This document shows positions 1-64,000 of a DNA stretch of 64,000 nucleotides, piece after piece. The position numbers were made by a program, and so were the translations under genes. The notes under the pieces are model-generated. The model was not told the DNA's origin and did not search any database. It saw nothing but the letters and a program-made list of their open reading frames with translations. How positions within the stretch are numbered: position 1 is the stretch's first letter; each line of letters starts with the position of its first letter. The stretch spans positions 83,445-147,444 of the forward strand of contig JARWMV010000039.1 of the NCBI GenBank assembly GCA_030998015.1, read 5' to 3'. This stretch comes from Ceratorhiza oryzae-sativae. Lineage: Eukaryota > Basidiomycota > Agaricomycetes > Cantharellales > Ceratobasidiaceae.

Positions 1-101
1 GCCTGGTCCTGCGATGGTTTTGGCAGCTGGGGCTGTGGTACTCTCTCTCCGGTGCCATCTTCCACGCCATTCGACAGGTTGCCCACGAATTGATCCAGTA
101 A
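1..101 (+). CDS. C-terminal exon of an unidentified gene (partial)
   Basis: From base 3 a frame is open for 32 codons to a TAA at 99-101. The peptide is rich in Trp and other hydrophobic residues and ends in a mixed polar tail (ending AHELIQ). It could be the last exon of a membrane-associated protein whose body lies to the left. No family can be named from so short a piece, and an open frame of this length could arise by chance. The call rests on composition only. Confidence 0.3.
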   Translation, partial: LVLRWFWQLGLWYSLSGAIFHAIRQVAHELIQ

Positions 102-1115
102 GACACGACTCATCATTGCAGGGTCACGCCGGTATGTAGACCCGCTCTCCTATTAGCCGGTACACTCATGTGACTTTGATTAGCCTGAAGATGAGACGCC
201 GACGAATGCATCCCGTGTAAAGATGTCCAACGCCAAGATCCAAGATGGGGTTCCTGACCAAACTCGGGCGTTGAGCCGAACGACATTTCAGGGCACGGTG
301 GGTATGGCCAAGGGAATCCAACGGGAGCGTCAGCAGGCAATGCCCGAGATATGGGAGGACCAATGATAGTAGCACAATATTGAGGTAAATTTTGCTCTTA
401 CTCTTGAAACGCACCAGGCTAAAATCAATGTGTTTGCCAAGTTTCATAATAGTTCGCAGTTAGATTCTCGTGGTTCTACGGCATATGCTTCCGTATATGC
501 TATGCAATGGATGTGTTTAACAATGCAAGTTCTGAAGAGACTGTTTTTGAGGAGGATAAAATGCGGCACTGAGCATACAAAAAAATGCTGAAAGTTAGCT
601 ACACGTGTGACTTGGCAGCCGGGGATGGTAAGGTAAAACACCACATGATGAAATAACCTCCGGGATGCGTGCTTCACTCGTACAAAGTGCCAGCGAAGAG
701 CTTCGCTCGTGTTTGCCCTGACTGAGTGAAACAGGTAATGCTAAATACCCTATTGGGGCGCTCGGTGTCGTACGATTTGGCTTCGACTGGCAGGTAGCAA
801 GTTGAATAAACACGAGGAGAGGGATTTTTCGTTTTCATTTCGGGCCGGCGTTGGGGAAGCATAGGGGCATGTTTGTGCACCGGCCTGATGCGCCCTAGCC
901 TCGACAGCGCCTGCGCCAACGTGTCCTCGAGGCTATTTTCTCACTGAAACAGAGGAGCACATGACCGAAATCCCCAACGAAAATGTCGAGACGGTCACAT
1001 GGACCAATCGAGACAAAGCACGTGGGCCATCAAATCCAAATCGCGGCTCCACGACGTCATGTGACGTGCGACTATATCATCCCGCGCCAGCTGGTGTGTG
1101 CCTCCTTGTTGTGCG
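102..1115. other. intergenic, no gene seen
   Basis: Only short, low-complexity open frames occur here, with no recognisable domain. A TATA-like CTATATCAT at about 1072-1080 lies some 40 bases before the lipase start and may belong to its promoter. No RNA gene was recognised. Confidence 0.5.
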
Positions 1116-2760
1116 ATGAGTAGCTCGACGTGCGCGCCCTCTCCAATCCTCTCCATCTACCGACGCGTCATCTCTGTCGTCAGCGCCGGCGCTGCAGGCG
1201 GCCACGGGAGTGCGGGATTCGGCCAGCGGCGGCGGCTGCTGTGGCCGCGGTGGCGATGGCAGGGCGTCGCGCAGCAGACGGTGCGGTGGCCGCGCTGGCT
1301 GTCGGTCGCGGCTCTCCGGACGTCGGACTCGAACGTTGCTCGCCCCAACGAACGTGTGCGCCCCAAAGCTAAACGACGGCCAGACCTCAATTCGACGATC
1401 TACAAACTCATGAACTGCCCGGTGCTCTTCGATCCTGTTCGAGCGCCGAGAAACAAGATTGTCCTTTGCCACGGTGAGTCGCGCGGTTACTCTGGTTGTG
1501 TTGGACACGGGCTGATCAGCGTTGGCAGGCTTGTACGGATTCGATGTCCGTGGGCCGAGCGCATTTCCTCGACTCCAGCTGCACTATTGGTCCAATGTGC
1601 TTGATGTCCTACGCGGAAAAGTCGGAGCAGACGTCGTCGTCACCGGTGTCCCAGGGTGTGTCTCCATCTCTCGCCCGTTCGTGTTCTGATTCGCTGACCC
1701 CACCTTTCCCCGCACCAGAACCGGCTCCATCCAAGAACGAGCGACGCTGATGCACAATGCTCTTTCCGAACGCGTCCGAGGGCAACAGGTCAACTTTGTC
1801 GCCCACTCGATGGGTGGTTTGGACTGTCGTCACTTGATCTCGCGCATCCAGCCGACAGAGTACACGCCTGTGTCCCTCACGACAGTGTCGACGCCGCACC
1901 GAGGGAGTAGCTTTATGGACTGGTGTGCTGCCAACATTGGAATTGGCGAGCTCGGTCAAGCAGTCGAGGAAGCTGCCAAATATGTCCCGCCGTACACGCT
2001 CAACGCCCCGCTCCTCTCCAAGTCGCGATCCAAGGACCGATCAGAGGCGGCCCAGTCTCTCGTTGCCCAACTCGCTACGCTCCCCCAGTCTCTCACGACC
2101 ATGCTCCTCGCTCTCCTCGACTCCCCCGCCTATGCCAACCTCACGACCCACTTTTGCACGACATTCTTCAATCCCCAAACACCCAACATGCATGGTGTCA
2201 AATACTATTCCGTTGCTGCACGAGCCCCCGCCGACATGTCCATCTTCCATCCTCTCTGGCTTCCCAAGACCATCCTGGACGCGGCCGAAGCGAAACACGC
2301 CGGCCGAACGCCCGAGTGGGGGAGCGAAGAATCCCGAGACCGACCGAGGTGGTACGGCCACGACGGCCTAGTGAGCGTCGCCTCTGCCCGATGGGGCGAA
2401 TTTCTCGGCGTGATCGAAGGTGTGGACCATTGGGAGCTACGAGGCGCCGGACCGGGGCGAGCCCAAGGCGGTGGATGGACAGAGTGGGCCAAGTCATTTG
2501 GGCTCTGGCGGGACGAGCGCGCGCGCGAGACGGTGGTTCAGTCGGCGGATTCGAATCAACAGCGCGCGGCTGTGACGGCTGCGCTGGACTGGGTCGTCAA
2601 TGCGGTGAGCTCGTCGCATGCGGCGAACCCCGGTGGGGACCAGGATCCCGCCGCGGCAGCCGAGAGTGCGAGCGCGCGCAAGGTTCGGGGTGAGCCGGTG
2701 TGGGACATGGAGCGGTTTTATGTGGCGCTTTGTCGTAAGCTTTATGATGACGGCCTGTGA
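1116..2760 (+). CDS. alpha/beta-hydrolase lipase (triacylglycerol lipase type)
   Basis: Three exons, 1116-1473, 1529-1655 and 1719-2760, join in frame (introns 55 and 63 nt, GT-AG) to give 508 residues. The fold is an esterase/lipase that hydrolyses acyl esters. The nucleophile elbow AHSMGG puts Ser at about residue 192. An Asp in GHDGLVS (about 377) and a His in VDHWE (about 399) complete a plausible triad. The oxyanion region LCHGLYG spans the first splice junction, which supports that junction. ATG 1116 was chosen because upstream in-frame codons are non-ATG. The N-terminal 100 residues are Arg- and Trp-rich without a clear secretion signal and could be a targeting sequence or a mis-modelled first exon. 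A soluble intracellular or organellar lipase is the likeliest reading; the substrate is unknown. Confidence 0.87.
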
Positions 2761-4500
2761 TTTCGGGTTTCGGCTGGGGTGTATGATTATTCGGCGATGG
2801 TTGCATTTGGATGAGACTGTATGATAGCTATACTGGAATAATGTCTTTACTTTACGATAATCTACGCATGTTTTACCAGATCGTTAGACTTGTATTTGGT
2901 CCCGCTGGGGTTTGATTTAGCGGATCAAGGCAATCTGTTATGAGGTGTGACGTCAGACTGGCTTTGTGATGATCCAGCGAGCATAGGTGACTAATCTCTG
3001 GCCACCACAAGGCATCTTGCACTCACATACACAGCCTATTTTTGCCACTCTCGTGTCACCAGTTGACCAGGCTCCCCAGTCTCAACTCTCGGCGTCGACA
3101 ACGAGTGCGCTGCGTAACATGTGATTCGTTCGCACGCTCAGTGCCACAATGACCATGGCACTCTTGACAAGGACGTCAGGAAAAAAACCTGGGAGTAGAC
3201 CAGCCCTAGTGATCCAAACCCGGTAGGTTACACGCTGTAACCGCCGGGGAGGAGGGGGGGTATAATAGATCCTAACGTACGTCGATTTACCTGGTTTGTC
3301 ATGGGTAAACTGGTCAAATAACATAGTATTGTCCGGGGGAGGGGGAAAGGTAAACTGGGCAAACTGGCAAATTGCGAGTCATTTGCCGTGATCTGCTCCG
3401 AGGCCTTTTCCTCAGACCGATACGAAATCATGCGAATGAGATCAAGCGGCAGCAGAAAAAATAGCAACTCGCATTTATATGATCATCTTTAGGTATCGTA
3501 GCGACGAGGCGGGGATTTATGATAGACCTAATTCAATGAAAAAGGACCAGGCAGGCAGGGAGGGAACGATAGAAGGCAGAAACCACAGGCTGCAAGTCAA
3601 GAAACCGACAAGGGATACCGGTCTATTCAAGGTTACTCTGACTTAGCTATGGTATCATGGAACGCAAGACGGTAATCTAGACTAGACAATGGAATTTGCC
3701 AAGAAACGAGAGCGCCGAACGCATGCTAGGAGCGCCGTTACCCCGACATTCTAGAAAAGAAACGAGGTTATATTGTTTTGCACTCAGGAACCTCAGCATA
3801 TACCCATATTCCGAACATGAAGCCAACCATTCCAGGCTCGGCCGTGGGGCAAATTCGCGGTCAAAGCTTTAGAAACCAATTCCACCGCTCATCTCAATCA
3901 TTAATAGCCAAATACACGGCTTTGCCTATTCGGGTAACCTTATCGCTTGGGGTTGGGGGGGGGGAGGTTCTTGGAGTCGCTTCATTCTCAATAATTGAAT
4001 TAGCTCCAAGCTGTGATAGGCTTCCATGGAACTACCGCCTCCTAGCCGAGTCACATAGTTTCGATCGTGTCCAAAATAGAAAACTACGGTAACTACGATC
4101 ATTTCTTCACACCCTTCACACTGGGTCTACACGTTGCGTGCACATCACCTTCACGAGGATCATCACCGCCTCATGCCAGAATATGTTCGGCGATGAATCA
4201 TGTGTGCGGCGTAGTTCATTTCATACACCAGTGGCGACACGTATCGGGGCAACCGCTCCTTTGTGGCCCCGCCCAGCGGGCGAATCCGGTTTTGTATCTG
4301 TATCTCGATTGGCATGAACCAGAATGTGCCTTTTGAACAGTACCCATATATCGGATAGGCTCGCTGGCCAGCTAGTGGGCCTCATGACAATAAATATTCC
4401 CATGAGGGCCGGATGCCCCACGAAGCGGGATCCAAATCTGTTCGATGGGAGTTTAAGAATGAGCCCGCCGGGAGCTATGATGCACTGAAGAAGTGTATGT
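2761..4500. other. intergenic, no gene seen
   Basis: AT-rich spacer with scattered short frames and a G-rich run near 3955-3964. A palindromic TGACGTCA lies at 2948-2955. No frame resembles a known protein. Confidence 0.5.
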
Positions 4501-5931
4501 ACACTGACTTACTAAACCCATGCAGCACGTGATGTGCTTTTTGCGAAATCATCGCTGGTCAGCGGTACGGTGGGTTTCAGCGTGCGGTGTGTTAAAAGAT
4601 GTAGTATTTCATGTGGCTACCTTTTTGCGAAATTTGAGATAATTTGGATCAGAGGCCGACGAGTGAGAGACGAATTGGTCACCATCTGTGCTGCAAGACT
4701 TTTGGAAATTGAGAATGTTATGAAGTCAAGCCCCGGACAACACACGAATACCAGCACGTACCTGGCCAATTTCGGTCAAACAAAGTGCGCATAAGTAAAT
4801 AGTAGGATATTTAGCATACCATCGCGCCGTTTGGTAGCCGCTTTATAGGAAGATATGCACGCATATAGGTGATTAGGAGATAGGTACATTTCCCCCTATT
4901 TCAGCTTTCCTACTCACAAAGGAGGTGGATACAGTGGTGATTTTGAGCTTATAGTACTACTTAGGTATACTAGAGCCTATTAGAGTGTAAACACCGAAGT
5001 ACTTCAAGTAGATATACACTAGATCCATATACCGCATAACACCCCCTGAGCTTGGAACACTAAAGTCATCAGCCATACTGATTATAATTGGCTTAATGTG
5101 AGTGTTATGTATGCTCTGTATGTCTATAAAGACTATAGACCACGCCTGAGACCCCTGGTTTCCCAGAGTGTAAGTTATAGACTATGCTTTGGCTTTTTGG
5201 CACTTCCTGATACTCAAATCCTTGGTAAGGTGTATGCACAGTCTGTAACTTACACTCTGGGAAACCAGGGGTCTCAGGCGTGGTCTATTGTCTTTATAGA
5301 CATACAGAGCATACATAACACTCACATCACATTAAGCCAATTATAATCAGTATGGCTGATGACTTTAGTGTTCCAAGCTCAGGGGGTGTTATGCAGTATA
5401 TGGATCTAGTGTATATCTACTTGAAGTACTTCGGTGTTTACACTCTAATAGGCTCTAGTATACCTAAGTAGTACTATAAGCTCAAAATCACCACTGTATC
5501 CACCTCCTTTGTGAGTAGGAAAGCTGAAATAGGGGGAAATGTACCTATCTCCTAATCACCTATATGCGTGCATATCTTCCTATAAAGCGGCTACCAAACG
5601 GCGCGATGGTATGCTAAATATCCTACTATTTACTTATGCGCACTTTGTTTGACCGAAATTGGCCAGGTACGTGCTGGTATTCGTGTGTTGTCCGGGGCTT
5701 GACTTCATAACATTCTCAATTTCCAAAAGTCTTGCAGCACAGATGGTGACCAATTCGTCTCTCACTCGTCGGCCTCTGATCCAAATTATCTCAAATTTCG
5801 TAAAAAGGTAGCCACATGTAAATAATACATCTTTTAATAATACACCGCACGCTGAAACCCACCGTACCGCTGACCAGCGATGATTTCGCAAAAAGCACAT
5901 CACGTGCTGCATGAGTTTAGTAAGCCAGTGT
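4501..5931. repeat. foldback element: ~700-bp near-identical inverted repeat with a ~40-nt loop
   Basis: The left arm (about 4502-5192) and the right arm (about 5234-5930) are reverse complements with only a few substitutions and small indels. The outer ends both read CACTG(A/G)CTTACTAAAC when read inward. The centre pairs CCCAGAGTGTAAGTTA with its complement on the two sides of a loop at about 5193-5233. Because the arms mirror each other, the same 86-codon frame appears once on each strand (4534-4794 plus; 5634-5893 minus). No transposase or other recognisable domain is present, and no convincing target duplication was found. It is best described as a MITE or foldback-type repeat, or an inverted duplication. 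Confidence 0.85.
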
Positions 5932-6520
5932 ATGCGCCGTACAGATCGGTCGGGTGAACAACATGTGCGGGCTTGGAGTCGGACCCGAATATCTATGAAG
6001 TCTGTGACGACCACAGTATGTCCTATTTGAGCTGTGGCGAAAGCTAGTTGATAAATCAAATAAGTCTTGGGGCCGGACTTTTATCTGAGGACACGTTTTT
6101 GGATGCGGCGATTGTGGTGGCATGGAATATTCCGAGGGACACACGTTTTGACATAATTTGAATGCTGAGTATTCAAGACGAGCCTTCGAGTAGGACACAC
6201 CGCATTAGCTAATCGCCCTTGAAATCTGTCATTCGGCTCCAAAGCTGTGAGCAACTCTTACTGTCCAACCAGCGATCAGATATGTGCGCAGGCTACACTT
6301 CCGTATGTTGCCATCCATATTTCACAGGCGATGTGGCAAAGCCGAGATGTCAACACGTGGACTAAGGGCAGTGGTACAGGCTGTCTTGGAACGGGTAGAT
6401 CAAGGTTTAGGGCAGGGGGTACCCAAGTACACAGGCCGGGCCCAAACCCGCTTGAAACAAGTTTATAGAGTGCGACCTGTGAGTACCTAACGGCAGCTCG
6501 GCTTGGGCATCTCCTCCACC
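5932..6520. other. intergenic, promoter side of the next gene
   Basis: No recognisable coding sequence. Short frames at 6247-6490 overlap each other in different frames and look random. The stretch presumably holds the promoter and leader of the gene starting at 6521. Confidence 0.45.
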
Positions 6521-8732
6521 ATGGCTAATCGACCTGTGGCCTATGGCATATCCTTCCCGGTCAACGGAATGATAGCTACCAGCCGGGGCGGTTCCACCAA
6601 TAAAGATCTATACCGCATCGACTTTTCTGGAAAGGCTGACAACGGCAGATTCTTAAAGTGGTGCGAAGAATGGGGCGACGTCTACTCGTTCAAAGAAGTT
6701 GAATATCTTCAGAAGTCGAGCTGGCCGGCATATCACGAATTCATTCGGCTGTCATGTATCCGCAAGAAATCCGAACCAATTTCATGCTCCGATTCGGATA
6801 ATCTCGTTTTATATCTAGAGCGTACAGCAGATCCAAAGCATGTAGGCAACGCTATTACTGGAGCGGAGGCGGCTGACTGGCTCGTCGAATGCACCCAAGG
6901 ATCGCCGACCGACACTGAACGCCTTCAGACAAGCTTTCGCCTCTTGAAGATTACCTTTTCAGACGAACGAACGCTTTCAGAGGTTCTTGATACATGCTAT
7001 CGCATTGCTACTCATCGCAAGTCACGAGATTATATCTTGTTTCGATTCAACTGCTACTTCTTCTGCTGGAACATTATCTTGGGACTCAGCCGTCCACTAG
7101 CACAATATGAATCAACCCTGTACAGGGAAAAGCAAGCAATCGTCGACCAGCTCACCGAACACCTCAAGTCTTTTGGCAGATGCTCTGACCAGCGTTTCAA
7201 CCTGGCTTTAGTCCTATCTGGCCATTGGGCCTACACCGAACACGGAAGCGAAGTGGTGGACTCGCCCTTTATGAACATGTTATTAATGGGGCTTTCAAGC
7301 GAATCATTCCATACGGCCCTTCGTGAAAACTTTACGTCCACGCTTTGGAACCAGGAGCAAGAGACGGCAATCACTCGAGCGGTCAAGCAGCTTATTAAAA
7401 GCTTTGCCAGTTCATCCGTACCCTTGCTCCTCGCCGGCACCGGGAAATCGTTCAACGCGTTGTTCTTTAGCGGTGAATATATCGACTTGAATATACCACC
7501 CACATGGACCCCGACAGTTGATCGGGAACGTGATGCACTGTTTAAGATATATTTGAACGGCGCCATTTGGGATCTTTTTGGCAGGGCAATGGCACAAACG
7601 GACCGGACCCAGCGACAGAAAAACGAGTCGAATCAAGTCGGTCCGCGACTCACCCCTGCCAAGAGTGTGCAATATTCCCAGTCCGTTCTAATACAACGCC
7701 TTGCACCTCTTGGGCTGGCGACCTTATCGAAAAACGCAAGCGTGGCGTATTCTCTCGATAGGGTCCCGGAAGCTAGCCCAATAGCTCGTGCGGCAAGGAA
7801 AGCAACGAAGTATGCGGAACAGTACGACCTACTCACTCAGGTCGCTGGCCGTTTTGTCTCTCTAACAAGAGCCCAGTTGGAGAATAGAACTTCAGAGGAT
7901 GGAGGGTTTGATATGGGGGGGTTGATTGGAATAAATGCTCGCAAGCTCATCGTTAATCTGGTGCTTGATGCCGATCTCGAAACCCTCTCCCCTGTTGCAG
8001 AACCGTTGATCGAATCAGTCAAACGAATGGCTCGCAATCACGAGGACTGGGACTATGCAACCCTTCGGAAAGCGACCATCAAACTCATTGCGGACGTTAG
8101 GACGCGAGGCTGCGAGTTGAGCTTCTACCCAGAGCCGATTATGGTCTGGGAGCTGATACTATGGTATTCTCTCTCCGATGGAATAATCAAATCTATCCGG
8201 CGCGTCACCGAGAGATTGCGCAGCCAAGAGATAACACATAATTTCGAGTTGGCAAAGGTATGCAGTATTTGAATCAAAATATCCGTCGACTCTGTTTCTG
8301 ATTTCATGCGTTGTTAAGTCTGTATCGCTCGTCGAAGGAGAATCCTCCCTCGATAAGACGATGCACAAGTGTGAGCGCGCAGAGGTAAGTCCCGAGCGAT
8401 CGGCTGCAAATACACAGAAGATTCTAACGATATTTTCACTCAATTAGCCTGATGTTGTGAACCCGACTACCGCGTCCACGGAGAAATTGTCTAACAGCCA
8501 GATTCAGGATTGGATCCTTATCCGAGTTCGTACTTTGTGTCGAATGCTATACCGGGGCAAAGTTGGCCTCGGGGACCCCAGTCAGCTAGAAATCCAGGAA
8601 ACGATGTCTGAAATATGGCAAGACCAAGGAACATGGTACAGTGCTCTGAAGCAGTTTCAACAGGCACGACGTGAGCAAAAGAGTCGGGAGCAAGAAAGCT
8701 TGAGCTCGGGCCTAGATTTAAGTCCGGATTGA
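6521..8732 (+). CDS. unrecognised Agaricomycete protein, 695 aa
   Basis: Exons 6521-8257, 8319-8384 and 8448-8732 join in phase 0 (introns 61 and 63 nt). The ATG at 6521 is the first in frame; the frame extends a little upstream only through non-ATG codons. The protein is mostly alpha-helical in composition. It has an N-terminal stretch with YRIDFSGKADNGRF, WPAYHEFIRL and LVLYLERT around residues 30-115, then helical repeats and a polar Gln/Glu-rich tail. No catalytic motif, membrane segment or signal peptide is visible. I do not recognise the family with certainty and infer no function. It stands alone between the foldback repeat and a long spacer. Confidence 0.75.
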
Positions 8733-10176
8733 ATAATGTCGGGTTGTATGAGTTATATGTTGGCCATCTGAGAGCTTTTATACCAGCGAACCTACTCGAA
8801 CATGAATGCGACGAGTTTTTATGACTTGAATTGATTGAAAATAGCAAAACGCACATGTAAACAAAAATGTCATGGACGCAAATACGTGCGTGTTGAACAA
8901 GCAGACAGGGCATGCGCGCTCCTTCAACCTACCATATACTGTTTTTTCGGAACAGGTGAGTGGGTTCATCTCAGGGTTATCTGTGCACTTCTTCTCTGCC
9001 AAAACTTGGACAGATGGTGTGGAGCTCGCCGTGATCCGTTTTTCCCTGTGGAGCTTCAGTACTGATAACAATGTTTTGCGTCATGTTTAGGCGTATTTTT
9101 GTACAGCTGGCGCTTATTTTGCATCACTCCTGAAAAATAGGATACTTCTGTCGCGCGGAGATATATGTGGACCTGCCTGTCTCCTCCTCGCCCTCTATCT
9201 ACTTATACTTATCTAAATCTTGCCCTGCTATTTTCCTTTCCTTCAAGCGGCTTGAACTTGTGTTCATGTAGCTCGTTAAACATTTATTTTTTTGTCGCTG
9301 TTTCACAACAGGATGGTGCGGCGCTTACGTTTTGATCAAATGTATACCTAAGACTTTAAGCTCGCACCATCCGATGTTTTCATATTGAGGATACATGAAG
9401 GGCACCAAAATGCTCGCACAGGCCAGGCGAATCAATTAAAAGTGCCAAATTGAGCTTAAACAGACGCTTAAGATAGGGGTCTGCATCCCAAACTAGGAAT
9501 TCCTGAAGATTCTCCTTGCTACCTGATTCTCCTTCCCAGTTCGATCATTTTTCGTATTACTGAAGATCTGAGACTCAATTCCTGACCTAGGACGAGGCCA
9601 ACGTCGTAGATATTGATCTGATCAACACGCAGGCGCCCCGCCATCTTATTGTGAAACAGCAATAAATAAACAAAGATAGGGCACTTGAGCTCAAACCCCA
9701 CAAAGTCATTTGACATGCAGCAAATTTCCCATTCATTGGAGGCCACTTTGTGAGTGTAGGAGCTAGTTACCGGTGGGGACTGGCATGACTCAGGTAGCAG
9801 ACGCTGCCCACATCGGCTGACAGTATCCTTGCTCAGGACATCAGACACCCTCACGAAAGTGCCTACTCAACGCAAAAAGATCGCCAGTATTGATTCTGCA
9901 ACGATGACCATAATTTGTGATAATATACGGGCGATTTACTGACTACTTTCATTCTTCGCGAAATCCATTTTGGTTCCGCCTCCATCTTGTGCCTCCAGCT
10001 ACTCACCCGAGCTGTCATCGGCAATGTTGGTCATGACGTCAGACTCGGCGGATTAGGTGAGCCGAGATGACTGATCTGCAACGACCGCGACGGACCTATA
10101 AGCGCAAGCTATTTATACTACTCTTCTCTCACGAGTTTGCCAAGCTCCCTCGTCCCAATCCCCCTCGACTTTGATC
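8733..10176. other. intergenic spacer with the promoter of the oxidoreductase gene
   Basis: No convincing gene. A 111-codon minus-strand frame at 9519-9854 has no recognisable domain and is treated as chance. The last 150 bases hold a CRE-like and an AP-1-like site and a TATA-like ATTTATAC near 10111. Confidence 0.45.
10034..10074 (+). promoter_or_regulatory. bZIP-type sites upstream of the quinone oxidoreductase
   Basis: A perfect TGACGTCA (10034-10041) is followed by an AP-1/Yap-like TGACTGA (about 10068). They lie about 140 and 105 bases before the start codon at 10177. ATF/CREB and Yap-type factors bind such sites in fungi and often control oxidative-stress genes, which would suit this enzyme. 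The role is inferred from motif and position only. Confidence 0.35.
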
Positions 10177-11696
10177 ATGCCAAATAAAACGATGCGTGCG
10201 ATTTTGGTCAAGAACAAGGGCGAGTCTGCGGATGATTTGTATATTGGCGAGCGGCCCACACCAAAGCCGGATCCGAAAGAGGTCTTGGTCAAGGCTAGTT
10301 GTTATCTGGCGGCGATGAGTAGCCTCGAACTGACAAGTTGGCGTGATCAGGTCATTGCCTTTGGGATTAATAGGATGGACATCATGTATGTGTGTTCATA
10401 TCATGATCGACGTTATTGAAGACATGGCCTATGATATATAGGCAGAGAAAGGGAGGATATCCGGTTCCTCCAGGTGCCAGCGATATACTGGGTGTTGAGT
10501 TTTCTGGGACGATCGAAGAAGTAGGAAGTGAGGTCCAAGGGTTGAGTGTAGGCGAGGAGGTTATTGGCTTAGCTTATGGCGTGAGTGTTTTTTTTCGGTA
10601 GTACGGCAGATTGATAACGTTTTGCTTGGGGCCAGGGAGCGTATGCAGGCACGTCTGTATTAATCCGAGAAAGAAGATTCACATTGATGTCGAGAACGAA
10701 ACAGAATACGTCACGCTATCCGCGGGAAACATCATGCCCAAGCCAAAACACCTGAGCTGGATCGAAGCAGCCGCGATTCCTGAGAACTTCATCACTGGTT
10801 CGTTGCTCTCAACCGGCGAGCGGATCATATCTCTAAACTCATTCTCTCAACACCCTAAGCGTTCCAGGCGCTTATCCACATTTGCGAACTTCACAAGGGA
10901 GAGAATGCGCTGATTCATGCGGGCGCCAGTGGTGTGGGTGTGGCTGCGAACCAGTTGGCTGCGCTCTATGGAGCGTGAGTTTTTTCTGATCTCTGCCCCG
11001 TCGTTCTCTCATGCTGGTTTGACACGTAGTAAGCGGATTATAACTACCGCCAGCTCGAAAGAAAAACTCAACTTTTTGACCAATATGCCGAACGGAGCAA
11101 CGCATGGTGTCAATTATCGGGAGCAAAATTTCGCTGATGAGGTTGCAAAAATTACTGGTCCGTACTGGTCATTTTATTAATGGAATTTGCTGATTTGAGA
11201 TATAAAGATGGCCAAGGGGTCGACGTGATAGTGGATTTCATTGGACCCGATTATTGGGAAAAGAACATCGAGGCTATCGCCAAGGATGGTCGAATGGTAC
11301 TGTTGGCTAGTATGAGCGGTACGCATATAATCTGCCCATTTAAACTCCTCCGCCACCAACACTGGCTTTCGTTCGACAGGTCAAGTAGTAAATAACGTAA
11401 ACCTCTTCAAGCTTTTGTACAAACGCATTCGGATCCAAGGATCGACGTTGCGCGCTCGGTCGCCCGAGTACCAAGCTGATTTGATAAGTCGGTTTTGGAA
11501 GGATGGGGAGGGCGCATTTGAAGATGGGCGTTTGAAGGTGTACATCCACAAGGTATGGCGTTCGGTTCAGTCAAATATCCCCAACAGCTAAATGTGTTCC
11601 GACAAAAAGACCTACAAGTGGGGAGATATTGCCGAAGCGCACAAGGAGATGGAGGCGAATAAAACTATGGGAAAAATTGTTGTTGAAATTGATTGA
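10177..11696 (+). CDS. zinc-less NADPH:quinone oxidoreductase (MDR family, QOR/PIG3 type)
   Basis: Ten exons: 10177-10293, 10351-10385, 10442-10580, 10636-10648, 10705-10797, 10860-10974, 11030-11157, 11208-11318, 11380-11552 and 11610-11696. They give 336 residues, typical of the family. Conserved blocks follow in order: AFGINRMDIMQRKGGYP, LGVEFSGTI, the Rossmann motif HAGASGVG at about 152-159, VDFIGPDYW, and a C-terminal GDIAEAHKEME. The enzyme should transfer hydride from NADPH to quinones or other electrophiles in the cytosol. Introns 1 and 4 (10294-10350, 10649-10704) begin with GC instead of GT; no nearby GT donor keeps both frame and consensus. The fourth exon is only 13 nt. Confidence 0.9.
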
Positions 11697-14266
11697 GTGT
11701 ATTCAGTTGAGCTAAATCCGGAAATATGCATATGCGCTATTTCAAAGGAATTCATATCTCAGGTTTTCTATCAACTGCCGGATTGGAGGCCCCACTGACC
11801 CTAATTCCACGCGCGAGATCTCGACCCGTACCAGTTATGAAATGTGAGCTGCTAGCATCTTGAATCCGATCAAGTGCTATATACACACCACGAGTACAGC
11901 GACAGGCTGTTCGAGGCTAGTGAGGGAATGCAATACAGCCGGTAGAGCTTAATCGCGAGTATTGAGAGAAGGAAACGCCGGTCACGTGGTCTTCCTTTTT
12001 GTTTTTGCATACATTTTTACAGACCTACACGAATACAACAGTCGAACCTGTCTGACACAATCAAGTGGTCTTGCACAACAACGAAATTCCTTGCGTCTGT
12101 CCACGACCATATCATGGCAGCTCCCGAGGTTACCCATCGTGTCTTATTCACCACACCGCCCCTCTAAACCGCACCCGCTCTACGGAGCCACACAGCCAAA
12201 TCCGCCTAATATCCAGAGCCGCCACGAGCCTCTGGGACAATCCATAAGATCAAAATTAGTCTTGACGCATTTTTGATACTTCGGATTGCCGAATTTGCTC
12301 TTGAGCGCTTTAGAGCTCTGGTGGATTAGCCTGAGATACCGAGCCCAACCCCACCCGAACCAACCCTCAACACAATACCTTAAGAATCAACATGCACCTG
12401 GCTTTGGCAGACTCATAATATCTTAGAGCAGCCATGCATGGCGGTATTTGACATACTTAGTACGGCTTGCGTACTTAATTCAACGTTCTACGATGTACTA
12501 GAGCGACTCTTAACATGCATGTGAGGAGCGCTTTCCGGCTCTGCAGGTAGAATCCCATATACATTTAATATACTAGCTTTTACTCGCCCTATACGCACTG
12601 TACTACTCACATTTATAGCGTGATCTTTAGCTTCGGTTTCCACAGGTGCACTCTCGTGTGTCAGACACATTCACTGGCATTGCACGACCGCCCTTCGGTC
12701 GCCAGCCACCGCTGCAAGGGGCGCTCCAAGCCACTGCAGGTCCCCGAGGTGGTCGGATATCCCTCCGGCGAGCACCCCTGCAAAATGGCTTTCCGTGGAA
12801 CCCCGTCCCCGGAATGCCATTCCGCGTCTCTCTAAATCTGCTGGAGGCCGACGTCGTCCAATAGGTTGCACCCGGCGTAAGCGTGCCGCCTCGTGCTTTG
12901 TCCAGGGATTAACGGCTACTGGCGAAATTCGTTGGTGGTGGCCAGCGCTTGGCGTGGCCTTAACGCAAGGTGCGGCAATTGGTAATACATCAGCCCGATA
13001 TCAAAAGCCTGCCACCAGCTTCATGATGGGCCGAGATGATTTGTTGAGGGCGTACGCGAGTTAGTGATTCGGCGATTTTATTTGTAGCTGGGTACAATGC
13101 AATCATCCGAGCCATGCGTTCAAGCTGCGAGAAGCTCCCTGAATGTCAGGCTGATGATTAATGTCACTCCGTATTCACATCCGAATCTGAAGAATTAGAT
13201 AATCATTAATGCCTCATCATGCGGAGCAACGGCTTCAAGGGTACCACTCTATAACCGCACTTCCGTCCACAAGTAGTCTCGCAGGATAATCGATTTGTCA
13301 TCTTTTTCGATCTGGGCTAAAGCTTCAGGAGAACAGCCTTCTGTGTCACGAAGGCCTCCGCAGTAAGCACTCGCTACGGCACCCGATCACAGCGACCCTT
13401 GTCCTGACAATGTCGTGAACGCCACAGACTTCTTTATCACCTTGGAGCATCAAACCCTTCCCGCCATTCCTCCTAAATGTTTCTGGATGATCAGATCAGG
13501 CTTTCTCCAAGTTCATTGTTGCCATGTCCATAAACAGCATAACGTGCGTATATTAGCCGTTGGTGCAAGCCTTAGGCGAACTGTATTCGAGCCAATATAT
13601 CAATGGAAAACCCACTAGCGTTTTTGGATAGTGTCGTCGGAATCAGCTCACATGTTTGAAAGCAAGTGACGTCATCAGTGGAGGTAGGTGTCCAACTTGG
13701 ATACTAGCTATCCAGATGGACAGTCCGTGCAAATCCCAACTCCTCCGAAATCTCATGTGCTAACTCGGCTGCTCGGAAGGAATTGCCCATTACGAATGTG
13801 CGAAGTCTCTAAATAACTGTAGTAGCGCCCAGTAACCGGGCCGGTCAACCGTATTCGGTGGAGCAAATATCGCGGAAACAAAGAGGGTAACAGGCGTTTG
13901 AATTGGGGGTGTGAAAAACCCCTGATGTCTCCAAACCTTGACGCCATATATCAAGCCGTCACTGATTTCATCTCTAATCTCAGACCTGCTCTTCAGCGTC
14001 TAATTCTTATCTGAATGACACACGGCCATCCTGACATCTTTCTTGATCTTTCATCCTGAAAAGGGGAAAAAATGCGCAAATATGTGAGTGAAATGAGTAG
14101 AGCGTGAGTCTTGGCTCTAGCGTGTGACATAGATCCTCTCGTTTTTGGTAAAGGTGCTCCGCGGGCTATGTCGTAAGTATGTTATTGGACAGAGGGATAA
14201 ATGAGACTTCGTCTGGAGAAACACCCCTTCATTCCAGCATAACAACCCCTCAAGGCACGCGCATAG
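11697..14266. other. intergenic, no gene seen
   Basis: A 2.5-kb stretch without a supported gene. A GC-richer island at about 12660-12900 differs in composition from its surroundings, and its frames match nothing I know; it may be old repeat or decayed coding sequence. A TGACGTCA palindrome occurs at 13667-13674. Confidence 0.45.
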
Positions 14267-16454
14267 ATGGAATATCTACAACTATGTTTTTCCAGTATTG
14301 TGCTTGGCGCACTCGCCATCCTCGTCTTTCAGAGGAGGGCAAAATATTCTCGACCTTTGCCTCCGTCTATTAAGGCTTATCCCTTTATCGGACATTTGTT
14401 TTCTCTCCCTTCTACAGAGGAACACGTTGCTTATAAGGAGATAAGCATGGAGCTAAAGAGTCCGTCCTCCCCAATGACAGCCATATACTGCTAAGCGTTT
14501 TGTAGGCGATATAATTTCATTCTCTGTTCTTGGCCAGGTGATTATTGTATTAAACTCGCTTGAATCCGCGAAGGATCTTCTCGTTAGGAGGTCAGCAATC
14601 TATTCAGACCGGGCTGAGTTTCCCATGCTCAACGACGATATGTGGTAAGTACGCATACATTCATCACTTCGACTCTTCAATAATACATTCACAAGCGTTG
14701 GTTGGGGAAAAGACACCGGATTTCTTCCATATGGGGAACGATGGAATCGACAACGGACCATGACAAAAGACATATTGCACCCCAAAGCGTGCGAAGAGCT
14801 CTGGCCAAAAGTAACACGGCAGGTTAAGCTCTTTACTCAACGATTGTTGCATGATCCCGAAAGCTTTGCAAGCGAGCTACGATGGTAGGATGACACATTC
14901 ACGTGCTAGATAGTTCATGGCTCATATGAAGTTCATGTTTAGGACCACCTCAGCCACGATGCTGTCGATTGTTTATGGATACGAACCCTCTTACCCACAC
15001 GACGAGCAAGTTCAACTGATCGAAGCGGCAAATAAGGAGATGTGCGAAGCTGCATTACCTGCCAGTGAGTAAATACAACCTGTTTCTAAGAAAAAGTTTT
15101 TTCGATAATTTAACGTTAGATTTCTACGTAAACATCCTACCATGGTTTAAATATATCCCTGGATGGTTCCCTGGTGCAGGGTGGAAGCGACTGGCGAACG
15201 AATGGCGAGAAAGGAAGGACAGGGTAATTCACGGGATATTTGAGTGGACAAAATCACAGATGGTAGGATGAAGACTCGATTCATCCCGCGTAGATTGCAC
15301 CCTCACATCATATCCACAAAAGGCGGCCCATATCGCCGGACCGTCAATTCTCAAAGCTCTTCTCACCAATATGGCCAATAGTGACGAACCAGAGCACGGT
15401 AACGACGAGGAAGAAGACAGTATTCGATGGGCCACTGGAACCTTGATCCCGGGTACATTCTTCCTCACATAGACTCTATGTGTAACGCACTCATAGTATT
15501 GGCATTGCTTTTGGCAGCTGGCTCCGATACGGTAATGCACAATTCTTGAAAGGGTATAGTTAGGTGACAGACAATCCGGTTAGACCATATCAACCATGTC
15601 GAGCTTTGCTTTAGCGATGATTCTATACCCGGAAGTTCAGAGAAAGATACAGCGCGAACTTGATGAGGTGGTCGGTGAGCGATTGCCAGAGCTCAGTGAC
15701 TGCGAAAGTTTGCCATACTTGAATGCCGTCCTAAAGGAGGTCTTGAGGTGGCGCCCTGTTGGACCTTCCGGTATGTTTATCGCGCCCAGTGATTTTTTTG
15801 GTATACCTACACCAATGCGGACCTGCCGTAGGTATACCACATGCCTGCTCCAGGGATGACGAGTACAAGGGATTCGCGATTCCAAAAGGAGCTATCATGT
15901 GCGTCTCGTCTCGTCCCATCAACTACTGCACATTATTCACAGAACTCTGAACGAAACAAAAAGCATCCCCAACATATGGTAAATAAACCTGTTTTGATAA
16001 AGAAAACCTTGTAGTCACGAATCAAAACTCAGGGCAATGAGCTTCGATAATAGCATATACCAGAACCCGCAAGACTTTGATCCAGACCGCTTTCTGGACT
16101 CTGAACTGCCCCTAGCTCCAACCTTTGGCTTTGGCAGGAGGTGCGCCGAAATATGCTTTCGGAGCCTGGTCTAAAACCTCAGACAGGGAATGCCCTGGGT
16201 CCCAGTTTGCCAATTCGAATTTATTCATATTGGCCAGTACTTTGCTCACCATATTCGATATAAATGCAACACAGGGAAAGCCGTTCCCTCAAGCAAAAAC
16301 AAACACCAGTTCGCTCATTCTGTCAGTAGTTTTTACAAATTTCCGGAATTTGCTCATTGAGGATGATAGCAGATACCCAGCCCCCTTCGACTCTACCGTA
16401 ACTCCACGATCGGAAAGTCGCCGGCGCTTGATAGACGAATGGGTCGAGGTTTGA
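14267..16454 (+). CDS. cytochrome P450 monooxygenase (paralogue A)
   Basis: Thirteen exons: 14267-14459, 14506-14644, 14696-14884, 14943-15064, 15120-15262, 15323-15452, 15518-15531, 15584-15770, 15832-15898, 15964-15978, 16033-16140, 16187-16321 and 16370-16454. They give about 508 residues. An N-terminal membrane anchor precedes a Pro-rich hinge (RPLPP). The I-helix motif AGSDT is at about 306-310, ExxR lies in KEVLRWR, PDRF follows, and the heme loop FGFGRRECPG has its Cys ligand at about 438. It should be an ER-anchored heme monooxygenase using a P450 reductase; the substrate is unknown. The last intron (16322-16369) is exactly 48 nt without a stop, so retaining it would add 16 residues in frame. 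Exons of 14 and 15 nt are shared with the paralogue at 25.5 kb. Confidence 0.9.
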
Positions 16455-19432
16455 CAAAGCATGCAGAAGAGTTATCTTGAATTTGGCGGCGCATCGCGCG
16501 TGTTTAATGACGAGGCCAGAATGAATTGAATGCTGAAACTGCATTGATTGCCGCAAATATGTTCTCTAAGACATGGTTCCTGAGACTCAGAGTAACAATC
16601 GGTTTTTGGTGGCGCTCTTCTTGGATATTTGTGTCACCTCAGTTTGCCTATACAAATCCACTTCCAAGTCCGCTTTTTCTAAAGGCTCGCATTTTTAATC
16701 ATTTACAACGTCACTCTTTCTAACCGTTTTACGGTCTCCGTGTTTCCAAAGAGCGGCCTTTTATCCCTTGCCCGATTGGATTCGCAAAGAATCTCACATA
16801 TCAGCTGACCAATAATCTTGTTTCTAGTATTCCACGCTAGCTGTCAACAACGTGATGTAGAAGTAAATATTACTTCTATATGGGCCATAGTTTCTTGGCG
16901 CGTGGAGCGGTTGCTGACGTTTGAGACTGTCTACGTGATGCGGATGAACTGGCTGAGTTGGCCTTGCACTATAGACGAATCAAGTCGTTTATATACATAG
17001 TTGACGCATGCACAAGTGGGAAATGTCGGAAACACGAATATATGCGGACTACATGCGCTAGAACAGTAGCGGCGCATGATCTCGTTCAACACATGGTATT
17101 CTGGGTGGCTCATATGCGATCACCTCAATAGGCAACCCAATCGTAATCGTTTTGAGAATTGTGCCAACCGTATAAACAAAAATTATCTCGACAATACAAA
17201 GGCCATTTGTGATGCCAAGGCTGTTGAATTGAAGAAGTTGGCATGATTTTCTCGGGCCACAGGCTGGAATGGAGAGCATACACGACGGGTAATTGTGGAA
17301 TAATCGGCCGCTGAAAGGGACGAAAGACTGATGGACAATAGAAAGAATCGCTGCATATAGAGCAGAGGATACCCATGCCACTACCTAACCCTCCTATTGC
17401 TATCCTGGTGCTAAGTTATAAACAACCAACATGGGAGCATAAGAAGCACGTCATATCAGAGATTCTGTGCCTCGTATCCGCCAGGTGACCCATGTTGAGC
17501 ATGCTGGCAGTTCCCCAACGACACAGATTGGTTCAAGCAGCTAGTAAGCAGGAGGATGCCAGTGCTTATAGTTTGTCCATAAATGCGTTGACACGGCTCT
17601 GCATCGCCGAGCTCGCTAAATGCGAACTCTCGATCAGAAATGGTTTACGAGAGTATTGGATGCATTCCGGTAAGATATGAATCTAAGACTCAGCTATTCA
17701 ACAGTGTTGACCGATTACAGAATGAAGAGTAACGAGTCATTAATAAATTATGACATTATCCAGACTTTGGTGCCGATTAGCTTAGCTTGGCTTTAGCTCT
17801 TACGGGAAGACACCCATTCTTCTTAGCTTAGTAGCCTAGGTCACGCCAAAGCGTTTTCTGTGAGTTTTGCCTTTCCGTTGAAATACTGGGAAGCACACAT
17901 CCAAATCCGCTCACAGCTGGGTAATCCATGGCGAGTGGATTCTCTGAAATTCATTCATGGGCGAAACGATGATACAAGTACAAAGAACAAGATTGGCGCG
18001 TCCCGATGCATAATAATGTTCTTACGAGGAGGGACTTGCTCTTTTGGAGGTAACCATAACCCCTTTGAGAGCCAGACTATGGCTTGTCAATCAGCTCTAG
18101 CCTCCAATTTTTCAAAACAACGTCAGGATTGTCGGGGATCAGCCCCGCCTACGCATTCGCAGGAAAATTAGTGTCAACATCAGGTGCAGGATTTGAGGTA
18201 ACCAACTTGTGGTGGGCCAAGTCCCTCTCTCGAAGGGTCGTACCATAGGTAGAGTTTGATATACGTGCTCTTGAAATAAAACCTTGAATCCAAGATTCAT
18301 GAATATCACATATCTTGTGGAACGGCTTTATGGACTAACCGACGCTGATTCGACTTGGGGCCTGCCTCTACCTTGAACCGGCATGGTGAACGAGAAAGAT
18401 ATATGCCAGAGTACGCATCGGGAGCGGCGTCGCACGAGACGTAAAGCTTGCGTTTGACGCTTTGGAGAGTGACGGTGTTGTCAGATTTGAAGAATTCGAT
18501 ACGGAACTTTTTATTTCGATTAGCGGATAGGAATCAAATAAGGACGTAGTGGACAGGACGCACGAGTTGATCATCTTTTGGGCTGGCGGGACTGATAGTC
18601 AGATTTTGGTTCTCTTTGTCAGACTTCATTGTAAGACATTCGTTGCCGGTCGCCATCAGCCGATAGTTTCCCGGCTTGATTTGTAGCGACATGCTGGAAG
18701 ACGTAGACCCAGGCGAGGGTGACTGTGATATGGGATGCTATGGGGATTCAAAGACTTTGCTTGAACCGCGGTTGGTCATATAGCAATGGCACCATACAGT
18801 CTCGGGGTTCCTTTTTGAAGTGGAGAGGGAACCTTCGCTCTTGGGGTTCTTTTTTTTCAAGTGGAGAGGGCGCAACGGCACACGGACACAGATACCCCAG
18901 CGCAAAGCATGAGCTCCTTTTGAGAACAGCTAGCTTGTACCCAGGTGAAGCCGTCTTCGCTCCATTCTACAATCCCGGGTGAAACTCAGGCTAATACGAG
19001 AACGAGTGGCAAAAAATGACATGAAGAAAGCGACTTTTGCTCATCCCTCCGGCCTTCGTGTCATAGCCAAGACGCCTAGTTGGGTGATGATGGCGACGAC
19101 GTAGTTACAGAAAGGACAAGCATCATAACTCAATGGGTCCACATGATCATTCCGTCACCGAAATGTCGCGAGATTCAACAGGATATCCCAAGTCCGAACC
19201 ATTCACCGTCGAGCGCCGGTGGGGTCATAGCTATGATCGACGGCGCAAAGAGTCGCTGGAGCTAGCCAATGGCATCAAGAGATCACGGGCCATGAATGCA
19301 ATATCCAGCGCGTGCCCAAAGGTCAAGCCCAGAAACAGCCGGAGATCAGGGCTGGCTGATCAGTGGCAGAAGCACGTGACTGGTCCCGGATTCGGAAGCA
19401 ATCCAGACCTTGGATCCAAAACCCTGCCGCCA
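16455..19432. other. intergenic, no gene supported
   Basis: Three kilobases of AT-rich sequence with short frames in all phases and no recognisable domain. The reading frame of the methyltransferase gene is open upstream of its chosen start back to an ATG at 19133, so up to 100 extra N-terminal residues are possible there. Confidence 0.45.
18801..18870. repeat. imperfect two-copy tandem repeat (~38-bp unit)
   Basis: The block CTYGGGGTTC followed by a T-run and AAGTGGAGAGGG occurs twice in a row (about 18801-18830 and 18840-18870). The copies differ mainly in T-run length. It has no visible coding role. Confidence 0.6.
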
Positions 19433-21862
<2,430 letters not shown>

Positions 21863-22609
21863 TGCTGTTGATTCATGTTGAATTGAATAGTGTAGATGAA
21901 ATTATATGTTTGAATTTATGTTTTGAATGGATGAATAGTAGTGGTGTTATTGTTTTGTTATCACGCGAAACACGATTCAAAGGCTCACCAGCCCATTTTT
22001 TGTGACTATCCTTTAGAACCTAAAGAGATAACGCCTTCGCGCTTTTGGACTAGCTCGCTCGGCTCGGTTGCTCACATGCCGGGTGAGGCTGTAGGCTGTA
22101 TTGATAAGATGTAGATACAGTATTTTATATACAAAGGTAGGGACAAATGTATGAGAAACGTCGGTGATGCAGATATATGCGCTGGAACATCTGGGGCGCG
22201 CGACCTCCTTCAACACTATCACTCAAACGAAGCTTGTAGAAAAGTCGGCCAGTACAGAATAAACGATGACTCAAGGCCGAAGCGCATAATCTATACGCAC
22301 TAACATACATTTCATTCCCAATAGCAAACCACGCAGAATTCCCGCCGCCCACCGGTGTCAAATCCCAATTGGCTACAACTCGGATACTCCCTGGGGTGGC
22401 AGGAGCAGCGGATCGAGACCCCCACATCAGAACCAGGTCAAGCGTACCCCACACCACGTTCCCTGACGGCCAAGCAGAGTGCTCGATCACAACCACGCTC
22501 CCTGAAGAACACGACATCCTGGGTTCAATGATGCAATTTATAGTAAGAACAATGGATAAATACACTGTTTATTCTCATTTATCTAATGAACAATGATGTT
22601 TTTCACGTC
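21863..22609. other. intergenic, no gene seen
   Basis: Terminator side of the methyltransferase gene and spacer. The 146-codon minus-strand frame at 22125-22565 has no recognisable features. Confidence 0.45.
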
Positions 22610-23070
22610 CAGCTATTATTCCACCGCTGATTCAATTGAACCTATCTTTGGTGCGTTCGCGAAGGCGGCTAAGATTTTGTTTGCAGCAGCTACATTCACC
22701 GCAAGCAGTGTGGAAGGATACAACCACTCGTTATCCTCGCTGGAGACCCCCTTCACATTTTGTCCGATTCGGTCCATGACTCCCATGAACATTGAGAGCC
22801 TGAAGAGAAACGCAACGGATCGTAGGATTGCATTCGCCTCGTGTCCGAGAATATCGCTTTTCCGCAACGCCATAATCTCCCCGTGGAGCAGATGTAAATC
22901 GGACCTACAGATAGTGGTTCCAGTTACTCTGACAACCACATCGTCCTTCCAGGCGCATACAAATTTGAGATGCTTTTTATGAAGGTGAATACATACCGGC
23001 TCCACAATACCTGGCGCTGTATTTCTGTCATTCACAATTCTCCCGCAGCGAACCATGCAAGGACCTTCAT
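22610..23070 (-). pseudogene. decayed 5' fragment of a zinc-type alcohol dehydrogenase
   Basis: Read on the minus strand from an ATG at 23070, the start resembles the MKVLAW opening of GroES-fold, Zn-dependent dehydrogenases. The frame then breaks, and a well conserved block follows (VVVRVTGTTIC, SDLHLLHGEIMAL, DILGHEA). That block would hold the catalytic zinc ligands Cys and His-Glu. It continues into a diverged IGQNVKG and then stops. The Gly after the zinc Cys is replaced by Arg, the frame is interrupted, and no Rossmann domain follows. It is a truncated relic of an oxidoreductase gene. Confidence 0.7.
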
Positions 23071-25522
23071 CTTGGAGCCATCTTTGTGATGTTTGTAACC
23101 CTTCTCGATAGGAACGTCGACGGGTCGCATATGCTATGTCATCTAGTTAGTAAAGTCAGTATATTAATCTATTTACCCTACGCCTGGAATAGCATTCGAG
23201 ACAGTTTGCACGTTGGGGGCTAGGAAGTCAATTGAAGGCCTGAAAGAGTGATGGCATTGAAACTGATGAATTGATACAACCCTGAGTCAATGAATTTCTT
23301 CTGAGACAACGTATGAATAGGTGACCTTAGTACCGTCATATTGTGGAGTTCTTCGCATTCTCTTGGTTACGAAGCACCGCCGATCAGCGAGTTCAACATC
23401 ATCCATAGCTCACATTAATGAATGTCTCATCATCAAGCGTCACTGAGCCTTCCTGAACACTAGAGCAGTCTCGCGTCGGTATGTCGGTCTCAGAAGACCC
23501 ATATAATCAATGTTTAAAGTCGGGTTGATTGATCGGGTCTCAGGAAAAGGGCAAAATTGTAGCAGATCCTCCCATATAGTCGCTCGTAGTATCAAGAACT
23601 CTGAATGCCCTACATTCATGGTTGATTGGATCCCACCATGTGTGACAGAAATAAAATAAAAAGATGGGGATCTATTTCCGGGTTGTGGGCGTGCGTGGTG
23701 CAGTTCACTCTCTCCAAAAAGGATCGGATCAAGAACGTTGAGCACCAGCAAGGTCTGTCTGTTTGCCTCTGCTTGGACCTGCATCACGTGACGTTTAGCC
23801 CCCTGCATTATGACGTGGCTCCATGCTCTGCTAGAGTTTTTTGTTACAAATCTTCATGGGTAATTAGTCGGATCTTGGGAAACAACTCGAGCAACTATAC
23901 CCTTTTACCACACTGGGACTACCTTCAGAGCTGGACATCAAAGCAAGATTGATCTTCCCCACCCAAAAAGAGTGGCCTTTCTTCGATTGCTCAAGATACG
24001 CAGCAACCACCGGACTGCGACTAGCTGCCAACCTCCATCCGGTTGTGTGCTTCTTGAGAATCTCGACAAATGGGAATTTCTATTCGTGGCACAATTTACG
24101 TCTTGTATCCGTAATTGGTTCAGGGCTTGACTCTATCCATCAAGGAGTGGGAGCTCCGCCTTCAAGTCGACCCTGTGAGATCATCGAATGCCGATCACGG
24201 TGATTAAGCGTTAGACGACTGTATCTCAGCAACTCTGTTCTAAGGCTTTGTTCTAATTGGATTGACCCCGTTTTGAGCTCAAGGGTCGGTTGTCTGACGG
24301 TATAGATTCATCATGCTGTATGGCTTATTCAGTTGGGGGAACCTCTACGCCGTTAGCTTGACTTTTTTGCCCTGGCAACAAACAAGGAGCGTTGCCAGGA
24401 AGCTGCAAAACCTCGACCCCCCCCCCCACAACTCCGAGCAAGGGTCTCCCAACCCTTTGAGCAACGTAATAGGTGCTCGCGTCCGCTGTACGTCCCAGCC
24501 CGGTCCGCTAGCTGTGGCAAAGTTAGAATACCACGGTTATACTCAAGGGGCTCCAAGACGCCAACAATACATTTTCCTGGCTATCCGCTTAGAGGACTCG
24601 AATGATCGAAAGTGGATGTGGCAAGACGGCGCAGAGATTTGCCGGTGAATTGAACTAGCAATCGCGCTGGCTATCCCCTTTCTGAGCGTGCTTCCTGAGA
24701 TGAAGCGTTGCGAGGACCCCCTGAGAATGAGTTGATGCTCCTTTTCCTCATCTACCCTCAACGTTGTGCTGTAACCCCATAACCGAACCCTTCTCGCGAG
24801 AAGGGTGCACGGCTTGACACTTTACTAATTTATCATGCCAAGGGGCAATCTTTCCCTCCAAGAGCTTTCGTCAAAGTTCTTCAAACAGCCGTTGGTTCTC
24901 CAAAGTTATAACCGGTTGAGCATGGTACCATGATTGATGAGGTATATCCGAGGCTATTTGTTTGATGTTCTCTTGGTACGCCGCTGATGAAGGAATGCCA
25001 CAATCATAAACCTTTTTGCTGGTTTAAAACCTGTTTTACTACACTGGTCTAGGCTACCTTGATTCGGAACTGAAACCTAGTTTCCTGTAGCGAAGCGTTT
25101 GTCGATGCAAGGGTGAGATGGAATGCGAGTTCTAACCGAAAGTAGGATGAAGGGCATGGGCCAAGCGACTCTTCCGTTCCTCTTGGTACCTCTTCACAAT
25201 CCAGAATTTTATCGAACGGAATGATATGATGAGAAGGTCAGTTGAAACGTATAGTGATTGATGCGGCGAACAGAATGTGCACTTCTTATGCTGGACAGGA
25301 GTATGAATGGATAGGTCATTCGGGATTAAATGGTGTCGACGTTTTTCGTTATTGCAGTTCTTGACCCTGCGCGACCCTTGCTTCTTCTCTCGCAAACATC
25401 GCAATTCATCTGTTGCATAAAACCACCTGAGTTCTTCTCCCTCTCCACATCGACACCCACATTTACTCCTCCTTACTTTCTTATTCTCACATCCCCCACT
25501 TTATCTCCAGGAAAATTCTCAA
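23071..25522. other. intergenic, no gene supported
   Basis: Several frames of 80-120 codons (for example 23440-23808 minus, 23949-24203 plus, 24313-24648 plus) overlap and match nothing recognisable. A run of C residues lies at about 24419-24428. The last 100 bases, pyrimidine-rich, form the leader of the second P450. Confidence 0.45.
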
Positions 25523-27728
25523 ATGCAGTCTGACCATGCGAAAGCCGTGTTGCTGGTGGCCCTAGGAGGCCTTGCAGGATACGCGATACTGTCGAAAAAA
25601 TCTCGGCCTGAGTTGCCTCTGCCACCATCGCCAAAAAGTCATCCTCTCTTCGGCCACTTGTTCTCTCTACCTTCATCTCAAGAGGAGGTGGGATACAGGG
25701 ACATTGGCAAAGAGCTCAACAGTTCGTTTGTTCCTTCGAATTTTCTAATCGCCAGCAACTTATGGTTGGATAGGCGACATCATCTCCTTTACCGTATTTG
25801 GACAAACTATCATCGTGATGAATTCTATGCAAGTTGCAGTCGAATTACTCACAAAGCGGGGTATTATCTACTCAGACCGACCCGAGCTGCCAATGGTGAA
25901 CGATGAGAGACTGTAAGCAAATGGCATTTTGCATTTAAACATGCCTTCAATTTCCACCCTTCAGTGCCGGATGGGGTCGAAACACGGGGCTTCTTCCGTA
26001 TGGGGATCGATGGAAGAGGCAACGTGCCCTGTCTCAAGAAGGTTTGAATCCCAACACGGGGGAAGAGCTCTGGCCTAAGATGGTGAAGCAAGCTCGGAAG
26101 TCGGCGCAGCATCTTCTGAAGCGGCCTGAATTTGTTCTGGACGAGGTCCAATGGTAACGTCCCGTTCACAACGTCGAATGGCATACCGGTGTCCTGACAT
26201 ACCGTAGGATGGCGTCTGCCATGCTTCTCTCAGCCATTTACGGATATGAACCATCTTATCCCTACGACGAACGGATTGAGATAGTCACGACTGCGTTCGA
26301 CGGGATGTGCGAAGCCGCGATGCCAGCAAGTGAGTTGAGAACCTCTCGGTTGTGTCAAGCCTGCCTCATGCCATGCGTTCAGACTTCTACGTAAATACCG
26401 TGCCTTGGTTGGTTCATGTACCGGCTTGGGCTCCGGGTGCGGGTTGGAAGCGAAGGGCGAACGAGATTCGTGCCTGGAGGGACCGTGCGATCAACGAGCC
26501 ATTCGAATGGACGAAATCCCAGATGGTAAGTCTGTGTCTTCTAGGGCCGACGTTCATTGACCATTGATCTATCCACACCTCTGGGCCTTTGAATAGGCTG
26601 CAAATACAGCCTCCCCGTCGATGTTGAAGAACCTCCTGACAAACATGGCTACTAGCGAAGTTCCAAAACATGGCATCGAAGAGGAGGAGGATATGCTCAA
26701 ATGGGTGACCGGCACACTGTATGCGAGTCAGTATGCTCTACTATTTTGTTGTGTGCACCTTTGATCAAAATGAATATGACAGCTGCATCCGATACTGTAG
26801 GAAATACGAATCCTCACGGTCGGAGCGCCATATTGATCACCTCAAATTTCAGATTGTATCAACGATCAAAACGTTCATACTCGCTATGGTGCTCCACCCC
26901 GAAGTTCAAAAGAAGGCACAGGAAGAGATTGATAAAGTCCTACGTGGAAGGCTGCCTGAGCTTAGCGACCGCCCGATGTTGCCCTACCTGAATGCTGTGA
27001 TGAGGGAGGTTTTCAGGTGGCGCACATCCGTGCCTATTAGTACGTCCCTGAGGTGGGAAATGTATCGATCACTGAATATCATGTCTTGAATTCTTAGGTG
27101 TCCCTAGGAGGACTCTTAAGGAAGATGTTTACAAGGGATACAGGATCCCCAAGGGCTCCATCGTGTAAGCTGCCCCTCGTTGACCCTTTATCGCAGTATC
27201 TGACCGGAACCGACGGATATTAGCATCATGAATACCTGGTAAACCCTCCTTCGGGCTCCGCTTATTTGTAATCATTAACCTGCTGTGTCCATTCAGGGCG
27301 GTCAATAATGATCCTGACGTATACCCAGAGCCAGAGAAGTTCAAACCTGAGAGGTTCTTAGATCCAACTTTGCCTAGGGCTCCCATCTTCGGTCTTGGTC
27401 GACGGTACGAGTTTTTTTCTTATTATTTATATTGCAGTCCCAAATGAATGGAAATTCCAGTGATTGTCCGGGGGCCAATTTTGCCGAGCATACCTTCTTC
27501 ATTATGGCTAGCACTCTCCTGACCATCTACAATATGACTCCTACGCCGGGGAAGCCTTACCCCGAGGCGAAGGCGACTAACGGTGCTTTGGCCTCGTAAG
27601 TATCCAAAAAGGAATGAAATTCGATATCGCTCATCATTGCGTTTAGCCATCCATTGCCGTTCCACTCCACTATGACCCCAAGGTCTGAAAGCCGGAAACG
27701 CTTGATGGAGCAGTGGATCGATAACTAA
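25523..27728 (+). CDS. cytochrome P450 monooxygenase (paralogue B)
   Basis: Thirteen exons: 25523-25721, 25774-25912, 25965-26153, 26208-26329, 26383-26525, 26597-26726, 26783-26796, 26853-27039, 27098-27164, 27224-27238, 27297-27404, 27461-27595 and 27647-27728. They give about 507 residues. The N-terminal anchor is followed by LPLPPSPKSHPLFGH. The I-helix reads TASDT (not AGSDT) at about 308-312. ExxR lies in REVFRWR and the heme loop is FGLGRRDCPG with Cys at about 440. Internal exons 2-12 have the same lengths and phases as paralogue A 9 kb upstream, including the 14- and 15-nt exons, so the two arose by gene duplication. The I-helix Gly to Ser change may alter oxygen activation or substrate choice. 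The substrate is unknown. Confidence 0.9.
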
Positions 27729-28280
27729 CTGAAGGAAAGTGTTATGTATAGCTATGCGATGTAATCTTGTCTCTGAGAAGTTGTAACATGGTACTTGTAA
27801 TACTATCTATGTAGATCTGACAATGGCCTCATGGTTGGTTGGGAGGAAAATGGTGGCGGTTTGCCGACGCTTGAAAAAGGGTAACTATATGCTGGCGAAC
27901 AACAGGGCACGAAAGATTTTCTAAATTGGTTCGAACTTTGAATTTGCTCAGATCAGTCACCTAGCAATCATTAAAGTAACGTGGGAATGAAATTTAGTCG
28001 GGCGATTCTAGAGTGCAGCAAGCGGTCACGTGGGTCGCAGCTCTTGGTGCTTGACCATTTACGTCAATGGGGTTAAAGCCCGGCTACACACGTCAACCAT
28101 CAGCGCTGTTATTCGTTTGGATCAGAGGCCATTTGATTGGAACCATCCCTCTGCTTGAAAGTATAAATTTCCAACATTCTTAACATCGAACCTCCGGGAA
28201 GCTTTTTTCCGGGCCGAGATCCAGCAGTTTTGTCAAGGTCAATTAGACTGTGAATCAGGGTGATTTTAGGACTTCTTTCT
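27729..28280. other. intergenic
   Basis: Spacer between the P450 and the end-joining factor gene; no coding sequence seen. A short TATA-like AGTATAAAT lies near 28160, about 120 bases before the next start codon. Confidence 0.45.
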
Positions 28281-30106
28281 ATGACAGAATTTACGCAGGT
28301 GCGATTTGACGCTCCGTGCCCTCCTCCCCCTCGTGTCCGACGTAATTGTATATTTCCCTAGAATTGTATTGATATTCAGACACACAGGCATACGCCAATA
28401 CACTAGTTGGGGTACCTTGGTCAATCAAAACCGCGACTAGCCAGGAGCCGAGCGGCCGTGAGACATGTTATTTTTTTGTGAGCGTTGCCGCGCTCCCGAA
28501 ATACTGGGAAACGACCTTGACCTTCGTTTTCGCCCACAGAAATTTATTTCGGATACCGCAGAGAACAAATGCTGCTTCATGGTAACAGATACAATTAATG
28601 TATGGGCTGAAGGTGTGTGTTGGTTATTTGGTCTTTCAATATGTTGCGGTTTTTGATTCCGGTCGGTCTAAAGTTCTTGATTCAAAACATACCTCTCACA
28701 GAGCTCGACATGCTCATTCCGCTCGAGGTTCTTCCAAACGGGGATTCGCCTTGCCGTACCATGACGTCGACGAAGAAGCTGATTGGAGACGCGGGGTTGT
28801 CAAGACTTTGGGCGATGTACACGAAAACGCGATGGAAGGAGGCGTGGAGTTCGAGGTCAAGAGCTCGGAGGTGGCGGTAAGTTCTGGTGATTTCGAGCCT
28901 GGTTCATACTGACGCAATAATAGGACCTGAGTGTGTATTTGTCGGACACGATGCGAGACTTTCACTGGCGCTGGGACGTGATGTCAGTTGGCCGATTGTC
29001 TGGTGAAATTCTGTCAAAGCAGCTGCTTATGCCGATCGTTACGCTGGCAACGGTCATGTCCAACCTCAGTCAGTCCCTTGAGGATACACCCGAAGCTGCG
29101 TTGAAAACTGTCAGTTTTTCTCAAATTTCCCTAGTTTTATGAGCAAGCGTTAAACATCTGGCCAGACGACAGAACGAAAAGCATCAACTGCAAAGGTCAT
29201 GCCGGCTCACCACCTGCAAGGGTTTCTTTGTAGACCGGCTGTCCAAACGACTCTGAGGTTTATCGCTCAGGTGGATGGTGCGTCGAGTGTCTCGGGTGAG
29301 GGGTTAGCTCTCTGCTGAAGGAGCACGGTCTAAATGGACTGCCCAGGTTACGAAGTGCCGGCGCCCAAGCTTGTGTCTACTCCATCAATTGATATGGCGG
29401 GCCCTACTGATGAGCCGGTTCCGCGTGGGTTTGGATCCAATAGCCGAGCGCTAGCTAGTTCGTCGGGGGAATCTATCAATAAGGTGGGGCCCTATCGACC
29501 AGGCCGTTATGCTCAAACTAATTTTGGTAGTACGACGGCTTTGTATCTTCAAGGAGAGGCAAAGGCCGCGATGGTACGGATGAGGAGGATGAGGGATCGG
29601 CCCGGAAGATGCGTCGAGGGGACACGCCCCGTAGGTCCGATCACCTCAGGACAGGGTCACACGAGACACCGACCAACAGACGGGCCTCATTTCCCCGGTC
29701 ACGGCTTGACCCAGACTCAACTGCGACCAAAGCCGAAAGTACACGGCGGACTTCCACTCCCGGTGGAAACAATTCGTACAATCAAACCATGGACGAAGAC
29801 GACGTTGGACCCCCGGCCGCGGCCTCTTCGCAGCCACCCCCGGCCCCATCTCCTGGGATTGTTAGCCCCAAGCCGTCTCGCCCTTCGCCACATGACAACA
29901 TGGCTCGTGCAGCGTCATTTTCCCCGGTTGATAACTCGGATGTTTTCGGAGGGGAGGAGACCCAAACCCAGGCTAGCTCGGACGATTCGGACCGCGAGGC
30001 AGAGCTCGCACGGCGCGTCAGGGCAGCGGGTGCTATTGGTTCGGCCGCGGTGCGCACGCCCGCTGGAGGAGGACTGGGTTCGCGGATGATTAGGAAGAAG
30101 TTTTGA
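28281..30106 (+). CDS. XLF/Nej1-like non-homologous end-joining factor
   Basis: Eight exons: 28281-28298, 28388-28477, 28540-28612, 28674-28876, 28924-29109, 29166-29277, 29347-29483 and 29531-30106. They give about 464 residues. The head domain shows the XLF pattern WSIK...CYFFKF...CCFMVTDTINVWAE, then EFEVKSSEVADLSVYLSD and FHWRWDV, followed by the helix that forms the dimer stalk. The 250-residue tail is Ser/Pro/Asp-rich and disordered, ending in a basic RMIRKKF. In XLF proteins the extreme C-terminus often carries a basic Ku-binding motif, so that role is inferred here. XLF stabilises the DNA ligase IV-XRCC4 complex at broken ends in the nucleus. The first exon is only 18 nt. Splice choices in the tail are less certain than those in the head. 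Confidence 0.75.
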
Positions 30107-30362
30107 ATTTGTTTGTTATCCAGCATGTTTATTCGCTTTATTGATCTACGGACATTTGGATACTGCGCTTATTTTCAGGGGTTGGCTTAAATGGTGGTGA
30201 TCTCAGGTATGACAACATGGAAGCCGACCGAAATCCAGAACGCATGTGAAACCTCTCTTGCTGCGCCATGCACAAGATAAGAGGGTCGTGTGCAGAAAAC
30301 CCTTGCGCCAGACACCAGCATATAACTACTGCCTCATTGATCTCTTCGCTGACAACTATACC

Positions 30363-30896
30363 ATGTCCTCTACGCAGTCCCAGCAGCCAAGGTGAATATG
30401 AACTTGACAGTGCTGAAATTGTTGATAAATCCTCGTAGCAAAATCAATGGCCAGTACCATTCCTTGAAGGGGACTATCGTCGAAGTGGTACGGTTGCCCT
30501 CAAGATCTGAATCGCTCATACTTCTATCCTCTGCAGATTGGCAACCTCTTTGGTTGGGCCTCTTGGACGCAATCCGGGAAGGAAGAACACGCTGCAGGTA
30601 CGTCAACAATATTCTTCGTGAAGTGGAAAATTGTTTAGTTGTCTGGTTGCAGGGGAGGCTGAAATCACTGCTGCTCAAGCTGAGGCTTATGCCGAAGGTA
30701 CCGTCGATCGTGTCGTAGGACGTAAGGATGCGGTCGTTGGTGCTATTGTGGGAGATGAGGCACAGCAGATCGCTGGTTAGTATATAATTTAAACACTTGA
30801 TTCGTCTCGCGACCGTTTTTAACCCTTCGTTACCCCGCAGGCAATGTCCAGCACGACAAGGGAAAGGCTCAAGCCGAAGCCAACGCTCCAGCGTAG
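30363..30896 (+). CDS. CsbD-like / mismatch and cruciform DNA-recognition protein (HMP1-like)
   Basis: Five exons, 30363-30391, 30439-30487, 30537-30597, 30653-30775 and 30841-30896, encode 105 residues. The sequence follows the HMP1/CsbD pattern: [45 protein letters not shown], then [15 protein letters not shown]. The known fungal member binds mismatched and four-way-junction DNA in vitro. Bacterial CsbD proteins are general stress proteins. The protein is small, hydrophilic and without a signal peptide. It lies 256 bases downstream of the XLF-like gene on the same strand, so both neighbours handle unusual DNA, though co-regulation is only a guess. Confidence 0.85.
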
Positions 30897-31169
30897 AAAG
30901 TATCTTTAAGAATTGAAGCCAATATGTTATATACCTTGCTCGTCTCAATTATGAATGCACTATATCGTTTACATACCCCGTCCTTTGCTCCTGTGTGTTC
31001 CAAGTTCAGATTTCATTGTACAACGAATTCGGTTGAGGCATATGGCATAACAATAAAATTCTTTTGCAGAAATTAGCCTCACATATAACTCCCCTAGTCG
31101 TGAAACAAATTCTCAATGTGCTACGCTGTGTTGCTGCCCGGGCTTGGGACGTCGGTCGAGTAAATCCCA

Positions 31170-31795
31170 AGTCCCCGTGAGGCAATAAAGTACGAATCGA
31201 GCTGTATCGGGTCGAACAAGATCTGACGTAGTGGAACGACGAGGGGCGACGACCATTGATCCAAATTGGAGAGACTCTTAACAAATCGGGGCTCGCTAAT
31301 ATCGTGCCGAACCCTTCCCACTCTTACGGTTACCGAATTGTGAATGATTCCAAGTTAGACCTATACCCCTACCTCTTCTACTTCGGCGCGAATATGTTGA
31401 ATATCGGTGGGTGCATCTGCGCTTGATAAATGAGATCAAATTACTTGCATTCCCAAGAGACTTACTAACTTGGTCCTATCCCCGGCGCCAGTGAGATTGA
31501 TACACCTCTGCCCTCAGAGGGAAGCTTGTCGATAGGGTACGGATCTGGTGGGGAGATCCCACGCGCATAGTACCTTGCAGATAACGAAGACATGGATTTG
31601 GGCGTCATCAAGCTGTTTGTGGCAACACGCCCAATCAACTTTGGGCTCATTCAGCAGGCCTCTCCATTTGAGGACGGTGAGAGAAGCGAACGAAAAGCTG
31701 CTGCTAAATCCAGGCCAGTGAATGTCGAGTTATGGGACACTCAATCTGATTCTTGCTCAGTACCACAAACTCCAGGAATCGCTTGAGCATTCCGG
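31170..31795 (+). pseudogene. truncated copy of the C-terminal part of the neighbouring caspase-like gene
   Basis: The plus strand encodes segments matching the C-terminal domain of the intact minus-strand gene at 32-34 kb: NKSGLANIV, YGYRIVND, LDLYPYLFYFGAN, GSLSIGYGSGG, and DLGVIKLFVATRPINF...QQASPFE. A TAG follows EIPRA in frame, and nothing upstream of the C-terminal domain is present. The caspase part is absent. The two copies face each other tail to tail, about 250 bases apart. Confidence 0.75.
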
Positions 31796-32045
31796 CGAAT
31801 ATGAACCGCCAGAGGAACACGAGGCTATGGTCCTAGCGAATTCAGCGCAGATCAGTCTGGAGGTGCCAGGACCTCTCGTGCCATCTGATGCTTTTCAACT
31901 CCCGAGCATTTTTAAAGAAAATATGACATCCTGAACTTGTTATTGTTAATCGTCATGTTTTCCGTAGGACATTCACACTCTCCACAGATATAGCTTCTAA
32001 CGCGGCACCGGCTGCAGTCTGTCACATCTCTACACATTGGTCCAG

Positions 32046-34355
32046 TCATACTGTAGAATATTCATGTTTGCGTTGTACAAGCGCGACAGTAACTGTGTGC
32101 CAAACCCCCCTCATAGCTAGGCTCCGAGCTACTTCAGTCTGAGAAACGTTGTGTCTGTTTCCATCAGGCCCAAATGTGAAAGGAGACACATGCTCGATCG
32201 AGCTAAATTCTGTTGCGAGGTTGGTCACGTATAGCTTAAGCATGCCCAGCTCAAGTTCATTATCATCACCGACCGCAAAAGAGAAGGGAACTACCCCTCC
32301 TGCGCCATATCCAATTGTCAGGGAACCTCCTCGACGTAGGGGTGCAACAGCATGATTCTTTCCAACAGTGGTATCGTTCCAAGGATCTAAATCGAAACTC
32401 CTTCAGAGCGTAAACCGAGAAATCACTCACTCCACTTACCGATTGACTGCTGGTTCACATCAAAATAGAAGAGGTATGGAAACAAGTCGTAGGGTGATTC
32501 ATTCACCAATCTAATTCCATACATTTCATCCGACTTTGCAACAATGTCGACAACCCCTGACTTGTTCAACTCTTGTCCGACTGGGCCAAGCCGTAGCATC
32601 ATATCAGGCTCAACGCGTCTAAACTCGAGCTTGATCGAATCACCGAGTGAGCTTTCTGGATTATTGTCCAAATGCCACATCCACAATGCTGATGCCCGGA
32701 GAACGGTCATAATGTCGTCGACTGCTAGAGGCACTGTGTGGGGTAATTTGTTGACACCATATCGATCGATCAGCGTATGCCGGATTTCAAATGACACACG
32801 GTCTGGCGTTCCTTGTGGTTTGAGGTCAACGATTACATTCGCTCTGCTTCTGCTGCATGGCTGGATGACAACGTTTGTCTGGCTCGCGGTGAAAGCCCTG
32901 TGCCAGTTGTCGTCGACCGAGAGTTTCTCTAGCAATTCCCTCGTGAAATGAACTTTCAGATACTGGCTGGTGCCGCAGTGAGTCTGAAATCCATAGCAAA
33001 TTTCGGGTAAAGTGAAACGTTGCAAGTCGTCATCCCAAGTCATTTCAGAGTGGGCTGGGCGAGATAACGTAACTCGCATAGAACCAAGAGGACGAGTGCT
33101 GGTTGGATTGGCTATATCTGTGTTGAAAATATTGAACTTGGCGCCTGGGGTGATGCCTTGAGCAGTTCCCGCGTTCAAAATGGATTTGTTGTCCTTTGTA
33201 GTGACCAAGATCAACTTGCGGTGCGCGCCGGGTACCCTCGCGTTGAAAATCACTCGATCCTTGTGAAAGCCTTCGCATTGCGGGTGTTGGCTTACCAGAG
33301 TAATCGGATTAGTCATTTTCCCTGTAAGTTACTAATTGAGACGCACTTTTGAAGGGTAGGTAATCGCTGAATACATGCCCTGTAAGTAGTTCTATCCACT
33401 CCGCTCTCGATCAAGGTCGTTATCAACGCAGTCGTAAAATCACCAGCCTTATCCGTTTCATAGGCCAGCTCGTCTACTGCACATGCCGAGAGTAGCACAT
33501 GCGACCGAAGTTCTTTATGTAGCGACCGCGCGTATTCACCTTCATGATGCGATACTTGGACTCGTCGATTATGTCCTCGTCGATATCATTCGGTATGGGC
33601 GCTAAACCGGTAGGAATGAAATAACGCCCCAGACGAGCTCGAGCAGCTGGTAGGCGCGTGCCGCTCGCCGAATAACAGCAATCGAGTATGACCGTCTGCA
33701 TATTGATCAGTTTGCGGCTCAATTTACTATGAGAGGAGTAGCTTACAACATTGTTTCCTTTATCCCCCAATGTTATTCAATAGCTTTGCTATCGTCCTAT
33801 CTGGAATTGCATGTATGGACCCGCCTATATCCTGCGGTACGAGTGCTTGTATATAGTCTTCGCTCGCTTCCCAGCCGTCTGGTTTGGGTAGCTTTGTGCC
33901 ATGTCCAGCATAATATATAAGAATTGGGTCGCCTGGGTTAATTTTATCGTTTGCGCGAATTTTGCAAAGTTCGTCGATGATCCTCTGTCGAGTTGCCTCC
34001 CGATCGAGTAGGATTTGTATCTGTGACTTTGGAACATGGAGGTTTTGAGTCAGGTATTCCTCAACCCGAAGAGCATCCCGAACTGCTCCATAGAGAGGTT
34101 GATCGGGATAGTCGTTGATTCCAATAATCAGCGCATGGAGGGGAGGAATTTCTGTCCTATCAGCGCCAACATCCATTCACAACCGAAAAAACAAAACACT
34201 ACTGGGAGTTACGAGCTTACGTGTAAACATCCTTGGAAGTTGCTTCATGACTTGGGACTCCTCTGCGATATGGGCGGTTTACCATCCATCGAGCGGTTAC
34301 GAGGCTTTACGACTCACAATTTCTGAAAGATTTCCCTCGTCTCAGCATATTCCAT
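32046..34355 (-). CDS. caspase-like (peptidase C14) protein with two apparent frameshifts
   Basis: Proposed exons: 34355-34318, 34262-34221, 34156-33747, 33695-33347, 33290-32440 and 32386-32046. The length is about 676 residues if the frame is followed. The p20-like domain has LHALIIGINDYPD, the catalytic His in YYAGHGT and the catalytic Cys in DCCYSAS. A C-terminal beta-rich domain of unknown role (GSLTIGYGAGG...LKLYVTN) follows, common in Agaricomycete caspase-like proteins. A run of five G (minus strand, near 33770) gives one base too many, and near 33535 one base is missing. The two shifts cancel, but as read the frame breaks on both sides of the catalytic Cys. The gene may be a pseudogene or carry assembly errors. 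The two small first exons are a phase-consistent guess; otherwise the start is the ATG at 34176. Confidence 0.75.
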
Positions 34356-34838
34356 CGTGAATGAGCGTCCAAGCAGAACAGAAGACCAACTGGATAAGGG
34401 GAGTGAATTGTTATCTGACGCCTAGCTCGGCTTGAGGTGCCTCCACTGGGCGTCTATCGATGAGCGATGGAAGTAATAACTGTTTGGACTACACGCCCAC
34501 AGCATCACATCTTGAGATGCTTTGCACAGAACAAAAATCCTGTGCAACCAACAACCAAACAGCGCTGGCTAACCCGATGAGCCAATGACACGACAAGAAA
34601 GACGCACTGGAAACATATCGCCGACTCGCATCGAACGTTCGAGACTTAAACTTGAGCCCGAAGATACTCTCCTACTTTGCAGGCTCCCGAAACTTTGGCA
34701 ATACTAGTATATTAAATTCAGACAAAGACATGCAAAACGTAAGATTAAATCGATCAGACACAAGAGAATCCCAGCAACCGAATCAGTCATTCAAACAGTC
34801 CTGACAGAACCCGACAAACCCAAACCCGGCACCTCCAA
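34356..34838. other. intergenic
   Basis: Short spacer between two minus-strand genes. It should hold the promoter of the caspase-like gene and the 3' end region of the surface-protein gene. No coding sequence seen. Confidence 0.4.
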
Positions 34839-36609
34839 CTACTGCACCTCGGGATGACCCTGGTACGTAGCACCTGTCCAAGCGCCTAGGAAAGATACGA
34901 AATAAGCACATCTCCGTTCAAACATACGAGCTCGGACTTACTTTGCGCGACCGAGCTTCGGTCACCCTGCATACGGGGAATCAGTTATCCAGACAGTAAA
35001 CCTGGGCTCTTGTACACATACCACATGCGCATATGGACTTGGAGGCGGCTGGCCGTAAACAGGGCCATGTCCGAGATTGTTGGTAGTATACATTGGATCG
35101 GCCGGTTTCGTATGATAGGCGGCATCTCCTGCGTACGTCTCATGCTGGATGCCATCCTTTGGCTGACGCGACCGGCGCTTGAAGAACACAACGGCCAATA
35201 TGATCAGTAGGACGACGAGGGCGACTCCACCGGCAGCACCGCCGGCGATAGCACCCACGGGCGTGGACTTGGATGATGCCGGAAGTGGAGTAGGGGTGGA
35301 TGAAGGAGGGGTGGATGAAGGAGTAGGGGTGTTCGGGGAAGCCGAGCTAGAATGCAAGACGATAGTCAGACCGCGAAGCTCCTCGAATCATAACGAGAGC
35401 GCACCTTGGTAAATACATGAGAAAGTCGACACAAGCATAGTCTCCATTCGAGCCTGCATGAGTGATCGTAAAGGTATGAACCTCGGGGGAGAGGTCAGAG
35501 ACATGCCAAAACAGCTTTTGGCTTGTCTAGAACCGATATGGCATTAGTAATTCAACCAACTCGATCAGAGCCAAAAACGGGACGCACCCATGCATGGCCG
35601 GTCGTGGCCGTATCGACAGTATCACCTGCACCTCCGTCGATGCTCAACTGGACCCGGGAGTCGGTGGAATAGTCTTCAGCGAAATACCACAGGGCAGTTC
35701 CGTTGAATCTGAACGTGGCAACGGCTCCGGGTGTTGTCGCGCAGTGCATCGTGCGATTGAAATACATCGCTTGGATCGTGGAGTTGATCGAGGCAGTGGT
35801 ATACTAGCCAGATTTGAGTGCGAGCCATACAATCGAGGCCAAAGCGAGAACATACCCATCTTTTCCAAGAGCCGCCGGAATAGCTCATTTGGTCGCTTTC
35901 ATTGTCCACTAACATCGCTGCGGCTGGTACACTGGTGGCGCCACTACGAACCAATTCAGGACTAGGGGAGCGCTATATGGAACTGGCCCACTTACGGCCC
36001 AAAGTTCTGAGGCTTAATGTCATCGCCGTTCCATGCGGTTACTCTAGAGCAGTGATGAGCCATCAAGCAGTGTGATTACACGAATAGCTTACGCAAAATA
36101 ATCCAGGCCGATTGTATCGTTGTTAATATTCGTGTTACCAAGCACCACCGTATGATCGCCTGTGGACAACCCCACGGCAGACCATATGTTCTGCTGGTAC
36201 AAGGTGGTCGTGCCGGCGTTGGTCCAATTGACATTGACATTATTGGCCCCGTCGAGCGAGATCGCGACCGAGCCAAAACCTGGAGGTTGATCGGCGTAGT
36301 ATGTGATCGAGCTGCCTGAAAAAAGAATCACTCTCAGCGATGTGCGACATGCGGCAAAAATACGCGCTCGCCCTGGAACGCAAACCATGCTTGGGAACCG
36401 TACGCTTGGCTTTGGGTATAGGTGCCCTGGTACCTCTGGGCAGCGCCACCGCTCGTGACGGTGCTCCACCCGGTTTGGCTGTACTGGATCCCAGTAGGGT
36501 TGGATGGACTATACACACTCGAATCATCGATGCGGACCAGGTTGCCCTGGCTGGCCACATAGGAGCCGCAGGCCAGCAAGACGAGGGCAGTTCGCCGAGT
36601 CGTGCTCAT
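34839..36609 (-). CDS. secreted/surface single-pass membrane protein, basidiomycete-type
   Basis: Nine exons: 36609-36372, 36315-36093, 36043-35996, 35943-35856, 35803-35588, 35526-35405, 35346-35022, 34966-34942 and 34885-34839. They give 443 residues. A signal peptide (TALVLLACGSYVASQ) leads into two beta-rich ectodomains, the first with SSITYYADQPPGFGSVAISLDG, the second with FRFNGTALWYFAEDY. A Ser/Thr/Pro stalk, a Gly/Ala/Val/Leu-rich membrane segment (GAIAGGAAGGVALVVLL...), a basic KRRSR stop-transfer and a short Pro/Tyr-rich cytoplasmic tail follow. The architecture suits a cell-surface sensor or adhesion protein; the ligand is unknown. Intron 1 (36316-36371) starts with GC. ATG 36609 gives the best signal peptide; in-frame ATGs 9 and 27 bases upstream are possible. 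Confidence 0.85.
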
Positions 36610-39114
36610 GGGCGTCATCAGGGGGGCCGAGTTCAAACTGTGTCGGCCGCATTCTCCCCTTTTAACCGGTGAAGACAGGTATGGAGCCTGACGTGCCGGC
36701 GCTCGTCGAGGGGGGGATACGCCGAGGGAATGGCCGTTAGCAGCTAGGCCCCTACATTTGCAGCCGAATCGGGCGACCGGGGCAGGAAATGGACTGATCT
36801 CCCACGCGTGCCAAGCCTCGTGCCTGGCTTAGGCCAGGTGACCGAACAGAGGCTTCGACAGCTGACGTGAAACGCAGCTCGTGAATGAACCTCGGCCACA
36901 AGCCCATAGCCGAGCCTGTATGCTCTCGACCGGAGAAACCTGGTGGCATTATCTCCAACGAAAAGGCTCGCGACTGATGATACGGTTTTCCAAGTGAAGT
37001 GGTGATGCCGTCGGCCGGCGAGGTCCGCGGGCGTACTAATTCCCTTTGCACAGCCCCCCCACAGGGATCAACATGCGGAGATCCCTGCGCTGTTTGGGCA
37101 ACCTGCTCCCAGCCGGTTGGTCATGAACCGCGGATAAAGATAAAAATTCCAGCTGCATTGAGGTTGATGCTCAGTAGTTTGGAATCAATCTAGGCAATAT
37201 TCCGAACCAGCTGGAGTATAACCGAGCTATCATTCATTTCGAATCATAGCATCATGATCTAATCGAAACTCTGGCCTTCTATTTCTATACGTTGGGTGGA
37301 TGATTGGCCCGCTGCTCAGCGTGTTAATCCAAGTCAGATTGACCCTTGATTTCGCAGCAAGGCCGGCTCCCCAGTTCGTAGAGATCCTCGGCGCGGTACA
37401 ACGTGGTGCTTTTCACTTTCCTCCCGAGAAATGTATGGGCTGCATAAATTCGACCAACTGTTCGAGGACAATCGGCGTGGGAACTAGCGCGAATTCGGCA
37501 TTAGACCTATCCCAATTCAGTCGCGTGATCCACTAGAGGACACTCTCGGTCAGCCCGCCCATGCCCAGTTTGGCAAAAAGCAATGATCGATGCTCGAGGA
37601 ACCTCTTCTCTAATTCAAAATATCTACGTTGATATAAATATAGGAAAATCTACGGGGACAGTTCTTCTTGGCCTTTGTTGAACCACCCCCTTCATTCGTG
37701 TTCGCCCTTTTGCACGGGAACGGGATCAAATCGGATGCCCTTGAGACTGAAACAAACCAGCGTGTATTCGGATGTGCTTACGCACCACACAAAACGTGAA
37801 TACATTCGACGTGTCAACAAGCACAAAGTTCGTGCGGGCCGGTTCATCAGATTGATGGGGTTATCATTCCAAACTAGCCTGTCATACGTGTACCTACGGA
37901 GTAATTACATGTATTGATCGGTCGGGTCACCGAGGAGACATTCATGCCACCAATCAATACATCTCTGGGTGGCCTCTGTACGGCGCACCGCCTAGATTGG
38001 CTAATTTGGTAGATGATTAATAAATTCCACCCCAAGGAAACGTCAACTTACCTGGTGCAATTGTGGTTGGGTCGCTCTGGCTATTCAATTAGCGTTGGGC
38101 CGATGTTCAGTCAACTATTTTTAGATGCCGAGTAAGCATACGGCTTAAAAGGCGTCTGCGCAGGACTAAGATTGTTGACAGCGTATGCGGGGTCAAACTG
38201 CTTGGTCTGATAGGCAAGCTCTCTTGTGTGTCTCGTGACCAAGTCTATACCTCAACCGACATCACGAGAACATCAGATATAACACTAGTAACATGATCAA
38301 CAGGACTGTCAAGACCACTTCTCCCACCGTTCCACCAGCTATCGCTTCTACTGTAATGTCAACCACAAATTGACTTTTCTCTCCCTGGATGGTGCTCGGA
38401 ACAGATTTTAGAGACCGAGCCAAGAGATATTTTCCCTACCCTAGCTTTAATCTGTGGATGTCTGTGTGGCCTGAGTCCAGTAGAGCAGGCACAGAGTTAA
38501 TAAGATCTTCAGGTAGAGACCTAGTCATGATAAAATCAGGAGTGAGATGGTTTGAGCTACGTCACAGAGTACTGCAAGATGTTACATTCAATGAATATCA
38601 TGATACATGTAGCATATAAACGCATATAGTGCACGTATTGATACAGGGGAATAAGTCTGCAGGATCTGACACAGGGGTCAAAACCTTTCACGTGATCGCC
38701 ATGCACTGTTTCACATCCAACTCCGCTATTTGTTGAACAAACAGGCCGCATATATATTAGTTTAGTAGCCACGATAATCTGCTATTGATAGATAGTAATT
38801 ACATTATGAGGCATGCACTCGATCAAAAGTTATAGCTGTCTCTTAAGCACTATGCGAGTCATGCGATTGCTGCTTCATCCTAGTGCATTCAACATTACAT
38901 ACTTGGATTCTACATTTTACTCGGCGCTCAGAAAATATTTTGGCAAACCGCTATAATCTTTTCCTGCATTTTGATATTTCAACCCATGCGAGTTGGGGAC
39001 ACAGAGAATTCATCAGTAATCGAGAGACTTTATAATACACGAGTATGTGTTAGACTTCAATTTATCGAGGCCGGCAATAGCTCACCGTTATATCTCGTGG
39101 TCATGAGAACGCCC
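36610..39114. other. intergenic, no gene supported
   Basis: A 2.5-kb spacer with short frames only, including 38389-38619 plus, which has no recognisable domain. The first 100 bases should hold the promoter of the minus-strand surface-protein gene. Confidence 0.45.
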
Positions 39115-42100
39115 CTACTCCAAGTGCGGCTTATCAGTTCTGTGGTTGGTGAATTGCAGAATGAACAGTTGCTCACCGTCCAAATTGCGGGTGAGACAAT
39201 TCATGACTCTAAGTATCCGCCTTGCTTTCATCCAACGCTCTTGAGCGCGCCTTCGTACTTTATACATATCATCCATCTTCTTCCATTTTTGCAGGATTTC
39301 CGTGTCACCGTGAGTGGACAGGTCACCCTTCTCCAACTCATCCACATTTGATTCCTTCCGTTCCTGATGCGTCACCGCTAGTTCGATTACACGACCAATG
39401 GCCCTGGGAGTGGGTCCTGATGCTACCATCCGTTCAATTTCGTTATACCAGTAACACTCGAGTAAAATATCTGTGATATCATTCGGGAGGCCGTAGTCAC
39501 CGGAAGACTCCGATTCCTTTTTGTACTCGGCACATTTCAGCAAAGGATTTATGGCCATAAGCCGAGTGTTAGGCGTCTCGCCTTTGGAGGACAGGATAAG
39601 TTGTGTGATCTGCCACAGTCGGCACATCGCAAGGGGTGACGTGAAAGGGTCCCCGGATATTGAGCTCTTGAATAAATGCGCAGTAAGCTCGTGTTCGGCG
39701 AGAAGGCCCAAGGTTTTACTATCGAGAGTCGATTGATCTTCAATGTGGATACCGAGATGGACGAGTCCGCTCTCCCATAGTTTATCTGTTTCGCACCGAC
39801 ACATCCACGAGACAAGTTGACCTGATTCGAAATTGGGTAACTGGTCCAAGCGTTTCGTGATCCCCGGGATTTCCTGTAAACACCAGCTGACGACATATTC
39901 GAGCGAGGGATAACTGCCCACGTCGGGCACCTTTTGTAGGCAATCATACACGGCGTACGCTGCGTGTTCGTCCCAATCCAATTTAGATGAAAGTTTGAGC
40001 TTGATTTTGCAGGTCGACTTGATGCTATCAGAGTTCATTGGAACGGCACGCTTAATGATAGCGCAGGCTTGGTCATAGGTGAGCGACTCAAACGGAAGCA
40101 GATGGATGATTCCCAAAACCCCGAATGTCTGCAGCTGCTCTGTATCTGATTGGAGTCGGCTACCTTGATGAATATAGCGTTGGAGAAGCTTCACTGCTGG
40201 AATGAGGTAGCCTTCTTCTTCTGTATCGTCGTCTGTGGTGAAATAAAGCGGATGACCCTTCTTGGCGGCGAGAGCACACGAAGCCAAGGTGACTGCGAGT
40301 GTATAACGGAGAGTACTTGAAGACCGATCGGATGCAATGTCGATAGTAAGAAGGGTAAGCACGAGCTGCGAGGTCACGACCTCTTGTTCCGTTTCCCAGA
40401 TCCGGGGGATGAGATAATGTGCACAACCCCTTGAGAATTCCGACAGCACGGAATCGCCAAGCTTGAATTTCTTGTTTTTTTGGCTTATGAGTAATGATAA
40501 AAGTTGTGCTGCCACATCGTCTACTAGCGTTTGAAACGTGTGCTCGGCGTACTCAAAAACCCAGTGCGTGGCAGGCATCAATGCTGATGTGCATCGCACA
40601 AACTCTTCTGGTCCTTTTGTCGCATCCAGATGCTTCTTCGAGAGCCTGGGGTTATGTATATGATTCATGATCGATGCTTTGGATGGAGTTCATGCTTACA
40701 GACGGTACACAGCTACCAGGTCGTTGGAATACATCCCAGCACCGAATGTACCCGCGTTTTTGCCATGCCTATTCCATTTATCCCATTTATACCCCCAATC
40801 GCGGTCAGACTCCAGTAGATGGGATAGCGCTTGAAACCCTGTCGACGCCAGTGCGAGGTCGGTCGCCTCTTTGAGACTAATTTCTCCGCTTCGGTCCCAG
40901 CAACTGTGGAAGCAATCCTTTAGACGAGCAAAAACCGTAAGTTCCATATCAGATCTGATAAGCAGACGCGTCGGTAGCTCAATACTAGCGCCCGACAGGG
41001 CTCTAAGAGCAGCGTCTACATTTTCTGAATGCTCAGAGTTTGAAGCCAGCCAGGATACGACACCAGAGGTAGAGTGGTCCGCTGGAACACGTGTATTCTT
41101 CGCAGGCCGAGCGCGGCGATTTCGGTAACGGATGAGGGAATGTTGGGGGATTAGCAAGTTGGTAACGGGATCAAGTCGATCGAAATCGCCGAGTTGATCC
41201 GCCCATTTGTCAAGTCCGCAGATCGTCAAGATGATAACTGGTATCATAGCGACGAAGACGTATATGAATACGAAAATGGCTAACATGATAAGCAGGAAGA
41301 ATCTAATGCCCGGGATGATTTGGGCGTCGAGTATGTCCGATAGGATAGTTCCATATGGGCAGGATTGTGAGATGAAGGGTAGGATGGTACAGACAGCGTA
41401 GAGACCAAGGAAGATGGCGGTGATGATAAGAACGGGTTTGGCAACTTGTCGGTTAATATCCCAGAGATACACCACGAGCCCCACTGCGAATAGGGCTGAA
41501 ATGTACGTCGTGTATCAATGTGCAGCACATCCAACGCGAACCACGACTTACCGAGGGCTATATGCATAAGAAGAGGAAGTGCGTTCATGATGGCTTCCAT
41601 TCTCCATTTCACAATGCCATCCCATCGGTCCTGCCTACGCCTTGCTTGTTCGCAGTATGGCCCAGAGCGACCAGATAAAAATCTTAGGCACCATTTTTTC
41701 GCGAGCATGGCCATGAGGGAGACCCCCAAACTGAGTCCGAGCGAGCTGAGCCAGAGGCTATTGACAACGATTGCCAAATGAGATGGGGGTGCTGTTGGTG
41801 GCTGGGAGCCAACCAACGCATCCATGGAGACAGGTTGGTTGTTGGAGATTGCGACCAAGATGCGGGAGATCTCGGCTAGGCCAGAAACGGTGAGCTGAGC
41901 GGGATCTGGCTGTAGGTTCTTCATGCTCTCGATGATGAAGCTGGCAAGTGAAATCGAGTTGATGGTTAAAAAACTGTAGACTAAAGGCGATGGCCCACTC
42001 ACGCCGTTGCAATCGCAGAAAACAATGCAGCCTTTAACAAGATTAGCACGAGATATTCAGGGATCATGGTGAGCTTACAAAGACTAGATAAAGAGTTGAC

Positions 42101-42476
42101 GCCACGTTAAAGTCAGTGGGGCTACGAAGAGACCTAATACCCACTGAGCATAACATCCAGCGTTCTAGGCAGGCGTATTAGCGAGTATGTAAGCAATATT
42201 TAATTCCACTTGCTTGTCCCAGTCTTCGCCCATCTCCTTGTCGACTTGATCGGCCTCCAAAACATAAGCCTTCCAAAACGGGGCGTCGTTGTTCAGCGAG
42301 CCAGAGTCATAGATTGGCTCCGGCTGGCCAATGAGCATGTGAACGCGCTGGACATAAAATGCTCAATCTGAACTTACTATCTCTTTACCAGTGATCGGAA
42401 CATCTGTTTCGGCTGGGACATCGGTTCCGGTGTATCGGTATCTGTATCCTCGCCGAGGGAGGAGGGTTGTCGACAT
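39115..42476 (-). CDS. DUF6535 domain-containing multi-pass membrane protein
   Basis: Eight exons: 42476-42378, 42323-42214, 42164-42145, 42083-42079, 42031-42003, 41940-41552, 41495-40700 and 40645-39115. They give about 992 residues. The N-terminus carries the DUF6535 signature APFWKAYVLEADQVDKE followed by WDKTLDVMLIFAALFSAIATAF and ESMKNLQPDP. Hydrophobic helices occur at IVVNSLWLSSLGLSLGVSL, HIALALFAVGLVVYLW, VLIITAIFLGLYAVC and LLIMLAIFVFIYVFVAMIP. The last 650 residues are soluble and helical. The function of the family is unknown. The consensus across the first helix can only be rebuilt with a GC-AG intron (42165-42213) and a 5-nt exon (42079-42083). A LINE sits 314 bases upstream, in the promoter region. 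Confidence 0.85.
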
Positions 42477-42790
42477 TGGCCTTGAACCAGGTGGTTGACA
42501 ATGAGACGAGTGGGGGAGCAGGGTGAATGGGGGAGGGGGTTGAGGTTAAGCACACATCACACGAGTCGAGTCCAGAACCTGCCTCATGTCTGAGCGTCTA
42601 TTTACAACGCCCTTACGCGCTAATCCTCGGCTCAAGATGGTTCTCGGCAGCCCCCATGGCTGCAAGTGATCGGCGCTTGCCACCAACGGGGAGCTTGGGC
42701 TTAGCGCTGATGTCACTTATCAAATTCTCCCTTGCGCGTGACGACATTGTCGCTGTGTACTGATTTATACTCTCCTGAGACGCTATTCCA

Positions 42791-42802
42791 TATAGATCAT
42801 GC
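42791..42802. repeat. left target-site duplication of the LINE
   Basis: TATAGATCATGC here is repeated exactly at 50449-50460, directly after the AT-rich tail of the element. The pair defines both ends of the insertion. Confidence 0.85.
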
Positions 42803-42922
42803 GGACCACCACCAGCAAGCACAGCCACATAGGTCTCACCCGGGATCTATTTTGTCTAAACTGGGTTTTCCGACACGTTTTTTCACTCTTTTCTAACTAG
42901 CTATATTACTGGATCTGGTACT

Positions 42923-45900
42923 ATGTCGACAAGGAGCAGCGGCACAGCTCGAAAACCGCCAATCTCGAACATTGCAGCAACGAGACGATCAAACACTCCA
43001 GCGGGAACACGAGCCGCCAGCCTAACAGCAATATCTACCCCAACATCGCCAGCGACCCCCTCTGCCCCGAACACGTTGACAGCCTCCCCTGCGCCTGTAG
43101 AGCCACCCACTACGCCGGCGCGGAGAGCAATGTCGACTAAAGAAGCGATCAAGGAACTCTCGAGTCGCCACCTCATCGAGGGCTCCAACCACCCTGCGTT
43201 TGAGAAGCTTATCGATATCCTGCTTAATTTCACTGGGAAGGAGACTGCAGGAGAGCCGGATTTTGAGATGGTCTGGGAGGTACCGGTAGCAGTGGGCACT
43301 CTACTCAAAGACGCGCTTGGGAAAATTGTATCAGAGGCTACGGCTGACGCCACTTGCCACAGGTTCACAAGTCTTAGAGACAAGGCAAAAGAGGAAGCCC
43401 GAAAGGAGGTTATGGAGGAGTTGGCGGACGAGAAGAAGAGGTTGGAGGAGATGAAGGAGATTGTGAGTGCGACGGAAGACAGGCTGACCCAGGAAAAATC
43501 AGAGTTGGCTGGAGAGAGAGGCCAATTAGTAGAGGAGAGAAGAAAGCAGCAGCTTGAGAGGGCGTGTTTAGACAGGGTTCTGGATGGAATGAAAGGGGCG
43601 GTGCAAAGACTTGAGGAGGAGCGAGTAAAGTGGACTAATTTGAGGGAAGAGGGCCCTCTTGCACCTGCGAAAGCTCCTTCAGCACCAGCGATGACAAACA
43701 CTAACCAAGCGCAGACTATGGGATGGGGTGTTACGGGTCAGGGTACACTTGAATATCTAGAGCTTAAGCAATGTAGATATGTTAGTATACACTAATTGTA
43801 CTCAATACTTCTTAGACTAGAGTAAGAAGGCTCAAAATAGTTGCAATGCGATCAAGCAACACTCAAGGTAGTCTTAATCTTTCACAGTGTAAACTGACTA
43901 ATTTATAGGTATAAAGAGCAAGACTACTATGGTCAGGTTCCCTTAGATATCTTAAATGTAGTTCAGCCCTAGTCGCTTGGACTAACTGATACTAATCTTA
44001 ATACTAGGCTTAAGCAATAGCTTATAGGATAGATGGTGGGCTGCCTAATGCATGTACTTCCTCAGCTACAGGTACTTAGATTTCCTCTAATAGCTGGTAC
44101 TTAATGTCACGCTCAATCAGGCAATATTGTATCCTTATATATCTCTGTATATAAGATACAATGTCTCAGACAGTATATAACTAATATGGTACTTTATTCC
44201 TCAGTACTAGTTATATAAGAAATCACACACAGACAAGAGAAAAAGAAAGAGAAAAGAAACCAATAACCGGTCTGGGTTGAGTAGAGGGAGGTGGTCTGGA
44301 AGGGCCTCAGAGGAGGTCCTTTTATACCCTGAGGAGGGCATTCCAGAGCCAAATAGATACATGCATGCCAGTGCGATCATCAAAAGAGGGTACTGCTATA
44401 CTTGGGGTACACCCTAGCCCAGTATAGGATAAAAGAGTAAAGACAGGGTGTGGATCGAAGGCATTGATGCATCTGAGACCTGCTATTGGCTTGTAGATCA
44501 TATTATCATAGTATATACATGTAATGAATGGAGGCTACATCTCAGTGAGTCATAAAGTGAGCCAGAGAAGCTTCTAGATCAATTTGGGAAGCTCTCCTGA
44601 CTCACTGGAGTCATTAGATCTTGATTGATTGTCCAGTAAGATTCTAATGATCTTCGGGCCATTCCGGCGCGAGGATCCGGTGGATCGCGACGATCTTCGG
44701 GCAGCAGATACCGCCGAAGATTGGCTATCGATAGAGCACAAGATCGCCTTGATAGCGTAAGCGGTTGCCGAGATATGAGCGGTGCGATGTTGTAATCAAT
44801 ATCTCCTGATAAGAGGAAATATCGCAACCTCTGTATCTCTCTGAGATCTTATCGTAAAAACTTAATAAAATATGCGTTGGAGAGCGGGAATTTTGTACTA
44901 TTTAATGAAACAGAAAATAGTACAATTCAGAGCGCATACAAATTCGAGTATTTCACAATTTAATTACAGAGGCATCGCTTGTTGGCAGAGCAGACTAAAG
45001 TAATAGAAAATGTTAGTGATCCATAACATGGGGAGCGGAGCCGGAAGGCAAAGCTTGTTGGGATGCCGCGGAGACTGGGAACCAAGGGAGGCCACAGGGC
45101 GGCGGAGGAAGCTATGCAGCAGCGGTGGAGAGAGGAGCAGTCTGGCCTCCACCAGGCGAGACCCCCCTAGGAAGCTCTCTGTTGGAGAAGCAAATCCAAG
45201 AAGGGGCAGAGAGATTGAGACAGGGAGAGGAGCGACGAGAGAGACAGTTAATGATTGACCCAGAGGTGGTCTTGGGTCAGAGAAGCTTACAGAACGTTAC
45301 TGAACAAGACCTACTTGAACAGGCGCGGAAGGCAGTCAAGAGGATTCAAGAGTCGGATCTGCTGAGAGGAAAACCCAAGGCTGTCAAGTTCAACTCAGTG
45401 GTGAGACAGGCAAACGGAGGACTACTCTACAAGTTGAACTCAGTAGAAGCCAGGAGATGGCTGGTGCGCCCAGACGTCTGTAACAGGTTCACTGATGGCT
45501 TCGGTTGCACAGTGCAAATCAGAGAGCGCAAGTTTCCCGTCCTAGTACAACACGTCCCGATCAGCCTCGATGTCGCCAAGAAAGCGACAGTCGACAGCCT
45601 TGAGGAGACCAACAAACTACCGAAGGGCTCAATACTCAGCTTAAGGTGGATTAGGGACCCCTCAAGACATGAACCGGAACAGTGACATGCACACTTGATT
45701 ATTCACTGCTCGTCGAAAGAGTCTGCAAACAGCTGGATAGAGAATCGGATGACACTGGAAGGAAAAGACTGCTCTTCGGTAAAGTTACTATCTACCCTGT
45801 TAAGATGTTATAACTGCCAATTGCCAGGACACCAGGCAAGAGTGTGCACAGCCCCTCAGACTTGTGGCACTTGCGGAGGTGGTCATCGGACTGAGAACTG

Positions 45901-46324
45901 TACGAACAGACACGACACCTATTGTGTGACCTGCAAGACCAAGGGACACCCAACCTGGTCAACTTCCTGCCCGGGTTATGCTACCAGGTGTGCCAACCTA
46001 TCTGATCGAGTCCCAGATAACCGCTACCGATTCTATGTTACTAGTGAACCATGGACTTGGGAATTCCTGGGCTCTGAGCAATTGGAACAACGTTTTCGTC
46101 CCCCGCGCACCCGCAGGGAACCTCCAGCACCTGCCACACCTTTGGGTCCCAGCGCGACTGAACCAGGCACCCAGGCAGAACACCCTTGGCCAGACAACCT
46201 AGCGCAGCCTACACCCGGAGGAACAGTCATCCCACCTTGGCAGGCGACGATAACTGAGTACACCAACACCCCAACCACCACCACCCAACCCTCGCTAGTA
46301 CCTCCTGCCTCTGATAATGCCTAG
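42923..46324 (+). pseudogene. LINE ORF1 (gag-like RNA-binding protein), disrupted
   Basis: The frame starts at ATG 42923 with a Thr/Ser/Pro-rich region, then ALGKIVSEATADATC and a long coiled coil (about residues 145-240). It is cut at 43728 by the solo LTR. Coding resumes in the same frame at 45034 (the first base completes the broken Gly codon) and runs to TAG 46322-46324, about 698 codons in all. The C-terminal part carries CCHC-type knuckles (CYNCQLPGHQARVC, CGTCGGGHRTENC). A second lesion, TGA at 45683-45685, falls between HEPEQ and HAHLIIHC and could have arisen from CGA by one C-to-T change. ORF1 proteins coat LINE RNA, so this copy should not mobilise itself. Confidence 0.85.
43729..45028. 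mobile_element. solo LTR (1,300 bp) nested in the LINE
   Basis: The insert begins TGTTACGGGTCAG and ends CCATAACA, giving the TG...CA ends and a short TGTTA/TAACA inverted repeat typical of LTRs. It is flanked by the 5-bp duplication TGGGG (43724-43728 and 45029-45033). No gag, pol or second LTR is present, so it is what remains after recombination between the LTRs of a longer element. Its internal frames are short and not credible genes. Orientation cannot be fixed with confidence. Confidence 0.88.
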
Positions 46325-49300
46325 ACGACCCAACGAGCCCAACACCAGAGAACTCAGAAAACTTAGAATCTGGCAGCAAAACGCCAACACGTCCCCACTA
46401 GCGCATCACGACTTAATGAGAGCGGCCACCCCGGACAACTGGGACATTCTAGCCATCCAGGAACCGGCACTTAACGACAGAAATGCTATTGGAATCACGT
46501 CAAAGTGGATTTCGGTTTACCCCACAAACCACCTTCGAGACGGCCAACCCCGATCCAGATCCTTGCTACTAGTTAACCGGAAGTTGTCGACAAATTGCTG
46601 GAGAACGGTAGCACTCGGTTCGGCAGATGTCACGGCTATCGAACTGGAAACCACACGAGGGAAGACCCAAATCTACAATGTCTACAACGACGGCGCCCAC
46701 GATAACACGATCGAACTACTAGAGTCCCACTTAGCCAACACGCCAAGGAACATCAACGTGATACTAATGGGCGACTTCAATAGGCACCACCCGTACTGGG
46801 ACGAACCTAGGAACGAGCACTTGTTCACAGACGCAAGGCTGGAGGCAGCTGAACGGCTACTAGACTTAGTTTCGAATAACAACCTAGTGATGACACTACC
46901 CAGTGGGATGCCAACTCATGAATTGTTCACTACTAAAAACCTGTCTAGGCTAGACAACGTGTTCGTTTCATCAAGGCTCAAGGACGAAGTAGACCTTTGC
47001 ACAGCCCAGCGCGCTCCTAGAATCTCAGCCACCAACCACTTTGCGATACACACAGTGATCAATCTCGCCTGCGAACAAGCAAAGACCAACCTGAAACGAA
47101 ATTACCCAAAGACAAACTGGGATGAGTTTAACACTTTGCTAAAAGCCCGAACTGAAGCACTGCCTACAGGGATAATCACAACAGTCAGACGGTTCAACAA
47201 GCGACTAGAAGACTTGATGAAGGCCATACAGTCGACAATTGAAGAGACTGTACCCACCACAAGACAAAGCCCGCACACAAAGAGATGGTGGACACCGGAA
47301 CTCAAGCAGTTATGGAAGGAAAAGAACAAGCTGAGTCGACTAATCTGCCGGTATGACTATGAGAACAATCACCCCATTCATGAAGAATATAGGCAAACAG
47401 AAAACGACTTCAGAAACGCACTGAAGGAGTCCCAACGGTCCTGCTGGAATAACTTTATCGACACAGCGGATGCGGACAAACTCTGGGATGCACACTGCTA
47501 CTTAACTGGTACCAAAGGAGATGGAGGCGCGACTAGGATCCCCACCCTGATTGTAGACGAGCCAGGCGGAGGGAAGCGCACTTGCGAGACAAACGGGGAG
47601 AAGAAGGGAGCATTTTATGAAACTTTCTTCCCTACGCCAGCGGAATGCAATATCCCGGAAGACGAGGACTACGTTGACGATGTAGAACAGTTCCGAAGGG
47701 TGACAGGTGCACAGCTGCATCGCATTATAGCTAAACTTGAACCGCACAAAGCACCTGGCCCGGATGGAATCCCAAACTGCGTCTTTATCAACTGTGCAGA
47801 TATCCTAGTCCCGCTGCTGATTCCGCTGTACCAAGCAACGTTCACCCTCAAATACTACCCACAAGCCTGGCGCGAATCAATCACAGTGGTTCTGCGTAAA
47901 CCCAGCAAACCAGACTACTCTAAGCCAAAAGCTTACCGACCTATCGCACTCTTGAACGTCATCTCGAAGCTTCTCTCTGCATGCGTAGCAGAGGAACTCA
48001 ACAGAATAGCAGAAAAATGGAACCTTTTACCGGAACACCACTTCGGGGGACGACAAGGCCGTACGACTTCAGACTCTATGCACACTTTGACCTCGTTCAT
48101 CAAGAATGCCTGGCGAAATGGAGACGTAGTAGCTGGACTATTTCTAGACGTATCTGGCGCCTTCCCAAACGCGAGTCCTCCGATGCTAGCCCACAACTTA
48201 CGGAAAAGCGGAATTCCAGAAGACTATGTCACCTGGATGGAACGAAAACTAGCAGGCCGGACTACAGTACTAAAGTTCGATGATTACGAGTCGGACAAGC
48301 TCGAGATCAAGCATGGCATTGACCAAGGTTGTCCGCTGTCGTGTATCTTTTACATCTTCTACAACAGCGACTTGGTTAGGGTGGCGAGAGCACCAACGGG
48401 GCGGAGCAAGAGGGAGGAGCTGGCGGTGGGCTACATCGACGATGTTGCGCTGCTCACAAGGGCAGCCACGATGGAGGAGGCGGGAGAGAAGCTGAAGGAT
48501 ATGATGGAAAGAGAGGGCGGAGCTCTAAAGTGGGCAGAGTTGCATACGTCAGAGTTCGCTCTGGAGAAGACTGCGCTAGTTGGGTTTTCGAAGAGCAAGG
48601 AGAGGAAATCGGGGCCGCTGCACATAGGAGGGGTGTTGATCAAGCCAGTCAAGTCACACCGCTTCCTGGGAGTGATCTTCGACGAGGGGCTGAGATGGGG
48701 AGATCAGAGGGCGGAGGTGCTAAAGACCGGGTCCACCTGGGTCAACCTCTTAAGGAGGGTGTCCAGGACGCGACACGGGCTGAAGCCGGAGGCCGCACGG
48801 CGGTTGCACCAAGCAGTGTTTTTGCCAAAAGTGACATACGCGGCTGACATTTGGTGGGAGCATGTTCGCAGGAACGAATCGGATACAAGGGACCTTGGCG
48901 CGTCGGGATTCACAAAGAAGCTGCAATCAATACAGCGCATCTCGGCACTCAACATCACGGGTGCATTGAGGACTTCACCAACAGACGCACTTGACGCACA
49001 CGCCGGAATCCTGCCGATAAAGCTTGAGCTGCAACGGGCCTGCCACCGAGCCGCGATACGATTAGCCTCAGTCCCAAAAAGTCACCCACTACGGCAACTC
49101 GTGGATAAAGAAGGGAAGCACCTACCAGCTGAGCATCGCTCCCCACTACAGATGCTATTCTCGTCCACTGAAGTAATAGTAGCAGAATACACACCGAAAG
49201 CTCAGAGCAACGACCTCCAGAAAAAGCTCATGAAACTACAGGTCACAATTGCGGAGACGCGAGAAGAAGCTATAGACTATGAGAAGACAACTACAGCGGA

Positions 49301-50198
49301 CGTCAAAGTCTTTACCGATGGGTCGATGAAGGACGGTGGTGTGGGAGCGGCAGCGGTTCTGGTTAGGGAAGGGGCGGAGGATCGCACACTCAAGGTGTAT
49401 CTGGGATCGGACGAGGAGCACGAGGTGTACGAGGCTGAGATAGTGGGATTGCAGCTAGGCTTGCGCCTGCTGGAGACAGAGAGATGGCCGATGGACAATG
49501 CGGTGATATTTATGGACAATCAGGCGGTGCTGCGCACGCTGTTGGCTGGGAAAACGAAACAGCTATCGAATATGTTTGCTGACTTAAACGCTATATTACA
49601 CAGGGTATTTAGGAAACACGGCCAAGTACGAGTCGAGGCAAGGTGGATACCGGGGCACGAGGGGGTGGATGGAAACGAGAAGGCGGACGAGGCGGCCAGG
49701 GAGGCAGGCCAGGGAGGCAGAAGCGCACGGGAAGCACTCCCCGAGAACCTGAGAGAACGGGTACCAACAAATCCCACGGCGGCCAAACGAGTATTTCGGG
49801 AAATCCTACTCCGGAGGTGGAAACAGGAGGTCGACGACACGAGGAAAGAAAAGCTACAAAACCTGGACCCGAGCTACCCGTCGCTGAAGTTCTTCGAGGC
49901 GGCCAAATCACTCAGCCGACGCGAATATGCAGTTTTAGTGCAGCTCCGGCTCGAGCACTTCCCGGTCGCAGTGTACCTAGAACGTTTCAAGAAGGTCGAC
50001 TCTCCGATGTGCCCGGACTGCGGTATGAGTAAACAGACAGTGTTTCACCTATTGATGACTTGCCCAGCGCATAGAGAGGCACGGAAGCTGCGAACGAGAG
50101 AATTAGGAGACGCATCAAGATCATTCAGAGCACTTTTGCAACCGGGGAAAGCAACAAGACACCTTATCCAATATCTAGAGCGAGTAGGAGCCATATAG
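46317..50198 (+). CDS. LINE ORF2: endonuclease, reverse transcriptase, RNase H
   Basis: A 1,293-codon open frame. Residues about 15-240 form an exonuclease-endonuclease-phosphatase domain (IWQQNANTS, AIQEPAL, GDFNRHHPYWD at about 152, SATNHFAI). The reverse transcriptase covers about 480-780 with YRPIALLNV, FLDVSGAF and the catalytic YIDD at about 706-709. RNase H starts at about 998 (VFTDGSMKDGG, YEAEIVGL, WIPGHEGVDGNEKAD). A zinc motif CPDC-X8-H-X4-C lies near 1232-1250. It would nick target DNA and copy the element's RNA by target-primed reverse transcription. Its ATG overlaps the ORF1 stop in ATGCCTAG, suggesting translation by termination-reinitiation. All catalytic motifs look intact. 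Confidence 0.93.
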   Translation: MPRRPNEPNTRELRKLRIWQQNANTSPLAHHDLMRAATPDNWDILAIQEPALNDRNAIGITSKWISVYPTNHLRDGQPRSRSLLLVNRKLSTNCWRTVALGSADVTAIELETTRGKTQIYNVYNDGAHDNTIELLESHLANTPRNINVILMGDFNRHHPYWDEPRNEHLFTDARLEAAERLLDLVSNNNLVMTLPSGMPTHELFTTKNLSRLDNVFVSSRLKDEVDLCTAQRAPRISATNHFAIHTVINLACEQAKTNLKRNYPKTNWDEFNTLLKARTEALPTGIITTVRRFNKRLEDLMKAIQSTIEETVPTTRQSPHTKRWWTPELKQLWKEKNKLSRLICRYDYENNHPIHEEYRQTENDFRNALKESQRSCWNNFIDTADADKLWDAHCYLTGTKGDGGATRIPTLIVDEPGGGKRTCETNGEKKGAFYETFFPTPAECNIPEDEDYVDDVEQFRRVTGAQLHRIIAKLEPHKAPGPDGIPNCVFINCADILVPLLIPLYQATFTLKYYPQAWRESITVVLRKPSKPDYSKPKAYRPIALLNVISKLLSACVAEELNRIAEKWNLLPEHHFGGRQGRTTSDSMHTLTSFIKNAWRNGDVVAGLFLDVSGAFPNASPPMLAHNLRKSGIPEDYVTWMERKLAGRTTVLKFDDYESDKLEIKHGIDQGCPLSCIFYIFYNSDLVRVARAPTGRSKREELAVGYIDDVALLTRAATMEEAGEKLKDMMEREGGALKWAELHTSEFALEKTALVGFSKSKERKSGPLHIGGVLIKPVKSHRFLGVIFDEGLRWGDQRAEVLKTGSTWVNLLRRVSRTRHGLKPEAARRLHQAVFLPKVTYAADIWWEHVRRNESDTRDLGASGFTKKLQSIQRISALNITGALRTSPTDALDAHAGILPIKLELQRACHRAAIRLASVPKSHPLRQLVDKEGKHLPAEHRSPLQMLFSSTEVIVAEYTPKAQSNDLQKKLMKLQVTIAETREEAIDYEKTTTADVKVFTDGSMKDGGVGAAAVLVREGAEDRTLKVYLGSDEEHEVYEAEIVGLQLGLRLLETERWPMDNAVIFMDNQAVLRTLLAGKTKQLSNMFADLNAILHRVFRKHGQVRVEARWIPGHEGVDGNEKADEAAREAGQGGRSAREALPENLRERVPTNPTAAKRVFREILLRRWKQEVDDTRKEKLQNLDPSYPSLKFFEAAKSLSRREYAVLVQLRLEHFPVAVYLERFKKVDSPMCPDCGMSKQTVFHLLMTCPAHREARKLRTRELGDASRSFRALLQPGKATRHLIQYLERVGAI

Positions 50199-50433
50199 AG
50201 TCGCAGGGCGACGATTTTAATTACGCGACGGGACGCTCTGGAGCACTAAAACGGTCGAAGCGGCCGGACGGCAGGGGGGCGTAGGCTCGTCTGTCGGGCA
50301 TTGCTCGGAGCGAAAAGAAGGGGGCTCAGGGGCCGACGATGGGGCGGAGCAGAAAGCACCCTTTTGTACCTAGAACGTTGTAACTGTCCTACATAGCCGC
50401 GGGCTGAGCGGACAGAATAAACAGGATTCCAAA

Positions 50434-50450
50434 ATATATATATATATATA
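50434..50450. repeat. (AT)n microsatellite tail of the LINE
   Basis: An uninterrupted AT dinucleotide run ends the element instead of poly(A). It merges with the first TA of the right target duplication, so the exact junction is ambiguous by a few bases. Confidence 0.8.
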
Positions 50451-50460
50451 TAGATCATGC
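50449..50460. repeat. right target-site duplication of the LINE
   Basis: TATAGATCATGC, identical to 42791-42802. It marks the 3' boundary of the insertion. Confidence 0.85.
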
Positions 50461-51448
50461 CCAAGGCATTTGAATCTATTATTTTATTTGAAGAAGCTGG
50501 CTAGAGCAACTTTATCATGTCATTGCGGTGGGGAGCCTGGCCTGAATCGCATAGGGGTCATCGACAAACTGCCGTCCACAGAGCCATTTGCTCCAGCCAT
50601 CAGCGAGTCGCAGCGGGGGGGGGGAGCTTACACCCAATTTCAGAAGGTTTGGGCAATTTTAGGGACCACAATACAAGTGGATTTCGCGGTCAGCGTCATC
50701 ACTGTTTAGTTAGTGAAAATGTCACTATGGCATGTCGATGTATTGTTTGCTCAATCATTGGCATTTTGAGTAAGCTCAAACACGATCATATTCGTATGGG
50801 TCGGCACACACATCACGCCCAAAGCCGTTGAAGCGGGATAAACGGGCGCTTCAATATTGGATAGCGCAGGGGCTACCAAGCGACCGAGCTCAATAAAGTA
50901 GAACGCAAGTGAGGGTGGTAAATGCCGCTGAGGATGGAGGGGACAGTGTTTTCGTTCATATATGCTGTGCAACGGACAAAGCGGAGCGGGTAAACGGAGA
51001 TACATCGTTTTGAAAACGATGGTACAGAGGGTATGATTCACATGTATGATATAACAGAACGCACAACGGAAATGTGAGTTGACTCACGCGCATAACGTCG
51101 GGCTTACATGCGAAGAATCACATTCGTTCAACAACAGCTGGCGCGCCTCAAGTTCAATTCGCCCTGGGCTACCAAGTTGTTTTCGTCACAGCATCAAATC
51201 GGCGCTAAGCCCAAGCTCTCTAACTGCGAGAGATCAGTACATGCGGCTGTGGAGTAGCCATCGGCATCCATGACCCAAAGAATTCGGTGGAGCTTAGATA
51301 TGCTAATGTGCCCGAAAAGCGGATAGGCGCATATGCATAGAAATATCAAAAAAATTGATTCAAGAATGGGAGCCAAGAAGAATCGAGTATAGCACTGGTT
51401 GCTCCACAAATTTGGTGTCAAGGGGGCAACAACACAAGAGGCTCGTGT
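50461..51448. other. intergenic
   Basis: No supported gene between the LINE and the M35 peptidase gene. Short frames only, with a G-run at about 50616-50625. Confidence 0.45.
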
Positions 51449-52911
51449 TCATGGAGCCTCTGCAAAGTATTCGTACGAGTCTGCATTCCTGACGGCCCGG
51501 GCTGGGTTATCGTTGGCCAGGTCTCTGCAGTTTTTCTTCCCATAGACAACATCACCCGTGCCCCCCGCAACGTCGACAAAGTGAGATGCCCTACGATGCA
51601 GTTATTTAACACGACTGTTTAAATGAGATACAGACCGATATGCTCACTCGTGAATAATTGTGCCAGCTGATAGTTCAATAAATACCATGAGCACCTAGGT
51701 CCAGCCAGTAACGAGAAATCCTCCCTTACCTCGAGTGTCTGAGCCTTGATCAACAGCAGCCGCCCAGAACTTGGGGCAAAGAAACACTTGGCGATACACA
51801 AGGGGATAGACATACGCATATGTCAAAGCGTCACCCTTTGGACAATTGCAAAAATACTTGATAAACGCGAGATAGGGTTATATTGAGCCCGACCAGAGTT
51901 GGGGGTCACTTGCCTGGTAGTTCCTCAACTCGTCCTGCCTCAAGCGACCAAGGATACTCTTGACCGTTTGGACACGAGCGTTGTCCCATCCGCCGAACCA
52001 TTCCTGGGGAAGGGGGCCCCAGGCGCCCTGATTGACATTTGCTCGTGTAAATGCTATTTGTGCTCTTCCATTGGCTAGTCTAGCTGCTTCCTGGATTTCA
52101 ATTCTTTGATTCGGGTTACAGAAGTCCTGCATCGTGGAGCTGTATTCGTTGTCTTGAAGAATTTGCTGGCCTGTTTGGGAGGTATAGGAGGGGAGGATGC
52201 TAAGTTGGAATCCTACGCTCGGCTGGGACTTGAATTTCATGACATTGATCCGGCCTCCTTCATCAACCAGTTCGATGTATTGAGCGATTGTCGCGGTGTA
52301 GTCCCCAGAAGTTGACTTGGAAAAATCATAGAGGGGTGCAACTACCCGATTGACCCCGGTGATGAGCTCGAGGCCTCGGTTCAGAGAGTTGCTCACGTTG
52401 TTGAGTGACTTCCAACCGGCCGTTCTTCTTCAAAATCGCTACATATGTCGGGTCACGCGAGGCTGCTGCCGCTTCCTCATCCCATTTGACCTAATGGTAA
52501 TGCGTGAATTTCAAGCGAACAAAATCCGTAAAATATAGAAGCTATTTACTTTCACCCCCTTGAAGACAGGTGCAATGACCTTGCTGTTCTTTGGTGCGAT
52601 ATTGAACCGTTCGGTTTCGAACGAACCCGAAAACGGAGACTCGGGGGTTTTGAGGATCTTGTAATCTTGGTTTCCGGTGTTGATGATGGTCACCTTGATT
52701 CGAAGGTCTTTAGACGTCGAAGATTCAACTAGAGCAAACGATCCAGCATGTCAGACGCTTGAACGGAGATTCGAGGCGCTCATGTCCCATGTATTTCCAT
52801 ACCTTTGAGTGTCACGTCCGCCGCTATAATAGGGATGTCACCAAAAGCAGAGGCTTGAAGCACGTTGGCACAAGAGCATAAGAAGACCACAAATATGTCC
52901 AAGGCTTTCAT
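51449..52911 (-). CDS. secreted M35 metalloendopeptidase (deuterolysin / peptidyl-Lys type)
   Basis: Seven exons: 52911-52803, 52728-52550, 52490-52397, 52341-51914, 51856-51730, 51666-51648 and 51590-51449. They give 365 residues. A signal peptide (MKALDIFVVFLCSCANVLQA) precedes the beta-type N-terminal domain (TIINTGNQDYKIL, LYDFSKSTSGDYT). The catalytic domain starts at FCNPNQRIEIQEAARLA and continues with YFCNCPKGDALTYAYVYP and FLCPKFW. The zinc site is AGTIIHEASHF followed by GGTGDVVYG, the aspzincin HExxH plus GTxD arrangement. The enzyme should be secreted and zinc-dependent. The HExxH sequence is split between a 19-nt exon and the last exon, so simple ORF reading misses the active site. 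Intron 4 (51857-51913) starts with GC. Confidence 0.9.
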
Positions 52912-54385
52912 GTTTTACTGCTGCGTGTCTGCAACGTTCCCTGGTGGTCTATTTTATAGATACGAGCAACCCAACTGGTACCCGTCCGGCTGAGAGTGCC
53001 CACCTGCGTGACGCTACTTGAAATCTAAAACCCGGCCTGGCGTGTGAGGAGAGTAGTATCATGGCCGGTGAAGGACACTATAGCCGTGCTCGGTCGCATC
53101 CTCCGATGGTTGCCGTACGACATGGGCACAACATGGCTCGAGTTGCATGTCGGGTATCACTTGTCGGACAGCGATAGCTTGACTTGTCAAGGTAATGGCG
53201 GGGCGGTAAAGGGCAATGTATGTGAGCTGTAAGCGTGCACTAAATTTCAATACAAGCAATGACTTTATCCGGTCGGGTACAACCTAATGCAGGGAGGATG
53301 CCGCTGAAATGGCTCAAGGTTACGGTTCAATTACTTGACGACATTTGTCTTGGATAGTATAAATGATTCATTTTGATGTTTAAACCTCGAGGAATATCTG
53401 GGAGTTCTAGGCGAGATCATTTGCCATGCACGCTAGTTGACCGATGTGCCATGGTGTGGCCCCTACAGTTGTTCTTTGCGTGCCCCATGGTGGCGTTAGC
53501 TTGTGTCAAGGCTAAGAATGAATGATTCGTTTTGATAGAAACCTGACTTCACTGTTTCGGGTATGATTGCAGGACACGAGCTGTCAACTTGCCATGTGTT
53601 GACCGTAACCATAACATTTCTGTTTTGATTGTATCGATTCCGGTGCATCGGTGTTGGGAGAATCGCCGAGGCGGGAATGTGGCCGCGGTTTGGTCCAATT
53701 GAATGTATGTTGGTGCCGGGTTGATGGAGGATAGGGAGAAGCGACTATCTGCATGCCGGAGTATGGTCAAGACCGTTGTGCGCCTAACGGAGGCGTCCCT
53801 CATCTTCCACCAACTGGACTCTGAGCCGCATCGAAAGTGCTCGGAGCACTATATATGCTGAATTTGTCGCCTGCGAGGGCGAACGTGTATAATCCCTAAA
53901 GACTGCTTTTTTCTTTAGGCTGTCAATGCCCTCACGTAAATAGTTTTTCTTGTCGTTCAATGAATGTCTATACCATGGGACGTCCGCGAGTGCCCGGCAA
54001 CCCCACCTTTGGCAGAAAGAAACTACCCTCCATTAGCGGATGTACATGCGGGTCCCAGAATTTACTGTTTTCTGGCGCTCACAGATGTCCTAGGATATCA
54101 TGAACGACAAGTGTAACTGTTTACATGAGCATCAGCAGACTCAAGAAAATATGTTATCCTTGACGATCGCCCGCATTCGCCCTCACTGGGGCATATACCC
54201 GTGGTTTGCACCCTTTTGATGGGAGCGGGATGCGTGATGGCCCTTGCAATGATTGATGACAGCGCTTGGCACCAAGGAGCGATGTATGGCCACGTGACCG
54301 CGGCGCAACCATCAACATCTCCAAGGCCAGCACTGTAAACGATTTCCGTTGATGACTTGTTGGATGCGCTAATGGAGAGTACAGG
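52912..54385. other. intergenic
   Basis: Divergent promoter region between the minus-strand peptidase and the plus-strand coiled-coil gene, 1.5 kb. No coding sequence recognised. The GC-rich minus-strand frame beginning at 54154 is the shadow of the coiled-coil gene. Confidence 0.45.
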
Positions 54386-57300
54386 ATGAACGTTCCGTCG
54401 ACGCCTGCGCCGCCTGGCGCACTACGCTCCATGTTCCGGTCGATCCTGCGGGAGCAGAACACGCCGGGGTCGGGGCGCAGCGTTCGATGGGGCGCCCGCA
54501 ACGCCTTTCGCACGATCACGCCCGAGACGTCGGCCAACTCGACCGAAGGCGCGTTGACCGTGCCCAGCACGCCGCTGCTCGAGCACGAGGAGCACACGTC
54601 GTTTCTGGACCGACTGCGAGACGACAGCAACGACAGCAACGACGGGCGACCCCCGAGCGGGCGAGAAAAGATCGAGCAACTCGCTGCGCTTGGACAGAGT
54701 GTTGGTTCGAGGCTAGCGTCGGGTCCGTCGGTCGCCAGCGCGCCCCCTGCTCCTCTCTCCAAGTCGATGGCCCCCATTCCTCGGCCGCAGTTTGGTGGGC
54801 CTTGGACATCATCACCGCTGTCCCGAGACGACTCGAGCTTATCTCTTCCTCATTCCATGTCCCCTGCACAAGACTATTCCGTCTCCCACCGGCCGTTTGA
54901 CATGTCGCGCGAGCTGGATGCTATCCCGATGCAACTCGGCAACGACAGTATGGCTTCTACCACTAGAGGCGCCGCTCTAGCCGCAGACCAAGACACCCGG
55001 TACCATTCCGACTCCTTAGACGTGTCACGCAGTGCCGCCCAAGATGTCCTGCCCTCTTCTGGCCCCAACGAAACCGCAGCAGGCGGCATGACCACACGGT
55101 ACCCGCCCGGCATGTTCAACCTGACGAAAACACAACAACGCATTCCCTCTTTCTCCATCGACCCCGACTCGTCGGCCGAAAAGACGCGCATGTCGGGAGA
55201 ACGAACCAGGGCATCGGCCCAAACAAGGACGAGAGATACAACCGGCTCGAGCTCGCTTGATTTCATCACTGCGAGCGCTGGCTCAAGAGGGTCTACACCT
55301 GGGCCTGGCCCTGTGCTCGATGCTGAACCGTCGCCGGGCTCTGCACATGCTCGCTCCCAATCCCTTTCCATGTCCGGCTCTCGATCCAGGTTTTTGTCTC
55401 GTGCGACGACGACAGCTCCGCCTCGAGAGCTACTCGAGCCTACGGAAATCACCGCCCAGGAGCTCCCCACCCTTTATCCTCCTGGTTATGCCAAGTTCAA
55501 CCAGACCACGGTCGTCCAGGTCGATCCCGAAAACATCCCTGAACTGTCGAGATTTTTCACGCCGATGCTCGGCGAAGAGGATACCACACGACTCGGCCTC
55601 GGCCATGAATCCCACTCGAACCAGGACCAAACCGGCATCACGATCGCAGCAGCCGCAGCCGAAGACATCCCCCTTCCCATCTCCCCTCCTACCTCGCTCT
55701 CGGGCTCGACCTCGTCGACGTCCTCGCTCCCCGCCCCAGCGGACCTAACCGCCCTCATCGAATCGCAATACAAAGCCGACCTCGCCGCGCACGCCGCACT
55801 CGTCCCCATCCTCCTCTCCCGCGCCGAATCCGCCGAATCCAACGCCCGCCGGCTGACGACCGTCGTCAAACAGACCCGAGGACGCGTCAGGGAGCTCGAA
55901 GCGCTGTGCATCGAGTTGGGCGAACAGGTCGGGGTGTTGCGCGAGGAGCGAGAGTGGGTGATGAACACGGAGCGCACCGAGCTCGTTGGGCAGGTCTCGG
56001 ATCGGTCCGGTGTCGGGGTCGGGGAGGAGGATGAGGAATCGGAGGACAAGATCGAGCTGTCTGGCGAGGCGATTCGAGATATCGACGAGGCGCTTCGACG
56101 GGCCGAGATCGAGGCGGGCCGGAGTCGGAGACGAAAAGACGAGCGGGACGCGGCTCGAAACACGATCAAGGACCTCGAGCGGCGGTTGAGAGAGATGGAG
56201 ATTCGCGAGCGCGATTGGGAGGTGCGGGTCGAGAGGGAGCGCGACGGGCAAGGCGCGCGAGAGCGGGTTCAGGTGGAAAAGCAAGGTTGGGAGCGGGAGC
56301 GGATCGAGTTGCTGGATCGGTGCGTTCGGGCTGAAAAGGCCTTGGCGGATCTTCAGTCTGGTTCGGTTGTTGCTGCTGCGTCGGGTGGGGCGGAAGAGGA
56401 CAGGCTCAGGCGCGAGCTGGAGAATTACAAGTCAGAGGTCAACGCGCAGTGGAAGTATGCCGAGCAGGCCGACGAGAAGAATAGGCGCTTGGAGGAAGAG
56501 ATCAAGGTCCTAAAAGCTCAGGTGAAAGAGTCTCGGGCGTCGAGTCCGCGAGGAGACGTCGACTGGCGTGCCAAAGAGGCGGAATGGAAGACCAAGGAAG
56601 CCGATTGGAAAGCCCGAGAGGCGGAATGGGAGCGCGAACGCCAAGAATGGGTCCCCACGCACCGATACGGCCAACTCCAGACCCAAATCGCCGATCTCCA
56701 GGCGGAACGGGAAGCCCTGGCCGCCCAAGCAGGCGACATGGACCGACTGGAAACCGAGCTGGAAAACATGGCGGCCGAACTCGACAAGGCGGATAGCGAG
56801 ATGGCGGTCTTGACCGATCGGGCGAGGCACGCGGAAGAAATGTACGTCGCTGCGCAAAAAGAGGTCGAGCGTGCCGAGGCGCGTGTGCAGGAGCTCGAGA
56901 ACCGGTCTCGGTCGCCTGATCAGCGGACGATCAGGCGTCTGGAGCTGGAAAAGGAGGAGATGCTCGACGCTGTTCGGGATGCAGAGGATCGGTTGCGCGA
57001 GATGGAGGAGCGTGCCAAGGCGTTGGAGGCACGGTGCGCCAAGGCCGAGGAGGAGCGGAAGGACGTTCTTCGGGACCGGGCCGAGTTGGAGGATGAGCTG
57101 GAAAAGGTGCGGGTCAAGGCCGAGGACGGCATGCATATTGAGCAAGAGAGGAACGCTGTGAGTCGTTTGCCGTCGTGGTCGTCGGCAGGTATTCATCGTT
57201 TGCGTGCAGCTGGCAGCAGAGCTTCGATCCGAGCAAGAGGCTCATGCAGCGCTGGCCCACGAACACGAACACCTCGTACGTCAGTTTGACGAGATCGAGC

Positions 57301-58207
57301 GCGAACGCCAAGTTGCGCTCGAGAACCAACAGCGCCTCGAGGGCGTCGTCCGCACTCGCAACCAAGAGATTGCAGATGTAGAAGAGCGGTTGCTCGTTCA
57401 ATCCCGCGAGGCCGAACAACTACGTGCCGCGACTCGAGAATTGGAAAAGGTCAAGATCCAGCGAGACGACGCGATCCAGGCCGAGGAACATCTCCGGGCC
57501 CAGCTCGAGGGTCGACAGAGCGTGGAAGTCAAGGCCTTGCGGGACAAGGTCGCCAAGCTCACGGACGAGACGAGTCGGCTGCAACGGCGGGTAAACGAGC
57601 TCAAGGCCGAGAGCGCAGACAAGGAGGTCAAGATTGTGCAGCTGCATAAAGCCCGGGCGTTGGAAGCAGAGGATCGAGAGGGTTTGAATGTGGCGTTGCA
57701 GGCGAAGCAGCAAGAACTCGAGCTGGTGAGCCTTGTGGTTGGTGCCCTCGGGCCTTGGTTTACTGATGAGCGTAGATCAAACGAAAACTTGGCGTACGCG
57801 GGACGGCGGGTGCGACTCCAGCACCCGGACGTGTTGCGAGGTTGAGCAGCACCCGACGAGAGTCTTTGGCGTCATCTGCGGCGTTTGAGACTCCTTTGCC
57901 CCGTGCTGCGCTAGCGCTTCGAGATGCGGCTCCGCCTCCCCCATCTGATTCGACTGCGTCGGTTCTCTCGTCGTCGGTGTCGAGCAACCTGCATTCCATC
58001 TCGACCAATCCCCTCCAAACGAGCACACGCGCGAACATATACGACGCGATGAGTAGTACCCCTGCGACGGTGAAACCGGTACGATCCTCATTACGAGGAT
58101 TCTCGTCTTTGAGCGTGTCTGGCATCCGGGGGGTGCATTTCGCTCCGTCCGAGAGCAGTACGACCGAGAGTGGGACAGAAGACGCGGATGTGACGATTCG
58201 CGAGTGA
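54386..58207 (+). CDS. large coiled-coil protein, 1,239 aa (possible cytoskeletal/spindle-pole protein)
   Basis: Exons 54386-57157, 57210-57725 and 57776-58207 join in phase 0 (introns 52 and 50 nt). The N-terminal 450 residues are Ser/Pro/Thr-rich and disordered, starting with a conserved-looking SMFRSILREQNTPGSGRSVR. Residues about 465-1110 are long heptad-type coiled coil rich in Glu, Arg, Lys and Ala (many RELE, AEWE and EERA units). The C-terminus is again Ser/Thr-rich with a basic KRKLGVRGTAG. Such architecture is seen in spindle-pole, septin or transport scaffolds, but no specific family motif is recognised and the role is inference. The gene is clearly GC-richer than its surroundings, which explains the long antisense frames across it. 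Confidence 0.82.
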
Positions 58208-58861
58208 GAAGGGTCGCTCAATGATGATTTATGCTCTCTATACCTCAGGTTTTTGTTGGTGCCGATTGCGGATCATATATATGCACTCCCCAGCTTGACA
58301 TTTTGTAGTTTATAGTTCATTATTAGTTTTTGGTTCCATTTTGATTCGTGCTTGGGGTGTTCGTTCTGCGTGTGGCTGGTGTACTATAGACTCCGTGACG
58401 CATACAATTGATGATTGTGGAACACATGCCCCACCGTTCTCCAAGCCTAGGCTGACCAATTAGCAACCTCGCAGCAAACCGTTTGCGACCGATTGCAAGG
58501 ACCGTGCAACGTAATTCGTGAGTTATCTCGACGTGATTTGGAATTCATCGGCTCCGTACCAACCCTTGCACTGTTTTGCCCATGTGATATAATTCACGGT
58601 TCTGGTGTGGTCGGACCGAGCCGATGCGAATTGGTTCCTGGTCCCCTCTTATTTGTTTCCTACTCGATCACCCTGTACAAGGCGTTTTGGTGGTTTATGC
58701 AGCATACGATCGATCCCTCCGATTAAATGCTATCGATGGTAAATATCTCGGCTCCAAGGTGGACCTTTCAAATCCGGCGGGTGGCAACGTGTTGTCACGT
58801 GCATCACATTCGGCTGATTGAAACTACGACGACACGATATCACAACCACATCGTAAACACA
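58208..58861. other. intergenic
   Basis: Spacer between the coiled-coil gene and the kinase gene. No coding sequence recognised; presumably holds the kinase promoter. The start at 58862 has a good context (CACAATGG). Confidence 0.4.
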
Positions 58862-61800
58862 ATGGATTGGAACAAGTTTTATTTTGGACGATTTGTGGTG
58901 ATTTTTGGCTCATCCTCATGCTTCTGGCTGTATGGTTGACTGATTGATATTGTATAGGAGGTAAGAAGGCTGCCCAGACAGCTGCCCCACTACTCGCAAT
59001 GCTTTTCTCCATAGGGGCATGAATCGGTAAAAGGAAACGTATGTATTCTATCCGCTTAACGGCTATTTATGCGCTTTGATAGACTTGTAACATTACTCCA
59101 GCGCAATATTCGACCTATCCTTGGAGAATGGGTGCGTCGCATGTCTCCCACTGCACATGTGGCTATCTTTTCAAATTAACATCACATGACTTTAGCTTGT
59201 GAGCTGCCCTAGCTCACTCGACTCGCGACCTGTTTGACATATGTATGGTTGTTTTTGATGGCTTTCAGGTCGTGAGTACTTGGAGATCCTTGATCCTCAT
59301 AGCAAATACCATCTGTGAATTTAGGATGTACGTGGGAGCCATTCGTCATATTTATCTTGACTAACGTTACGTACGAAAGAGGGTACGTGTTCTAGCCGGC
59401 TTGATCATGCCCGTTCCCAACAGTCCATCGGTGACATCTGTAGCGTGTGAGTGTCATTTGTTTCCTTGGCCGGCGACGTGTTCAAATACTTTTTGTATAG
59501 CCGGTAGGTATTGTGAATGGTTCTGGTCTGTTTGTCTACTCAAACGGCAGGGTGTACGGCTTGTTATTCTATAGAAAGTAAGTGGCCCTTGGGTGCGCTG
59601 AATCTTATCGAAATCCCATGGCTTACTTTGTTTTAGGGCGTAAGTCGACCCACTGTTGGACAGGCCCTTAATCTGACGCTGCTGACCCCTTGATGGATAC
59701 GATAGACAGTATGTGTTGTCCCATAGTTCTTCTTACATTTCGCTCAAGGGACATGTCCCGCTTTTTTACAGATGGTAAGTACACTCGCTGTTGGAGGCAT
59801 ACAAGCATCTCATGAAGGATTTCTGCCATCATTAGCTCGTGAGTATCTGGTTCCTTGTGAGCTCTTGAAACACCCTGCTTATATGCAATGTCATTCCAAC
59901 AGTGGGTAAGTAATTTTTGTTGCCTGTCTATTCATGACTAAACGAAAACACTGTGTACAGGATGTGAGTCGCTTTGGTCTTTTCTAACAATTAACTCGCT
60001 CAATCGATGGAGGTTCCAGGATGTGAGTGGTTCGATGCTCGCTTACCGAGTTGGATTTAAGTCTTGTCATATAGAAAGTAAGGGAATTTATGGGCGACCC
60101 GAATGAGCGCTGATAAAAAGCGCTCTTCGTGTTCTCAGCGTGTAAGCGGCCAAGTTGCCCTGTTTTCTCATCTGACGAATCGTTCTAGGATGTAAGCCGG
60201 TATTCTATCGACTCCTCGAGCTCTTACGTTCAATTTGTTGCTTCAACCTAGCTTGTATGTGAATTGCCCTCATTTTTAGATTTATTTGTCGATGACAGGC
60301 GCTAGTTTGTGAGCTACCTTTGGATTAACGGACCCGTAGTGCTGAAGTAGGATTAATCATATCACACATGCGGTAGTTCGTAAGTCAGCTTCGAACTTCC
60401 TGCTGTGCTATTGATTTACCTGGCAATTCGCCGATAGTTTGTAAGTCTGTTTGGCTTTTAAGTAAGATTAAAAATGACAATTGACGTTGTGCCGACTCGC
60501 AGAAGGTGATACTATTTGCGCGCAATGATTGATTGTGGGACTGACGGATTCGACCTTACAATCCGATGCCCTCATTCAGCAAGTAAGCAGAATTTCTAGA
60601 AATTATGTCCAGAGTGACTGGAACTTACCTTTTCATTTCGTAGGATGTATGTTTGGATATAGCCTGGCCATGCTCAATCGCTTACCATAGCCGATACCAT
60701 AAAATAATCTATATATAGCTTGTGAGGCCTCCCCGATTCTTCTCGAATTGGTTGATTGATTTTTTTCTAGGACGTAAGTTGCCAAACCCCTACAGCGTCT
60801 AAGCCACGGCTGAGCTTTATCTTAACTAGTCGGTAAGCCTACTTACCATCGGTGCGTAGGCGGCTGGCTGAGGATGCCGGCTCCTCACATATATAGTCCG
60901 TGAGTAACCCGAAAAAATAGTGGTGCTGATTTGAAGTGCATGATTGCCACGTTAATATATGCAGGAAGTGAGTACGATTTATTAAATTGATTATATGCGC
61001 TATATACACGTACTCGAATAGATGGTACGTCTTATTGCGGTGAGAATGATCCCATACTTTGACTGTGCAAATAACCCCTAGGAGGTAAGCCTATCATTGC
61101 AGCATATACTCGGAAATCCTAATGCTGCGAAATTTTGCAGGTGGGTCAGAGCCAGTACACCATCCGATCATTAGCCAAACTCTTTTCTAGGATGTAAGTT
61201 CCATCGTTCGTTCCTTCTATATTGGGCATATATTCATGGCGCTGTCAGTTTCTTCGCACGCACCCGGTCTATCGCAAGCCAATCCATATTCCATCGAATC
61301 TCGTAAGAACTCGAGTTTTTCCTAGTACTGACTGACTACATTTGCACAGGCTGTTTCCGACATGGTGGCCTACTTGACTAAGCACGCCGGTATTGCTGAC
61401 CTCACAGCTGAATTGACGAAGTGGCAGACTCCTGACTACCCAACTGCCACGGGCGGGCAAGGCAATATCTATCTTGGGACCAAGCCAGGAGGTAGCTTGT
61501 TTGCTATAAAATGCATCACCCAGGCCGATGAGAAATATGCCAAAGTAGCTAGACCAGTGTTTTTGTTGCAAGTTACTCAACTTCCATTTCTAGCATACTG
61601 CTCGGGAATTAAGCACTTGGGCCAAGCTTAAACACCCAAATGTTTTGGAGCTATCCGGACTGGCGATGTTTCGCGGTCGGCTAGCAATGGTATCTCCGTG
61701 GATGGAAGGTGGCAGCGTCAAGGCTGTTTTGAAGAACAATCCTTCGATGGATCCTTATGCTATGGTAAGGGTTACAGTGTATTCCACTTGCGATTTTGAT

Positions 61801-62596
61801 TCATTCTTCGCAGTGCGAACAGCTTGTTGCAGTAATCAGTTATTTGCACCATCGGAATGTGGTACGTACAATGATTTTAAATATTAAGCTAGACCGCTCT
61901 TACCTTGGGTGATCAGATTCACGGAGATATAAAAGGAGTAAGTGTTGGCCTTGCTTCTAGTGTTCGATTGAAGACGACTTAGCTATGGCAGGACAATCTG
62001 CTCATGGGCCCTGATGGTAACCTCAAGTTGACCGACTTTGGACTCACTGTTATGCACGACAAAACTTTGCAATTCAGTGAAACCGATCCGGCTGGCGGCA
62101 CATTCCGCTGGATGGAACGTGTTGTTTACTCTTTGTTATTTTTGAGACTAACCGGTTATCCATACAGGCCCCAGAGTTATATCTCGAAGGAGCTGAGATC
62201 TCGAAAGAGGGAGATATGTATGCGGTTGGCATGGTAGGTACCTCTGTTCGGAATTTACTTCTAATGATTCTTGTTGTTCAATTTATTGACTCATTGTGCA
62301 GACCATGCTCGTAAGAAAGAGTTTAACAGCGGGGCCAATGATGTACTAATCTTTCCTAGGAAATAATCACGGGCGACATTCCGTTCCGCGAGATTCGGTC
62401 TACCATAGCTGTCATTAAAGCCGTCAGTGAAGAGAAACTGACCCCCAATATTTCGGAACTGGAAAAGAAGCCCGTCTCCCCTCGGGCATACGTTATGATT
62501 GCCGCTATGCATCGTTGCTGGCGAACTGACCCGAAGGAACGAGCGACTGCAGAGGAGATCGGTAACCTGGTATGGTCGGACCTACTCTTCCCATGA
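58862..62596 (+). CDS. TKL-type protein kinase with a micro-exon-array N-terminus
   Basis: The kinase part is secure. Exons 61350-61544, 61594-61764, 61814-61861, 61917-61937, 61992-62114, 62168-62233, 62302-62310 and 62360-62596 encode a full domain. It has Gly loop GGQGNIYLG, FAIKCI (Lys), catalytic HGDIKGDN (HRD with Arg replaced by Gly), DFGLTV, RWM|APELYLEGAEISKEGD and a C-lobe ending at TGA 62594-62596. Upstream I propose 58862-58894, GAG at 58958, 59015-59038, 59102-59131, then 32 exons of one codon each (59196-61193), then 61249-61302. Every exon length is a multiple of three; the total is about 369 aa. The domain resembles expanded basidiomycete TKL kinases. The intron at 62115 would need a GA donor. 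Confidence 0.8.
58958..61193 (+). other. array of ~33 three-nucleotide exons
   Basis: Between 58958 and 61193 the pattern YAG|NNN|GTRNGN recurs every 50-75 bases. One-codon exons start at 58958, 59196, 59269, 59325, 59380, 59444, 59501, 59575, 59637, 59706, 59772, 59836, 59903, 59961, 60020, 60075, 60139, 60189, 60252, 60306, 60377, 60438, 60503, 60580, 60644, 60719, 60771, 60830, 60897, 60965, 61022, 61082 and 61191. A further candidate GGT at 59551 would leave only a 21-nt intron after it. The introns are not similar to one another beyond splice signals. Most have a CTRAY-like branch site before the acceptor. None of the codons is a stop, and the assembled peptide is well mixed in composition (for example TMLWDDKRDLFFFKQ). 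Confidence 0.75.
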
Positions 62597-63127
62597 ATAT
62601 CTCGCTGAATTGAATCTAGCTGAAGCATATGGGCAAGTTTTAGCTTGGGGGCATTGGATCATGTAGAAATATGGTGAATGGGAATGAGATTCAGGATGAA
62701 CCCGGTTAATATCTGAGTGGAATTCTGTATAGAGGGTGATGATTCGATTATCCTCGGGTTTTTGAACTGCTCTACGCCTATGCATGCGCTGTGCGTACGA
62801 AGAGCGTTAGCGTCCAGTAACATAAGCTGCTCTGACAGCGCCTGGCGCTTCTCGCGATCAGGCAATCAACGACCCTCATCACTCTTCTTTGCTCGTGCGA
62901 GACTATCTCAACCAAAGGTGGTATTCAATTGATATATCAAGCAGCGTCGAAATCAACGGCTCATCTAAAAACGAGAAGACTACGAAGAGCTTGCAGCCCA
63001 TTCTTGCCAGATTTACCGGCCTTTATCCTCCTCTACCTGAAGACGACCGTGCTACGGCCTCGGGTCTTTTGCATATTTCCGTATATCTCGCTTTCATATT
63101 CTTCAACTTTGATTCAATTTGCCGAGC
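62597..63127. other. intergenic
   Basis: No recognised coding sequence. The region should hold the kinase 3' end and the promoter of the DUF4470 gene, although a small upstream exon of the latter cannot be excluded. Confidence 0.4.
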
Positions 63128-64000
63128 ATGTCGCACCCAATAGTGTGGATGTTCGACACAATGTTTTATCCCCTCGGGAATACGCCTGCATTGTGTCTTA
63201 CCCAAGATCTTTCGCCCGAGCAAGACGCAGAGATTCTTCTGCTTGGGTGTGGAGATCCTCGTAATCTCTTGTACACCCTATACGTGGACCTTACGACCAA
63301 AGGTATGGATCTTCCTCTTGGTCAGAGGGCAAAGTACTCATGAGCGGAATCCAGATAATCGAAAAATTGATGCCACATGTTGTGATATGGAACCGGCTGT
63401 GCTTGGTATACCACATTTTTAAATAGATCTTCCTTCCTACTTAAATTTCTTCTACTAGCCCGCAATGGTCTTCTGTTTGCGTTGATAGAACAAGACGTGG
63501 CCGCTTCGTGTTTATGGGACATATTTTTTCATTTCAAAATCAACAAGTCTGTAGCTTCTCAGTTGACAGCTACCGCTAGTAAGCTCTCGGAGGCTTCAAC
63601 GACAATTGAAGATTGGAAGCGGTCTAAATGGAGCTCTTACATGAAGCCGGTCGACCTGCAGACGCTCTCTGCACTTCGTCGGCACTGGAAATTCTACGCA
63701 ACCTTTTTTGAATTGCCTCCTAGCAAGATAGACGGATTTCGCCGAGAGCACTCCCAGCTTTCAAAGCGATTCACGGACACGATGGGGCAGAACGCTGGTA
63801 TCGGTCGATCTGCTGGGATATTCTGGGCTGATGCCATGACTCCCATGGCCAAATTATTCGAGCAGTATTGGGACAATGGCACTACATTTATCTCTCCCGA
63901 TGATATCAAGTCAGCGACAGAGCTCAATCCAACATTCGCATACTCTATGTCGGGCGAGAGGTTTAAACCACACTACGGAACTTTCCCTCAGGGTTTCCAT
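63128..64000 (+). CDS. DUF4470 domain-containing protein (partial, runs off the right edge)
   Basis: Exons 63128-63302, 63355-63405 and 63459 to the window end join in frame (introns 52 and 53 nt). The product starts MSHPIVWMFDTMFYPLGNTP and then shows the DUF4470 pattern ILLLGCGDPRNLLYTLY, DRKIDATCCDMEPAVLARNGLLF and a helical continuation. In fungi this domain often precedes a MYND zinc finger, but none is visible in the part present. The GCGDPRN motif resembles a nucleotide- or SAM-binding turn; the function is not established. ATG 63128 was preferred because the frame upstream begins only with TTG. Confidence 0.82.

Follow-up and report, generated by a model that had tools for sequence, protein, structure and literature searches.

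Organization of the window gene

On the + strand of the window (the whole stretch of DNA analysed, 64,000 nt) lies a candidate kinase gene whose proposed first coding exon begins with an ATG, spans 33 nt (58862..58894) and ends at a weak donor, GTGGTG. A putative micro-exon of a single codon, GAG (E; 58958..58960), follows, and then two ordinary short exons, of 24 nt encoding GHESVKGN (59015..59038) and of 30 nt encoding RNIRPILGEW (59102..59131). Downstream lie 32 further candidate micro-exons, each of 3 nt: CTT (59196..59198), GTC (59269..59271), GAT (59325..59327), AGG (59380..59382, with an AAG acceptor), CGT (59444..59446), CCG (59501..59503), AAA (59575..59577), GGC (59637..59639), ACA (59706..59708), ATG (59772..59774), CTC (59836..59838), TGG (59903..59905), GAT (59961..59963), GAT (60020..60022), AAA (60075..60077), CGT (60139..60141), GAT (60189..60191), CTT (60252..60254), TTT (60306..60308), TTC (60377..60379), TTT (60438..60440), AAG (60503..60505, with a weak donor, GTGATA), CAA (60580..60582), GAT (60644..60646), CTT (60719..60721), GAC (60771..60773), TCG (60830..60832), TCC (60897..60899), GAA (60965..60967), ATG (61022..61024), GAG (61082..61084) and, as the last, GAT (61191..61193). 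Between the last two, at 61140/61141, an acceptor directly abuts a donor (TTGCAG|GTGGGT), which is the arrangement of a ratchet-type site with a zero-nucleotide exon. A 54-nt exon, FLRTHPVYRKPIHIPSNL (61249..61302), with a matching stretch in P0001, then leads to the kinase exons at 61350..61544, 61594..61764, 61814..61861, 61917..61937 (containing HGDIKG), 61992..62114 (from DFG to GGTFRWM), 62168..62233 (starting APEL), 62302..62310 (9 nt) and 62360..62569.

In a Pfam profile search, the spliced window model (to RWM) matched PF00069 (E 3e-25) and PF07714 (E 5e-20), and the model of the paralogue L041 matched PF00069 (E 5e-30). Only kinase-type families, and no NACHT or ankyrin domains, were found by Pfam in the window model (to RWM) and the L041 model (to AMGM). 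We take the window kinase to be of TKL type, a class that Pfam does not separate. The AIK lysine, HGDIKGDN and DFG are present, and APE lies across a non-GT donor: GGTFRWM is followed at 62115 by GAACGT, identically in four copies of the locus, whereas L041 has GTGGGT at the same step and APE next in frame. The first-pass annotation had the array run in frame into an intact TKL kinase; the phase-0 connection stands, but the kinase is not cleanly intact, and the odd donor may mean that the window gene is decaying.

Only 3-nt exons are enriched

Curation of 58958–61193 gave 33 acceptor-NNN-donor units, the first at 58958 and the other 32 between 59196 and 61191, so that at the level of the DNA sequence a single gene holds tens of exons of 3 nt. 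The strict motif [CT]AG-N3-GTRNG matched 32 times in 58801–61400 of the + strand, compared with 18 times in the other 61.4 kb of that strand and 7 times on the whole − strand. When the exon length was varied over the same 2.6 kb (0, 1, 2, 4, 5, 6, 7, 8, 9, 10, 11 and 12 nt), 1, 1, 0, 0, 0, 0, 3, 0, 0, 1, 0 and 0 matches were obtained, so that length 3 alone was enriched (32 matches versus 0–3 for each of the 12 other lengths). In 500 shuffles of 58958–61193, made with a custom script that kept dinucleotide content approximately, strict units averaged 0.5 per shuffle and never exceeded 4, compared with 30 observed. These patterns and counts are read directly from the DNA, and they bear out the earlier claim of a tandem array of one-codon exons in a kinase gene. 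Its extent, given as about 33 units over 58958–61193, holds in number, but the unit at 58958 is set apart from the other 32 by the 24- and 30-nt exons.

The splice signals were largely as first described. Among the 33 curated units, the donor fits GTRNG in 32 and GTRAG in 25, and the acceptors are TAG (23), CAG (9) and AAG (1), in line with the strong GTRNGN donors and YAG acceptors reported earlier. The 31 introns between the 32 units measure 47–74 nt, the range first given, apart from one interval of 106 nt, which is explained by the zero-length unit within it. Branch sites had been called mostly CTRAY-like; YTRAY occurs in 17 of 30 array introns, so that 'mostly' was generous. In the gene model, every intron between the ATG at 58862 and the exon that begins at 61992 is phase 0, and no one-codon unit is a stop, both as claimed. 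Since 32 random codons would contain about 1.5 stops on average, the lack of stops is weak evidence when taken alone. The statement that every micro-exon is exactly one codon fits the 33 units, but not the zero-length unit or a two-codon GAGGAG in one copy of the locus (see below). One further triplet, GGT at 59551, fits the unit pattern, with 21 nt separating its end from the AAA unit at 59575; it is probably not used as an exon.

The window introns showed no shared ancestry among themselves (mean score 4.07 versus 3.92 ± 0.11 in shuffles), and Tandem Repeats Finder reported no array in the micro-exon region, which together rule out a visible tandem repeat. A tandem-duplication origin of this array is therefore suggested by its paralogues only.

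Layout and 3' codon string are shared with a diverged paralogue

The paralogous kinase L041 is 51% identical to the window kinase and has the same exon layout, all in phase 0: a 45-nt exon in place of the 33-nt first exon, GAA for the GAG at 58958, a 24-nt exon (EHDEIKGR), a 30-nt exon (SEIRGEIGRW) and a 54-nt exon. Six array introns were compared between these genes and proved no more alike than shuffles. At the 3' end of the arrays, the codon strings nevertheless match across these diverged introns, with S-E-M-E-[0]-D (TCC, GAA, ATG, GAG, zero-length unit, GAT) in the window and A-E-I-E-[0]-A in L041, the zero-length unit lying in the same place. This match gave p = 1e-5 for the last 6 units and 0.0004–0.0016 for the last 4, 8, 10 and 12, the number of units compared not having been set in advance; on residues alone, p was 0.0004–0.006. 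The 5' ends of the two codon strings did not match (p 0.2–0.5). A scan of L041 and L043 placed zero-nt sites (AG|GT) at 6171 and 6667 in L041 and at 5827 and 6323 in L043, of which 6667 and 6323 are the counterparts of the window site; two further AG|GT sites in L041 and three in L043, which overlap codon units or follow AAG, were left out.

Four copies of the window locus itself differ at 21 places, none of which falls in a one-codon exon or the splice sites next to it; these elements make up 18% of array bases (P = 0.015). With the zero-length unit counted too, it is 1 of 21 (P = 0.08), at position +6 of its donor, which reads GTGGGC in L003 and L004. Only one indel of 3 nt separates the aligned copies: in L004 the GAG micro-exon at 58958 is doubled in frame to GAGGAG, a two-codon exon; indels in introns in and before the array are of 1 or 2 nt.

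Paralogue arrays combine homogenised introns with hypervariable codons

Four paralogue copies, L041–L044, carry 68-bp tandem units, each made of a nearly invariant 65-nt intron and one hypervariable codon (69 units and 11 codons in the four copies). Unit-to-unit steps are exactly 68 bp in 63 of 65 cases, and both the number of units (17, 15, 10 and 27) and the order of codons differ between copies. With 62 of the 69 units usable, pairwise diversity was 0.650 per exon site versus 0.0094 per intron site (0.0122 once 15 unit-finding bases were removed), so that codons vary some 50–70 times more than the surrounding introns; 49 of the 62 introns were identical. At least 10 changes fell in the 3 codon sites (11 codons, counted by hand) versus 16 in the 65 intron sites (p = 8e-8). 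Nearly identical introns at several gene positions were found in the paralogue arrays only, not in the window. A DNA query of five units gave 24 matches, all in the four paralogue loci (few candidates were scored and very common words were skipped).

Flanking sequences would fit exchange within these arrays. Left flanks of L041 and L043 are 98.5% identical, whereas on the right L043 groups with L042 and L044 (97%) and not with L041 (95%), the kind of switch that exchange within the array would produce. The pairs closest by left flank, L041/L043 and L042/L044, have no codon 3-mer in common, and their flanks differ by 1.5–4.6%. Block duplication of codon strings had no statistical support (p = 0.13 and 0.10), and block shuffling between copies is accordingly not favoured. 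In single-copy paralogue units, divergence is lower at splice sites than in introns for all six pairs (0.7–2.6% versus 3.0–6.2%), and single-copy micro-exons outside the repeats vary at 2–5 of 51 sites per pair, about like introns and not clearly faster.

Hypermutation targeted at codons, in which some process would change the 3-nt exon directly and recombination would not be the driver, would fit the near-saturation of codon sites beside introns at 0.009–0.012, the excess of changes in the codon sites and the lack of common 3-mers between copies with such similar flanks. One L042 unit, in which TGG and CAG are swapped in order, also gives the impression that an entire codon was put in out of register. 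The window micro-exon bases are, however, invariant in the four copies save for the doubled 58958 unit, and single-copy micro-exons of the paralogues are not clearly faster than introns, so such a process would need to operate in the repeat alone; we regard it as unlikely. Much less probable is repeated insertion of a mobile, introner-like intron into an existing coding stretch, the codon variety then being old coding sequence. Nearly identical 65-nt introns beside unrelated codons would be expected from it, but random insertion would yield many exon lengths rather than steps of exactly 68 bp, a shared coding sequence cannot explain the differing unit numbers and codon orders, and the five-unit query, which skipped very common words, reached only the four paralogue loci.

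No array in the stretches covered of 17 other kinase regions

An exon search of kinases gave at least 134 listed matches (150 of 197 candidates scored). Seventeen other kinase regions (L017–L025, L027–L031, L033, L072 and L073), some of which probably duplicate each other, contained no chain of more than two strict units, which speaks against arrays as a general trait of these kinases. The scan extended to about 1.5 kb of flank in six regions and to 3.6–3.8 kb on the upstream side in L072 and L073; nine of the 17 (L017–L022, L025, L029 and L031) were also covered in longer cuts (L035–L040 and L069–L071), and L069–L073 never had more than two strict units per strand read. A search with the exon region 3' of the array returned 11 matches, eight of them array copies and three without an array in the stretches covered.

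No annotated protein carrying the N-terminal part plus array was found (protein search, 33 candidates, none at E up to 10). The 21 annotated homologues (of 46) whose sequences were inspected start near or after the 54-nt exon or, in three cases (P0012, P0024 and P0026), with unrelated N-terminal sequence. This would be compatible with an untranslated array, either a relic or a regulatory splicing region (a slow-splicing timer or poison region), with the protein starting at or after 61249, and the non-GT donor at 62115 would fit as well. Such annotated starts are, however, also expected from gene finders unable to model 3-nt exons. The N-terminal exon layout common to the window gene and L041, the 3' codon string shared across diverged introns and the concentration of variation in the codon of the paralogue repeats are all hard to explain without translation, and we consider an untranslated array improbable. 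Chance splice-like motifs, already deemed very unlikely in the first-pass annotation, and a low-complexity artefact are effectively ruled out by the shuffles, the other exon lengths, the other strand and the Tandem Repeats Finder result. P0008, an intronless 342-aa product of a 1054-base contig with SFSLTQ-E-FFRLHP ahead of the kinase, may be a transcript; its pre-kinase stretch looks like a read-through intron and was not counted.

A model of codon-by-codon splicing and diversification

We consider it likely that the window holds a TKL-type kinase gene with 32 one-codon phase-0 exons, one more upstream and a zero-length unit, and that the paralogue arrays reflect diversification at the scale of codons. 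The central claim, that consecutive one-codon phase-0 exons belong to a kinase gene, is supported by sequence comparison because L041 shares layout and 3' codon string although the introns compared have diverged beyond alignment, and because variation in the paralogue arrays is concentrated in the 3-nt exon. We infer that the micro-exons are very probably real and spliced and, with nearly the same confidence, that they are translated as a contiguous peptide. The spliced array would encode about 32 residues linking a short N-terminal segment to the kinase.

The introns of about 60 nt would be recognised by intron definition. Since a 3-nt exon is too short for splice-site factors on both sides at once, the most likely course is removal in order, and ordered or recursive removal is what we would expect with fair confidence. 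Each splice would add one codon to the upstream exon and expose the next donor, and the zero-length unit would serve as a ratchet-type recursive site. As every unit is one phase-0 codon, skipping, gain or loss of units leaves the frame intact.

In the paralogues, intron identity could provide the homology for unequal exchange or conversion, while diversifying selection would maintain codon variety; we lean towards this combination of selection and intron-driven exchange. The window gene would then be an old array, now fixed. As to function, we tentatively suggest recognition (self/nonself or biotic) as the most likely use. More speculative, and on balance doubtful, is a system of germline codon-at-a-time diversification with single-codon exons in homogenised introns, ordered splicing, a hypervariable peptide before a signalling kinase and possibly dedicated codon-level mutation or exchange.

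Relation to known systems

Schistosoma micro-exon genes contain many symmetrical micro-exons and are alike in that skipping keeps the frame, but their exons are mostly of 6–36 nt and their products are secreted. Fungal WD40/HNWD repeats and TAL-effector repeats combine a constant scaffold with a few hypervariable positions and concerted evolution of the unit; unlike in these, the constant scaffold here would be a spliced-out intron, so that the hypervariable residues would become neighbours.

A gene built codon by codon had been put forward as a remarkable architecture, yet it has a precedent in the NACHT-ANK (nank) genes of the truffle Tuber melanosporum, described as having dozens of 3-bp mini-exons that are alternatively spliced (Iotti et al. 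2012, as cited in PMC9815663, PMC4986451, PMC3689799 and PMC10197012). Going by these citing papers, in both systems a single family of fungal genes has codon-sized exons by the tens, and the truffle region is thought to vary for recognition. The truffle genes are ascomycete NLRs with a C-terminal recognition region, whereas the array here precedes the kinase in a basidiomycete TKL-type gene with only kinase-type Pfam families. The zero-nt unit shared by paralogues also sets the window gene apart from the truffle genes as cited, and codon hypervariability within near-identical introns is seen here, the comparison with the truffle resting on the citing papers. New here are the basidiomycete kinase, the hypervariable codons in homogenised introns and the shared zero-nt unit.

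Drosophila ratchet points, at which recursive splicing uses zero-nucleotide exons (as far as described in PMC8605326), resemble the juxtaposed AG|GT at 61140/61141 and in L041 and L043. They lie in long introns, whereas the intervals here are of about 50–60 nt and one-codon exons are interspersed with the sites. Plant microexons of 1–15 nt are likewise very short and overlooked by annotation, but are described as single or as an adjacent pair (PMC8831610, in the part consulted), compared with more than 30 consecutive exons here, every one of 3 nt.

If the model is true, spliceosomes can join more than 30 successive 3-nt exons into the message for a peptide, one codon at a time, and ordered splicing on minimal exons becomes directly testable. 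The paralogue arrays, which look like a means of varying a protein codon by codon, would then pair extreme coding variation with constant introns, the reverse of the usual pattern, and would naturally yield a hypervariable peptide without risk to the reading frame. Fungal receptors or kinases that vary in this way may then form a class missing from annotations, because gene finders and short-read aligners handle 3-nt exons badly. A search for NACHT genes listed 42 matches. The source fungus is related to Rhizoctonia.

An array of predicted one-codon exons upstream of a kinase

The first-pass annotation had placed a tandem array of one-codon exons at 58958..61193. We recovered 33 acceptor-NNN-donor units on the + strand, namely a GAG at 58958 and, between 59196 and 61191, another 32. 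Searching 58801-61400 for the strict pattern [CT]AG-N3-GTRNG gave 32 matches, against 0 to 3 for each of the exon lengths 0, 1, 2 and 4 to 12 and a maximum of 4 in 500 shuffles that approximately preserved dinucleotide content; a chance origin, already considered very unlikely, thus finds no support. Length-3 matches elsewhere numbered 18 in 61.4 kb of the + strand and 7 in 64 kb of the - strand. Two of the 33 curated units are non-strict (59380, with an AAG acceptor, and 60503, with a GTGATA donor), and GGT at 59551 fits the strict pattern but probably goes unused, since the next unit is just 21 nt away. Array introns do span the claimed 47-74 nt, but one of the 31 intervals (mean of all 61 nt) measures 106 nt and holds a zero-length unit, in which acceptor and donor abut directly (CAG|GTGGGT at 61140/61141). 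The description of branch sites as mostly CTRAY-like held in part, with a YTRAY motif in 17 of 30 introns. At the level of sequence the array is real, and better supported than on first reading.

In the gene model, also on the + strand, a first exon of 33 nt (ATG at 58862) is followed by exons of 3, 24 and 30 nt, 32 micro-exons, a 54-nt exon and kinase exons of 195, 171, 48, 21 and 123 nt. As had been proposed, all introns are phase 0 up to the 123-nt exon and no micro-exon is a stop. The predicted linker reads LVDRRPKGTMLWDDKRDLFFFKQDLDSSEMED.

The array had also been said to end in frame with an intact TKL kinase. Phase 0 is kept, and a Pfam search of the spliced models of the window gene and of L041, a copy of a paralogous kinase gene, returned nothing but kinase-type families; but the kinase exon ending GGTFRWM is followed at 62115-62120 by GAACGT instead of GT, identically in the four assembly copies of the locus (L001-L004). 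The exon end at 62114 was read from sequence and agrees with L041, the last exon having first been modelled to 62118. This odd site may be old, because RWME also occurs there in the Ceratobasidium sp. AG-Ba products P0001 and P0002; P0004 to P0006, among others, read RWMAPEL. The splice there may use a non-GT donor or a weak one nearby, or else the window gene may be failing and its kinase decaying.

Variation among copies of the window locus

Within the 48.8-Mb assembly (253 contigs), the array region occurs four times at 99-100% identity and the 3.9 kb upstream are likewise present four times; these are therefore haplotypes or recent duplicates. With the spliced model as query, a protein search gave 46 matches, 41 of them named Ceratobasidium sp. 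or Rhizoctonia solani and 5 without a name, the best being from AG-Ba (73% identity across 77% of the query); this places the source very probably within the Ceratobasidiaceae. Across the four copies the 33 micro-exons carry zero base substitutions, and intron indels within and before the array are of 1 or 2 nt. None of the 21 variable places in 59132-61248 fell in the micro-exon-plus-splice zones, which make up 18% of bases (P 0.015; 0 of 20 and P 0.018 for a hand-merged list); with the zero-length unit included, 1 of 21 did, at donor position +6 (P 0.08). In one of the four copies (L004, contig C15), the GAG micro-exon corresponding to window 58958 reads GAGGAG, a duplication that adds one codon and keeps the frame.

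A paralogous gene matches the 3' codon string of the array

Arrays also lie upstream of the kinase in four copies of a paralogous gene, L041 (contig C251), L042 and L043 (both on C12) and L044 (C47), whose kinase part is 51% identical (104/205) to that of the window. L041 has exons of 45, 3 (GAA), 24 and 30 nt, 33 modelled one-codon units and a 54-nt exon, all phase 0. Nucleotide comparison of the window with L041 gave only two short matches, both within kinase exons. Pairwise comparison of six array introns showed no more similarity than shuffles did. The last units nevertheless correspond: the window has S-E-M-E-[0]-D and L041 has A-E-I-E-[0]-A, and the zero-length unit [0] holds the same position in each. 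When the window's own units were shuffled for comparison, the match had p 1e-5 for the last six units, between 0.0004 and 0.0016 over the last 4, 8, 10 and 12, and 0.0004 to 0.006 with zero units omitted, a range quoted because the unit number was not fixed beforehand; in L041, zero-length sites were counted only where clear of codon units, which left two. The 5' ends of the codon strings did not match (p 0.2-0.5). Shared residues amid unalignable introns would be as expected of translated micro-exons.

Paralogue micro-exons outside the repeat described below differ at 2-5 of 51 sites per pair, about like introns (3.0-6.2%), and their splice sites diverge by 0.7-2.6%, below introns. An AAG unit at L042 4376 has a proper acceptor (CACCAG) only in that copy, the same place reading CACCCG in L041 and L043 and CACCGG in L044; single units have therefore been gained or lost.

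Variable codons within constant introns

The window array led to something stranger in the paralogues, what look like hypervariable codon repeats. The middle of each array is a 68-bp tandem repeat of a 65-nt intron plus one codon, with 17 (L041), 15 (L042), 10 (L043) and 27 (L044) units, located by searching for 15 bases of the intron end without mismatch. Steps between units are 68 bp in 63 of 65 cases, the others being 136 and 237. Eleven codons occur, none a stop: GAT 18, TGG 13, GCT 12, ATT 9, CGG 6, CTG 5, ACT 2, and CAT, CGT, CGA and TTT once each. In order, the four copies encode DWIWARAARWAARLARD, HRDRWIIWRDAWIIW, WFLIDDIDRD and DDAIDDILDDLWWTAAATADDWDWDWL.

Of the 69 units, 62 have a regular intron after them and entered the diversity calculation; the 7 dropped are array ends and irregular units. 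Introns are identical in 49 of the 62 and have a diversity of 0.0094 per site (0.0122 without the 15 search bases) vs 0.650 for exons, a 53- to 70-fold contrast, and the three exon columns rank as the top three of 68. The 3 exon sites need at least 10 changes, a minimum derived manually from the 11 codons, vs at least 16 for the 65 intron sites (p 8e-8). On the variation seen, the window array looks conserved and the paralogue repeats hypervariable. The 50- to 70-fold contrast may reflect selection alone, or may need a codon-directed process.

Common 3-mers and 4-mers showed no excess over shuffles between copies, and repeated strings within copies were not significant (p 0.13 and 0.10). Left and right flanks are 98.5% and 95.4% identical between L041 and L043, and 97.0% and 96.9% between L042 and L044; on the right, L043 is nearer L042 and L044 (97%) than L041, a hint of exchange across the array. 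Searching the genome with five repeat units, by a method that passes over very common words and scores few candidates, gave matches only at the four paralogue loci.

An insertion adds 169 bp to a 68-bp unit at L044 3340-3577; its ends appear inverted by eye (ACTCGGCCAAAA...), TA is duplicated inside the donor, and the whole resembles a mariner-type MITE. At L042 5230-5366, one array unit has TGG before the acceptor CAG instead of after it (ATGT-TGG-CAG|GTGAGT), so that the exon has zero length although the total is still 2 x 68.

A possible route of splicing

Across a 3-nt exon, factors binding the acceptor and the next donor would overlap. Introns of ~60 nt would suit intron definition, and we infer an ordered, ratchet-like removal. 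In the simplest scheme, each splice would extend the upstream exon by a codon and rebuild the donor for the next step; zero-length units, which occupy matching positions in the two lineages, would fit such a ratchet. As all units are one phase-0 codon, neither skipping nor unequal exchange would ever break the frame. Near-identical introns within the repeats could provide homology for exchange, and selection for variety would keep the codons different.

Relation to known micro-exons

Truffle mini-exons were reportedly first described by Iotti et al. 2012. Accounts of truffle NACHT-ANK genes describe codon-sized or 3-bp mini-exons with alternative splicing (PMC9815663, PMC4986451, PMC3689799), and a fourth paper describes this for the sensor domains of truffle NLRs (PMC10197012). 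The window array resembles those of NACHT-ANK genes in its tens of codon-sized exons, whereas its gene, with kinase-type Pfam families only, is not NACHT-ANK. Elsewhere, lipS genes of a Dactylellina have two 3-nt exons (PMC5639578), plant microexons measure 1-15 nt (PMC8831610), and functional microexons are stated not to have been described previously for filamentous fungi (PMC11121469). Among the matches listed, our search of titles and abstract starts, with subscription journals mostly outside it, found neither arrays of one-codon exons, whether in basidiomycetes or in kinases, nor a description of the codon-in-constant-intron pattern. Truffle arrays are already known; a basidiomycete kinase array, and the codon-in-constant-intron pattern of its paralogues, may be new.

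Elsewhere in the family, three intronless kinase products (P0008, P0018 and P0044), on contigs of ~1 kb, possibly come from metatranscriptomes. At L072 (C233:2405500-2409300), another family kinase, which has no micro-exon array, directly follows a coding sequence that looks WD40-like by eye.
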